Assembly (NCBI GenBank): GCA_015956445.1 | Contig: WIUZ02000020.1 | Span: forward strand, 310,001 to 374,000 | Source: Thelephora terrestris | Taxonomy: Eukaryota > Basidiomycota > Agaricomycetes > Thelephorales > Thelephoraceae | Direction of reading: 5' to 3' | DNA: 64,000 nucleotides | In this document: positions 1-64,000 of the stretch, in pieces | Numbering within the stretch: position 1 is the stretch's first letter | Layout: each line of letters begins with the position of its first letter | Program-made: the position numbers and the translations under genes | The notes under the pieces: model-generated | What the model was told of the DNA's origin: nothing | The model's input: only the letters and a program-made list of their open reading frames with translations | Databases searched by the model: none

Positions 1-642
1 CTGAGCGCGCCAAATCGCAGGCGATCGATTTAATCACAAATTGTGAGGCTCCTTCGTCCCCACACTTGACAAATCTAACGCAGGTGTTTCCCATTCAGCC
101 GCTGAAGTCGGACATCCATCGGTTATCAGATGTCACACCCGATCTGCTTCCAAATATCGTCTGCAGAGTTTCATCGACACGCCCACGGCTCATCCGATGA
201 AGTGTTCTGACCCTTAGTTCATGATGACCGTAACCCTAGCCAATCCAGCTGGCGGTCCTGACGGCACGCACGCACTGTCCAAAATTCGCCTCACGAAACG
301 CGCAGTATGGGGAGCTTTGCCCATCTATACACAACCCTGGGGCCCCCTCGTGTCCATGTCTTGCTATCATTCGACAACAACCTTTGCAAGTCATTATGTA
401 AGTGACTATGAAACCCTGACACCACAAGCGCGACAATCTGATTGTGTTCTGGTTTTCAGTGAAGACCTCAACTCTCCGTAACGACATATGCTCAGAGAAT
501 GGTGCGGTCCGCTCCTTCCAAGGTCTTGGCAACGTTGGAGCATGATGTATCTGCGTTAATCTCCTCTGGAGTGGTCATCCCCAATGCCAAGCTTACGGGG
601 GATGGTGACGATAAGCTCGTGGGATCAGGCTCTTCCAGATGT

Positions 643-675
<33 letters not shown>

Positions 676-1958
676 GAGTGTTTGATGTCCTTGCCGCCCT
701 CGCCACATAATCAACGACCGACACCTCCATTTTTGCTACCCTGCAAACCTTCCCTCTCGTCACAGGGTAAACGAATTTCATCGGACATCAGGTGCGACCG
801 GGAATTACTCCAATGGACACTTGGCTTCACATCCACTATCCTCTCCGCGAATCGATGATCAGACGGGGGTGATCCCAGCATCTCGGGGTCAGGCCATACC
901 CCCTCAATGTTATCGAGGTGGAGCGACTGTTTGGCGTCGTTGGGCGCACAAGACATCGGGTTGGACGAGAACTGTTAGCAGCAACGGTCGCAGCAAACGT
1001 GAGAGGAGAGATCCTACTGTTTACACATCGTCCTCTTAGGCTGTTGGCCTTGGTTTTCAAAGGCGTGAGCATTCGTTCTTGTTCTCGCTGAACGACCCTG
1101 ATCCACGACCTTCAGCACCGGAAGCGGCCCTACAACACCCGCTGCGTGTCCGGCTCCCGCTGACTCTTGGAAGGTTTACGAGTGGTACAGGGGTTGATCT
1201 ATTGTCCATTGGTGAAAGAGGAGAGCAACATTCAGCAAGTCTACTTGTGAAGCGTAGCGTGTGCGGTCACCAATCCTCGTAACTCTGGACAGTCATATGA
1301 AGATGCACCAGCTAGACAACCACGACGTAAGACAAACATCCGAAACCAGTTAAGGCGATGAGCGCGTATGCAACGAAAGTGTTGACAGACGCCATGTATC
1401 TGCAAAGTCCACAGAACAGAGCAAACCGAAGCATCACCGAAAGGTTTTCGATAATAAGGTGAAAGGCCACATTTGGCAGAGCATCCCCCCAGCCACCGCC
1501 CGCTCTGAATTTGAGGGCGGAGTCCAGCCTATGTAGACGGCCTCCAGGGCGTGTGTCGCCGCATGCCTAAGAACCCTCAAAACTTCAATTCAGAAACCCC
1601 CCTCCGAACCCGAAGCTGGCCCGGAATACTGGTATCCCTCACCGCCCTATATTTGGCTACACTCCTGCAAAAGCTCTCCCGTATAGAGGATCAAACACCA
1701 AATAAACCACCAGAAGAGAGCAGAACCGGTGGGTGAACCCAAGGTGAACCAGAGGGAAAACGTCAAGGGATGTCTAAGCCGTTCGGGCCGAACCGCGGAA
1801 AACCTAGTGGCGACGAAAAAAATCCGGGCCGAAATCCGAGGAGTCTTGGAGGAAACCGATTAACAAGAAACGTGTGGACAGGCAGGCCGCTGTATAGTAC
1901 ATTTACGGTAAGCACGCCAGTTATCGAATGCAGTCTATTTTACCAACAACCCACCGAC
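1..1958. other. gene-poor 5' stretch
   Basis: I see no supportable gene here. Short open frames occur on both strands but none shows a family motif, a plausible start context or a consistent intron pattern. The only notable features are the poly-G run at 644-674 and a weak open frame around 900-1100 (plus) containing VERLFGVVGR. That faintly recalls the C-terminal ERLFS motif of hAT transposases, but is too short and too diverged to call. Confidence 0.5.
644..674. repeat. homopolymer run of 31 G
   Basis: An uninterrupted run of 31 guanines is read directly from the sequence. A second, shorter run of 12 G is at 38577-38588. Such runs can fold into G-quadruplexes and are prone to sequencing and assembly length errors, so the exact length is uncertain. 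Confidence 0.95.
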
Positions 1959-3106
1959 ATGGCAGCTACTACTGCTCTTCGCGAGGCTCTGAACAAAGGA
2001 ATCTCCTCCGGGAACCTTGTTGATACCAAAATTATCTTGTACTCACGCAGAGACCCCTCTGGTCGAGTCTCCCGACCAAAGGCCCTCTATGCCAGTAGCC
2101 ATGTCCTGAAGACAGTTCCTTACTTTGACGACAGTGGGTGGATCGCCACACTCTGTGTCACTCGGGTAGCACCTGACAGGGTTGTTTTCAAGTGTTATTT
2201 GGAGATTTCGCAGAGTCCCAGTCAAAAGACTTCAACGAGGGAATTGACGAGGAAGAATCTACAGAAGACTACGGATATTTGTCTGACAGTGACCTTGATG
2301 ACGACCCATTGTCCAAGCTCGAGGATCCACCGCTTGATGACTCTGGGAAGGACACGATCCTCTGCGAGGGCCATGAGGAGTGCGTCGAAAAAGGGAAGGT
2401 GGTCAAGATCCCAGACGTGGCATTCGTGACGTGAGTGGAAGTCATCAATCCATGCAGCCTTCCGCCGATGTCATTGCAGGTTCCAAGCTTTTCTTATATA
2501 CCTCTACACGGATGTGATAGAGTTCGCGCGGTTTGGATCGAAACATAATCGCCTATCTCGAAGACCAGAAATTGCGAACCCACCCCAAGACAAAGTCCGA
2601 CCGTCTCCAAAGTCCATCTATCGACTCGCAGATAAGGTCTGTACAGATCACTTGTCATCTACTCAATATATCTGGCATCTAACATAGCTTCACCGTAGTA
2701 TGATGTCTCCGCGTTAAAGACTATGGCTCTGAATGAGATATGCTGCGGACTGCCAAAGTGTGACATCGTTGAGGAATCGTTCGGGAGATTCGTGTCCCAG
2801 TAAGCGCGATACGCTATTGAGGTTGAGCATCTATTGACCAAAGGGTGTAGGTATGACGAGATAAGGAGTTTATACGTCAAGCAACTGGCATATGTTCTGG
2901 TAGAGGACTGGACAGGAGAAATGCGCATGAGAGTCGAGAAAAAGATCGACAGTTTCGCTGAAGGGAACCTCCAATATGCGACGGAGACGGTCTCCGCATT
3001 GTGGGAGCTGGTAAAACGCGATATGGACATCAATGCTCCTTCGATTGCCTCCGCTGTGATTCTGCTCCGAGTTTCCATTCTATGCAGTAGTGCTCATTCC
3101 ACCTGA
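1959..3106 (+). CDS. BTB/POZ domain protein (copy 1)
   Basis: Five exons join cleanly in phase: 1959-2133, 2193-2430, 2480-2636, 2699-2799 and 2851-3106, giving about 308 aa. The translation follows the BTB family that is expanded in mushroom fungi. The order is an N-terminal VDTKIILYSRR strand, RPKALYASS, VPYFDDMLFGDF, an acidic linker with GYLSDSDLDDD, FQAFLIYLYTDVIEFA, SPKSIYRLADK, and a helical tail with YDEIRSLYVKQL. Every intron is 50-62 bp with GT-AG ends. BTB domains mediate dimerisation and can recruit cullin-3 ubiquitin ligase, but no specific role can be read here. The last 25 or so residues do not clearly match the family, so the C-terminus may be altered or may continue through an unseen intron. 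Copy 2 follows immediately on the same strand. Confidence 0.85.
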
Positions 3107-3119
3107 TCAGACCTCTCAA

Positions 3120-4338
3120 ACCAAGAGCCCTGCCCACTGGCGCTCCGTGAAAATTGCACTTATCAAATCGATTCGCACAGGGGTCTTCTTCGACAGGAAG
3201 TGTTGGGCCATATCCTCTAATTCTGGGGAAAGGTTGAAACCCGTTTACTTTTCGAGCACGATCATGAATGACAAGGTAGAACAAGTGAACAGATGTACGT
3301 CGGAATTCGCTCATTGTTGCACCGAAGCACTGAATGTCTTCAGTGGTAAAATACTTCATTGGTCAGAGTACTCTCAGGAGCGATCTCGAAGGAGACGTCA
3401 ACGCGGAGAGCGACTGTGAAAGAGATGCGCAGGGACTCGGTGAGGAAACGCGGAGGGTAAAAGAGGACAAGGATGAACCAGTCCGTGCGGTGTTCGTCAC
3501 TGGGTCGTTTTCAGCGTATGCAACTTCCCATCCCGCCTTTTCCCGAGAAAAATGACGGCCATTCCAGCTGGAAATCTCTTTTCTTCTATCGATGCACAGA
3601 CAATATCTTGTTTGCTCCACTCAAATCACAAGGTATTAACTCTCGTTGGAGGTACATCCGCGAAAAGACGGTAGCGGAAGCACCCCCTCCCTGCTCACCG
3701 AAAAGCATCTACGTTTTGGCGAACTTGGTGAGGCAACCTTCAACCAAACATCTCATGCACGATACCCATGTTTCAATCATAGCTGGAAATCAAACCCCTT
3801 GGCGACGCTGCCCTAGCAGATGTCAGAAGCAACATGACTTGGTACAGCGCCGGCGTAGCTGAGGTGTTCTCGTGGTTTGACACCACGTAAGGGCCACATC
3901 AAAGTTCCAAACCCAGATTTCACCATCCTTCTAACACATTTATTCAGCCAGAAGAAGATCATGAAGATGGAGGACGAACTTTTCGTCCTGAACCTCAAAG
4001 ACCCGAAGTTGACTGGTCTCGTGAGCGGGAACATCGGAGGGACCGCCGATGGACCTTCCTCCCAATTCTCTGGTGCGCTAAAGCTTGGGCTAAAGCAGGC
4101 CGTTGAGATCAAGAGACGGAGCAAGGGTGTACTGTTGCAATGCCCTCGAGGTCAGTGCACACGGCACACCAACCCCGTCTCGTGCTCGTTTGTTGGGTCA
4201 AACGTCTTTGGGTCAAACCTCGTTTGCCCGAATTGCTCGGATACCCAGGCCAACTACTATATGCAGTGCAGTGGCTGCAGGTACTCGAGGGTCGGCACTT
4301 ATGAATCGTGCAGGAACTGTGGGAGGAGGTTTTTATAA
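3120..4338 (+). CDS. BTB/POZ-like protein with zinc-ribbon tail (copy 2)
   Basis: A second gene of the same type starts within about 20 bp of the end of copy 1. The first exon reads ALIKSIRTGVFFDRK and LKPVYFSSTIMND but has no ATG in frame, and the reading frame changes near 3340-3360, so the 5' end may be damaged or mis-read. Downstream exons fit well: up to 3515, 3568-3727, 3783-3886 and 3948-4338. They encode AWKSLFFYRCTDNILFAPLKS, APPPCSPKSIYVLANL, DVRSNMTWYSAGVAEVFSWF and a C-terminal module with five CxxC-like pairs ending CRNCGRRFL. The tail should bind zinc. Structure and order match BTB family members; this is either a diverged functional gene or a recently decaying copy. Confidence 0.6.
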
Positions 4339-4402
4339 GTGAACAAATGAACGACACAAATTGTAGCAACGTTTGTGAAACTATGTGACACGATGAAGCA
4401 GG

Positions 4403-4948
4403 TCATTCTCGCCTTTGCTTCCCCAACATTGCAACGACTCCGTGGCCAACAGATAGATCAGGAGTTTCGTAAACAAGAGACTCGTGGCGGTGAGAATCTC
4501 GCTGGGGGGGTTTGCTCGGAAGATTCGCGGGATGGTAAGGATGGCACGGAGGGGGGCTGCTGATTGATCGTTGGGATCTGGCTGGGAGATTCGGATAGGT
4601 CTTGATGACGAGAGCTGAGCCAACGACGGAGAACGAGCCCGTCACGATGGCACCGGGTGAGTTAACGGAATCGCACGATGAGATGCGCACAGATATCAGG
4701 GTATTGTTGGGATACCCGTCATACTTTCGACATGGTATAAATCGTACTCGCTCGCTTCCCTATTGTAGGCAGCTTAGAAGTCGAGTCGGGGATCGTTGGG
4801 TTAAAAGCACGTTGCAAGGACATCTCGGAAACTGCGTTCACTCAGCGGTCGGCAATGCAGAGCGATGTACTGAGCGCACGTACCACTTCGGATCGATTCG
4901 CAGTGGGGGGGACTCCGTTTCGCTCCCACTGTTTTTGGCGCCTTCCAT
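4403..4948 (-). pseudogene. DUF6535 protein, truncated relic
   Basis: The minus strand opens with an ATG at 4948 followed by a peptide containing ESPPLRIDPKWYV, the same N-terminus as the full DUF6535 gene at 5676-8742. It continues with broken pieces matching the first transmembrane region (QPDPNDQSAAPLRAIL, SEILTATSLLF, LLIYLLAT, then AMLGKQ in another frame). The frame changes several times, the stretch DDPRLDFYTIYKREAT is lost, and nothing after AMLGKQ survives, so this copy cannot encode the family protein. Confidence 0.75.
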
Positions 4949-5143
4949 GAGTCGTTGTGGGTGCGCAGGTATACGGAGGAAGGGGTGAGCCAGGCAGAGA
5001 GCATGCAAGTTGCACCCCAACTTGAAGGAAGGCGTGCGTGTGTTCCTATTATCGGGTGGGCGAGCACTGGAGGCAGTGGAGCAGCCCAAATCTATGCGAT
5101 CATGTGACCACGTGAACCATCCACCGACCCACCCCGTACTCAA

Positions 5144-5675
5144 TGTTTTATCTATATGATCTACAGATGATTTTGGTTCCCATATCTCGCAGAGGCAATC
5201 ATCTGGCTAGAAAGCGCGAACACTGGGGTCTCGAATAACTAAATCCAGTCTGCTGGACCTACAAACCCTGTCGGATAAGTATCATGACGCTATATACTGA
5301 ACACAGAACTTCGACAATTCGCAATCCTGAGGACACCAACGCACAACTCATGCGGTATCACTGCATCTCTACATTTCCACCCCTTCTTGACAATGGCAAG
5401 CAAGGCAACGTGGCAGTATCGGAAAGTTACATTCGGCACAGAAGCGAATCGGCCGTTTGTTGGGCTGTGTCCAAAATGAGAAAGCTGCATTTGGTGAGTT
5501 AAAAGTTCATTCGCGCTCGGAACGTCCGTGCAATTTAGTGATAGAAGGTGGCCCAGACACACAGGGACTCTGTACGACCACAAGTATATGAGTTGGGCAC
5601 TCGATCAGATCGAAATACATGCGCATACCTTTCAAAAGTTAGGCACTACAACAGAGATGGTGACCCTTTAAGCTT
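5144..5675. other. intergenic, no gene seen
   Basis: Two overlapping open frames of 70-100 codons occur (plus 5284-5502, minus 5290-5583) but neither resembles a known family. This is the space between a DUF6535 relic and the 3' end of the intact DUF6535 gene. Confidence 0.5.
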
Positions 5676-8600
5676 TTAAATCAACGGCAGCAACTCCCAG
5701 AACCTGTTACCTCCCGATGGCAGAGGCTGAGCAGAGGGTGACAAACGGGGCTCTTCATCTCCTTTGTCAGGTAAAAAATTCGACCTAAAACGGAACGAAA
5801 CACAAAGTGAGACCGAGTATTCGATGGATATGAGAGGGAACTGACAGTGATACTTCATGTGCGTGCTTGCAAGTTTTTTGGAAAGCCTCCGGCACGTCCT
5901 TGCCATTTTCGTCGATCCAATATTTTTTCATCCATTGTGTGAGTTTTTGAACAGCTCCTGGTCGTTGGCGAAACAGCGATACCATCGCACGTTCAAGGGG
6001 CTCCCTCAAGTCATCTGGAGGATCTGGTAGTCTCGTCCAGACGATACACATCCAGCATTCGAGTTTATCCCATTGCCGGAACGTCAAGATGGAGTCTATG
6101 ACGTGCGAACTGCGCGTGACATCTTCAGACGGCCATGCGTAAATCGTGAACTCCGTCAGCAATTCCCATGACTGGATGGCTAGATGCTCAACTCCCTCGG
6201 AGGATTCCATCACTCTGAGGAGCATTAAACCCCAGTCGGGCCAATGGGCTAGTTCCTTGCGGCCAACATGCAGGTGGTTCAGTAATTGAACGAATCTCTC
6301 CGCGTCCAGCTCCTTCAAGCTTCGGTAACCTAGGAACTCGATGAAGCGCGTGAGGTTCTGCTGCAGCCTCGGGGAGAAAGGCACAGTGACTTGATTGTGA
6401 AGATCGATGATGTATCTAGTGCAGGAGTCGAGGAGTTCGTATGGCGGTCGACGGAGGTGGTCGGTTGTGGTGAGAGCACGGAGGAGATCGGCGATCGCTT
6501 CGCCGTCGTTAGTCCTGAACACCGTTTCAATAAGCTCTTGGTGGCGTCGGGTATGAGTGAGCGTGCCGATCCGTGATTTCCGTGTAGCCGGAGGAAGGTG
6601 ACGAAAGCCAAGTTTCAGAGAAAGCAGGAGAAAGCTCTCCCAATCATAACAAGTTTGGCGGTTCTCCCAGGCCAAGGCACACCACTCGTACGCCATTTCT
6701 GTCAAGCACCAGGGACGATTTTTCAAGTTCTCCAAGTTGCGCAATACACCAAATTTCATAAGCCCGTCATGAGAGGTGGTAATCAAATCCGAGACGATTC
6801 CTCTGGACACTTGATCAAGGATAATTTCCAAGCGATCACTGTGGATACTTATGTGAGCAACTCAAAGGACAGGGACAGGAGACACCGCACGATTTATCTT
6901 GGACTTTAAGCGCTCCTTCCTCAACACGAAAGCCGAGGAAATTACAGCACATCAAGAGGCAGTTGAGTTCCGCATCAAGGGGAGGGCTGATCTCCTTTCT
7001 GAAGCTGACGTCGCCCTCAAATACGCTGGCATCTAGTGTGGCGTGGGTGGCCCAGGACAGATGCAACAGTATGTTCGAAACCCATCGTAAATGTGAGGCG
7101 GTGGAGCCATTAACAGCTTCAAGCAGGCACTGAATGCGGTGTTCGATTGACGACACCACATTTACAGCGAGGAGATCTCTGAGGTCAACGTCAGAAGCTG
7201 GAGCTTCGTATCTTTTTTCTGGCAGAGGAAACATGCGTGCGAACTCCTCGGATTTGCACACCGCAAGAGTGTTGATCCATAGCATTGCCCGACCAGAGTA
7301 GTAGGCTCTGTCCCTCGATCCGGGATACACCTCTCTGTTCGAATCGAAACATGTGTGGAAGGTGGAGACGATTGTGTCGTATTGGGGATCGGAGTCGACC
7401 CCATCATCGAACCACCGAATTGTTCCAGCAAGGCGGATAGCGGCGTCAATGGCTTCCGGGTCGGTAATGTTCCTGAGGATCCATGACACACATCGGGCGT
7501 CGTTTATACTCGTTGTCTGAACCGTAGCCATATCCTTTGGTGATAACCATTGCGCAACCTCCTGAGTGTGCGGGGGAGGACCCCCCTGAGTTCCTGGTAG
7601 AGATGACTGATGGAAACTAGGGAGGATATTCGACCTTGACCATGGGAGATGGAGCCAGACACGGGAGATTCCGGCTTGAATCCTCTCCCGTAGATCTTTG
7701 ACACGATGACAAAGGTTGGTGAGAGATAAATATTTTGCAAATACACGGGTGCGAGCAACCTTTCCCAGAATGCGCAGGGTGGATGTGATGGGGAGGGCAG
7801 CGAGGATTAGCCGGGGGCCGACCTTCGCCCACAAGCTACGTAGCGGGGCCGATGCCGGAGTTTGAAATGGACAAGCATAAGAATATGCCCCGGTGACGAT
7901 GATACCGACGTAAAACAGAACACCGAGCGAAGTGAGCCCAATGAGTACGGCGGCTATGGGGATGTTGATGGAAGCCATGTACCGACAAAGGCCGCAGGCG
8001 AGGAGAAGGAGGGCGGCCTGGAGCATCACCGGGAGGCTCTCGATGAATATGTGGAAAGGCCATTTCCGTAGCCCATCACATTTGAGCTGGCGGTCTCCGC
8101 AACGCTCGATCGTTGACCCTCCGGCATGCCGCAAGTATCGGTTCAGCCACTGCTTCCCCAACATCGCAATGAACGCGGCGAGAAGGGAGATCAGAAGACT
8201 CGCGAACAGGAGAGCGGTGGCGGTGACGATCTCGCCGGGTGGGTTTTCTGGGGCAGTTGGGACAGTGGGGACTTCGTTTGGGATTGCGGAACTGTTTAGG
8301 GTGAGGAGGATGGCACGGAGGAGGGCCACTGTTTGGTCGTTGGGGTCGGGTTGGAGCTTCGAATAGATGTCGATGACGAAAGCCGAGCTAACGGCGGAGA
8401 ACAGACCTGCCTGCGAGACCAGTTCTTATAAGTTGGTTAGCGGGGGCATGCGATGGGTGACGCACGAATATCAAGGTGGTGTTGAGGTCTTCGTCGTACT
8501 TCTTGACATAGTCCACGTCGTAGTCGGTCGCCTCCCTCTTGTAGATCGTGTAGAAATCGAGTCTAGGATCGTCGGACTTGATGGGCTGGAAAAAGGCTCT

Positions 8601-8742
8601 GAGAGCGTCTTGAAAGCTACATTTTCTCAACGGCCAGCAATATTGATGATGTGGCGCGTCAAACATACCACTTTGGGTCAATTCGCAGTGGCGGAGATTC
8701 GTTTTCACTCGTCTTGCCCTCTTTAGAGCCCTCCGTTTCCAT
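5676..8742 (-). CDS. DUF6535 domain-containing membrane protein
   Basis: This is a full-length member of a large Agaricomycete family. The ATG at 8742 starts METEGSKEGK and reaches IDPKWY. An intron near 8720-8624 leads to an exon with FQDALRAFFQPIKS and YTIYKREATDYDVDY that ends at 8466. Exon 3 (8410-6891) begins AGLFSAVSSAFVIDI and holds the DUF6535 domain: LLISLLAAFIAMLGKQWLN, YLRHAGGSTIERC, RKWPFHIFIESLPVMLQAA, then two further hydrophobic spans. Exon 4 starts at 6838 (KSDRLEIILDQVSRGIVSDL) and runs through a helical tail with RQRPGAVQKLTQW. The end is uncertain: either a stop at 5785, or a splice after HAHE to a short last exon ending at 5676. Predicted multi-pass membrane N-terminal half and soluble C-terminal half; function unknown. 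Three decayed copies lie in this window. Confidence 0.85.
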
Positions 8743-9631
8743 AAGTCGTTTTGTGCGTGTGGGTGTAACGGATCTATAGGCGGACGGTGTGGCTTGAGAG
8801 AGGGAGGGGAGAAAAGCGAGGTAGCACGCAGATTGCTGTTGGCCTTTAATAACCCAGGGAAGGCGCACACTGCATCCTTTTGTTCGCCTTTGGCAATCTG
8901 CACCCAGGGATGATGTGACCAGCACCTGAAGTTTTAGCCGAACGTTACGAGTCGACTGCGTACTGGAGCCCTTTCAAGATACGGAGACAAAGGGAATAGG
9001 ATCCAAAGCACAGGTGCTGTGAGAAATACATGGTGTGAGGCGGGGGAATTTGATGGACCAGAGTCAAGTCACATCACGGGTGTACTTAGTCTACTGCACA
9101 AACACACTTTTCGAGCCCACCAATTCCAAAGGGTACAATCGCGAAACGTAGTGACTCAAAGGAAACGCTCAACGAATCATGCGCATATACCTCCCATCCA
9201 TTGCCCGCTGGAGGTCAGACGTCCTTTTAGAAGCCTTCGAAAGTGGACTCTACACCACTTGCGCCCCTCCGCCAACGCCGTCAACCCCACGAAGAACCCT
9301 CGCTTCGAATTCAAGGCCGTTTCTCATTCTCTATCGCGACCTCATTATCTCATATTCCTCGCCTTCTGGTCAATGGTCGTTACTGCCATTTGGTTGGACT
9401 TCAAGTTTCTTGAAAACCAGAACGACGATGGAGTACACTTCCCTGTCGGAGATCCTGCAATCCACGCTCGCACTTGACTTAAAGCAATGTTGAAAGCCGC
9501 ATCAGATTTGGACCATACCTTCTGAAGAATAGAATCACATTGCACCCAGTTGTGCTTGTTCGCAGAATCGTCGAAAAGACACAGGTGTGGCTTCGCCGCC
9601 CGTGTCGGCGTTTCAATTTTCCATTTACCTG
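8743..9631. other. upstream region of DUF6535 gene, no other gene seen
   Basis: This holds the 5' flank of the DUF6535 gene. An open frame on the plus strand (9019-9477) has no recognisable family features and lies opposite a minus frame belonging to the next relic. I see no convincing gene. Confidence 0.4.
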
Positions 9632-10131
9632 TCAGGTTCCGGACAGCGCCAGGTCTTTGACGAGGCAGCGTGTCCACCGCATATTTGAGGTCCCCTGCCA
9701 TATCGTCGGTTTCGGACGGCCACGCCACCAAACAACACCCATCCAGCACTCCCCTTCTTCTGCAGAGAATCTGTGGCACGCGACATGTACGTGGTAAGAT
9801 CCTCCTGCGTCCTTGAGCATCGGGTTATGAGCTCCGCCAACAATTCTCAGGCCTGGACGGCTAAAGGTGGGACTCCTTCGGAAGATTGGATAATTTTCAG
9901 AAGTATTGAAGTCCATTCGTGCGGCCGGTCCATATCATTGACATCGGTACGTAGAAGGGTCGATTAACTCGACGGTTCCTCGGCCTCACCTCCAATCCCT
10001 CGCAACCGATGAGGGCAAAGAGGCGGATCACAAGCCGTTGCAGCCTCGGCGAAGTGGGGAGTCCGATGTGGTCGTGAAGACACGCGATATATCCAGCACA
10101 GGTGCCGAGCGATGTGTGTCCTGGGTTGTCA
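9632..10131 (-). pseudogene. DUF6535 family C-terminal relic
   Basis: On the minus strand this matches the C-terminal half of the intact DUF6535 protein, in several frames. GYIACLHDHIGLPTSPRLQ and RLFALIGCEGLEVR correspond to the part before the tail, followed by WELLAELI-like sequence, CWMGVVWW and RQRPGAVRNLTGKW (intact copy: RQRPGAVQKLTQW). An in-frame stop lies between LQYF and KLSNLPK. Frame changes and the missing N-terminal half mark it as dead. Confidence 0.7.
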
Positions 10132-10844
10132 GAAGAGTACTTGATAGTGTGTCATGTGCGTGAAATCGGCGCGGTTCTACCGGTCATGTGGATCGAGTCG
10201 GATCGAGGTGACAAAAACATGTGGGCGGAGGGTATTTTAAGCATATGATAGGAAGTTATGGAAGCTGGACGCCAGGTACGGAAAGCACGGGCGTCTTGGA
10301 AGGCAAAGATCTCTCAGAACAGACGAAGGAGGAAGATGGGGATTGGGCTGTAGAGAGGTTGAATCTTTGTGAAAGAGTTGCAGGGAACAGGTGAGATCGA
10401 CTGAATTCTTGGAATTGGCTTTCGCGGATGGGATGAGAATTTAGCAGAGAATGATACTAGGACACTTTTCAGAAAACATTACGGACCCCGCGGGCCGCCG
10501 TGCATGGTTGCACCTAGAAATCCACCTCAATTGCTCCGGTTCGACACACGAACACGGGAAAGGCTCATACGCAGATGAGCGGGAACTCCACCGATCGGCG
10601 ATCGAGCCACCAATGCCCTGGTGAGTCTCCCAGAGATCCAACCCATACCAAACGACCGGGGTTCATCGATGGGGAAGTACCCATAAGAAAAATGGGAGTA
10701 TACGAGCCGTTCTTTCGCTTGGGATTTTCCGCAACTCAGGTCAGATCCTAGGAAACAAATACACCTTCATTTCGTAGAGGCTCGGACACGATCAACCGGG
10801 TGCGTTCTAGGATACGGTCCGTCTGATAACGATAGGAACCACAC
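10132..10844. other. intergenic with duplicated flank
   Basis: No gene is seen. The stretch around 10551-10640 (gaactccaccgatcggcg and following) is a diverged copy of the sequence downstream of histidine-phosphatase copy B (near 13491) and of copy C (near 15462). This shows that the duplicated unit extends past the coding region. Sequence near 10360-10440 also resembles 29590-29660. Confidence 0.5.
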
Positions 10845-12250
10845 CTAGACGCTGCGATGAGATGCAGAAAAATGTTCGATGGAAGGACGCGTACCTCCGG
10901 TTGGCAATTTGTAGGTTCCCCGACCGACGACGCGTGTCAACCCGCCAATGAATCCGCTATGTGCAGTGATAGAAATGTCTTACGATCGCTGAGCGGATTT
11001 CAGTGTAGTCTACACCGTTCAGACTCACAGGTTTCCGTGGGGTATCTATCCCAAATATGGTCAAGGATCGACAGGGCCCTTGCATCAACGTGTTCGTCGG
11101 TCTCTCGGTTGTCGGGAGTCCACAGCTCATCCTAAGAAGATGAAACTTGAGCTGTGCAGGAGCAAAGAGGGAACATACCTCCTCAGTAAATCCCCTCTCG
11201 AAGGTGAACGAAGGGAAACTCTGTGCAATCCAAGACTTGGGATGGCGTTTGTCGCAGGTGTGTACACCATAGACTTCACGACAATTCTACACGTGCGAGG
11301 TGAATTCGAAAAATTTCGAGCTTGTTGAAGGGACCTTCACCTCAGCAATCACGACCTTGTGGCTCGGGTGCAAATGGCTGGCATGGGTCTTGTTTGGTAG
11401 AGTGATATCATTCCATGTGATTTCGAGCGTGCGTGAAGCCCGAGTGAGGGGGCTAGAATAGAAGACTGTTGGAACTGGGATTCCAGAGGGTATCTATAGG
11501 GTTGTAAGGTCTCATTTCGCAGGTTGAATGAAATCCATCAAACAAACTTCATCCAACCACTTGTTATGGGCGGCTTCCGCTTGCTGAACCCCGAGTGGAG
11601 TCAGAAGAGCATCGGCTGAAACAGTGATTCGGTAAATAATTCTGTGTTGGGTTACACAGATACTCACGTCCCCAAACTATTGTACCATCCCCGTCCAACT
11701 TGGACCAGTAGCTTGAAAGGCGATGTGATTGTGAAGCGTGGTCTAGATCACGTGTTTGCTCACTCACTCGTCCCACGCCTACAGAGAAGTTGGGTTTATT
11801 TTCACCATGAATACAGGTGGTGCTCACCGGCGTGCCGTATTTAGCCTCAGCAAAATTGTCTGAGGACCGACGCGTTAGAAACAGAAGCGCGACGCGAGCG
11901 AACAAGACCTACGGAAACCTTCGCCGTGTCTCCCCAAGAAGAAGACCTTCACCGAATCCTCCGGTTCACCTTCCAAGTTCAATGCCGTGATATTGAACCG
12001 GAACTTTTGCCAATGGCCAGGGCTTGAATCTAGTAAGCCGAATCGATCTGGTAACTGCGAACGGGGATCAACCTTCGGTTCAGGCTCTGGAGCGTTCAAG
12101 TGACCGCGTTTTACTTACCGCGCCGATTGCATTGGGATCTGCTTGAGGGTCATCTTGTGCGAAAAATCCGGGAATGTATGCATAGGTGGGGTTCGAGGCC
12201 ATGGCTTGAATGATAAACAAGACTGCAGAAAGTATCAGGGAACGGAACAT
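10845..12250 (-). CDS. secreted histidine phosphatase, phosphoglycerate-mutase-like (copy A)
   Basis: The minus-strand ATG at 12250 opens a typical signal peptide (MFRSLILSAVLFIIQAMA) followed by YAYIPGFFAQDDPQADP. Introns of 50-65 bp separate the later exons: LPDRFGLLDSSPGHW, then VFFLGRHGEGFHNFAEAKYG with the RHG phosphohistidine motif, AWDDYWSKLDGDGTIVWG, DALLTPLGVQQAEAAHNKW, VPTVFYSSPLTRASRTLEI, NCREVYGVHTCDKR, FERGFTEEDELWTPDNRE, and the last exon with ISITAHSGFIGGLTRVVG, which supplies the second catalytic His, ending at 10845. All exons join in phase, so this copy looks intact. The family removes phosphate from diverse substrates, including phytate-like compounds; the substrate cannot be read from sequence. 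Oldest-looking of three tandem copies. Confidence 0.85.
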
Positions 12251-13012
12251 GCGCTTGATGATAAGAGGATGACCAGGCGTGCGCTTCTTCCACAGAGCCG
12301 CGCTTTCACCCTCCTGAGGCCAACTGCCAACCCACGAACGTGTTCTCTCAACTCCAACCTGCGGGCGTTCCCGAGAATTACTGATGGAGGGAAGGCGATC
12401 GGATCAGTTTCGGACTCGGAGCCTCGAGTCTCCCCTCGTGCACATACGAAGGACGCTACGCAGCATTCTGGCCCTAGTGGAAGGGTCCGCAGGTGTACTA
12501 TGGCCCTCGCTGAGTTCAATATTTGGCCTGAGGGGATTTGTGGGCGGGTGCGAGCTGTTCTGTCTTGGTTAGTGAGTGGGGAACTTGGCCGACGGGTGGC
12601 GGATCCCACGGCGCCGCACGGTGAGATGAGCATTTTTCCGGGAGAGAAACCACGAAGTTTGCTGGAAAAAGCTTCTGGAGAATTTCCGGAGATTCCGATC
12701 AAGGGGTTGGGGACGACCGGTGCAAACCGTTTTCGAAGGGAAAAGCTCCGCTTGTTAAATTTTGAGAAGCTGAGGTGGTACCTGCGCACGCTTTACTGGA
12801 GCAGCGTATCAGTTGGGTCAGCGTCGTGGATGGGGAGGGTCCTCCTCCGCTCTATCCCGTTTGGATGCTCAAGCGCTCAAGCGCTTATCGATATCAGTTG
12901 TGTTTACTGCAGTGTGCACGCACCCGGTGCATGCTTTCGGCCGGGCCGAGATCATGAACACCGAACCAACCGAGGCGGAATGGACGAATTCGTGGCTGCC
13001 ATACTGAGATTA
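12251..13012. other. upstream flank of histidine phosphatase A, duplicated
   Basis: Several long open frames overlap here on both strands, but none matches a family. Part of the stretch (about 12790-12900, containing ctctatcccgtttggatgct) recurs upstream of copy B at about 15338-15425, so it belongs to the tandemly repeated unit. A related inverted piece is at 48035-48090. Confidence 0.5.
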
Positions 13013-13423
13013 CAGCTGGTTGCGTTTCGATAGGCCTATTCCTACAAAATTAGGCCCCGCTTTTTCGTTCACGTTTTGATGGTATTGGGGCCGGCACCCC
13101 GGCATCATGGCACCTGCCGGTTTTCACATCGGTCTGCAGCAGGTCATAAATTGGTCTCTTTCGCTCTGTTTTTGGTAGTTAGGGTGGTCAGTAGCTAGTG
13201 GTTAATGCCAGGCAAGTACTGGAATCTTTCTGGGACGGGTACGAAAACGGGAGCGAGTGATGATGTAAGGCCTGAACCAGCATCGTGTGATTGGTCCGGC
13301 ATCGCGCGTCTACCCCCGGCATCTGCGTCATGCCAGGATGCCGAGCACCAATACCATCAAAACATAAATAAGAATTTGGGGCCTAAATTTGTGGAAATAG
13401 GCCTATCGAAACGCAACCAGCTG
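13013..13423. mobile_element. MITE with TA target duplication
   Basis: A 411 bp non-coding element begins CAGCTGGTTGCGTTTCGATA and ends with the exact inverse, flanked by TA on both sides (13011-13012 and 13424-13425). The inverted repeats extend, with mismatches, for over 40 bp to the GGCCCC/GGGGCC block. A second internal inverted pair follows (ttttgatggtattggggc against caccaataccatcaaaac). TA duplication and long inverted repeats are typical of a Tc1/mariner-type miniature element. It lies between the repeated units of the histidine-phosphatase array. Confidence 0.85.
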
Positions 13424-13616
13424 TAAATCCCCGTCGGCTCTTGTAGAATCGCCGTTGGAGTTGTGGAAATGGGCCACCTTGCACGGCAGGGAAACTCCAC
13501 CGATCGGTGACCAAACCACCAATGCTCTAGCGGTTGTTCGGGGATAGAACAGGATAGAACCCACACCAGCCAACCGGAATTAAGCTCGGAATCTCGGAAA
13601 CAAGTACACTTTCGTT

Positions 13617-15065
13617 TCACAGGAGCTCTAACACAATAAAGTGGGTACACTCTAAGGTACGGTACGTTTGATAACGATGGGAATTACACCTAGATTCTGC
13701 GATGAGGCGCAGGGAAACATTTGAAGGAAGGTACTCGTACTTGCCTCCGGTTGGCAATTCGTAGGTCCCCCGACCAACCACGCGTGTCAACCCCCGGATG
13801 AACCCGACGTGAGCAGTGATGGAAATGTCTAATAACCGCTGAGCGGGTTTCAGGTGAGTCTACAGTGACTGCTCAGACTCACATGTTTCCGTTGGATATT
13901 TATCCCAAATGTCGTCAAGGATCGACAGGGCCCTTTCATTAACGTGCTCTTCGGTCTCTCGACTGTCGGGGGTCCAGAATTCATCCTAATAAGATGAAAC
14001 CTGTGCTGATTTTGTTAGAGCGCGACGACGAAACACACCTCTTCACTGAATCCGCTGTTAAATTCAAACAGAGGGAAATTCTCCGCGATCCAAGACTTTG
14101 GACGGCGTTTGTCACATGTGTCCCCGCCACAAACTTCACGACAATTCTGCGCATGTGCGAGGTAAGTTCTGAAAGGTTTGAGGCTCGGCGAGGAAACCCT
14201 ACCTCTGCAATTACAACCTTGTGGCTCGGTTGCAATTGGACGTCTTTGGCCTTGTTTGGGAGTGTGATATCAGTCCAGGTTATTTCGAGGGTGCGCAGAG
14301 CCCGAGTGAGGGGGCTGGAATAGAAGACCGTTGGAACCGGGGTTCCAGAAGGCATCTAGTGGGCCGTAAGATTTCACTTCGCAGGTCGAACGACTCTATG
14401 CTTCAGACCTCATGTAACCACTTGTTGTGAGCGGCTTCTGCTTGCTGGATCCCGAGTGGAGTCAGGAACGAATCAGCTGGAATCGCAGTTCAGTAAACCA
14501 CCCCGTATTTGAGAATGGAGATACTCGCGTCCCCATACAATTTCACCATCTCCGTCCAACCTTGACCAGTGGCTTGGGGGGTGATGTGAAGCGTGGACTA
14601 TCTAACAGGTTTGCGGACTCACTCATCCCATGCCTAACGGGAAGAGGAGTCAAAGCGGTGTTTGCCACGAATATAGCAGGTCGAACCTACCGACATGCCG
14701 TATTTCGCCTGGGCAGCATTGTCTGAAGACCGACGCATTAGAAACAGCAGCTTGACGCAAGGGAATCAGACCAACGGTAGCCTTGACCGTGTCTCCCCAA
14801 GAAGAACACCTTGATCGAATCCCCAGGTTTACCTTCCAAGCCCAAAGCCGTGATGTTGAGCTGGAAACGTTGCCAATGCCCGGGATTAGAGTCTAGCAAA
14901 CCGAATCGATCCGGCAACTACGAGTGACGGACGACTTTCAGTTCAGGCTCTGGAGCGTTCCAGCAACCGCGTTCCGCTCACTGCGCCGATCACATCGGGA
15001 TCTGCCTGGGGGTCGTCTTGTGCGAAGAATCCGGGAATGTAGGCATACGTGGAATTCTGTGCCAT
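13617..15065 (-). CDS. histidine phosphatase, phosphoglycerate-mutase-like (copy B)
   Basis: Same exon order as copy A: YAYIPGFFAQDDPQADP, LPDRFGLLDSNPGHWQ, VFFLGRHGQGYH with the RHG motif, HWSRLDGDGEIVWG, DSFLTPLGIQQAEAAHNKW, VPTVFYSSPLTRALRTLEI, NCREVCGGDTCDKR, DEFWTPDS-type exon, and SITAHVGFIRGLTRVVG. Differences from A are informative. The upstream ATG is ACG and part of the signal peptide is deleted, so translation would start at the internal ATG (15065) without a signal. The splice donor after IVWG is GC instead of GT. The C-terminus is longer and frame-shifted after ELPTGG, ending at 13617. It could still make a folded enzyme, but probably not a secreted one. Copy C shares the first two changes. 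Confidence 0.7.
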
Positions 15066-15622
15066 GGCCTGGATATCAAGCAATAGGGCACAACGTAGGC
15101 GTGATGATAAGGGGATGTCCGACTGTGCGCTTCGTCCATAGACCTAGCTCCACAGACTCGCGGGCGTTCCCGAGAAACAGCGATGTGGAGAAGGTGATCA
15201 GATCAGTTCCGGAACTCAACTTGGTTGAGCTGTCTCTCCATGCCGCACATCACCTGGAAGCTTACATCTATCTGTTCTCCGGGGCTGGGGGTCGTTGCCA
15301 ACCGTTTTCTGTTCTATCATGCCCGGATCGCACGCTTTACTGGAGCAGCGTATCAGTTGGGTCAACGTCGTGGATGGGGATGGTCCTTCTCCGCTCTATC
15401 CCGTTTGGATGCTAAAGTGCTTATCGATATCAGTCGCGTTTACTGCACGCACCCCGGCAGGGAAACTCCACCGATCGGTGATCAAACCACCAATGCTCGA
15501 GCGGTTATTCGGGGATAGAACAGGATAGATCCCACACCAGCCAACCGGAATTAAGCTCGGAATCTCGGAAACAAGTACACTTTCATTTCATAGGAGCTCT
15601 AACACAATCAAGCGGGTACAGT

Positions 15623-15844
15623 CTAAGGTACGGTACGTTTGATAACGATGGGAATTACACCTAGGTTCTGCGATGAGGCGCAGAAAAACGTTTGAAGGAA
15701 GGTACTCGTACCTCCGGTTGGCAATTCGTAGGTCCCCCGACCAACCACGCGTGTCAACCTCCGGATGAACCCGAGGTGAGCAGTGATGGAAACGTCTAAT
15801 GACCGCTGAGCGGATTTCAGGTGAGTATACGTTGTTCAGACTCA
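15623..15844 (-). pseudogene. last exon of histidine phosphatase copy C, cut off by transposon
   Basis: This minus-strand block is the final exon and part of the last intron of copy C (SITAHLGFIRRLTRVVG, then ELPTGGTSTFLQ, stop at 15623). The matching front part of the gene is more than 9 kb away at 25280-26465. Between them sits the Plavaka transposon. The exon carries the second catalytic His, so loss of proper splicing would inactivate the enzyme. Confidence 0.8.
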
Positions 15845-16076
15845 CATCAGCAAACTTGTCCCAGCCGGATCTGGCCAGACGGCGAATGCCGGGCCAGATC
15901 AGGCCTGACGAACCAAGATGCTGCGCGCGCCTCGCAGGTCTTGATCCGACGAGGGACCGCGTTCGACCCTTGGTGTGACCCAAGTGTGACCGGAGGGTCA
16001 GACAGTCGAGATCACGTGAGATGTGGCCATATCTGGCGCACACCCTGCAGACCTTCGCAGTCGATGACGGTCGGGC

Positions 16077-16129
16077 CTCAACTGTACAGTAGTAGTCACA
16101 CGTAGTCACACATATATAATTAATAAAAC
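16077..16129 (+). promoter_or_regulatory. promoter block of small gene 1, duplicated upstream of gene 2
   Basis: The 50 bp before the ATG reads CCTCAACTGTA, then two TAGTCACAC-type boxes, then an AT-rich TATA-like stretch (atatataattaa) directly before AAACATGA. The same order of boxes stands before small gene 2 (about 16905-16969), so the promoter was duplicated with the gene. Confidence 0.6.
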
Positions 16130-16779
16130 ATGAGATACCAACACAAGCCTGAGTGCGACTGCCTTCCCATTTCCCCTACAAAAATGCCGGGACTCCCCTT
16201 CACCATTCATTTACACCCTACCCGCGATTCCCCCTTCCAGTGGATGCCCCCCCGCCTGGAGGAAAAATACCTGGAGCAAGCGAGGCTTCAATGCCAACAC
16301 CAGTGAGTCTGCCATCAATTACTCAATTGAATGTCATACCTGACAGCGCTTCCCATCAGGAATGCCTATTTTGACGCGGTCTCCAGGGTTTGCACGCCGA
16401 GAGTCCGGACCTTGATCTCGGAACATTGCCGAGAACGCCTCGACACGCTCAACGCGGCGGCGGAAGCCGCCATCAAAGAGAATGTGGAAGACGCCGACCC
16501 GGAATACGCGATGATGATAAACACCTTCACTCAGCTCGAGCTGAGTTATTACTTAAGTGAACAGTACCTGTAAGTTTTTTATTTATGTAATGTTCGCCCA
16601 GACTGACTCGGCACGTTCCTAGGGAAGCGTACGAGGCGCTCATCAAAGCCATTGGCATGCCGTTCTTCGACGTCGCCGGAGATCGCCTCAACAAAAAAGA
16701 CGACTGCAAGGCAACCGAAGAAGAGAGCGAGGCGGACATGTTCTTGTTCCTCGCTCAAGCAGCAGCCATGCACGCATGA
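16130..16779 (+). CDS. small transposon-borne protein 1, unknown family
   Basis: Three exons, 16130-16302, 16360-16569 and 16623-16779, join in phase to 179 aa. I do not recognise the family. Recognisable blocks are SPFQWMPPRLEEKY, NAYFDAVSRVCTPRV, AAAEAAIKENVEDADPEYA, INTFTQLELSYYLSEQY and EAYEALIKAIGMPFFDVAGD. No membrane segment or zinc motif is seen; the protein is predicted to be mostly helical. Gene 2 (16970-17609) has identical exon boundaries and the same blocks, so the two arose by tandem duplication. Both lie inside the Plavaka transposon, downstream of and facing the 3' end of its transposase gene. Confidence 0.75.
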
Positions 16780-16807
16780 ATGAACCGGGTATTTTGACTA
16801 GCCGAAA

Positions 16808-16860
16808 ATTTTTTGTATGTTTTTTGTATGTTTTTTGTATGTTATTTTGTATGTTTTTTT
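16808..16860. repeat. TTTTTTGTATG tandem repeat
   Basis: Four imperfect copies of an 11 bp TTTTTTGTATG unit lie just behind the stop codon of small gene 1, probably in its 3' untranslated region. Confidence 0.85.
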
Positions 16861-16969
16861 CAATATAAATCAGTCGCCTAAACTCGACCTCAGGCCCCTG
16901 CCAGCCTCAGCTGTATAGTCCGACTTGTAGTCACACACGGTCACACAATAATATATATAATTAAAAAAC

Positions 16970-17609
16970 ATGAACACTAGTGACAAGTCCGAGCGCCGCC
17001 TTCCCCTTTCCTCTACAAAACCGACGAGCACCATGCAATACTATCCAATCCGTCCCACCCCCTTCCAGTGGTTGCCCGGCACTCTGGCGGAGGAATTCAG
17101 GTCCCGCGACAAGCTTCGCGAAGAATTACAGTAAGTTTGATCAATTACTCAATTAGATCAGTGACGGCCTGACACACCGGCAACTCTTCACATCAGGAAT
17201 ATTTTTTTTGATGCAGTCTCCCAGGTTTTCACGCCCAGAGTCCAGGCCATTATCTCGGACCAGTTTGAGGACCGCCTCAAGAAGCTTTGCGAGGCAGCGG
17301 AAATTGAGATTAAAAAAAATGTTGCTGTCGCCGAGCCGCGATATGCGGCCATGATCAACACGAGAACCCAGCTCGAGCTCCTCAACATCTTATGCGAAGA
17401 CTACCGGTATGTTTTCTTGTTTATGTAATGAGCGCTCAGACTAACATAATCTCAGGGAAGCGTACTTCCGGCTCATGAAAATCATCGGCGTGGGACTCTT
17501 CGACGTCATCGGAGACCGCCTCAACCAAAGGGAGGGCCGCAAGGAAACTGAAGACGTGAACCGCCTCAACAGGCTCGGGCGGCTCGCTGAGGCGGCATCT
17601 GGGCATTAA
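16970..17609 (+). CDS. small transposon-borne protein 2, paralogue of protein 1
   Basis: Three exons, 16970-17130, 17197-17406 and 17456-17609, join in phase to 174 aa. The middle exon is exactly 210 bp, as in gene 1, and both introns are in the same phase. Matching blocks are TPFQWLPGTLAEEF, IFFDAVSQVFTPRV, EIEIKKNVAVAEPRYA, INTRTQLELLNIL and EAYFRLMKIIGVGLFDVIGD. The C-terminal tail differs. Function unknown; conserved exon structure with changed residues suggests both copies were maintained for some time. Confidence 0.75.
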
Positions 17610-17787
17610 ATTAGCCGAGTTGATTTGTCGTGCGGCGGCAGGAATTTTGACTTTGAAGTTGTACCTGATATGTTTTTTCTCATGTTTTTTATGTAACGCA
17701 TATAGTCCAAGAAATATTGAATGTATTGCGTCAGGCTTTTACAGAAAAATCGTTACTTGTATCGAGGGAGTAGTAATATGTGTGTTG

Positions 17788-20700
17788 CTAAGCGTCCGCC
17801 AAACCATACGAGTCGTACTCGAGATCTGAGGAAATCTCGTCGGAGTCGTCATCCAGTGCATCATCGCTTGAGCCACTCTTGGACGGCGCGTGGTCTTCGT
17901 CGTCTGACCCCTCTGAGCCCTCACAGTCATCGTTGCCTAAGGGGCCTGTTGTTGGATTGATAGCCACGGGGTCCTGGGAGTCCGAGTCGTTGTCGCTGTC
18001 GTGGTTGCCGGCCATGTTGTTGATGGTACTGTCACGGTTGGTTTGAGGTATTCCAGGAGGCTCGTGACGAGAGGTTTGTTTGCCATGCAGGCGGACTCGG
18101 AACATATTCTCGTGCGTCGTCTCAATGTCCCGCATGTACTTGTGCCCGACACCGCCTCCGCGATAGCGCATGAACATATCGCGGTCGACGAACCTGAAAT
18201 ACGGAGGTTAGGTAATGGTCCCTCTGTCGACTGCCAAAAAAAAACTTACTGGTTGACGTAGTAGGCCTCCCAATCAGACTCCGGCTTGGGATCCCACTCA
18301 CTCGCAGGAGCGGCTGGAGAGAGTACCCTGTGTCCACGAACAAACCCGGGGATGAGATGGGACCCGCGAACAATGTCATTCGGGTCAAGAAAGCCGAATG
18401 CGCCGTCCTCAAGGGGTGGAATGAACCTGAGTCGATAGAGCCGTTTGGCTTTCCACCCTGCCCGGTGAGTCTCGTCGATCTTGAACCAGCGAACCCAGAT
18501 GACGTCCATCCTGACTTCGTCCGGCGTTGTTGGCCCGTGGAGAACATCAACCTTGAAGATACCGAGGACATGGGCATAGGCGTATGGGTGGTGTCCGTCG
18601 TGTGAGAGAGTCATGATGTGTGCGCGGTTCTTCATGTTCACCCGGTCCTTGCCACGCCGAAGGTCGTAGGTAGTGTAATAGACGTTGATCCCGTAGCGTT
18701 GTTCGAGGCGATCCTCGGATATGTAGAGTTGGTTGCGGTCCTCCTCGGTGAATAGGGGTGGTTCGGCGTCGTACTGCTTATTGAGAATGCGAGCAAGCAG
18801 GTGGTCCTTGAGCAGGGTGGCAAAATCCTATTGAATGACATCAGTACAGCGGTTGATATGGTGGGAGGGCTACAGGTTACCTTTAGCGCAGGGTCGCCGG
18901 GATGCTTGTTCGACAGGGCGTAAAGGTCCACGTGGTCCCTGTCCTTCTTTGCCATTGAGTGATGTTGCTGCGGCGCCGAACTCACAACACCATCCGTGGA
19001 TGGACCAGGTCGAGATGTTGTTCTTCCGCCGGTTTTGTTCCTCAGGGCGTTGACGTACTTCCGATAGTGGCGTTCGATTCGCTCGTGCTTGGCAATCTGC
19101 CGCTCAAACCGCACCTTGTTGGTTCGCTTGTAAAACCTCTTGACGCGGCGGTGTTCGAGCTCACCCTGTTTGGCCAGTGACAACGGATGAGTGCGAGGAG
19201 GATCGGCGACGATACAGAACAAACCTGCTGTGTAGAAAAACAGTCCGTTGGGCCAAACTGCTCGATGTTGTCTGCATAATCCCCGAGTGCGTGAATCTTG
19301 TATGTTTCCAGATTGAACCCGGACCCTTTCGGTACCTTCGGTTTTAGGTTCTGCTTCTTGGGTTGTTCGGAAGCACCGGGAGCAACCTTCTTGGTTTTCG
19401 CAGGCCCTGGGGGGGCAGCCGGTTTGATTTTGGCAGCCCGGCGGCGATAAGCGGCGGCAGCTTCACCTGGCAATGGTTTCGTCGCATACTTTGGACACAG
19501 CTTGTTGGCATAGCAACGAAGCTGACGTCCAAGTTCTTTCGTCTGCGAACGAAGGGACTTGATGGTATGTGTTGTGTGCATTCGGAGCTTGGCATAAGCG
19601 TGCCATGTGGCAAGATCAAAGGCGAGATCAAGAAGGAGGCGGTTGTCATTCGAGTCAGGTAGTATACCTTCGAGGACCGGGATCCAACACTAATAGGAGG
19701 GCGTCTCGGGAAGTGGACGTGATCAGGATGATGTAGCTACCTACCTGCATGATATCCTCGAAGTCTCGACCTGCGAGCTTTTTCATCGCGGAGACGCTAC
19801 CCCCAAACCTGCGGATGGTGTCACGGCCAAAGGTGGGGACTTGGCGGAATCTGGAGGAGAGAGGAGTTAGCCGGTGGAGAGGAGTGGCCACGAAATCAGG
19901 TTCTCACCGTGTGTCAAAGGTGTTGACCGCTCCCTGGCCGAGCGCGTGTAAGATTCTGATGTTGTGTGTGACCACACCCTTCCCGAAACCGAGTTCACAA
20001 TCGTGGAGGATGTCGACCGGCATGATCGTGGCCGGGTTGACACCAAGCTCAGTGTGGTATGCGTTCTAGGAGAAGGTCAGTTACAGAACATGCGGGCGTA
20101 GAGAGAGATTGCATTACCCTGGTAGGAATCAGCGATCCTCGCTTCAGAATCTCCAAATCACCACCGACACTCCTCCCAAGATCAAAGATAAGCCTTCGCG
20201 CACATTCTACACGGCCGGCGGCATCGTTGGCGTAGTCGCGAAGGAGACGACGTATGCTGTGGTCACAATTCATGCCGATTTTGGGAACACGTCCCTTGAC
20301 GACCAGGCAGCGGGGGCAGAGGAACAACCCTAAGCTTTTGATCGTTGCTAACGTTGACCTGGATAGGACTCAGTATCATTCTCATGAGGTTGGTGAAAAA
20401 AACTTACTTCTCTTTGTAATCCGCCGAGTGCAGAAGAAGTTCAAGGAGCCAGCGGCGCAAAATCCCATCCCCACATTTGACCTTTCGAAGGTTCTTATGA
20501 GCCTCCGCAAACGAGCCGGCTAAGATTAGACGCAGGACCCCGTGAGTCAGCTCGCGTCCCAAGTAGGTGAGCATCTCTGAGCTGGGTTCCTTTTTGTAGT
20601 GTTCGCGGTAGAACTCCTTGATGGTATCAGGGAGCTGCCGATCGTTGATCAGTTACATTGGGACAACGTTAGAGATGGAATTATTATCGACACACCGTGG

Positions 20701-22087
20701 GAATGTAGGCGATGTGGTGGGCAGAGAAAGATGATGGCTTCGAGCGAGTGTATTTTGAGACGTTGCCAAGAAATAGATAGATTGGCCACAGGGAAGCGGT
20801 CCCAAAGGAGGCAAGGTGGGTAGAATCCGAATAGAGGAGTGCCGACATGACGAAAGTCTCCAGATTGTCCTCGCCGTGCGCCATCGCAGCGCTCAAATTG
20901 TCTCGCATCCTCTTATCGGCCTCAAGCATTGCGTCGGAGTTGTAGATCTCAGAGTATATGCGAATGGGATCTTCGTCCGGGCCTGGACTCCACATTTCCT
21001 TAAACGGAGCGACGTGTATGTCGTTGAAGGCATCAGGGTCCTCCAGCTCGGCCGTAATCACTTCAACAGGATCCCGATAGAGGATCCCAGTTACAACGAA
21101 CTCAGGTGCATCACATTCCTTCTGTTCCACGCCTGTACAGGGCACCCGTATGCTCACTGAACCTTCCTTCCACCCATCGCCTACCGCGAGTCCAGCGCCA
21201 GAGAAGTGTTTTCGCTCGAAACGCCGGATCGCGGTCACAGCATTGAAGTCTTCGAGTTCCGAAGGTTGGAACTCAGGATGCATGATGACGTTGTGGACAA
21301 GGTCGTTGATTCCTGCGGGGGTGTTTCCTGGTCCTGTCGCCATCCACGAGAGGATAAGGTCAGATGAAAGGTTTGTTGAGTTGGTGAGGGAGCGGTGTTC
21401 TGATTCTGGAGGGGGGGCGACCATCAAACCAGATCCGATGGATTGGGAGGCGGGAAGACTCGGTTGAGCATCCACGTAGACGTCTGCGTTGCGAGGGTTG
21501 TGGGAGGAAACAGCGGGGTACTCTCGGAACACCCCGAAAGAGTTGGCGTTTGTCACGGTGATAGCGGGGGCGCGGTTTGAGGTTTCAGTAGAGGTGTCGA
21601 GTCCACTATCGTGCAGTGGATTGGAATCGAGAGAGGCAAGAGGTTCGGTTTCCTTTTCAGGACAAGTATTGCGTGCCGTGGCACGTGGTACAGGTGCTGG
21701 CAGCGAGTCGCGGAAACGCACCGGAAGACGCCGCGTTCTCACCGAACGTTGAAGTCCAGCATCAACAGCTCGTTCAAACAGCGGGACCTATATAAGGTGA
21801 GTTAATCTCCTGCTCTATAACAGGTACATGACTCTCACCGGTGGCAACTCAGGTTCACGGTGTGCAGCTTCAAATGCTAGCCGGACTTCCAGATCTCGCC
21901 TTCGGCGGTCTTCCTCCTCGTCCGCATCGCGCTTGCGCTTCAACGATCTTGCAATTGCGAGGGTCGTTTCTTCATCTGGAGTGTCCTCGTGAGTTCTTAA
22001 CCAATGTTGATGGAGTCCGCGAGCTGATGAGAAGACCTGCCGCTTTTTGCTGGTGGCGCAGGTTCCCTCGTAGCATACATGAGACAT
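17788..22087 (-). CDS. Plavaka-family transposase
   Basis: The minus-strand ATG at 22087 opens a C2H2-like N-terminus (MSHVCYEGTCATSKK with HQHWLRTH) and a basic-acidic linker. The long core exon reads EIYNSDAMLEADKRM and LLYSDSTHLASFGTASLWPI, a hallmark of this family and probably holding the first catalytic Asp. Further exons give KVKCGDG-type sequence, LCPRCLV, MPVDILHDCELGFGKG, FRQVPTFGRDTIRRF, YKIHALGDYADNIEQFG, GELEHRRVKRFYKRTNK, WVRWFKID, FGFLDPNDIVRGSHLIPGF and MFMRYRGGGVGHK, then an acidic Ser/Asp tail ending at 17788. About nine exons, with no stop noticed inside the coding path. Family members are RNase H-fold cut-and-paste transposases related to CACTA elements. Divergent from the DUF6698 gene, 168 bp apart. 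Confidence 0.85.
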
Positions 22088-22255
22088 AGTTTGGTGGCCC
22101 AATGCCGCCTTGTTTGGGAATGGTATGATGATGATGACGATAAAAGACTTATGGCCAAAGCCGAAGCGGATCCATCGACATCTGAACTCGGCACCGTGAT
22201 CAAACAAAATCCTGCAGCAGGGAGTAACCCCTATCAACTCGTTCCTCTCCTGACC

Positions 22256-23807
22256 ATGGCAACTGTGACCCAACCCGTCGACAACTCTCAAAGGTATGGT
22301 CTAATCGCACGCCCATGGATGTCCACACCGTGCTCATTTGTGATGGCGGCCCCCTCTGACAGCGAACCCGCGCTTACTCCCCAGGAGACAGAAGCCATCA
22401 AAGACAAAGCGAGATGGCTTCGTCGTGTAGCTAACCCTTTCGCAGATTTCTACGTCATCGTCGCCATCGGTGCTGCTGGTTCTCCGACGGTCACTGAAGC
22501 GGCCCGAAGGCATGGAGACAAGCAAACGCGAACTCACGCCAAGGACCTGTACGTCCAGCTCATATCTGAGTCTGCGCGCGGGTCAAGATGGACTAACTAC
22601 AGCTCTTACAGCACGCCAACTCAACTCCAAGTTTATGTTGAGGACTTCGACGAGATCATTTACCACCTTCCGTTCCTCAAGCATCGCCTCGAGTCCGATG
22701 TGCCATCCAAATTCATTCGAAAGACCTTAAACTACGTACGTCCCGCTTACATCAGATCCCGCCCATGACAGCTCAAAGAGAAACAGGTTCAGTCACTTGC
22801 ATCGCAAGCGAGGCAAACGGACACCAAGACTATCAAGCAGTCTACCGTCTCGCTTATCCCGCAAAAGTACTTCCCACACGGTGCAGACAGCAATGCGGCC
22901 GTGAACCCACACGAGTTTATCAAGGTCCTGAACCCGGGTGCCACCAAGTCCTGGCGTGGGTGGGGAAATATCGTCACGGCCAGGTTGCTGTGCCCGATCG
23001 ACAACCTTAGCGAGTTCATCGCAGACCCAGAGAGGCAAGTAGCAGCATATCCACCCACACCCTTGCTGATCAGGCACGCCCACCCTCCAGTACCAGGGCG
23101 AAGCTGCGCGATGGGAAAATCAAGCTGATTGACAGTGCGGGAGATCCAAAACTACCTGCTTTTCTGTACGACGAAGACATGACGGACGGCTCTCTCGCCC
23201 AGGGTCTCTTCCGTGGGCCTCTTTTGTTGGCGGTGAGTTCCACTGCTCGAGTCTCACGCGATAGGGCGCCACTGAGCATCAACCCTAGGTATACACCCAC
23301 ATATTCATCGCGCCTTCTGCTGCCACCCTCGGTGCAAAGGTTTCGCTGAAACCCGGGAATGCAAAAATCCACGGTATGATGAAAGTTCTCCCACCAACGA
23401 TCTGTTACGCGGCGATACAGGTATCCGTGGATGCATCAGCCCTCCCGCTATCTCTCACACCCCTCACCCTCCAGGCATACATCACGTTGTGTTGCAGCAA
23501 GGAATGGAAGGAACAATGGAAGGGTATCCAGTTTCCGCGGCTCTACATCCTCCTTCGCGAGCAATTCGCTCACTCGGATGACCCCTGGCGCGCTGAAACT
23601 CTCAAGTGGTGGGACGAGTATGTATTGTGTTCATCCCCTCCTACACTCATGTGCTCACAATATCCTAGGAAAATATTTGGCGGGGCGCCTGATACGGATG
23701 AAGAATTGCAGGAGGAAGAGCGGGAGACACAGGGACCATCCATGCGCTCTCGCATGGAGAACGAGCGACTCGCGAGGATCCAAGCAGCGAGTCAGGCTGC
23801 AGTGTAG
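22256..23807 (+). CDS. DUF6698 domain protein carried by the transposon
   Basis: The plus-strand gene starts at 22256 (MATVTQPVDN) and ends at 23807. Exons encode ALTPQETEAIKDKARW, LQVYVEDFDEIIYHLPFLK, SLIPQKYFPHGADSN, WGNIVTARLLCPIDNL, FLYDEDMTDGSLAQGLFRG, VYTHIFIAPSAATLG, ICYAAIQAYITLCCSKEWK and WRAETLKWWDE. The order, and the GLFRG, YDED and LCP blocks, match DUF6698 proteins of mushroom fungi, whose biochemical role is unknown. About six introns, all short. It shares a 168 bp divergent promoter region with the transposase. A role as an accessory transposition protein is inference only. Confidence 0.8.
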
Positions 23808-23955
23808 TAAGGACGTTCGATTCACACCACTGGCTCGGAGACGGCATCCCTGTTCCACGACGATTGTAAATTTAAATAAGCCACATGAGATTTTGAATGT
23901 AAAAATCTTTTTCTCCTGTCGCTTAACACAACTTTGGCGCGGCCGCCGCGCGGCG

Positions 23956-24797
23956 ATGTCTCAGCAAGCCGCCGATTTGAATTCCTCCTGGTGTTGTCTC
24001 CAGATCTCCCTATGTCTCGTTCTCAGGAGGTTGGATCCGTCGAAATACCTCACTGGACGCCACCCGCCGGTCACACTGCGTCACACGAAAAAAAAACATA
24101 TATCTTGGGGCGAGGATGGTGCCAGCGGCCGCATTCAACTTCCGGGCACTCTTGCCACGCACAACGTCTCTTCCCTCCCATCTCCAACTTGAAGTCCCTC
24201 GCGATGGTTTCCTCTCCGAACAGCCGTGACTGCCCGATCCTCTCCGCTGGCAAATTTACGGTCAGGTGTGAATCTCCACCTTCTGTCTGCTGGACCGTTG
24301 CTCACGACCTGTTGTTTCGAGCAATCGCAGCTCTTACGCAACATCACGTTTTGAGTCTGTCGTTTCTCGATTAAAGGTATCTATTAAATATCATTGTTTT
24401 TTAATTTGACACTTTAGAGCTAAATACCTGCTCTCCGCAGTCTGCACCTCCGCCAGCAACTAACCCGCTTTCAGATTTCGGCACCCCGCCCGCACTTTCA
24501 GGGCCGATCGTGCGGGATACATGTGGATCCCTGTTTCAGTACGTCGCTTTGTTTTTCATGCCTACCGACACTAATCCACTCCCAGGTTGCTCCGCAGCGC
24601 CGTGCCTCGCCTGTCCCATTCCCTTTCCCAGACAACACCAACAACAGTGGCGACGTCCCTCCTCTCCCGCACGCCGGTGATGATGGCGAGATACCTCCCT
24701 TCGTGGATGCCGACGACGATCACGAGATCCCTCCCCTTGAGCACACCGACGATCGCGACAACGGCGATACCCCCCTCCTCGTTTCCGAATCTCACTG
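23956..24797 (+). CDS. hypothetical gene near right end of the transposon
   Basis: A possible multi-exon gene begins at the ATG at 23956, just after a GC-rich palindromic stretch. Candidate exons are not certain. The best part is the last exon (about 24586-24797), which follows a good intron and encodes an acidic, proline-rich, loosely repeated tail: DVPPLPHAGDDGEIPPF, EIPPLEHTDDRDN. An upstream exon (about 24444-24538) is also proline-rich. No family recognised; an alternative is non-coding sequence within the element. Confidence 0.3.
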
Positions 24798-25279
24798 ATC
24801 TATACTACTCACCCCACTACTCTTCCCCCGCTGGTTTTCAGGCCGTTCCCTGTACATCAGCATCTCTCTGCGTCTACGTCCGTACATATCTGTTACTCAC
24901 TGATCTGGCAATTCCATGTTTTTATTTTCTGCCGTGTTTTCTGCAAACAACCAAAATAAATTGGGATTTCATTATGGCGGGGTTTGATTTATGGATAATG
25001 AATATTTCTATTTGAATTTACGATCCAATTTCGGAATATAAAAATTGAAAAGAAAAATATACCGCCTGACCCTGATGGGGAGATCTGGCCTGATACTATC
25101 GAGGCCGCAAAAGATCTGGCCGGCTCAAAATAAGGTGAGGGCAGATCTTATGCCGCAAGTCGCGGATCTGCTTTCGTCTGCCAAGAGATTACCTGCCGAA
25201 CTTCGAATGGCCAGACGGCCCACGTCTGGACATTTGTTGGGAGATCCGGCAAGATCTTTCCCGGACAAGTTTGCTGATG

Positions 25280-26465
25280 CACAGGTTTCTGTTGGGTATT
25301 TATCCCAGATATGGTCAAGGATCGACAGGGCCCTTGCATTAACGTGGTCTTCGGTCTCTATGCTGTCGGGGGTCCAGAATTCATCCTAATAATATGAAAC
25401 CTGTGCTGATTTTGTTGGAGAGCGACGAAGAAACACACCTCTTCACTGAACCCGCTGTTGAAGTCAAACAGAGGGAAATTCTCCGCGATCCAAGACTTGG
25501 GACGGCGTTTGTCAGAGGTGTCCCCACCACAAACTTCACGACAATTCTGCGCATGTGCGAGGTAAGTTCGGAAAACTTTGTGGCTCGGCGAGGAAACCCT
25601 ACCTCGGCAATTACGACCTTGTGGCTCGGGTGCAGTTGGACGTCTTTGGCCTTGTCGGGGAGTGTGATATCAGTCCAGGTTATTTCGAGGGTGCGCAGAG
25701 CTCGAGTTAGGGGGCTGGAGTAGAAGACCGTCGGAACCGGAATTCCAGAAGGCATCTAGCGGGTCGTAAGATTTCATTTCGAAGGTCGAGCAACTCTATG
25801 AGACACACTTCATTCAACCACTTGTTGTGGGCGGCTTCCGCTTGCTGGATCCCGAGTGGAGTCAGGAACGAATCAGCTGGAATCGCAGTTCAGTAAACCA
25901 CCCCGTATTTGAGAATGGAGATACTCGCGTCCCCATACAATTTCACCATCTCCGTTCAACCTTGACCAGTGGCTTAAGGGGTGATGTGAAGCGTGGACTA
26001 TCTCACAGGTTTGCGGACTCACTCATCCCATGCCTACCAGGAAGAGGAGTCAAAGCGGTGTTTGCCACGAATATAGCAGGTGGAACCTACCGGCAAGCCG
26101 TATTTCGCCTGGGCAGCATTGTCTGAAGACCGACGCATTAGAAACAGCAGCTTGACGGAAGGAAACCAGACCAACGGTAGCCTTGACCGTGTCTCCCCAA
26201 GAAGAATACCTTGATCGAATCCCCAGGTTTACCTTCCGAGCCCAAAGCCGTGATGTTGAGCTGGAAATTTTGCCAATGCCCGGGGTTTGAGTCTAGCAAA
26301 CCGAGTCGATCCGGCAGCTACGAGTGACGGACGACTTTCAGTTCAGGCTCTGGAGCGTTCCAGCAACCGCGTTCCGCTCACTGCGCCGATTACATCGGGA
26401 TCTGCCTGGGGGTCGTCTTGTGCGAAGAATCCGGGAATGTAGGCATACGTGGAATTCTGTGCCAT
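25280..26465 (-). pseudogene. front part of histidine phosphatase copy C, split by transposon
   Basis: From the minus-strand ATG at 26465 the exons follow copy B: YAYIPGFFAQDDPQADP, LPDRLGLLDSNPGHWQ, VFFLGRHGQGYH, AAQAKYGLP, SRLNGDGEIVWG with a GC donor, DSFLTPLGIQQAEAAHNKW, VPTVFYSSPLTRALRTLEI, NCREVCGGDTSDKR and DEFWTPDSIETEDHVNARA up to YPTET. The transposon begins three bases into the last intron, leaving gtg followed by its terminal repeat. The last exon lies at 15623-15844. Unless a roughly 9.5 kb intron is spliced out, the enzyme lacks its second catalytic His. Confidence 0.85.
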
Positions 26466-27456
26466 AGCCTGGATATCAAGCAATGGGGCACAACGTAGGC
26501 GTGATGATAAGGGGATGACCGAGTGTGCGCTTCGTCCACAGACCTAGCTCCACTGTGCCACAGTCTTCGCGGGCATTGGCGAGAAACAGTGATCACTGTG
26601 ATGCGGAGAAGGTGATCAGATCAGTTCCGGAACTCAACTTGGTTGAGCTGTCTCTCCATGCCGCACATCACCTGGAAGCTTACATCTATCTGTTCTCCGG
26701 GGCTGGGGGTCGTTGCCAGCCGTGTTCTGTTCGATCCTGTCCGGATGCTCACAAATGGCCGAGGCAACACAAGGAAGCGAGTATGATCATTCGAGTCGAC
26801 AAAGACTTACGGAACTGCGCATCATCTCCTGTGTTATCAACGTTATGGATGAGGTGAGTTAATATCAACAAGGAATCGTAGTCGCATGTTGACCGTGCAA
26901 TCCCGTGCAGGGGTTTCCTCGCCCACGACTTTGGATGTGGTTCATACTAGTATCTACCGGGTGTTGAAATTGAAACGTCGGGTTCCCTCATTGTACACCG
27001 TCACGCGTCATCAACCGAACTGACACACCGCTCTACGACCACAGTTATTGCCACTTCATCTGCTTGAAATTCAAAAATCATTCAGAAAACCATTCCACGC
27101 CGTCTTCAATTGCTTGGTCGAATTCTCCGGGAATTTCCCGATGGTTTTCCAGCAAACTATGAGGTTTCTCTCCCGTCAGGTTCACAATGGAACCCGGCAA
27201 CCTATCAGCTGACTTCTCTGTTGCACGCTGTCACATAAGTCTATTAACGCACTTCCTGTTTCCGCCCGCCACCACACAATTTCCTGATCGGACCAAAAGA
27301 AGGGCGTTTGGTCCACATCAGTACCCAGGAATTTACCCGGCAGTGACATGCACGGGAAGCCAGGTAGCCTGCTGGATGCGGTATAAAGGTCAGAACCCAG
27401 GTACTGTTGAATGGTCCTCCTTGCCTTACCCCTGTCACTCATTCTAATTATCTGAG
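26466..27456. other. intergenic upstream of copy C and the lipase
   Basis: The first 300 bp are the duplicated 5' flank of histidine phosphatase copies B and C. No gene is seen after that. Sequence near 27090-27180 in reverse resembles 12636-12700 (cgggagagaaacc and agtttgctggaaaa). A TATAAA box at 27382-27387 stands about 70 bp before the lipase ATG and is its likely core promoter. Confidence 0.5.
27382..27387 (+). promoter_or_regulatory. TATA box of lipase gene
   Basis: TATAAA lies 70 bp upstream of the ATG at 27457, a normal distance for a fungal core promoter. Confidence 0.55.
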
Positions 27457-28704
27457 ATGCGCTTGTTGCCCTTATTCCTGTCGCTCCTTGCCGTATTCAA
27501 CGCGTCCGCCGCCCCTTCTAACCAGGCTTTCAAGAAACGGCAAATTCAGACTCTTTCGGTTGGAACGATCGCGACTTTCAAGCCTTATAGTTTTTACGCC
27601 GCCTCCGCTTACTGTAACCCGTCCGACCTCGCAAAATGGACTTGCGGAAGTACGTGGTGAAGATATAACGATGGTCATGCTAATTCCCATCTTCATCTCA
27701 GCTAATTGCAACTCCAATTCTGGTTTCCAGCCCGTCGCATCCGGCGGTGACGGCGTCGTGGTACAATACTGTCTGTATTCACTTCTGGATGGTCATGCGC
27801 GATCACTGAATCGGTTTCGCAGGGTATGTCGGCTATGATCCATCCTTGAACACCGTCATTGTTGGCCATCAGGGTACAGCCCCCTCAAAAATGTACGGGC
27901 GTGTTAACCGTAACCCGTTGTTGCTTATCTCACTGCCCGCTCTTGGGTTCTCGTTCACCATTAGCATCCCACTACTTACCGACCTAGACGCCGTTCTCGT
28001 TGACTTGGACCCCTCCCTCTTCCCGGGCGTTAGCTCGGACGTGAAGGTCCACGCAGGGTTCCGCGAGGCTCACAGCCTGTACGTTTCATCGTTTGGGAAC
28101 CTCGGAGATGTCTTCTTGACTTATTTCCAGCGCTGCGAATGACGTCCTTGCTGCGGTGCACACTGCCATTGATGAGTTTGGAACGGATACTATCACCACA
28201 GTCGGGCATTCCCTCGGTGGGTTCTTCACATCGCCGTGGTGAGTTGAGCAACTGAGCGCGACCTTCAGGGGCTGCTATCTCCCTCCTCGACGCCATCTAC
28301 CTGAAGCTCCAGTTCCCGGGCAGCACCGTCAGGTTCTACGGGTACGGGTTGCCCCGCGTGAGATGCATTTTTATCCGGCTCCTCCCACCCATCTCACCCT
28401 TGGCGCGCTGCCAAAATTTATTCAGGTTGGAAACCCAGAGTTTGCAAATCTGGCTGACAGCGAGTTGAATTTCCTTGCCCGCATCACCAACCGCAAAGAC
28501 CCAGTCCCGACTGTGCCTATCGAGCTCATGGGATATAGGCATCCATCCGGGGAGGACCACATCGAGGATGACAGTAGCTGGAAGGCGTGTCCCGGCCAAG
28601 ATAACCCCAACAAACAATGCATCGACGGTGAGGTACCTTTTCCCCTCTTAGGCAACATCAACGACCACTCGGGTCCCTACGATGGCGTTATTCTCAAGTG
28701 TTAG
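27457..28704 (+). CDS. secreted class 3 lipase
   Basis: Seven exons (27457-27649, 27702-27770, 27823-27892, 27965-28078, 28131-28216, 28269-28357, 28426-28704) join in phase to 299 aa. A signal peptide (MRLLPLFLSLLAVFNASA) is followed by a KKR site that suggests propeptide cleavage. The body shows YSFYAASAYC, WYVGYDPSLNTVIVGHQG, a LPLLTDLDA-like block, VHAGFREAHS, and the nucleophile elbow GHSLG spanning the exon 5/6 junction. Catalytic Asp is probably in NRKDPVPTVP and catalytic His in YRHPSGEDH. Length and motif order match extracellular fungal lipases/feruloyl-esterase-like enzymes of the Rhizomucor type, which hydrolyse acylglycerols or related esters outside the cell. Confidence 0.9.
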
Positions 28705-28925
28705 GTCCCGACTAACTATTCGTAATCTACCGATTCCTCTTCTTTCATTACCTCCTCCCGCTCGTTTCTATCCGCCTCTTCCTCACGTACCACTTGAGCC
28801 TGGTCCAACAAAAGGGGAAATATATGTGTACCCAAAAACATTGAAGGCATGCGCGGAGTGACACCTTGGCATCCTGCATATCAGATTATGAATCAAGACA
28901 GAACCAATTGCTCTGGACACTTGAT

Positions 28926-29550
28926 TCAGGGGCAATCATATACATTCACTAGCGAATAATGGTGTGAGTAATTTTGAGAATAAGGATGGGAGACACCGCA
29001 CGATTCAACTTGGAATTTCAACTCCTCTTCCTCGGCGGGAAATCCAAGGAGATTACAGCATATCAAGAGGCGCCTGAGCGCCTCATCAAGACGAGGGCTG
29101 ATGCTCCACGAGAAGCCAAAGCAGTCCTCAAACACCTAGCGCGGCCCAGGTTGCCCAGGAGAGATGTAGCGGTACATTCGAAACCCATCGTAAGTGCCCG
29201 TGGGTGTTTCCTCCGTCAACATTCAGCAAATGCAGAATACGATACTCTATACGCGACTCCGCATTGGCACTGGAGAGATGTATAAGGTCCCTGTCAGAGC
29301 CTGAGGCTTTCTGATGTGGGACGAGGAGAGGGAACGTGCGCGCAAACTCCTCGTATTTGCAGATTGCAAGGGTGTGAATCCATAAGTGGCCGACCAGAAT
29401 AGTCCTCGATTCTGGATACATCCTCGAACCACCTAATCGTTCCAGCGAGGCTGATAGCGGCGTAGTGGGCCTCAGGGTAGGTAATGTGCCTGAGGATCCA
29501 CGACGCACGGTGTGTGTCGTTTACACTCCTCGTTTGAATCGCAGCTATAG
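28926..29550 (-). pseudogene. DUF6535 family middle-region relic
   Basis: Minus-strand sequence matches the central part of the intact DUF6535 protein: SWILRHITYPEA, GHLWIHTLAICKYEEFART (intact: AMLWINTLAVCKSEEFARM), HGHLRWVSNVPLHLSWAT and LLICCNLLGF. The N-terminal membrane domain and the C-terminal tail are absent and the frame is broken. Confidence 0.75.
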
Positions 29551-29974
29551 TTCCTTCGGTGAAATCAGGAGGCTATTTGTGACGGTATCATGAGTTGCGG
29601 GAAACAGGTGAGAGATCAACTCGATCTTGGAAGCGGCTTCGTGCGTTGGATGACGCAGGCTGAACAGAGCGGTATGATATGTGAGTTACCTTAATTGTTG
29701 AGGAAGAGCAGAGAACATTCGTTTTGCGACCAACGGTACAAAGATTCCATGCGAAGATTGACTTTTTTCAAAATTTCAACCGAGAACAGAGACACGGCTG
29801 CGTCAAAAATCATTGCCGTGTTTCTAATCCGATGTGCGCACTTTGGATGGGCTGCAACTATGACCAGAGGACCTCTCACTAGAGAACGGCGAGGCTGTTG
29901 TCGGTCATGGGATCCGGAGTGATCTCGATCATACGCCGGAAGCAGTCGCGCTCCTTTCTCCACCGTGCAAGCTC
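29551..29974. other. intergenic before amidotransferase gene
   Basis: No gene is seen. An ATG at 29907 begins a short basic peptide (MGSGVISIIRRKQSRSF) that looks like a mitochondrial targeting sequence. It could be a 5' exon of the downstream amidotransferase, but it is not in its frame without an extra intron. Confidence 0.4.
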
Positions 29975-31856
29975 ATGCGGGTGCCACCGATACGCTGTGT
30001 TCAAACATCGACAAGAATTCACCAAACTCTTGTGGAATCACGCAATGCGCGGATCAACGCCTTCGTACACCTTCCGAACGATCCCAGCCCAAGGCTGACC
30101 TCCATAGACGGTCCTTTACCAGGCATGACTGTCGCAGTGAAGGATAATATATGTACCTCCGGCATGCCTACGACGTGTTCGTCCCTGATGCTCAAAGGTG
30201 CACTAGGAATCTCGTCACTCTTCCAAACTGGGCCTAAAATCACGCAGAATTTTCCTCCCCATACGACGCGACGGTTGTAAAGCTACTTCGTTCCGCAGGG
30301 GCACAGATCGTCGGAAAAACGAACTGCGATGAATTTGGAATGGGGTAGGTTGTCAGAGCTTGTTCTTCCTACGACTTTTGTCGACCGCCTGCGTAGTTCG
30401 TTAAACAAGTATTCCGTCCACGGACCGGTCATCAATCCATTCGGTGAAAGTGAGGGCCGTTCCGCCGGAGGGAGCTCGGGTGGTAGTGCCGCTGCTGTTG
30501 CTGCTGGACTGTGTGACGCGTCAGTAAGCACTTTCTTCGACGGACATGGTGCAGACCTAATTCCTTTCAACAGCGCACTTGGAACTGACACCGGCGGTTC
30601 GATCCGCCTTCCTGCATCATATTGCGGGGTAGTTGGATTGAAGCCCTCTTACGGGCTGCTGAGTAGGTGCGCACGGACCTCTCGATCAACTCGGGCACTA
30701 AATTGACTCGCGTATGCAGGTGGGGGGTTGTCTCGTTTGCGGACAGCCTAGATTGCGTCGGGGTGCTTGCGAAGGATATAGAAAGCGCCGAATCTGTTTT
30801 CGGTGTGTCCTGTTTCAAAACGAACGAACGCCCCTTCTTACCGTGAGTGTCTAGATTCTCTGAATATCCATGACCCTCGAGACCCGACCGCCGCGACCCA
30901 GAGGATTCGAGAAAAGGCATCAAAATCGGTCCTCTCAGATTTCTTGGACTCTGGTAGTCTCTCGGGGATACGGATAGGCGTTCCAACTGTTTGTTTCCCC
31001 AAATGATCATAACCTCCGCCCACCCACATGACCCACATAGGACTATTTCCCGGAAGAATTACACCCAAGCGTCGTAAATCCCTTACGAACCTTGTTGATT
31101 GACCTGAGGATGCACGGTGCTTCGATAGTACCAGTGTCCTTGCCTTCGACCCCGTATGCTCTCAGCGCCTACTATGTTATCGCGAGTGCGGAAGCCAGTA
31201 GTAACCTTGCGAGATATGATGGGGTTCAGTACGGTCAGCTTGAACGTGGGCTGTGTTATTCGGACCTCTGAACATTCCACCTCTAGGCCTCCACGTCGAA
31301 ACGCCCTCGGGCTCTGACAAAAGAAAACTCGCGAATGTATATTCACACTCCAGATCCCGCGGATTCGGTTCCGAAGTCAAACGAAGGATACTTCTAGGTG
31401 CCTACGCACTGACCGCAGAGTACGTGTTTCCCAAGGTTCAAGATTCGTTGGCTCACTAGACCTACTAGTGCGTTTGACAACTACTTTTTACAGGCTCAGA
31501 GGGTCCGGAGCCTCGTTCGCCGCGATTTCAATCGTGTGTTCAGGGCCCCGAACGTCCTATCCGCCCACTCCGAAACCAATCAAGCTGGTGTGGATGTGTT
31601 GATCCACCCTTCGGCGATCCGCACTGCGCCCCGGCTCGATGAGGGTGTTGCTGAATCGAAATCCACCCTAGATTCTTACCTACAGGACGTGCTCACCGTT
31701 CCCGCTTCACTCGCTGGACTGCCAGCGTTGAGCGTGCCAGTGGGTCTTGGGGAGGATGGATGGCCCGTTGGGGTCAGCCTCGTTGGACAGTGGGGACACG
31801 AGAAGACGATCTTGAACCTGGGAAAGGTGTTAGGTGTCTCAAAATCATCGTCGTGA
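29975..31856 (+). CDS. HER2: mitochondrial glutamyl-tRNA(Gln) amidotransferase subunit A
   Basis: A multi-exon amidase-family gene. From the ATG at 29975: [25 protein letters not shown] with the catalytic Lys, [49 protein letters not shown] with the cis-Ser, [18 protein letters not shown] with the nucleophile Ser, [79 protein letters not shown] and a C-terminus with [14 protein letters not shown] and [10 protein letters not shown]. The K-S-S triad and GatA-specific blocks distinguish it from ordinary amidases. It would convert Glu-tRNA(Gln) to Gln-tRNA(Gln) in mitochondria together with B and F subunits. The N-terminus is uncertain; an exon from 29907 may add the targeting peptide. Its 3' end is duplicated at 33205-33370. 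Confidence 0.85.
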
Positions 31857-32178
31857 TACCTCTTTGCTGTTTTGATGTAGTGCTGTTTTTGCTCTTGTTT
31901 TCGTGCCGCTTCGATGGATCATACAACGGAGGGGGGGAAATCAAAGACAATGGCATCTGGTGGATGGAAAGCAGCCCTCCACAGTCGGCATGCAGGCTGC
32001 GATGAACTTTTACTATAAATGGCTACTGCAGCCACTTTTCTCCTTGCAAGACTTGCAGGGATGCTGCCTCCCAGCTCCTGCGAAACCTCCCATTGTAACG
32101 CCAATTGCACTAGCGGGATTGATGACCCTTTATCGCGGGAGGAGTAGCGATTACCTAGGAGGCGTCGTTCGGATAGGG
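31857..32178. other. convergent intergenic space
   Basis: This is the space between the stop codon of the amidotransferase gene and the stop of the truncated DUF6697-type gene on the opposite strand. No gene is seen; both 3' untranslated regions should lie here. Confidence 0.5.
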
Positions 32179-32869
32179 TCATTCCAACTTCACTGGTGCC
32201 GCTGGTACCCTCCTCTTCGAACGAGGAGGAACGTCCACCCAGAACGTCTGCCGTTTTGTAGGTCGTGGGCTCAGCTGATCCGAGTCGTTCCCGCCCGTAC
32301 GCTTACCCCGCGGCCGTCGCGATGAACTCACGATTACTACATCATCGTCATCTCCTTGCGAGCCGGGTGACCTGGGTTCTCGTAGAGTCTGCGCTGCCGA
32401 TTCTCTGCGTGTAGCCTCTGGCGATGCTTCATCGCGGAACGGTTTCTGCAGGTGTCGAATCAACGACATGCTCTTGCTGCCATTTCCAGATGTGACTGGA
32501 ACTGAACCACTGACCCGCCGTTTGGGTTTAATCTGGCGCTCGACCTCTTCTTTGTTTTCGCGCTTAATCGTTCCAGGGCCAGAGGTCCCCTCCTTTTTGG
32601 GTAGATTCTGGAAGACGGGTTCTTCTGGCGGAACGCCTTCATCGATCTAGGCTCGTTTCCCAATCACACATGACGATGGCGTATAGTAAGCCACCGCTTG
32701 TACGCGAAGAGAGCTGGGATCTGAAGACACCCACCTCTTCTACCTTTCGTTCGCGGGCTACCCTCGCCTCGTCTCTGACTTCACGGATTTTTTGCTTCAA
32801 TTCCGCCACCCGGTGGCGCAGGACTTGCGCTTCAGCCTCCAGATCTGCGATATAATCTCCAGAATCCAT
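32179..32869 (-). CDS. truncated DUF6697-type protein (copy 1)
   Basis: Two exons, 32869-32735 and 32646-32179, join in phase to 200 aa. The N-terminus is a coiled coil (YIADLEAEAQVLRHRVAEL, with REVRDEARVARERK), followed by DEGVPPEEPVFQNL and a basic, serine-rich linker with DDDDVVIVSSS and KRQTFWVDVPPRSKRR. It ends at a stop right after APVKLE. Copy 2 (33673-35365) has the same order but continues past TPVKQEPLDEGG into the DUF6697 domain. This copy is therefore a C-terminally truncated duplicate, probably a pseudogene or a dominant fragment. Confidence 0.65.
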
Positions 32870-33204
32870 GTAACGCAGATCGGGTCAAGTGAGGATAGCG
32901 TGGTAGATGTGTTGATGTGGACGGGAGATAAGGCCAACCAGTGTTGACAGTACATGTGCACGATGCGTGGATGTTACGTCTCGACACGAGGTCAGCTTCG
33001 ACACCACTCCTTGCGAATTTAGTGAGCCCAAAGCATCGTTGCCTTGTAATTTCAACCAAGCTCTCGGAACCCCGATGGCCTGATCGCTCACTCAAAAACC
33101 AAAATGGCGGTAGATATTGATATTGCCAGGATCTATAGCCTCCGTAGTCTTTACCGCACGGGGATGGTACTCAATCGAGGGAGATTCTCAATTCTTAACT
33201 ACAA
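32870..33204. other. intergenic, no gene seen
   Basis: This is the 5' flank of the truncated DUF6697-type gene up to the amidotransferase fragment. No gene is seen. Confidence 0.5.
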
Positions 33205-33370
33205 TCTGCTCACCACTCTCGCTCCTCGCCGGACATCCAGCACTGAGCGTTCCAATGGGGTCTAGAGAGGATGGGGGGACCGTTGGTAAGAGACTTGTCG
33301 GACGAAAAATCAGAGATTCTTCATTCCCAAACCTAGGAAAGGCGTTGGGTGTTCCAAATCAGACTCAGCC
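33205..33370 (+). pseudogene. duplicated 3' fragment of amidotransferase subunit A
   Basis: Plus-strand sequence encodes SLLAGHPALSVPMGSREDGG, then KRLVG and FPNLGKALGVP. These parallel [24 protein letters not shown] and [10 protein letters not shown] at the end of the real gene at 31856. Only the last 50 or so codons are recognisable, with frame damage, so it is dead. It marks the left end of the second unit of a tandem duplication. Confidence 0.75.
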
Positions 33371-33672
33371 GTTGTGCTTGTGGTGATTTTACCCCAATCA
33401 ACTTCTGCCTGGTATTGCTTTACTGAACTGGCAAAACAGTAAATTTCCCATAGATGCACGTACATAATAGTGTCCGGTGGGTGCAACACTGTCTTCCTCA
33501 GCCGTCCCATGTCGGGTGCATTGTATACAGTCAATAATTTTAGGCCTCCTTCCTCTACTTGCCGTATTAGTTTGAGTACGAGCGATCTTTTCTCGCGACG
33601 CGGTCCACTTTGGCTGGATTAGTTGAGTTCCCTCACATACATCCATCCGGGCCCAATCATACTCACTGACAA

Positions 33673-35365
33673 TCATAATCCGTCGTCGTCGTCGTCGTCG
33701 GACTTGTTTTCAGATTTGATCGGTACCCCGGGTGCAGCAGTCCAAATCTCCGTCTGAAATCGTTCGTCATACCCTCTGCACTTCGGGGTCCATGTATACA
33801 AACGCTGGAAATTTTTTATGCTTCAGCACCTACTGCACCCGGGTCCGTGCGCTCTCACCTCATCGCCTCGATAAAATGCTTTCAGAACGTCTTCCTCGGT
33901 GACGTTTTGGGGGCCCGAAAATTCCTCCACTTCTTGGTCTGTTTGGTCTCTCCCCAGTTGCCTCCGTAGCTCGATACGAGTACGAACATAGGACCCCCAT
34001 CCCTTGACACAGATATAATGTACCCATGCTTTTCTTGTCTGGGAAAATACACATTTACCACGCGAGCGCCGGGAACAGTGAAAAGAGTACGCACACGATC
34101 AGATTGCATTGCCCACTCTTGAAGGGACAAAGGATCACTCGATCGAAGATCATATTGCCCCATGTACTGCCAGAGTGCCTTAGGTGAGGCCTGCACCCGT
34201 ACTATCAACCGCATATCCTCCAGAGTATCAATACAATTACAGGAACACATCCACAGGCCCGGAGCACCTGGGAATGACGGCGCATTTGGGTGGACCAACT
34301 TAAAAGTCCAGTCAATGGTTCAGAACCGTCACCCACTTTCCACACACTCACCAAAGAAACATACATGAAGTTGTCAAACCCATGACTTTCCAACTTTTTT
34401 TTACCGATCGTTGGATACGATCCCACAGGGCTGCCACCAAAATGTAGCGAAAGGAAACGGCGCGACACTGAGAGTTCTTGGATTTGACCCTCGATGGTGA
34501 CGGGAAAGATCTCTAATCCGACCTTCGAGAGCCTGGTAAAAACAGACACGTCATCCAACGACTTCTTGTCGGGCTTGAGCTTCGTCTATCAGAACACAGG
34601 GTCAATTTAAGTTGATGTTCCGCGGGAAAGCCAAGGTCGCAAAAGTTTCGCGGAACAGACACGGTGGATCCTTGCGCTGGAGTGACAGCCTCCACCAACA
34701 CCTTGACAGATGGACCACCTTCATCCAACGGTTCCTGCTTCACGGGCGTCGATGATACCCGCCTTGAACGAGGAGGGACTTCGACCCATACCGTTTGCCG
34801 TTTGCGGGTAAGAAGTCCCGAGGATGACCCTTGGGCTTTCGCTTGATTGGCGGTTCTTGTGAGCGGGGGAGATCTTCCTCAGAATCAGAGTCCACGATGA
34901 TTATATCATCTTGTGTGAGAGTGGGGTTTTGTCGAAGATCAGACGCTCTCAAGTTGACGTCCGGCTTGCGACCACTGGTGGGCTTCTGATGGTGTCAGTT
35001 ACTTACATGCTCCTTTCGATGTCGACGGATGCAAGACCTCGCTTACCGATTCCTCATGCTCAACAGGAATACCGGGATCGGATACCTCATCCTTCCTTTC
35101 CTTCTTAGTTACGTTCTGTAGATTGATTTCTTCCGGTGGTATCCCCTCATCCGCCTGTGGACCCCGGTAATGTTTTATCAGTAGGCCGATGTCCATCAAC
35201 CCGCATGAAAACAGGTGATAAGTGTACGATCACCTCTTCAATCTTTCGTTCGAGAGCAGAGGTGAGATCCTTTTGGGCCTGAGAAAGCTCTTCCTCTAAC
35301 TCCGCTACCTTAACACGGAGAGTATGGACCTCCTCCTCTAAATCAGCGATGTAGTCTTCGTCCAT
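33673..35365 (-). CDS. DUF6697 domain protein with coiled-coil N-terminus (copy 2)
   Basis: The minus-strand ATG at 35365 starts MDEDYIADLEEEVHTLRVKV, a coiled coil, with exon 1 ending at 35234. Following exons give ADEGIPPEEINLQNV, DDIIIVDSDSEEDLP, KRQTVWVEVPPRSR, TPVKQEPLDEGGPSV, LGFPAEHQLKL, SKVGLEIFPVTIEGQI, SVSRRFLSLHFGGSP and HPNAPSFPGAPGLWMC. Next come KALWQYMGQYDLRSSDPLS and QEWAMQSDRVR, then TEEDVLKAFYRGDE, and the last exon with CRGYDERFQTEIW and a poly-Asp run from a (GAC)n repeat, stop at 33673. The WQYMGQY, EEW, AF.RGDE and C.GYD blocks fit the DUF6697 family of basidiomycetes; role unknown. VDSDSEED-type motifs may bind SUMO. Copy 1 at 32179-32869 lacks the domain. Confidence 0.7.
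33681..33700. repeat. CGT/GAC trinucleotide repeat in coding sequence
   Basis: About six and a half CGT units; on the minus strand they read GAC and encode a run of Asp near the C-terminus of the DUF6697 protein. Confidence 0.9.
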
Positions 35366-38300
35366 ACGGTCGGAGCAGGTCGATGGAAACGATCGATATT
35401 AAGCGTTGTAGATGAACGGTGTCGATGGGATATCGATGTGCCACGCGTTTATGGTGCGTGCGAATGGCAATTACGTTTCGACGTCACACTCGTCCGTCGC
35501 TCTCAACCAATGGGCACCAAAACCTGGGCCAACTCATAAACGCAAAGTTCCGTGATTCTTCGGTGTCTGAAGAGGTCTCGTGAGGCTCACCCGGGGTTTT
35601 TTCGATGGCTGTTCACATGTCGGTGAGTACTGTGGAGGGGGATTTTCTTCAGCCATCACGGTGTGACGGAATGACGAACGGCTGTGTATACGTTATGATG
35701 GAGTACTGCGCGTTTCGTGAGGGCTGCCATCAAATTACCAGGGGACTTATGCCAGGATGATCGCGGCAGTGTTGATAGCAATCGAAGAGTCTCAGTCTCT
35801 CGGCGCATCGCAAAACAAGAGTGGGCTCTGGCTCATTCACGAATCGAGAGAAGGTTGGTAATGGGCCTGTTTTTGTGATACCAAAATGGTATAGTAAGGC
35901 ATGGTCACCAACTGCAATGACTTGCCTTCATGGGTGATGACCTTCATGACAAGACTTAGCCCACTCCCTGTTACCTGACCGGCTTTCTTTTGATCCTCGT
36001 AGTTACACTTGGGGATATTGCCGATAACCTCACCAGGGTGACTCTCCCACACCACGCAGCGCGACGAGAGCGGTGGCATTCGTGAGCATCCCCGGTCCAA
36101 CGACGTGATGCACCTTGTAGGTAATCTCCCCAGCCGGCCCAGGCCTTGGGCTGTCAAAACGCGCATTAGCGCGTTTCGAGCTGTGAACAAACCTCACCCG
36201 CGCGAACCGCGGACCTTGGACGCTGTGCGCGACGACAGCGGAAGTGGAGCCCACTGTAAAACCTAACCCCCACCAGTTCCTTCCGTCAGTGGGTCTCCCG
36301 TGGCTTGGCACCGTCAGTCGGCGATTCCTCATCCTCAACACCCGATACTTTGATGTCATACCTTCTTTTAACGCGCCACGGATCGCGGTCCACCACCCGG
36401 AGAACGCCCGCTTGAATACAGTACAGTTAGCGCGTTGGTTGCGCTGCAAGGCACTTCCTTGCTATCGCCGCTATTCATCGAAACAAACCCTGACTCGGCG
36501 GTCGCGGGCACCAGTGTGTTGTTCGACCTTCTTCCGCCACCCCACGCTCTCTCCGCGCGGCACAGAGGCGGAAGCAGATCCGCACCTGTGAAGACCCTCA
36601 ATCTCAACTGCGCTCCCATTGATTCAAGCCGAAGGGGCCGAGATTGCATATGTCTGCATCCCAGCGACCCTGAGAATCTGGTGATACCTGATTGATCAGT
36701 TCTTCGGTACCTGTCAGCACCTAGCATCATCAATCTGTTCCCACGACGATCGAAGGCACACAAACTGACTCCACGAGCTGGACAGCATGACCTGACGAAC
36801 GATAAGGCGTACTGAAACCGAAATGAAATCCTGAAAGGGAGGTAGATTAATAGCAACTTAGCGCGGCTGTATGCATATCACTGGCTTCATGAAGCTTGAA
36901 CTTTTGTGCCTAGATCAGAATACTGCGCAATGCCAATATCAGTTAGACAACCAAGCCCCTAAAGCAAGAAGGCACAACAACTCACTTTTCGAGCGTTCGT
37001 AGAACGGTGAACAACCTTACATCACCAACACGATTTTTGGACAGCTGAAAGAATTGTTCCAGCCGTGCAGGAAGGGAGCTCCTGGTTGACAAAGCGAGAA
37101 ACAACGCCAAAAAAGGCACGGAAGTAAATAATGGACAGTTCCATGTAAGTAACTCACGATCGATCATCGAGATCCCATGCCTAACCATCACCCCTAAAAG
37201 TCTCGGAGGGCTGGTTCAGGGCTGTTCAGGGGCAGTACATAAAACCTCGCGTGGGGGTGGAGAGGCCGATGTCAATCGACGGTTGCAATCCAAGCTGCTT
37301 GTTAACGTTGTAGAGGCGTGTGCGCACTGCGCAGCCGCGGGAGCTAAGTTAGGCCATGGCATAAATTTAGATCTCAATCTAAGAATACCCACCTACACGC
37401 GCCCGGCAGCCAGAAGAGTTCCCAAGCCTGAGGATCAAGCCTTCCAGTTCTATGAGCGCGGGCTCAGAGCGGCCCACGAATGTATCATTCATTGATGAGA
37501 ATGGAGATTCCACACCCACAGGCCTAAACGTCGCCTCGGTCTTGACCAAAAACGCGTTCGTGTGCGGATAAGGTCCATATAAAACCTGAAGTTGGACTCC
37601 CCGACACAGAACAAAAAAAAACCCTGAGATAAGTTAGCGCGATACGCGACATATCAGGATCTGCACCAAACTAGATCGCGTACCCGAAATAGCTGAGCTA
37701 CTCCTCCGCACAACCAGCGCTCAACATACATTCCAATCGATCGTTCCCATGACCAATGAAAGATGGGAAACAAGGGCTCCATTTTATCCCAAGGCCCTGT
37801 GCGGCAACGTCATGCCGTCGCGAAAGCCCTGTCCGGGCTTTGTGTCTGCTGCGGGGAATCCTGGAGAACTGCGCACGCGTAATATGCCTTCGTCGACGTC
37901 ATTGCGTGGGAGTCGTGTGTGTGGAGTGAGGCGAGGAAGGGTTACGTGAAACGCGGGGGTTCAGTTTCCAGGAAATGCCACAAATGCTAGCTCGCATCGT
38001 GTGATGAATAGAGGAAACGAGTGCTCCACCAGGCGTGCGGGGTCTCAAATGTTAGAGTCGATGTCAGATTCACAACATACCTGCGTTTTCGAATCCATCA
38101 GAAGAAAGCGCCGGCGGATCACTACCTTATTCATCGTGTGCGTGGGAATCACTCCTTGTCCATCGTATATCTTGGACGAGTGACAGGAAGTTATCCGGGT
38201 AGCTCACGGTTCGTGCGGTACGCACGGGGGTCCGAGGCGGGGGAGAGGGGCAGGGCGACTGAGCTTCCACCACCAAGTACATCGACCCAACTTTTCGATA

Positions 38301-40393
38301 GGTTAACCGGATACACTCTCGCCGTCCAAGCCTCAGCGGGGGCTCGATGCATCGATAAGTACCCTCAATGAAAAGTTCCACTTCAATCAATACGACCGAC
38401 TGCATAAGGTTAAATACGACGGTCCTCCGCCCCTCCCGTTCCTTCGAAGGATTTAGGATGAACAGGATCTCCCGACGATCAAATGAAACCCGTCAGGGCG
38501 GCTCCGGCCAACTCAATTCATAACCCAAATTCCAACCGCGGACTTGTAACATTCGTGCAGCAACAACCTTCGAGTTGGGGGGGGGGGGAGGCAGGTGGAA
38601 AAAGCCCGCGAGCGCACCGCCTATCGCGAACAATTCAGTGGAACAAAACACAAAGCGGAGGGGAAGCGGAGCGAAAGTGAATGTGATGCAGGACGAGTGG
38701 ACAGCGTGGGCCGTTGGAGGCTTGTGGTCGAGTGGCAAAATCCCTGTCCCGATAACCATCCGGCCCTTGCACCGGGGTTTCGCAGAATCATACCAAAACC
38801 AGTCCTAGCGACCGGCATTCGAGCATCGAAAAAAAACGGTGACGTTGTGGTTGTATTCTGGCCCCACGAGACCTCTCAAAACCATCGGCGAGGCCAAAGA
38901 AATCTCCGACGATCTCTTATGACGGTCGCATAAGACCCAACCTTTTTTTCCAACGGACTGCCGCTGTCGCCATTCTGACCACTGGCGAGTCTACCAGCGG
39001 AGCTGGAGCCAAAGCCAGCAGCTGCCCCCGGTTAGTCTCTTCCGGAAGAACCGAGGAAAACACCAGGAAAGACCCCGTTTCAAGTGCCACTCGCAGTCCA
39101 TACGTACCATAACTGTATTGAGCGTAAAGTACAGCAACCCTGAGATGAGAAACTGTTATCAACGCAGGCTTCGCCACGTACGCTGAAACTTGGGGCAACA
39201 GCCGGACTCGTAACCCATGGCTCGCCAAGGTGGTTCTGAGGCTTCTAGCCCCGCAACACCCGAACGATCCGGAGCCCAGGGTCCAAGAGACCGAGTTCGA
39301 GGATCAAAGTTAATTCCGCCTTAGGAAGAGAGAAGATCTTTCCGCACATCGTGGCCCCGGCAATAGCGGACAGAGTGAGAATGGCCTTGTGGAAAGGTTG
39401 GCGAATGATGGTGTTGTGGAGTGAGGGTATGAAAAAGCGTACGCGCGGCAGCATGTGACGCCTTCGTGAGCGAAGCGAGATCAAGTGAGCTTTTGGAAAT
39501 AATGGACGCCATTCATGAAGCACAAGCTTCACGTATCCATACAACTGATTCACAGCGTTTTTTCTGAGTTAAAGGCTTCGAGATTTCCTACCAACCCCAG
39601 AAGTTGGGTTGGTGCTCAGGTTACTACGGCTGCACCCGGGTCGCTTTCGGCCTGAGGGCGTTTCCATCGAGTTTCGGCGGCAACGACAGTCAGCAACCCA
39701 TGCACCACGGTACCACAAAGAAACGCTCACTTTCGCACCCGGATCTCATATCTGAGCGCCCACTCCCAGTGCGAAGCTCGCTCATTTACGCAGCGCTTCG
39801 ACGGCGATACTAACACTAGTCTGATAATCTGTTATCCAGGAAGATATGGGCGTTTGTTTTCGAAACGTTAGCCTGACCTTTTGCAGGCGTCACAAAAGCC
39901 CCGTAATCATGACGACACTTCCATCTCGGGTTTGGAGGGTAACTTCCAACAAACAGCGTAACGATTGATGTTGATCGATTGGCCGTGAGGCACGGGCCGG
40001 GAATTCCGGAAGGGTCGGAACCGCATGGACGTTGGTGTGTAGAGTAGCGGTTGGTACCAGTAGTACCTGATCATTAATGCAATTCAGTAAGTTAGATGAT
40101 GTGGCAAGCTCACTCCGAGTCGTAGCGCTGATGGGCTCAACTGTAAGGCAATGAATGTGGGGCTTGGTGAATTGCAAGGCATGTCATGTGAGTAATATCT
40201 CGGACAATTTCGGGGAGGAGTTTGAAGTGAGGAGCAGGTGGAGGCCACAGTGAGTTATGCAAAAAGATATCAAACAACTTTTAGTACGATACAACAAGAT
40301 GTTAGGTTGAATACAAGGGGAAGGAGCCTGAAAACTAGTCCAATACAATCGTGTTTGATCAGGTCAAATATGCGTTACAGATGGTGAGGGTGA
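35366..40393. other. gene-poor 5 kb stretch with uncharacterised open frames
   Basis: I cannot support a gene here. Open frames of 85-160 codons occur on the minus strand at 35837-36190, 36030-36449 and 36368-36856 (overlapping), 38917-39228, 39245-39553 and 39890-40177. None shows a family motif I know and several lack an ATG. The frame at 36030-36449 (GWWTAIRGALKEGMTSKYR, NWWGLGFTVGSTSAVVAHS) has protein-like composition and could be an exon. The sequence near 39217 (plus) starts MARQGGSEASSPATPER. A run of 12 G is at 38577-38588. Base composition is similar to the flanks. Confidence 0.4.
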
Positions 40394-41410
40394 TCAAAGT
40401 AGACGCCCCATACCACCACAAAGGTCGCAGGTTCTATCGCTCAGCATAAGGAAGCCCAAGGTTCTACCGCAGCCGTAACAATTCGAACAGAGACGGCCGC
40501 CGATCCGGGGGTCACCAGGCTCAAGAACAGCTGAAGGTGGAAAGCTATTTCGAGAATGATTATAAGACGTCCTGTCGTTCGCCGGAGTTGTATCATAGTG
40601 AGATTGGGGACGAGGGGGTAGCGGAGGAGACGCAGGGGACGGATAGACTTGTGAAGATGAGGGTGAGGATGGGGGAGCAAACGAACGCCAAGCCGAACGG
40701 CCTGGATAGGATGAAAGGTCATTCCGGGCTTGATTTACGATTGAAGTGATGGATCGGCTGAGACTGAGTCTGGGGTCCATCGAGCTTGATCGCAAATTTA
40801 AAAGAGGTCTCTGTTTGAGAGACGGACCGGGGCCCCAAGTTGCATAGAGGATTGGTCCTGAATAAGGTTTTGAATACTTCTCCCAGCATTTGCGACAAGG
40901 GTTGGAAGGGTCGTAAGATTTGTACCCGGTGTTATGGCCTGGTCCGCATCATCATCAGCACAAGGTCTGGAGAGGAAAACTGGCCATACATTTTTGACAT
41001 TCGTAACCGGGCGGATAGACCAAGGTCTTGCCGTTGTTCAGTAACGGATGACCGGGAACGGGTGTTCGGGTGGGTCTTCCATCATCAGGGATGGAGTTTT
41101 GGGCCTGGGACTGTCTAGGGGCTGGTGGCAATGGAAATGTTTCAAAAGATTGCGATTGACTGTCTTGTGCAGCGTAGAAGTCTCGAGCGAAATCAGATAG
41201 TTCTCGTTCTCTCGGCAGTGGTCTGTTTTGTCGTTGTTGCTCAAAACGTCGGCGAGGCTGCTGCGGAGGGCGTTGATAGGGGAGAGTTGGGCCAACTTCT
41301 AGAGTTATTTCATCAGTTGGGTGAGGCGTGTATGGCGGAGGCGAGTCGTCGATTTCTTGGACTCTTTGAGGGGATTGGGTCGACGAACGAGCGGCGGACA
41401 TGATGATCAT
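40394..41410 (-). CDS. HUA1: Hua1-like zinc-binding protein
   Basis: Two exons, 41410-40990 and 40938-40394, with a 51 bp intron, encode about 320 aa. The start may be the ATG at 41410 or the one at 41401. The N-terminal half is Pro/Gln/Arg-rich and includes a PPPY motif (a WW-domain ligand). Then follow PVPGHPLLNNGKTLVYPPGY and ECQKCHNTGYKSYDPSNPCRK, a CxxC pair split by the intron, a Ser/Pro-rich linker, and PGDPRIGGRLCSNCYGCGRT with CDLCGGMGRLL. These two CxxC clusters, resembling DnaJ zinc modules, are characteristic of yeast Hua1, a cytoplasmic protein linked to ubiquitin ligase Rsp5 and actin patches. Divergent from the MADS-box gene, with 168 bp between starts. Confidence 0.8.
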
Positions 41411-41578
41411 CGGAGGTGGAGACGGGGAAATTACGAAAAATCAGAAAATGACGCCAAGATGCCGATCAGTGTGCCGAAGAGTGGTACGAAAATAGACTGG
41501 ATATATATATCGCACGCCGTCCCTTTCCCTGTCCTTGCAACGAAATCCCTCCTCCACCTCTCAGTTTTCCTTCAAACA

Positions 41579-43127
41579 ATGGGCAGAAGAAAGATCGAAA
41601 TTCAGCCTATTACCGTTCGTTCTAGCTTTGGCTCGTCGCCGTTCGCGGGCTAACCTCGTTTCTCTCCTAGCACGAGAGGAACAGATCCGTCACCTTTCTA
41701 AAGGTGCATCATGCTCACCCACAATGTATTTTTGTTTTTCTCATCTTTTTCTAGAGAAAGAATGGTCTCTTCAAAAAAGCTTATGAGCTTGGCGTTCTTT
41801 GCTCCGTCGACGTTGCCGTTATCGTCTTCGACAACAAGCAGGGCGGTCCTCGTCTCTACCAGTATGGCTCTGACGATGTTATCACCATCGTCGAGCGCGC
41901 TATGAGAGTATGTGCCATTTCCCCCTGACTCCTTGACATTCGCTAAATCCGCCCAGTTCGAGGGTGACCGAGACACAAAACGGCCAAGCGATTTCAACTC
42001 TCGCACGCTCGAAGACCACGAAGAGGAGGATGAGGAGGATGAGGAACACGTCCCCGCACGTACATCCAAGAAACGAACCGAGTCTGGCTCGATCAAACCC
42101 CCTCCCCCCTCTCAATCTCGTCCGCAGCAGGCTCCTCCCTCCGCCACTCCCCCTCCGAACAAACGCGCCCGTGTCGACTCGATAGAAATCCCGTCAGAAG
42201 CGACTCCGGCCAGTTCATCTTCTGTTACATCGCTCCCTTCAGCTCTTCTCCATCCATCGCTTCAACCCCTCCTTGCTCAAACTCTCCAGGCCCACATACC
42301 CTCGTACAACCCCCAGAGTTCGCTAGCCCACCTCTACAACATAGTGCAACAACATTCGCTTCCCCAAGATTCCCCCGCCGCTCTTTTACACTTCCTCAGA
42401 ACTGCAGGGCTGCAATCCGGCCGGTTCAGCTCTCAGCAGTCAAATCAAAACCCTCATCTTTCCGAGAGCTTGCTCGCTTCCCTCGCCGAACTCGCTGCCA
42501 ACCCTAGTATCGGTGATGGTCTTGGCAACGGTCTCAGTAGCTACGGACTCGGTGGTGCAGGGGGCGCTTTTGATTGGCCAACGGGGCTCGGTTCGGGTTC
42601 CAACCCCCAGGAACCACAGCCTTCGACAAGTTCGTCCCTTTTCCTCCATCATCTCCTCCACTCACTCTTGCGCTTACTCACCTCGCCGTCTAGATCGTGG
42701 AAGCGATGACGGACCCAACTGGCTGGACTTCTTGACCGCCCCGCCATCCAATTCTGTCAACGGTCTTCCGTCGCTGCCTCCGCACAACCCACAACACCCA
42801 CATCCTCATCCCCACCACCCCACGTCCTTTCTGAATCAGCGTAACTTTTCTACCGGCCTACCCGCTGGCTCTGGGTATCCTCCTCTTTCGTCTTTCGGCG
42901 GCCTGAGTCAAATTGGTTTTGGTCGTCTCACAGCTTCTGAAGACCCCCGTTCCAGCCGCCGGCCGCTGCCGCGGGATAGCAACTACTCTCAGTGGAACAG
43001 CGATGCTAGCAGTCAGAGTGGAAGATCGGATTCGAGTATGAGCACTTTCAGACCCTCGCCCAACGTGTTGAATGAGCACGACCGACAGATAGAACTCGAG
43101 GAGGGCTCGAGGAATCACTTGCCGTAA
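41579..43127 (+). CDS. MADS-box transcription factor, MEF2/Rlm1 type
   Basis: Five exons (41579-41614, 41671-41703, 41755-41907, 41957-42629, 42694-43127) join in phase to 442 aa. Residues 1-60 form a MADS domain: [37 protein letters not shown] and [30 protein letters not shown] follows and resembles the MEF2 extension. The K-I-E-I start and the split of the DNA-binding region by two tiny exons are typical of fungal MEF2/Rlm1-like genes rather than the Mcm1/SRF type. The rest is acidic, then Pro/Ser/Gln/His-rich and low complexity, as in an activation domain. Rlm1-type factors act under the cell-wall-integrity MAP kinase. An ATATATATAT stretch lies about 80 bp upstream of the ATG. Confidence 0.9.
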
Positions 43128-43746
43128 CATTGAGTCGTCTATGGTTCGATTTCACGCCTTGGTCTCTGGACGCTTTCTATCTCTGCCATCCGTTTCTGTC
43201 AAATCTTTGCTCCTCATCTCTTTTGCTGTGCTTCTACTGGTCTCCCTCAACCGCTCTACCCCTGTATTTTAATGTTCCCTGCTCGTGTGTTATAAATTCT
43301 TTATGCAACGTAGTACATACGGACGTGTTACTTAGAATCCCCCTTTCTCTGTTCCCTCGTCGTATACAATGATCAAGCTGCATTGTGTTCGAACGTCTGG
43401 ATTAGCTGGAATATATATTCGAAAGACTTGGGTATTTCCTCGGTAACGGGATGGTGACCGGAAGGGTGCCTGCCGCGGCACCGTGCCTGAAGCTGCCGTC
43501 CCTCCTTACAATTGAAGACGTGCACGTATTTTTGTATTTTTGGATCTTTTTGCTGCGCAGAGAAGTCAGAAGAGGGGTTTACATACGCGAAAGGATTCTT
43601 TTGGGGGGTTGATTGCGTCTTGCGACCCATATTCAGAAACGCCACGAGCTCAAGGCGAGGCGTGACGGTGAATCGGATTACTGAGCAACATCGAATTGAA
43701 CGTTGAACGTTGAACGCATGAGCTCCGGGCGTGATTGTCTGTTGCC
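43128..43746. other. 3' flank of MADS-box gene; possible minus-strand exon
   Basis: No certain gene. A minus frame of 90 codons (43373-43645, with GRKTQSTPQKNPFAYVNPSS) could be a downstream exon of the hypothetical gene at 43747-44082, but I could not place clean splice sites. Confidence 0.35.
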
Positions 43747-44082
43747 TTAACAGGGTATTGCCGTAGAAACATCCAGCAATACCCCGAGCAAATCGGGTTG
43801 ACTGGTGTGGTAAGGGTGCCGTACTGGAAGCTGCGTTCCGAGAGCCTGAACGAAATATCCGAACAGAGGGTTGTCATCTTCCATTAGCGAAGGCTGTGGT
43901 ATACATACATCAGCAAATTGGATACGTACGCGTGATATAGCCCTTCGTTGCACGACCCTTTGTGGCGTTTTCCGAACTTTATTGAGAATGTCTGGTGGAG
44001 TGCCGTTGAGGTCTCTGAACACTGCCCCTGGTGATATATCGTCAGCTCCGAGTCCCAGGTGCTTTCGTAATTCAAATGTCAT
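43747..44082 (-). CDS. hypothetical protein
   Basis: An uninterrupted 111-codon frame starts at an ATG at 44082 (MTFELRKHLGLGADDISPGA) and ends at 43747. The start is 210 bp from, and divergent to, the UBX gene, a plausible promoter position. No family recognised, no signal or membrane segment. A short in-frame GT...AG stretch (near 43950) could be an intron, and further exons may lie at 43373-43645. Confidence 0.35.
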   Translation of the reverse strand: MTFELRKHLGLGADDISPGAVFRDLNGTPPDILNKVRKTPQRVVQRRAISRVRIQFADVCIPQPSLMEDDNPLFGYFVQALGTQLPVRHPYHTSQPDLLGVLLDVSTAIPC

Positions 44083-44292
44083 TTTTGCTTGTCATCTAGA
44101 GGAGATGTGACGGAAGATGTGACCGGGGAGCTTCTTGCCCATGCGCTCACCCTGTGACGGGGTTTCGTTGTGGCTGAGGTATTCCCGCTGCCGAGGCGTT
44201 GCGATCGTGGGAAACATCAGTTTCCTTTCGTGGCGACCATTCTCTCCACTCAGCTGAGGTCCCGATTCTAGTACCATCTCCGCCACGATAAG

Positions 44293-45870
44293 ATGACTGA
44301 CAGAGCAAACCTTTTGGACATGGGGTTTGAGCCAGCCAGAGTCGAATGTGAGTCCGTTCGCCTTCCATCTCTCTGTCACACGCCCGATTTTTCGTACACT
44401 TTCGGGGTTCTTAACCTTTTGTGATACGCATTCCTTTCACGCAGGGGCGCTGAAGGCGACGAATAACCGAGGCTTGCAACCAGCCCTCGACCACCTTGAA
44501 GAGAACGCAGAGAATCCGGTGCCCGATCTCTCGTCTGTGTCTTCTACGACGAGTTCGGCGCCACCGCCATACGGCGGGGGAGACCCAATGGACGAGGACG
44601 AGGACCTTGAAGCGTTGAAGGCTGTGTATGGGGATGGTGGTGGTGGATCTAATCTTGGACAGGCCGAGGCGGAAGCAAAGGTAAGTTCGATCTACCTCGA
44701 ACTCACCTTCCGTGAGGCAGTTGTTTTTTTCGGCTTTGCGCTGATGAAGAGTTTCTTGGGGATACTGTTAGAGCATTAGATGCAGCCAATGCGGGAAGGT
44801 GTTTAAGAACACTGCCCTGGCGAATTATCACGCAGAGAAGAGCGGTCACGATCAGTTTGAAGAGTCCACCGAGGAGGTGTGTGTGCGCTGAATTCTTTCT
44901 CTTCTTGACGAAATGGCTATTTCGACCTTATTGATCTGTCGATGTGGCTTGTTGGATAGATCAAGCCACTTACGGAGGAGGAAAAGAAAGAGAAACTTGC
45001 AGAGCTAAAGACCCGTATGGCGGAGAAACGAGCGAAGAAGGCTACAGAAGAAGCGAAAGAGGCTCAGGCAAACGAACAGATCAGGCGAAGATCTGCGAAG
45101 GTCTGTGGTCTTTCTGCAACCGATTGGCGAATCTGCTTAATGGCCACCCAAGGACATTGGCAAATTGCGAGACGAGCTCAAGGCGAAGGAAAGCTTGAAG
45201 GAAATGGAAAGGAAGAAACAAGGTATAGTGGCCAAGCGTCGTGCGAATCTCTGGCGTGCTAAGCAGGATTTCAGAGAAGCTCGACGAGGCGAAGGCACGA
45301 GCACGGGTGAAAGCTCAGATTGAGGCTGACAGGAAGGAGCGAGCTGATAAGGCAGCGAGGGAAAAGGCGCTGAGGGAGGGTGTTGCCCTTCCCCAAGAGC
45401 CTGCGGCTACTCCTTCTGCGGTTGCACCGCCAAAGCCAACGGTAGCTGGGAAGGATTTCCCTGAGACGAGACTGCAAATTCGTATGGCGAATGGTGGGCA
45501 ACCCTATGTTACGACGCTCTCCAGCGATGCGAGTGAGTGCATACCTGAACTGAGCCACGTTCGCGCTTTCGAAATCTTATGATGTTGTGTCCATAGCTCT
45601 GCGGGAGGTTGCGGAATATTTGGCCGGTCAAACGCTATCCGTGGATGTGGAGACCGTGGACTTTGCGATGCACTTCCCAAGGTTCTTTTATGCCTTCCGT
45701 CATCTCTTTGGACCGCGATATTAATTAATTCATGATAGGAAACAATTTGCTCGTTCCGATTTCTCAAAAACGTTGCGTGAGCTTGGGTTGACGCCTTCCG
45801 CCGTGAGTTTCCTGTTTCTTATGTCAGGGAAAAATCCCTGACCCCACTGCAGGTTCTCATAGCATCGTAA
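44293..45870 (+). CDS. UBA-UBX domain protein (UBXN1/SAKS1-like p97 adaptor)
   Basis: Nine exons (44293-44347, 44445-44680, 44772-44876, 44960-45100, 45153-45222, 45275-45532, 45597-45681, 45739-45802, 45853-45870) join in phase to 343 aa. Residues 1-40 form a UBA domain (LLDMGFEPARVEWAL, LQPALDHLEE). A C2H2 finger follows (CSQCGKVFKNTALANYHAEK). A long charged helix spans about 130-240 (EEEKKEKLAELKTRMAEKRA). The UBX domain ends the protein, with LQIRMANGGQPYV, EVAEYLAGQT and the FPR loop in MHFPRKQF that binds Cdc48/p97. The order UBA-finger-coiled coil-UBX matches UBXN1-type adaptors, which deliver ubiquitinated clients to p97. The last exon codes five residues and the stop. Confidence 0.92.
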
Positions 45871-46102
45871 GCTTATTTGTTGTGGTTGTTAAAATTTTAA
45901 GTGTTGCGCGAAAGATGCGTTGTAGGATAGGTAGTCAATTATAAGCGTACCTCGGCGTGCCGCTCGCTGAGCTGTCCATTTCATCACCTCCACGTCAACC
46001 GATCACGTTCAACTTGATCAGCAGCTCGAGGCTGTCAGCCACCTCACTGAGCACACTCCGACCTCACCTATCACCTCAACCCTCCACTTCATTGTCTCCA
46101 AG

Positions 46103-47347
46103 ATGCTGTTTTCTCGACTACCGGTATTGCTTTTGACCGCTGTGTTGTTGCCTTCGCTCGTGGAGGCCGGGCTCTTTTTCAAGAGTTCGCCCGTGAAGAT
46201 GCTGGATGCAAAATCGTTTAAGAAGGCGCTGCGGGAGAACGTGCGTCACGAGTTTGTTAGGAACGCGGTGTTTTGAATGCTTATTAGCTGTCGTCTGTTT
46301 GGTGATTTGGATGGTCGGGACGGAACAGCAAACGAGCGTTGTGGCATTCGTTGCGCCTTGGTGTGGGGTGTGTCTCTGTTCTCACTTCAGTGGCATTCCT
46401 GGCTGACGTGTGTGCGCCCCTCCTCAGCACTGCAGGAATCTGGCACCGGAATATGAGAAAACCGCGAAGTCGTTCAACGGTTTGGTGCCGTTGTATGCGA
46501 TAGATTGTGATGCGCAGGCGAATAAACAATTTTGCGGTCAACAGGTGCGTGTTTCACCTCTCGCTGGAGAAAATTTGGGTTTTCACTAATGCTGCGTATA
46601 TGCGTAGGGTGTGCAAGGGTTCCCCACTGTGAAAGTGAGTGGAAGGGTCGAACCTCGGGCGTATTCTGCGGGTTTAACGTTTGAGTGTAGCTGTTCCCTC
46701 GGGGTAACCAAGCACCGCCTGTTGATTACCGAGGCGAACGTACCTCAAAAGCGCTATTTAGCTGGGCTATGGGCCAGATCCCTCACGGGATCAAGAGGCT
46801 CAAAGCCCAAAGCGAGATCACGAAGTGGGTAGAGGTGCGGCATCACCCAGCTCGTATGCGCTTCAGTATACTGACTAAACGTCTTTCTTTTTTCGTTTAG
46901 CAATCCTCCGACAAGCCTCACGCGATTCTCTTGAACACGTCGACCAAAATACCGTTATTGTGGAAGGTCATCGCGAATAAGTACAATCACCGGATGAAGT
47001 TTGGGAATCTCCACGATGAAGGCGGGTCGTACTTTGAAGGTCTGGGGCTTGAGGATAGTTCAAAGTCGGACAACAAGGTGCTGTTCTTTGCTCCTGGTTC
47101 GACGGAGCCCGTGTTGTATGAAGGTGAGCGTGTCTCGTGAAACAGGCTGGTCGCCGCGGGACACTAGTGAGCTTCTTTGGTTACAGGTACCTTGAAGCAG
47201 AAGGAGCTGTCGGAATTTATCGTTTCGGTTATTAAGGGGAAAGCGGACCTTACGCCGAGGAAGAAGGGGGTTGAGTCGGACAGCAGGGAGACTGAACAGG
47301 TTTTCGAAACGCTTGAGGATGATCCGGTTCTTCATGAAGAATTGTGA
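46103..47347 (+). CDS. ER protein disulfide isomerase, Mpd1-like
   Basis: A signal peptide (MLFSRLPVLLLTAVLLPSLV) is followed by a thioredoxin fold. Exon 1 is 46103-46240, exon 2 46329-46367 (VVAFVAPWCG) and exon 3 from 46428 (HCRNLAPEYEKTAKSF), so the CGHC active site is split by an intron. Then LYAIDCDAQANKQFCGQQ, GVQGFPTVK, a linker with VDYRGERTSKALFSWA, and a second, non-catalytic region with KPHAILLNTSTKIPLLW and LFFAPGSTEPVLYEG. The protein ends in HEEL, a variant of the HDEL retention signal. About 300 aa. One CGHC domain plus the retention signal fits the yeast Mpd1/human P5 type, which oxidises and isomerises disulfides in the ER lumen. Confidence 0.88.
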
Positions 47348-48703
47348 TTCTTCTTGTATGCCTTTGCACTACGTAGGGTTCCATGCGGGATTTTCCGACG
47401 ACTCTAACTGTTTGTATCTAACGTGCAAGGTGGCCCATTCCTAACATACACCGGTCAACCGATATTCGATTGTTTACGGCGTTAAAACATGGCTCTATCA
47501 TAGCGTGGCCATCCCATGTTCGCCAACTCCTCAGTTGATCCGCGGTCATAGTCGATGGAGGCTAAGTATATGCAAGCTGAAGAATCAGTTGAAGGATTGG
47601 TCCGAGAGTTTAGAATTGGCACGAGAAACAAACCACCAAAACATTTGTGTCCTTTCGCGACGTGAGTGCTCGCCGCGATGGGAGAGTGCCAGAACTCTGG
47701 AGGAAGTTGAAGGGGGCACCCCGCTGTGGGGTGGTGAACGAGCTCTCTCAAAGCGACGCAATCCATACGGGCGCGCGTTGTCTCGATAGGCAGGAAGCAA
47801 GCACCTGCCATCTGCTTCTCCGCCCAAGATACAGAAGAACAGGCTAAGCTTGCGTGAAGATAGAATTCCTACATGCTACTGCACGGTTGATACCCGACTG
47901 CGACTCAGAACCTTTGGTAGAACTGGAAAACCTCAACCACCAAGTGGGAAGCCCAAGAGTTGATACACAGTTCCGTAAATCTTGCCATTGACTGGGATGA
48001 TCATGAATGCTGTCCCGCGGCTACGTCAAACATATGTATAAGCACTTGAGCATCCGAACGGGATAGAGCGGAGGGAGGACCCTCCTCATCCTGAGCTGAC
48101 GGTGTACAAACTTGTTTCTAGGTAAGTAACAAGTTGCGTTGCGGAAAGTCCCGGGGACCAAGAAATTCGCACACTCGTTGTGGCGGCAGTGATGGATGAC
48201 GGCGAGCCATATCCCTTGACAAACCATGTACTTGAATAATCCTTTGGCTGTGGAATCGGATCCTCAACGTCAACCCCTCGTGGAAAAGAAATTCTTAACA
48301 ATATTCCATCATCCGGTCTCTCGGGAGCAGACCACACCATGAGGGATTCCCACGTTTTCCTGATGCCGTGGTTAGTCTAAGACCCAAATTTCGCAGTTGG
48401 TAAGTAACATTTAGTAAGGCTGTTAGCAGCAGCAGTCAATTAGGTTAGTGACCATGTTAGGGAACAGGGCCTTTAGGAATTCGGCATCCGCACGGAATCT
48501 TAATCTGCGCTCTAGAGTCTAGCCTGACTTACATAAGCACGGCTGACTGAGCAACTCACTCGATTCCCGCCGTCTCCCTAGATGCCGTCCTCAAAACCCG
48601 CTTTTGAATTTTAGGCTGGGTTAGCGCGATGCACGCTATATAAACCCCCTCATCGTCCGCCATCTACACAGTTTTCTATCCCCGTTTACCCTGAGCTACA
48701 TCG
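47348..48703. other. intergenic with duplicated promoter region
   Basis: No certain gene. Open frames near 47482-47811 (minus) and 48086-48340 (minus, MVWSAPERPDDGILLRIS) have no family match. A stretch at about 47700-47760 (gggggcaccccgctgtggg) recurs at 50739-50800, so the duplicated O-methyltransferase unit starts here. 48035-48090 is an inverted copy of a repeat seen at 12830-12890 and 15385-15425. A TATATAAA box is at 48637-48644. Confidence 0.5.
48637..48644 (+). promoter_or_regulatory. TATA box of O-methyltransferase 1
   Basis: TATATAAA followed by CCCCCTC lies 60 bp before the ATG at 48704. The same TATATAAACCCCCTC block stands at the same distance before the second copy (51322-51331). 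Confidence 0.65.
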
Positions 48704-50577
48704 ATGTCTACCACAAAGATATCGCCCTTACGACGCCTGGTCAACATTCTTTCTGATGCTGTGACCAAAATCGACGAGAAATATGCATCAGCTAACCTAG
48801 AGTTTCCCTCACTCGACAAACCGTTCGACGAAAGTGACCCCGCATGTCTGCTGTTGTCAGACCCTGATGTAGTCCCCCATTCCTCATTGATCGTAGCTGC
48901 TGCCGACCAATTGATCGCGTCTGCAAGACATCCGGCGCAAGCTATCCTCGACATGGCCCAATCGGTGAGTAATTTATGGTTTCGTTACACGTGGTAGGTA
49001 CGGGAAGCCGCGGTTAATATCCTTCGTTTAACAGCATACCATCCCTGCATGTTTGAACTTAGCGTGCGAAACCAGTGTCGCTGAGATCTTGCGCGAGGCA
49101 GGACCAGAGGTTAGTAATTTACCCCTTGTCTCTCCCCCGTTTTGGGCTGACCGTGTCCCTGGGACGTTCAGGGTTTACCAGTCAAGGACATCGCAGCGAA
49201 GAACAAAATGCATCCTAGCAAATTGGGTACGGTGTACTTCCATCACCTTCGTTTCATTGTCAGCTTATGATTCGGATCTCCCGTGCGCAGCCCGCGCTTT
49301 GAGGTTATTGGCAACCCATCACGTTTTTGCCGAAGTCAGCCCCGACGTGTTCGCGAATAACATCCTATCCTCTGTACTGGACACCGGCAAATCGACAGAG
49401 GCCCTATTTACCCAGTAAGTCGCAGCCGTGCCGTGTTATACCTGCCGAGTTGACGCGAACGCATTCATAGAAAAAAGGTGAACAAGTTCGATGGAGCTGC
49501 CAGGGGAAGCGCCTGTGCAGCGGTGGAAATGACGTATGTTCGTGGGCTCAATCATTGGCTACCCCGAGTTGACAAAATCCAGTGCGGATGATTCCCTGAA
49601 GGCCTCTGCATTCATCATCGACAGTTTGCTCGATCCAGCAACCTCATATTCAGAGGAGCCGTCGGATGCACCTTGTTTGCGGTTGTTCAAGGCGAAGAGT
49701 TACTTCGATTACCTCTACGCCCCTGGAAACGAGTACCGGAAAGCAAGGTACCAAGCGGCGATGAGTGCTTTAGCGTCGTCTGAGAGCTCGACTGTTGTTT
49801 CCGGAGGGTTCCCTTGGGAGACCCTACCAAAAGGGACAAAAATTGTGGACGTGGGAGGTGGTGTTGGAAGCGCTTGTCATGAAATCATGAACAAGAATCC
49901 GCTTCTCAAGTTTACTGTCCAGGACCTCCCGAGCGTGACCGAAAGGGCCATTGCGGTGAGCATTCCACCCGATTGATCTACATCAGTATCTGAACACATC
50001 AATAACGTATGCCCAGTACTGGAACCAACACGAGCCAAAGGCATTCGCAGATGGTCAAGTCACGATCCAGGAACACGATTTCTTCGCTCCTCAACCCGTC
50101 AAGGATGCAGACGTCTTCTTGCTCAGGTATATCCTCCACGACTGGTCGAACGCGAAGGCGATCGAGATCCTCAAACGGTTGAGGGAAGTGGCGGTCCCCG
50201 GAAAGACCAAGGTTATTGTTGTAGATGGAGTCATCCAATACGCATGCAAGGTCGACAGGAAGAAGATTCGGGGAGCGGAGGGAATCGTGTTTGAAGGGTC
50301 AGATAAGAAGAGTGAGGTCCCTGCAGGACTGTTGCCGAATCTGGGGAAAGCATGCGCCAGAAACTATTGCCTCGATTTAACGTGCGGTTTTCCGCCTCCG
50401 TCCAGCACTCGATTGCAGCTTTTCTGATGATAACACAGGATGTTGGCAAAGTTCAATGGACAAGAGCGTACGCTAGGGGACCATATCCACGTGATGGAGG
50501 CAAGTGGGTGGAAGATTGGGAAGATATATTCCCCAGACGGAAGGAGAATCAGCCATGTGCTTGCTGAAGCGGCCTGA
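48704..50577 (+). CDS. SAM-dependent O-methyltransferase (copy 1)
   Basis: From the ATG at 48704: LVNILSDAVTKIDEKY, then AILDMAQS, LACETSVAEILREAGPE, GLPVKDIAAKNKMHPSKL, ALRLLATHHVFAEVSPDVF, PCLRLFKAKSYFDYLYA, the SAM-binding glycine loop IVDVGGGVGSACHEIM, VQDLPSVTE, VFLLRYILHDWSN with the catalytic His of LHDW, MLAKFNGQERTLGDHI and ASGWKIGKIYSPDG, stop at 50577. Short introns separate the blocks. Length (about 400 aa) and motif order fit the Methyltransf_2 (plant/fungal phenol O-methyltransferase) family. Such genes often serve secondary metabolism, but no polyketide or peptide synthase lies nearby, so the substrate is unknown. A near copy follows downstream. Confidence 0.88.
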
Positions 50578-51391
50578 GCGGTGGAAAAGTGTCGCGGTGT
50601 TTACGATATAGAAATAATACACTCGATGATCGATTATGGTGTACGCAACTGGCCCAGAGCCAGTGATTTCTCGACTCGCTCGATTTTGTATATTGTTATG
50701 TTTTAGCCTTCGTTTTCGCGACCCCTTAGGCCCGTTGGAGGGGGCATCCCGCTGTGGGCACATTGAGCTTGAACCGACCCGACGAACGAGCTTTCTGAGA
50801 GCGACTAGCGGAGTTGCGCTCACCGATAAATCACCCCCGGCGTCCCATAGTTTCTGTAGCAGATCCCGTATCATTTCACAAACTCTACTAGTAGGTTCTT
50901 CATGGGCGCAGAGCCTGGGCGGCCTTGATCTGCCAAAATCATCGATGTTGGTAACGAGCCACCCGAACTCCCCAAATCCCTCACAGTTGGTGACCCTTAG
51001 TAAGCCTATTGGCAGGAGCTATAATCCTCTCTATGACAGTCAGTAACACTGTTAGAAGCACTTGGCAAACGTAAAACTTTTAGTAACATGGCTGTGGGAT
51101 ATTCGGCATTCCGCACTGCACCCTGTGATCTACCCTTCACCCCGGCCCAAGCACGGTTGACCAAACCACCCACTTGATTCCCCCTGAGTGACAGATGTGG
51201 GCGGTCAAGGGGTGGTTCCAGGCCGCGCCCGACGTCAATTCAGAGGTTTCGCCTTGCGGACTCCTGCCATCCGACTCGCATCGTTTTCCATGATTGGGCT
51301 CCACCCTAGCTCTCTGCGCGCTATATATAAACCCCCTCGCCGTCTTCCAAACCAACACAACTCCCACCCCCGTTTACTCTGAGCTACATCG
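50578..51391. other. intergenic, duplicated promoter of O-methyltransferase 2
   Basis: No gene seen. This corresponds, with gaps, to the region upstream of the first O-methyltransferase (shared ccccgctgtggg, ttagtaa, attcggcat and the TATA-CCCCCTC block). Confidence 0.55.
51322..51331 (+). promoter_or_regulatory. TATA box of O-methyltransferase 2
   Basis: TATATATAAA followed by CCCCCTC lies 61 bp before the ATG at 51392, matching the arrangement upstream of copy 1. Confidence 0.65.
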
Positions 51392-53241
51392 ATGTTTACC
51401 TCAAAGATATCGCCCTTACGACGCCTGGTCAACGTTCTTTCTGAGGCTGTGACCAAAATCGACGCAAAATATGCATCAGCTAACCTAGAGTTCCCCTCAC
51501 TCGACAAACCGTTCGACGAAAGTGACCCCGCATGTCTGCTGTTGTCAGACCCTGATGTAGTCCCCCATTCCTCATTGATCGTAGCTGCTGCCGATCAATT
51601 GATCGTGTCTGCGAGGCATCCGGCGCAAGCTATCCTCGACATAGCACAGTCGGTAAGTGTTGTTACCCTTCGTTACATGTGGTAGACACGGGAAGTCGCG
51701 GTTGATAATTTTTCGAACAGCACACTATTTCCGCAAGCCTGGGCTTGGTGTGCGAAACTAGCGTCGCGGAGATCTTGCGTGAGGCTGGACCAGAGGTTAG
51801 CAATTTAGCCCTCGTACCTCCCCCATTTTCAAATTACCGTTTTCCTGGGACGTTAGGGCTTACATGTCAAGGACATCGTAGCGAAGAACAAGATGCATCC
51901 TGGTAAATTAGGTATGGTACACTTCATTGCTTCCGTTTCGTGGTGGACTGATGGTTCTGGCCTTGCCACACAGCCCGCGCGTTGAGGTTGTTGGCAACGC
52001 ATCACGTTTTTGCCGAAGTCAGCCCTGACGTTTTTGTGAACAATGGCCTCTCCTCTATACTGGACACTGGGAAATCGACTGAGTCCTTATTTACCCGGTA
52101 CGTCGCGGCTGTCTTGTGCTAAGCATACGAGCTGACGCGGACGTAGACCAAAAGTGGAAAAGTTCAAGGGAGCCACAGGAGGCTACTGCGCGATGGTGGA
52201 AATAACGTATGTTCGTGAGCTCGATAAGATGTTTCTTGGAACTAACGAAACCCAGTTCTGGCGATGCACTGAAAGCCTCTGCATTCGTCATCGACGGTCT
52301 GCTCGATCCAGCAACCTCGCATTCAGAAGAGCCGTCGGATGCACCTTGCTTGCGGGCTTTCAAGGCGAAGAGTTACTTCGATTACCTCTACGCCCCTGGA
52401 AACGAGTACCTGAAAACCAGATTCCAAGCGGCGATGGGCGCTTTAGCGGCCTCCGAGAGCTCGACTATTGTTCCTGGAGGGTTCCCTTGGGAGAGCCTTC
52501 CAAAAGGGACAACGATTGTGGACGTGGGAGGTGGTGTTGGAAGCGCTTGTCATGACATCATGAACAAGAACCCACTTCTCAAGTTCATTGTCCAGGACCT
52601 TCCCAGCGTGACTGGGGGGGCCATCGAGGTGAGCATTCTGACCAAGGTATCTGAACGCATATACGAATAATGCATGCGCAGTACTGGAACCATCACGAAC
52701 CAAAGGCATTGGCAGATGGCCAGGTCACGATCCAGGAACACGATTTCTTCACTCCTCAACCCGTCAAGGACGCAGACGTCTTCCTGCTCAGATATATCCT
52801 CCACGACTGGTCGAACACCAAGGCGATCGAGATCCTAAAACGGTTGAGGGAAGCGGCGGTCCCTGGAAAGACAAAGGTTATTGTTATAGATGGGGTCATC
52901 CAATATGCATGCGCGGTCGACCGCAAAAAGATCCGGGGAGCGGAGGGAATCGTGTTTGAAGGGTCAGACAAGAAGAGTGAGGTCCCTGAAGGACTTTTGC
53001 CGAATCTGGGAAAAGCAGGTGCCAGGAACTATTGCATTGATTTAACGTGCGGTTTTCCATCTCGTCTGGAGCTCGATTTTAGTTTTTCTGATGAGACTAC
53101 AGGATGTTGGCAAAAGTCAGTGGACAAGAGCGTACGCTGGGGGACCATGTCCGCGTGATGGAAGCAAGCGGGTGGAAGATTAAGAAGATATATTCCCCAG
53201 ACGGAAGGAGGATCAGTCATTTGCTTGCTGAAGCAGTCTGA
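51392..53241 (+). CDS. SAM-dependent O-methyltransferase (copy 2)
   Basis: Same exon order and nearly the same protein as copy 1, starting MFTSKISPLRRLVNVL and ending at 53241. Key motifs are kept: IVDVGGGVGSACHDIM, VQDLPSVTGG, LLRYILHDWSN and ASGWKIKKIYSPDG. Differences are scattered conservative changes, and the introns have diverged more than the exons. Both points suggest that both copies stayed functional after a tandem duplication of roughly 2.5-3 kb. I found no stop or frame break in the coding path. Confidence 0.87.
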
Positions 53242-54079
53242 GCGATGAAGAATCATCACTGTGTGTACAATGTAGGAGAATTTTGAATTCGAGAGCTTAT
53301 CATGACGTATCCAAGTGGCCAGAGCCGATAATGGCCTGAAGAGGTGATCGTGGTAACAGCCGTTGGAACGCCACCGTGAGAAGGCTGGAGGGTCTACGAA
53401 TCCCAGGATCCAATCGAGTCTGAGACTGTAGGTTCTGTAGCTCAGGCCTCGGGTGTCAGGTGTTGGTGTCATCTGACACTTTATTGCTCGATTTTTTTGG
53501 TGCTTCACATTGTTGAAACCAGGCTCCTCGGACATCGAGAAAGAAACTCGGCCAGCAGGTCAAGTTCTCTACGATCGAAGTACGTGCATCTGTAGCCTTA
53601 CAGCCGGCCACCACTGCTCAATCTCAATCGATGAGTGGCAGCCCCGAGCCAAGGTATTATGCATAGGCCCTTTCTTCAGTTTTCAAGGTTTGCTTGGAGA
53701 GGCGATGCTCGAGTCATCGCCTGGCGAACAGCGACACCGGGAAATCGCACACGACCTTAGCCTATGGCATCAGCAATTTTTGCTAGAATCATTAAGATAT
53801 GTTGTCGCAACCGCTTAACTTTGGAACACTGACCGCCAGATAACTCCAATACCATCCAAACTTTTTGAAGAGGCAGGCAAAGAAAACGAGAGTACAGAAG
53901 GCGCCCGCGTGATCGAGCACCAGGGACAACGATCTCCGTCCCCCGGCCTTACGAGGCCTTTTTCGATCATAACAAGAGAGAATGCAACTATATAACCCGG
54001 GTATCATCTAGGATATAAACTACCGACGATCTCATGGCCTATACGCGCACGGCGCACCCAGACACGCCCTGATTAGGTA
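53242..54079. other. intergenic, no gene seen
   Basis: This is the 3' flank of O-methyltransferase 2 and the 3' flank of the convergent GRDP-type gene. A plus frame at 53510-53818 has no recognisable features. Confidence 0.5.
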
Positions 54080-56809
54080 TTAGCATCTTGTAGAAAACAC
54101 CGAGGGCAAACATACCACAGCGCACGCCCCTCGGTGGGTATTCTGCGCGTGCGGGCAGCCATACCCGTGAACCTTTGGCACAGGTGACGAGAACGGAAAT
54201 TCGTGATCCCGCCCTCTCATATACCTCTCCTCAACCTCAGTACCCTTGCCCACCCGTTTCCCCTTCCCAATCTTTTGCCCTTCTTCATCTCTCCGTCGTC
54301 TCCATTCGGCCTGCTGTAAAGTGCGCTTCAGGCCGGATCTTCCAATGACGAAAACGGAGTTGTGTTCGCTCGGGTGGGTCGCGGCGTAACAGTCGTCTCT
54401 GTTGGTTGGGGGATCTATGCGACGAGGACGGGACGACAACGCTCGGACGAGGCGTTCCCCGACGCCGATATCCTGTTCGATGTAATCCACGACAAGGAAT
54501 TAGAGACTCGTTACCACCAAGTACTGTATACTTGCCTTCACGGGACACCCACAGTGCAAATAAGGGATCCCAAACTCATTCTAACGACGACCCGTTCAGT
54601 GGTCCTCTTTTGGGGATCAGGATTTTCGTGCTCACCCGCCAAGCCCTAGACGTATTATCCAATCCGATCGCCAGATTTCCTTCCTCGACCTGGTCGTCAC
54701 TGGTGCAAGACGGGTGAGTCGGTCATTCGTCGCAAGTTGAAACAGGGGCGCACTGATCAATCAATCTGAAAGCGATCTTGCGGCAGTCTTCCGAGTAATT
54801 TTTGGGGGACAGTTGATGAGTGCTGCAGGTTTTACCTGGTTCAGCAGGTAGTACAAATGACTTCAAGCGAAACTACTTACTGCCACGCCAGATCGACATC
54901 AAGCGTCGGGACAAAGAAGGATTTGTTGCCCGGATCGGTCGAGAGTAAAGTGAGGAACCTTCACTAGTCACATCGGTGAGCAATAAAGGAACCAGAAACT
55001 CAACTCACCCGTGGTAGCGAAGTATGCAATGTTGCAGCACTGGTACGCAGTCCGGGTTCCCCAAAAATCCTGGGTTCAACCACCCAAGCTCGTGAATCTT
55101 GTCCACGAACGTCGATTGCCTCATTGCCTGGTAGGTAACATGTGAGCCCTTCACCAGATAAGTCGAACCCAGAAATGACCCACTGCAGCGACGAGCTCGA
55201 CGGAAAAGGGTTTTCCATCCACGTATGCACCCAAGATCCTTCTTATCCTGGGAAAACCAGATTAAAACTTGTGGGACAGGCGTCAACGAAGGCCACACAT
55301 TTTTTCATTAACTCCGATGGCTTTCTCGACGTTCTTTCTCAATTCTATGGCATTGAATCGGAGTTTCTCTCCGATAGCCTTCTTCCACAAATCAAGGTCA
55401 TTGGATGGTGGCGTCAGCGCTTTCTTAGCGTTATCGTTTCGAAAGACCTCAAGGTACTTTATGTTCGCCTTCAACCTAGCGGAGTTGTCGGTCTGGAAAG
55501 TCCCTGACGGTAGTAAGAGAGTACCCCTGTCAAGGTGGGAAGTTATTGAATCAATGGAACGTGCGGGCCCGGGAAAATGCGTAACTCACGGAAGATACAC
55601 GCCCTTCCCGTGCATCCCAACATGAGCTCTATCGTTCGGATCGAGTATGATATCCTTGATAAACTTGGCGACTCCAAGGGCCTCTCGCGTGATGAACGCA
55701 TTACAGCGGGGGCACACAGTTGCGAAATCCGTTTGAGCAAACCCCGTCTTTTCTGCGTTCACAATCGCTGAGAGGGTTCGAAATCAGCACAATCCACCCT
55801 TATCCTGTGTCTTAGAATACCAAAAAGGCTTTACGTGTGTTGACTTGTCGTTCGCAGTTGGGACATTCTACCTCAAGATCGGTCAGGATGGCAGATGAAA
55901 CGAACGGGTCGAAAGGGAGTTGTGTGCCAGCCTCCCATCTGCGTTCTTGGTCACCAGCGGGTCGGTATTTAAAAATTTCATCACCCATCCTCGCCTATGA
56001 CTGACGTGTGAGGCCAACCACAAACCGAGAGACGTTTACACTCACTGCTAGATTTAACGGGTGTTCCTCAAGATCCCTCAAAGGTCGCAATTGCCACAGC
56101 CTCTCGCAATCTTCAATATACCACCTTTATGACCACATGGTTGGCACTCTCGATGAACATTTGGGGGCGAATATATGCTCACGATGGGTTCAGCATATAG
56201 GTATTCCAGATGAGCCAAACGTCCACAGGAGGGATAATGAAGGGTCCCTCATAATTTAAATGCAGCATAACCCACCGCCGAAACCTACAACCCGCCCACC
56301 GGTGAGCGCCCAACGGACAGGTAGACAAAGTCAAAACACACAGACCTTTCTACGGCCATCTCGAGGAACCAAAGCCACCTCCCCTTGACACCGATCCCCC
56401 TCCCGACAGGCGGCACGATCTCCCCCACCGAGGGATCAGAATATGGGTCTCCCACCTTCTCCTTGAACAGCTTGAAAGCCCTCAACAACCTCAAGTGGGT
56501 CTTGATATCCCCGAGCGTGACCAACTGCCTCTTGATGTTCATCGTAATAGCTGTAAACGCGGACAGGTCGAGGTTGGTGCCGGGGGGCTTAGCGCTCGCA
56601 GAAGCACGGTAAGTGGGTAGCCCATGTGAACTCGAACTGGGGCCAAGGGGGTTCAATGCTCCTGGACTTGATACGGAGGCTGGGCGCGATGATCTCAGAA
56701 GTGAGGCCGAAGGTTTTGGAGCCACCCTCGGCCGCGGAGTTGGATCCCGCGGCTGCTCAACCTCAAGTGTTAGTGAGTACGGTGGAGGAAGATCCTCTTC
56801 GGACATCAT
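54080..56809 (-). CDS. GRDP/DUF1399-type protein
   Basis: The ATG at 56809 (MMSEEDLPPPYSLTLEVEQ) opens a Pro/Ser-rich N-terminus. Then LGDIKTHLRLLRAFKLFKE and WLWFLEMAVER follow, with IIPPVDVWLIWNTYMLNP and WYFEDCERLWQLRPLRDLE. Further exons carry QLPFDPFVSSAIL, CPNCERQVNTRKA, ATVCPRCNAFITREALGVAK, IKYLEVFRNDNAKKAL, a STFVDKIHELGWLNPGFL block, VPTLDVDLAWQ, DDQVEEGNLAIGLDNTSRAW, GIPYLHCGCPVK, CYAATHPSEHNSVFVIGR and GRDHEFPFSSPVPKVHGYG, stop at 54080. The order matches the glycine-rich-domain-containing proteins (DUF1399) common in mushroom fungi, though the usual glycine/cysteine-rich tail is missing. Function is unclear; plant relatives are linked to stress and development. More than ten exons. 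Confidence 0.82.
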
Positions 56810-57178
56810 GCGGTGACGAAAGCTGAGGAGAGATAGAGACGCCGCTGTTGTAACGACGTCTCGTAGGATTTGCACATATTTGTTTGGCTGTCTGCATCCA
56901 TCATCCGCGCTTATTTGCATAATTTGGGTGGTGACCTTGACGACGGTATCTGCCTGAGCTTACTAGTCTTACCGCGAGCGGTTGGGCTCCAAGTGGGCTG
57001 TACTATGTTAAGTGCTATCTGCTTCATGCGAGACCAGTGTGACCAAATTTTGCCTCCGCAAGAAATTCCCACACGTTTGGTCCCGTTCCTTCCGAGCATT
57101 CGCTGAATCGGTGCGCTAGACCCGGAGATGTAAAGATAAACGATGAAATCGGATGGCTACACGATACACTAGAGACCG

Positions 57179-58357
57179 TCACGGTGGAGTTGGAGGGCCT
57201 TTTGTTACAGGCTTCACCACACGGAACCCACCACGGCCGACAAGATAACTCAAACCGCTCCAGATAGTGGTCCCTGCGACAGTCCACCTGCGGCAATTGA
57301 CAACACGTTAAGTGGGCTGAGACCAGAGATCAGGAATGGTCCACTGACTGTAGTGCCTGTAACTGGAGCGCAATGTCTATGGTTAGGATGGGGGAGACAG
57401 TTGTCACGCCCATCAGCAGTAGTTGTAAAGCGGTATTGACCTAGGGAGCGAATCGTCAAAAGTCTTCAGTCGCCGTTTCCAACACCCCCACACACCTTGG
57501 ATATGAGCGTCGGCTGAACTTCCGCGGAGGGTAGTGAAAAGTCCCAATAGCGCTGGAAGGTTTTCTTCAGAGATTCGTTCAGCTGCAAGATATGGGATAT
57601 AAAGCGTTCAATGCATAACTCACAGGGGGAGGCAAAGTTTTCCATCGTATCCAAAAGGCTGACAGGCTCAACAACGCGTCCCTTCCCAAGATTATGACGC
57701 AAAGTGGCACTATGGTCCGAGTGGGTCAGCTGAGGGTTAGGAATTGGGTGAGGGCAGACCTACAGGGAACCAGCTCTCTTACGGTGAGGGTCACGACCAG
57801 GGTGGTCATCAACATCTTGTCCGCCGCTGGGTCGAGGATCGAACCGAGGACCGAACCCATATTGTACCTCCGCGCCAGGTAGCCATCAACCTGGAAACGT
57901 TGAGGGATATAAAAAATGAGAGACTCGTGGTAACAACAAACGCAAATCACACACGCACGAAATCCGTGAGGCCAGCGTACACGAGCAACCCCGTTGCGAC
58001 ATAGAAATCGTCAATTAAAATAGCATAGCCAAGGAGAGGGCACGAGAGGATTCTTGAAATCGTCAAAACGTTTGGAATCGTCCAGACCTTCTCCGCTTTA
58101 ACCGGGTGAAGTGTCTCGCTGACGCTAGGTTTCGTTTTCTCCTCTGGTTCGTGATCCCGGGGTGTTGGCTGCTGGAATGATCGACTCGAAAGAGCGAACG
58201 TGCGACGAGATGACGCGGTGGCGGGTCGAAAAGAGGCACATATAAGGTGTCGTGGCAAGCATGTGTTGCGTAGGGAAACTGATGATGGTCGCAGGAGACT
58301 AGAATTTAGACAGGCCTTTACCGAATGACGAGTCGGAGTCGCGGAGAGTGGTTGCAT
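57179..58357 (-). CDS. CRD1: mitochondrial cardiolipin synthase
   Basis: The ATG at 58357 begins a basic, Ser/Arg-rich mitochondrial targeting region. Next come VWTIPNVLTISRILSCPLLG, the first membrane span, and GLTDFVDGYLARRYNMG with VLGSILDPAADK. Together these form the CDP-alcohol phosphatidyltransferase motif DxxDGxxAR...G...D...D, with an intron in the middle. Later exons give VIILGRDALLSLSAFW, RYWDFSLPSAEVQPTLISK, VNTALQLLLMGVTTVSPI and WTVAGTTIWSGLSYLVGRGG, stop at 57179. Six or so exons join consistently. The enzyme condenses CDP-diacylglycerol with phosphatidylglycerol to make cardiolipin in the inner mitochondrial membrane. The last motifs match the eukaryotic, not bacterial, enzyme. 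Confidence 0.9.
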
Positions 58358-59142
58358 TGTATCACGTGATGCTCATCTTGGGCCAGTCTGTATGGCGGTC
58401 GAAGTGCACAAAAAACATTCTCACGCGCGCGATGCAATCGCGCGAAACCTGTCACCCCGCACGAAACTCCCCAATCATCTCGCACGAAACTTGTTGCTCA
58501 CCTCGCACGTGTTGTCCCCCATGTCGCACAAACACCCAGACTCCTCCTGAGGGGGATTCCTACCTTTTTCCGAATAGATCCGAAGGTAGGCAGTCTGCTC
58601 TGTCAGTTTGCGCCCTATCTAGAGGCAGTTTCGGGGCGGTATTCCCATTTTTCTGACCTTCGGAACGGCCTCGGAACTTTCCAAGACCCGTGATCCGATC
58701 AATTCCTCGGTATTCCGCTTAGCATTGCCAAAAATTGACACCCAAAAACTCGCCGGAGTGTTGTCTGGCGTCGTGCTGCCGCTGAGGCTCCTGCAACAGC
58801 CTTCCTACATTTGATTTTATCTTATGTTATTTTTGACATATTTTAGTAGTTAGACTATTCTATTATGAATTGGTGAAGGAGTGTTCGGAGGGCTCACATC
58901 AAGATAGACAGGATATAATAATCTCAGCAGCAGTACGTGAAAAATAAAAGCAATGCTGAGGGGTGAAAATGGGCGAACCACAGTGAGGTTCAATATCTAT
59001 TGAGCGGGAAGCGGAATGTCTCGAAACGGGATGCGGTGTCGGACCCCTGGATTAATCATGATTTATTTATGATTTTTCGCACAATTAATAGTGTACATAC
59101 AGCCCAAGGAAGAATATTTTATGGATAATTGTTTATTCGTTT

Positions 59143-59183
59143 GATAAGATAAGGACGAACAGATAAGATAAGAGATAAGATAA
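59143..59183 (+). promoter_or_regulatory. GATAAG cluster
   Basis: Several GATAAG hexamers lie within about 40 bp (from 59143). GATAAG is the binding site of fungal GATA factors such as nitrogen or iron regulators; a cluster this tight is not expected by chance but may also be a simple repeat. Confidence 0.6.
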
Positions 59184-59186
59184 GCC

Positions 59187-59390
59187 TGGAAAGTCATGGA
59201 AAACCATGGAATTCCTTGGAACCTACTGGAAAACACTGGAACATATTAGAAGGTAATGGAACATTCTAGAAGGTGACGGAATGTCACAGGTGTGACCACT
59301 TGTCACCCAAAGGAACAAGACAGAAAGCCATGGAACACGATGGAATGCTATGGAACAGTGTGGAATGCATTGGAATGTTCTGGAACATTC
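59187..59390 (+). promoter_or_regulatory. 10-bp-phased TGGAA array containing heat shock elements
   Basis: TGGA (or TAGA/CGGA) recurs exactly every 10 bp from 59187 to 59280, and again as TGGAA from 59331 to 59385. Within it, 59373-59390 reads GAA-TG-TTC-TG-GAA-CA-TTC, four alternating nGAAn units, and 59259-59271 reads GAA-CA-TTC-TA-GAA. These fit the heat shock factor consensus. A TATATATA box follows at 59404-59411. Confidence 0.65.
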
Positions 59391-59403
59391 TCCTGTAAAT
59401 TAG

Positions 59404-59411
59404 TATATATA
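59404..59411 (+). promoter_or_regulatory. TATA box downstream of the heat shock elements
   Basis: TATATATA lies 14 bp behind the last GAA/TTC unit, the usual place for a core promoter driven by upstream sites. The transcript start would be near 59435. No coding sequence follows closely; the next reading frame starts at 60375. Confidence 0.5.
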
Positions 59412-60374
59412 GACCTCAACCACACTTCTAAGGGACAAGTAGTTCACCCCACCGGGACAGCAGCTCACCTACTGCTCAGGGAGAATCACCAACAGCTCAG
59501 TCTCCACCTAGACTGAGGCTCTCTTTGTTAGTTTTTCCCCACAACTTTACATCTACCCTCTACCCCTTAGGACTGATTGGTTGAGTGATTTTGAGTAATC
59601 ACATACCACTTTCAGCCTCATCCTCTGTGTGAAGAAGCACTAAGTCAGAAGTACTGAATAAGCCTAGCACATTTGTGACGTCGGAGTTTTTGGTGTCTGT
59701 GTTACTAAAGTCTGATACTTTAGGCAGATAGCCCTCCACCTCAGAAGAGTGATTGTCTAGGTGACAGCCAGATTTAGCAAGTACCACAAAGGTTTACAAC
59801 ATATTCTACGACATACCGTTCTATCTCAAGTTTATTTGAAGTTATATTTGTTTGACGTACTAGGGGTCATCTGCAGCGAGTTTAAGGTATCTGATATACC
59901 TCTATAAATTCTACAACATATCTTGTCACTTTTACGACATATCAAGCACAGCCTCAGGTGTAAGCGTACACCTTCCTTATTTGGTTTAGCCTCACGACAC
60001 AGCCTCAACACAGCCTAAGCACAGGACTATTACACAGCCTCAAGCACAGCCTCAAGGTCCATTCTTGAGTCAGGAACTCCATTCCCATCAGAACACAGAT
60101 TCCCACGATCAAGTTAGGTGTCTAATCAGAGTGGACAGAGCCCCTGAGTGATAACATTACTGATTCCCTGGAATAATTACTGAGGGACACACTACAAGTA
60201 GATCCCCAGTGAACTCATCAGGTGTCGGAAAAACTGTGGGGGCATTATAATGATGCGTCAATAGTTGTTTGCTTCTAATACGTTTTTACTTAATTAACAA
60301 GCGGGTGCCGGCCATAAATAAGTAAATTACTTAAGTCATTATTATTACCGGCATCAATTATTATCCCTTTGATC

Positions 60375-61120
60375 ATGCCTCCCCGGTCAAAGAGACCACC
60401 ACAGCGTCCGGCGCTGGAAAGTAAGATCTGTCCTCACTGTGGCAATGCTTTCAACTCGAGGGGCTTTGTTCAGCATGAGCGGTCATGCCGAGAACGCCCG
60501 GAGGAGCCGATCCTCGTTATCGACCACACAGCTGAAAACACAGATCCCAAACCTGGGGAAAACGGTACGTCGTGAGCGCTCCTTTGCTACGGATAGTATT
60601 ATTCTAACCCAAAGATCACAGACGATGGGATCCCGATTGCAGCAATCGCTGATGATCTGCACACCACAGACGACGTTCAAGTTGAGCAATCGGATAGGTC
60701 TACTGACAATAGAGGTGGGCAGTACGTTTCTAAAATCAGATTCGGGTGCGACTAACAGATTTTTATTGACAGGATCAGGCGACCAGACCCCAGACAATGG
60801 CGATATCAAGATCGAGTATCACCCCCACAGCGGCAAAGGCACCCATATTCTCAGCTCTGATGAATACAGGGAGTCCTTCCGCGACCATTCCGAACCAACA
60901 CCACCTGATGATGATAGGCCATGGCTCCCCTTTTCTTCCCAGGAAGACTTCGAGTTCACGGAATTTGTCCACGATGCAGCGCTCAATCAGAAACAAATCA
61001 ATAGGCTGATTAAATTAATCAGAACGTGTCAGAAGGAGCCGAATAAGTTCACGTTTCGTAACTTCAAGGATATGAGAGCTTCGTTGGACGACGCCAGCAA
61101 GCTGCTCACCCCGGTAACTA
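60375..61120 (+). pseudogene. Plavaka-type transposase, front part (second element)
   Basis: The ATG at 60375 opens MPPRSKRPPQRPALESKICP, a zinc-finger-like N-terminus (CPHCGNAFNSRGFVQHERSC). Two short introns follow, then a long exon with IKIEYHPHSGKGTHILS, DDRPWLPFSSQEDFEFTEF and LNQKQINRLIKLIRTCQKE, reaching DDASKLLTPVT. These blocks are typical of the N-terminal part of this transposase family. The coding exon is interrupted at 61121 by a 2.4 kb insertion; the next codons are found at 63513. It is a different subfamily from the transposase at 17788-22087. Confidence 0.8.
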
Positions 61121-61226
61121 CGTTTTAAGATCATATGTACATGTACACTATTAAATTTTAATCCCAGTTTAAACGCCATGAAGTCACTTGTGATTTTGAG
61201 GGTGACTGTCAGGGTTGTAGGCCTGC

Positions 61227-61850
61227 TTACTGTTTGTGGGGCGCTAGAGGATTAGCGGAAGGATGAGGAGTGTCGGGTCTTGTTTTGAAGGGGGTTCTGG
61301 GTGTGGAGACGAGGGGAGGAGGAATATCCAGGGAGAGAGGTGACTCTGTCTGATAAGGGTGAACGGGTGAGTGGTAGTCCTGGCAGAACTGGTTTAGTTG
61401 CTGCACGAAGGGTTCGAAGTCTTGGTCGCTAAGACGTTCGAAGTTGACGAGGTATTCTATAACCGAATAAGGTAATTCAGTTGGAATTTCCCACCAAAGG
61501 ACAATGATAGCGGGGGAATGGGTATGGATGTTAGTGGTAAGATGAACCCGCGGAGAAGGGAAATAAAAGGCTGGGCTGATACTGAAATAGACAGTTGCAA
61601 GGACGCTCTCGGTGAGATCTGAATTCCAAAGGAATTGGTGATCTGCTCCCAGGAGAAATGGGGGAGTTGTGACTCCGGCGTCGAGAGCTGCAAAGGGTCG
61701 ATAGTAAGGAAAATGGGTGAGTAAACCGGCGGTTCGGTTTACTTGAAGACTTCTGATGAGCTTATACTCCCAGATAGATCTCCTGGCGTCAGGAACGACT
61801 GGTCGTTGAACTGGACTTGTAGAAGGGAAAGGATTTGGAGCGCTGAACAT
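61227..61850 (-). CDS. unrecognised protein encoded in the insertion (minus)
   Basis: An uninterrupted frame of 207 aa begins MFSAPNPFPSTSPVQRPVV at 61850. The middle is protein-like (SIWEYKLIRSLQVNRTAG, FLLGADHQFLWNSDLTES, LPYSVIEYLVNFERLSDQDF); the C-terminus is Pro/Ser/Thr-rich. No family recognised, no signal peptide. It is divergent from the gene at 62515, with 664 bp between starts. The long frame and codon-like composition argue for a real gene, but it could be a decayed piece of a larger one. Confidence 0.5.
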   Translation of the reverse strand: MFSAPNPFPSTSPVQRPVVPDARRSIWEYKLIRSLQVNRTAGLLTHFPYYRPFAALDAGVTTPPFLLGADHQFLWNSDLTESVLATVYFSISPAFYFPSPRVHLTTNIHTHSPAIIVLWWEIPTELPYSVIEYLVNFERLSDQDFEPFVQQLNQFCQDYHSPVHPYQTESPLSLDIPPPLVSTPRTPFKTRPDTPHPSANPLAPHKQ

Positions 61851-62167
61851 ACACTAGCAGGAAGATTCCTGCTGAGATGAGTTAGAAAAGGTAAGGCGTG
61901 AGGAGAATTCCTCAGCTTACTTTTATATTCGAGTTGTGGGTAGAGAGGTACAGAAGAGATTGAGAATGGGGGAAAGAAAGGAGCGAACGCTCTTCCTTAT
62001 ATACCCAGTCCTTTACAGGAGTCATAATTCTACAAGGAACCAAACGTGTGTAAACATGGTCTGTGCGTACTTTAGGGTAGGTTGAATGAGTCGGGGAAAA
62101 GGGACTTAGGGCGATGAACGGTAATGACTAATACTAAAAACAAATAGGAGGAGCGACTAGGGGGATG

Positions 62168-62322
62168 TCTTCTGATCGACGGGGATTTCTCTGGGTTTCG
62201 GAAGTAGTAGAAGCGTGGCGGGGATTTCCCCTGATCGATGGGGATTTCTCTGGGTTTCGGGAGTAGTAGAAGTATGGAGGGGAAATCTTCTGATCGATGG
62301 GGATTTCTCAGGTTTTGATGGG
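62168..62322. repeat. 62 bp minisatellite, about 2.5 copies
   Basis: The block gatcgatggggatttctc is repeated about every 62 bp together with tgggtttcgggagtagtaga. It stands between two divergent genes, where their promoters should be. Confidence 0.85.
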
Positions 62323-62514
62323 ATCGCGATCTGGGGTTGAGGGTTTGTTTACCCTAATTGGGACTTTAATAGAAAATGATTATTGTTTTCCCCTTTTGGG
62401 ATTCTGTTGAGTCAGGATGTATTTAAGTCAGGGGGTTTAATGATTGTTCCCTCCATCGTCTCTTTTCTACTCCCACCAAACCAACCACCACTCTTCTAAC
62501 CAACCTTTGGATAT

Positions 62515-63425
62515 TATGTCTTCTTCCGTCGCCAACAACGCCGCACTCAACGCCGCTGCCACCCCTTTCGACTTTACTCCGCCCTTCGAGGCGAATGCTC
62601 CTTACAATGTGGAGCAGCACCTATATGACTCCCCCGCCAACATCGCTCATGACAACCGCGTCGCCATCGACTTCCTCACCGCTCACAACGCTCCTGCTGA
62701 GTTCTGGGAGCAGGCTGGGTACGAAGACCCCAGACTTCCCATGCCTCGGATGCAGGCTCAACACCCTGCGGCCTCTCGCTTGTTGGACGTTATGGAGAGG
62801 GACAGGGAGGATAGAATCGCGAAGTTGGAGAAGCGCGTGGACCTCATGTACGTTATCATGAACAGTTTGAATGATGACTTCTCTCACTTTGCTTTGGAAC
62901 ATTGGGGACCTTTCCAGGCATCTCTCTTCCGATATTTCGGACACCAATGCCATGGGGCCTATTGCACCGACCCCCCTTGCAAGTCCCCAGTCGTCCCTTC
63001 GCCACCGCCAGGATCAGGGTGTTCCTCTCCCTCCATCCCCTCCCTGGAGTCCTGCCCCAGTTCGCCAGATGGTGGAGAGGTCCCAGAAGAAGAAGACCTG
63101 CAAGAGTCCGATGACTCGTTCTGGTCAACGTTGTCGTCCCTCCGACAAGTCACGGCAGGTGAAGATGAAGTTGAAGGTGGAAGTGGCGGGTCTCCAAGAC
63201 CGCTATGGGTTCTCCTTAGTGAGCGGGGCCTTGCTGGACGTGCGACGAGAGATGTATGAGAGTCTCTCTCATGATGTGTTGGGGTGTAGGGAATGTTGGC
63301 AGGATCCGGTGACGCGAGAGTGGTCTTATTGCCCTGAAAGTGTTTATAATCCTCACCACTTCGCTCACCGTTGCCCTCTTCCTCAGAACTGTTCATGCGA
63401 TGTCGACCCATTCGTTCTTGTTTGA
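62515..63425 (+). CDS. unrecognised protein encoded in the insertion (plus)
   Basis: The ATG at 62515 (MSSSVANNAALNAAATPFDF) opens a frame with APYNVEQHLYDSPANIAHDN, FLTAHNAPAEFWEQAGYED, SRLLDVMERDREDRIAKLEK (a coiled coil) and FRYFGHQCHGAYCTDPPC. The frame then becomes Pro/Ser/Glu-rich. A second frame, joined by an unplaced intron or a frameshift near 63000-63150, carries DRYGFSLVSGALLDVRREMY, GCRECWQDPVTREWSYCPES and HRCPLPQNCSCDVDPF up to 63425. The cysteine clusters suggest metal binding. No family recognised. Confidence 0.45.
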
Positions 63426-63512
63426 GTCGATAGTCCTTCTTTTTTATCTTTGTACTATTACTACTGCGAATGAGACCAATGTCTTGAATTACTTGTGCGA
63501 TTTTGGCTACTA

Positions 63513-64000
63513 TGTCACGCGTTCGTGACAGTGACGGACTAACGTACGAGACCCAGTGCCGCCCGCTCTGGGATTGGATCCTCGACCATTTGGTCGATCC
63601 AGATCTTGTACGCCAGTTTGAGTGGGACGCGCGAAAGGTCTTCAGGTACAATAAAGAAAAGGATACGTACGTACAACTTTATACAGAGCCATGGACTGGA
63701 AAGCGCTTTTGGGACGTCCAGGTGAGATTTATTAATTCTTTTTAAATCTGGGGCTCGTGCTGAAAAGATTTGAAGTCGAACCTACCGGCAGACGCCAAAA
63801 TGCTCTGCCTCGAGTTGTACGCCGACAAAACAAAACTCTCGTCGTTTGGGACGCAGAAAGGTTACCCTGTAATGGCTAGGATCCTCAACCTTCCAGTGGG
63901 AATCCGAAATGGCGACGGCTTTGGGGGTGCTCGCGTTGTCGGATGGCTTCCTGTGGTATGTTTAAAATACTTTTAATTTGTACAGAATTAATTCTACATA
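63513..64000 (+). pseudogene. Plavaka-type transposase, continuation after the insertion
   Basis: The frame resumes MSRVRDSDGLTYE and continues CRPLWDWILDHLVDPDLV, FEWDARKVFRYNKEKDTY and EPWTGKRFWDVQ. After a short intron it reads SNLPADAKMLCLELYADKTK and LSSFGTQKGYPVMARILN, then NGDGFGGARVVGWLPV. The YADKTKLSSFG block corresponds to YSDSTHLASFG of the first element and probably holds a catalytic Asp. The gene continues beyond the window, so the state of its remaining part is unknown. Confidence 0.8.

Follow-up and report, generated by a model that had tools for sequence, protein, structure and literature searches.

A transposon family is commonly regarded as a lineage whose parts evolve together. 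The CACTA/EnSpm DNA transposons have CA..TG ends and subterminal repeats, as does the element described here, and their second protein is of the TNPA type, whereas our element has DUF6698. PlavakaB elements are defined by 5'-CATCA..TGATG-3' termini and 2- or 3-bp target duplications, CACTA/EnSpm elements are described with CAC..GTG ends and 3-bp duplications, and the transposases of CACTA/EnSpm and of our element fall in the CMCT group of that account (Kojima 2025, PMC12730594). Here, in seven lineages of elements from one genome, one end and its gene have a history much younger than that of the same element's transposase.

Results

The element spans 9,435 bp, at positions 15845..25279 of the window, which is the whole 64,000-nucleotide stretch of DNA that was analysed. 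Its perfect 17-bp inverted ends (CATCAGC...GCTGATG) lie at 15845..15861 on the plus strand and 25263..25279 on the minus strand. The inverted arms at 15845-15879 and 25245-25279, identical over the outer 17 bp and 80% alike over 35 bp, are the longest of the 50 inverted pairs that a search of 10.5 kb returned. CA stands on each side as a 2-bp target duplication (15843..15844 and 25280..25281); both the 17-bp repeats and the flanking dinucleotides are as a first-pass annotation of this DNA had described them. The right subterminal region (25030..25279) is rich in AGATC, with 10 occurrences compared to 0.83 expected, and AGATC motifs are found near both ends in the six lineages tested; this motif was picked after inspecting frequent 7-mers, and left ends that are shared do not count as independent.

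Removal of the element restores the uninterrupted paralogous sequence, as had been proposed. The empty site is represented by two tandem paralogs in the window that lack the insertion and to which the flanks align: the left flank matches 10729-11027 (79%) and 13484-13881 (93%), the right flank matches 11026-12296 (76%) and 13880-15328 (93%), and the left and right alignments overlap by exactly 2 bp in both paralogs, at the uninterrupted target sites 11026..11027 and 13880..13881. The host gene is histidine-phosphatase-like: once spliced, the model of the uninterrupted paralog matches PF00300 (E 4e-5). Pfam searches with individual exon ORFs, whether from this paralog or from the interrupted gene, had no hits. 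The earlier placement within the last intron of a phosphatase gene is right about the gene but needs amending as to the site: by the paralog's gene model, the insertion falls within the 5' splice donor (minus-strand GTGAGT) of one of the introns close to the gene's 3' end.

A Plavaka transposase of 1,265 aa is predicted on the minus strand at 17788..22087, in a 10-exon model with approximate exon borders. The exon ORF at 20684-21787 matches the Plavaka transposase domain PF18759 (E 1.5e-15, 57.7 bits, cut-off 26.3), and the exon ORF at 20404-20652 matches it at E 1.1e-4 and 22 bits, below the curated cut-off. In PlavakaB, C(2)C and H(3-4)H motifs come before the last catalytic E; the predicted protein contains a CPRC stretch. 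A PDB sequence search with one transposase exon returned nothing credible. The model has no internal stop, in keeping with the autonomous look that the first-pass annotation had ascribed to the element. By its 5'-CATCA..TGATG-3' termini, its PF18759 transposase and its target duplication (12 of the 16 copies show 2 bp, and two paralogs show the empty site), the element fits PlavakaB, a kind already known, and its identification as a Plavaka-type element with precise ends holds. Ends, duplication and copies mark it as a complete, full-length PlavakaB-type DNA transposon of lineage I, which looks intact and was probably active until recently. CACTA/EnSpm proper, with CAC..GTG ends and a 3-bp duplication, was rejected on the CATCAG ends and 2-bp duplication found here. 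The description as a "composite element" has to be dropped, as a composite transposon would consist of two elements flanking shared cargo and this one has a single transposase and a single pair of terminal repeats.

Sixteen copies sharing the left end were found in the 40.6-Mb genome, the one genome searched. The terminal 17-mer, with at most one mismatch, occurs 21 times (10 forward, 11 reverse), compared to 0 for a reversed-pattern control, and thus its repetition is not due to chance. In 12 of the 16 copies we located a right end, and the dinucleotide flanking the copy on the left is repeated on the right; these copies amount to 11 loci, since the flanks of C22 and C8 are shared. The duplicated dinucleotides are CA, TG, GA, TA, TA, AA, TT, AC, TA, TA, AA and TC. 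No right end was found in the sequence retrieved around each of C4, C58, C59b and C23b, and C59b carries a left-end cassette without a recognisable core. Genome-wide PF18759 scores (123/261 candidates, with this element's exons absent) were left out of the counts. The first-pass annotation had staked its element on further copies with the same ends and on their target duplications; such copies exist, their flanks differ except in C22 and C8, and the duplication is 2 bp wherever the right end was located.

A DUF6698 gene (PF20414), also annotated earlier, occupies 22256..23807 on the plus strand in a 4-exon model with approximate borders. DUF6698 is a Pfam family of unknown function, of which we found no mention in the literature searched. 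Of the 43 DUF6698 loci in the genome, 32 have a Plavaka transposase of this clade no more than 10 kb away, where 0.86 would be expected; DUF6698 thus belongs with this clade as a partner gene and is no stray passenger. The small gene g1 (161 aa, plus strand, 16184..16779; exons 16184-16302, 16360-16569 and 16623-16779) matched nothing in Pfam, with E values of up to 1 allowed, and nothing above noise in PDB (best E 0.42). It has matches in all 16 elements and none elsewhere in the genome at E 0.001, and its dN/dS is 0.11-0.45. This co-occurrence with the elements rejects the earlier reading of DUF6698 and g1 as "passenger genes". A related gene, g2 (153 aa, plus strand, 17033..17609; exons 17033-17130, 17197-17406 and 17456-17609), is 71-75% like g1 in DNA. 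The possible small gene g3 (24204..24798, plus strand), a weak model, is present in 3 of the 16 copies, all three of lineage I.

Across seven lineages, identity is 90-97% over the outermost 1.0-1.85 kb on the left, a stretch that holds one or two small genes. In the present element this cassette has two units, both on the plus strand. Unit L1 (15845..16829), which holds the terminal repeat, AGATC and GTCACAC motifs and g1, is 89.7-97.5% identical in cross-lineage pairs, compared to 66.4-77.2% for the transposase and 62.5-73.5% for DUF6698, the latter two counted only in columns with a BLAST alignment to C13. Unit L2 (16830..17700) shows at least 90% identity in 11 of 16 copies, and the match to lineages II, III and VI ends at about 17690-17703. 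Among 21 pairs of seven lineage representatives, g1 has a mean dS of 0.157 (0.098-0.206), and identity is 0.925 in L1 noncoding sequence and 0.966 in g1 introns. Transposase dS in the same pairs is 1.11-2.82 where finite, with a pS of 0.58-0.76, and is saturated; synonymous divergence is about ten times greater in the core than in the left cassette. Transposase introns are 0.62-0.69 identical (7 of the model's 9 introns, 6 comparisons to C13), and because they are diverged whereas g1 introns are alike, protein-level selection cannot account for the likeness of the left ends. Right ends are 62-75% identical between lineages where alignable, diverged like the cores.

In 60-bp windows, similarity falls sharply after about 985 bp (lineages V and VII), 1110 (C59b), 1740-1765 (IV) and 1850 (II, III and VI), at T-rich sequence in those lineages whose junctions were inspected; these positions are set by similarity only, and that of lineage IV is taken from C22 and the resumed C12a match. 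The fall seen in C12a near 1680 reflects a nested insertion, after which the match resumes and runs to 1762. GTCACAC occurs 4-9 times per element, compared to 1.2-2.1 expected, in 10 elements. We rejected it as a general target motif, since it sits mostly in a cassette shared by descent and is not independent evidence.

Within lineages, we compared left end and core by Fisher tests on six pairs. In lineage I, the left end is the more diverged part: C13 and C12b differ at 4.22% of left-end and 1.01% of core positions (p 6e-16), C60 and C12b at 4.78% and 1.21% (p 6e-17), and C13 and C60 at 1.34% and 0.61% (p 0.005). The left end is less diverged than the core in the pair tested from each of lineages III and IV, and the lineage V pair shows no difference (p 0.58). 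The first third of the C12b left end is nearest C18/C56a/C56b and the last third nearest C59a, and a PHI test on L1 gave p 0.0005 over 108 sites. Grouping C12b with C18 is rejected by the core tree (p 1.4e-8), as is a C18+C56a+C56b clade (p 4e-74). The L1 tree rejects neither C12b+C18 (p 0.226) nor C13+C60+C18 (p 0.382) and disfavours a C18+C56a+C56b clade (p 0.032); an AU test on it gave no significant rejection of a single lineage I clade (p 0.126), and support is weak for the forks parting C12b from C13+C60 (47/94). Each of lineages III, IV and V forms a single clade in both trees, and therefore exchange is not rampant. The first-pass annotation had missed left-end exchange between lineages.

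Discussion

As the sequences read, the unusual part of these elements is a mosaic of alike left ends on deeply diverged transposases. The comparisons show that the cassette (terminal repeat plus g1, or g1 and g2) differs in its sequence history from the core and right end. Our main reading, to which we give a probability of about 0.8, is a full-length PlavakaB whose left-end cassette has a history of its own and was exchanged between lineages by end repair. Such exchange would most likely run through gene conversion or repair where an end is usable by several transposases, perhaps favoured by the small gene. The transposase would cut at CATCAGC...GCTGATG, using the AGATC subterminal motifs, and join with a 2-bp stagger. 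A broken or excised left end could be repaired from another lineage's element, passing the cassette across, with synthesis then resuming on the home copy where a small gene has its T-rich 3' end (TATGTTTTTT). The received end should still work with the home transposase, because the lineages' ends share outer sequence and motif. Purifying selection would keep g1, which is the likeliest reason for the cassette's spread; at a guess, g1 might serve as a trans-acting helper or in anti-silencing.

Exchange of left-end sequence would also have occurred if the ends had evolved only in concert, by frequent conversion from the start and with no wholesale replacement, as core and right end drifted. Such a history is consistent with the PHI signal and patchwork inside L1, with a left end alignable in 16 of 16 copies and with the high identity that conversion requires, which the left end alone has kept. 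However, similarity ends in a sharp step near the small-gene end rather than in a gradient, and C23a retains, just inboard of its junction, an older diverged g2-like gene that suggests replacement of the outer piece. We consider concerted evolution alone unlikely, though a serious competitor.

Exchange could be dispensed with altogether if extreme nucleotide-level constraint, from a regulatory or RNA function, had held the left 1 kb, and GTCACAC and AGATC motifs do recur in the left end of every copy examined. This is very improbable: g1 introns and L1 noncoding sequence are 97% and 92% alike against 62-69% for transposase introns, L1 is a patchwork, and the lineage I reversal, with 4.2% left and 1.0% core divergence, contradicts it. 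The ends, duplication and transposase are all usual for PlavakaB, and one might see here an ordinary autonomous Plavaka with captured passengers and unremarkable likeness of left ends. The tenfold synonymous gap, the tie of DUF6698 loci to this clade and the confinement of g1 to the 16 copies make that improbable.

Returning to end exchange, a bolder and somewhat doubtful extension would make the left end a selfish or adaptive module: the g1 product would help any bearer, one-sided conversion would have carried this promiscuous end through at least seven Plavaka lineages whose transposases long ago ceased to be alike, and the end cassette would be the unit of selection. If left-end exchange is true, the independent spread of transposon ends and helper genes becomes testable, as do the service of a single end to several transposases and the roles of g1 and DUF6698. 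DUF6698 itself gains a context, in that it goes with one Plavaka clade in this genome.

The literature on end exchange between transposons and on gap repair offered general parallels only. PlavakaB elements as described resemble ours in CATCA..TGATG ends, 2-bp duplications, Plavaka transposase and fungal host; TET/JBP cargo is described for them, and the main text of that account has no occurrence of DUF6698, which our element carries; nor did we see a shared left-end cassette there (PMC12730594). The VANDAL elements of Arabidopsis likewise carry a gene, VANC, adjoining short repeated noncoding motifs, and its product is described as a sequence-specific anti-silencing protein; VANC targets diverge between related elements whereas the end is common here, and we draw this as an analogy, claiming no sequence link (PMC5735166). 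For Galileo, a P-superfamily element of Drosophila, gap repair, template switching and ectopic exchange are given as causes of structural variation, in parallel with our reading; Galileo terminal repeats vary in structure, whereas in our elements the end that crosses deeply diverged lineages is one-sided and carries a gene (PMC4168063).

Ends of the element and its insertion site

The element studied here (C13; window positions 15845 to 25279, 9,435 bp) is bounded by a perfect 17-bp inverted repeat, which lies within a 35-bp pair of 80% complementarity, this pair being the longest among 50 inverted pairs of the region. A CA dinucleotide flanks both ends. The first-pass annotation had described these repeats, the flanking CA and an empty site in paralogous sequence, and all were recovered: in each of two uninterrupted paralogs in the window, the left and right flank alignments overlap by exactly 2 bp.

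The insertion target is one of at least three tandem histidine-phosphatase-like gene copies. These occupy positions 10300-15844 and 25280-27200, with stretches that are 76-93% identical and one copy split by the element. A Pfam search of single exon ORFs of the interrupted gene and of the paralog gave no match; the spliced model of an uninterrupted paralog matched PF00300 (E 4e-5), which upholds the earlier assignment to a phosphatase gene. The intronic placement made there needs refinement, as the site falls within the 5' donor GTGAGT in the model of paralog 1. The duplicated TG forms intron positions 2-3 of this minus-strand donor, which would read GTGCAT with the element inserted, and splicing is predicted to be harmed.

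Sixteen copies share the left end

We searched the 40.6-Mb, 60-contig genome of the window with the left 1,156 bp of the element and obtained 32 matches, representing 16 elements on 11 contigs. The 17-bp terminal repeat occurs 21 times with up to one mismatch, compared with 0 for a reversed-pattern control. Stretches of every copy were examined, and right ends with a matching 2-bp duplication were located in 12 of the 16 elements. The search for them tolerated up to two mismatches, and candidates were selected on homology and on agreement of the duplication, so these 12 were not sampled blindly. In the sequence retrieved for C4, C58, C59b and C23b, no right end was identified. Similarity does not extend past the proposed left end: the upstream 30 bp differ in every copy except C22 and C8, whose flanks are identical and which we treat as a single locus that the assembly contains in duplicate.

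Elements with both ends span 9,181 bp to 37.7 kb, the longest evidently enlarged through nested insertions; C56c and C23a, at 37.7 and 32.7 kb, evidently owe their size to these and keep both ends with a matching 2-bp duplication. C12a and C56b share one repeat with GTTTACTGACG-like stretches (element positions ~2047-2450 and 8865-9267), apparently another element nested in both.

Gene content and the DUF6698 partner

Gene models came from a simple splice model, so exon borders are predicted. The left end carries two related plus-strand genes, g1 (161 aa) and g2 (153 aa), followed by a minus-strand transposase gene (10 exons, 1,265 aa, no internal stop) and a plus-strand DUF6698 gene. Pfam domain PF18759 matches two transposase exons and PF20414 matches two DUF6698 exons. 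A weakly modeled third small gene, g3, lies in the right part and among the 16 copies occurs only in the three members of lineage I (defined below). Pfam gave nothing for g1 or g2, the top g1-exon match (COQ7, E 0.11) being below cut-off. Because g1 is free of internal stops and interruptions in 14 of 16 copies (in five of these the final stop is unread, as a 4-nt gap displaces the end of the alignment), and dN/dS between lineage representatives is 0.11-0.45, its predicted protein is probably important to the element. The two defects are a stop in C58 and a nested insertion in C56c.

The 95 genomic matches to DUF6698 form 43 loci. A transposase exon of this element gave 62 matches, 42 of them strong (E up to 8.2e-14; 39 clade loci) and 20 weaker (20 loci). 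A clade transposase is found within 10 kb at 32 of the 43 DUF6698 loci, where a simple Poisson calculation predicts 0.86, and within 15 kb at 33. Thirteen of the 32 belong to the 16 elements (C22 and C8 both counted) and 19 lie elsewhere. None of the 43 is within 10 kb of the weaker transposase loci, the closest being one at 11 kb. For ten DUF6698 loci there is no clade transposase within 15 kb; in two of them the nearest lies 16.5 and 17.3 kb away. These ten could be genes of the host or remnants left behind by lost elements. Six of the 39 clade transposase loci lack DUF6698 within 15 kb. These co-occurrence counts mark DUF6698, in this genome, as a partner of this Plavaka clade rather than a one-off passenger. 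One locus without a clade transposase within 15 kb, C2:973289-974107, holds the best DUF6698 match. The literature searched, a limited collection, yielded no mention of DUF6698.

Similar left ends joined to diverged cores

By their cores (transposase and DUF6698), the 15 copies with a recognizable transposase form seven lineages: I (C13, C60, C12b), II (C18), III (C59a, C23b, C56c), IV (C12a, C22, C8), V (C56a, C56b, C58), VI (C4) and VII (C23a). The sixteenth, C59b (C59:812792 onward), has a left cassette 93% identical over 977 bp and no recognizable transposase, DUF6698 or right end within 15 kb; it could be a non-autonomous element, a truncation or a cassette with another core.

Between lineages, the transposase is 66.4-77.2% and DUF6698 62.5-73.5% identical, values that cover only columns BLAST-aligned to C13 and, if anything, overstate likeness. 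The last 200 bp are 62-75% identical where alignable, and those of III and VI do not align. The left 985 bp (unit L1, comprising the terminal repeat and g1), however, are 89.7-97.5% identical, and the second unit, L2, which carries g2, reaches at least 90% identity in 11 of the 16 copies. Over the 21 pairs of seven lineage representatives, g1 has a mean dS of 0.157, and identity is 0.925 in L1 noncoding sequence and 0.966 in g1 introns; pS reaches 0.58-0.76 for the transposase and 0.55-0.75 for DUF6698. For seven of the nine modeled transposase introns, six comparisons between lineages gave identities of 0.62-0.69, and a single comparison inside lineage I gave 0.994.

In 60-bp windows, similarity falls abruptly at element position ~985 (V, VII), ~1740-1765 (IV) or ~1850 (II, III, VI), and at ~1110 in C59b, where a nested insertion or truncation is possible. 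In the lineages inspected at this point, the junction comes just behind one of the small genes, in T-rich sequence resembling TATGTTTTTT, and the flanks beyond are only weakly similar. In C23a, a g2-like gene that has diverged strongly lies on the inner side of the junction.

Probable exchange rather than constraint

Constraint on the left end was rejected as the cause of this likeness, since in lineage I the left ends are more diverged than the cores: 4.22% versus 1.01% for C13-C12b (Fisher p 6e-16), 4.78% versus 1.21% for C60-C12b (p 6e-17) and 1.34% versus 0.61% for C13-C60 (p 0.005). The left end is more alike than the core in the lineage III pair C59a-C56c (0.17% versus 1.18% different) and the lineage IV pair C12a-C22 (1.61% versus 3.53%), and the two are similarly diverged in the lineage V pair C56a-C58 (p 0.58). 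Outside the Fisher set, C59a and C23b are 98.6% identical in L1 and 99.2% in the transposase. The left end of C12b is also a patchwork, its first third being nearest C18, C56a and C56b (3 differences each, versus 7 to C13) and its last third nearest C59a (4, versus 16 to C13). In a PHI test of 108 sites and 14 rows (C8 and C56b omitted as duplicates), none of 2,000 shuffles was as low (p 0.0005).

The core tree rejects C12b+C18 and C18+C56a+C56b (p <=1.4e-8). The L1 tree separates C12b from C13+C60, but on weak forks; AU tests on it do not reject lineage I (p 0.126), C12b+C18 (0.226) or C13+C60+C18 (0.382) and disfavor C18+C56a+C56b (0.032). Lineages III, IV and V each form one group in both trees. 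The case for exchange therefore leans on divergence depth and patchwork more than on L1 topology, and the intact lineages suggest exchange between lineages followed by spread within them. On these sequence comparisons, the likeness of the left ends is most probably the result of exchange, not constraint. About a third of L1 differences (487 of 1,395, 21 pairs) are CpG transitions, as expected of the copies if they are methylated; this may explain why the AT-rich introns are even more alike than synonymous sites.

A possible mechanism and known systems

CACTA elements carry subterminal repeats. In one copy from each of six lineages (I-V and VII), AGATC, picked post hoc after inspection of frequent 7-mers, occurs 3-6 times in the left 200 bp (0.4-0.6 expected; reached by 0-9 of 300 shuffles) and 6-10 times in the right 250 bp (0.5-1.6 expected; 0 of 300), with no significant enrichment in the inner stretch (22-104 of 300). 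By analogy, AGATC may be a transposase-binding motif. Being present both in the left end that the lineages share and in right ends that have diverged, it may allow a single left end to work with several transposases. We propose that the left end could be cut and then repaired off another element, with synthesis switching back to the original copy at the T-rich 3' end of either small gene, g1 or g2, which would produce the observed mosaic pattern. The left end alone might be affected if breaks are commoner there or if g1 is favored.

No account of left ends being exchanged among Plavaka elements came up in the limited collection of literature searched. Gap-repair template switching is discussed for P-superfamily elements (PMC4168063). 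A speculative anti-silencing role for g1 would be analogous to that of VANC (PMC5735166). The element itself fits the PlavakaB type, its ends, target duplication and transposase agreeing with the PlavakaB description (PMC12730594).
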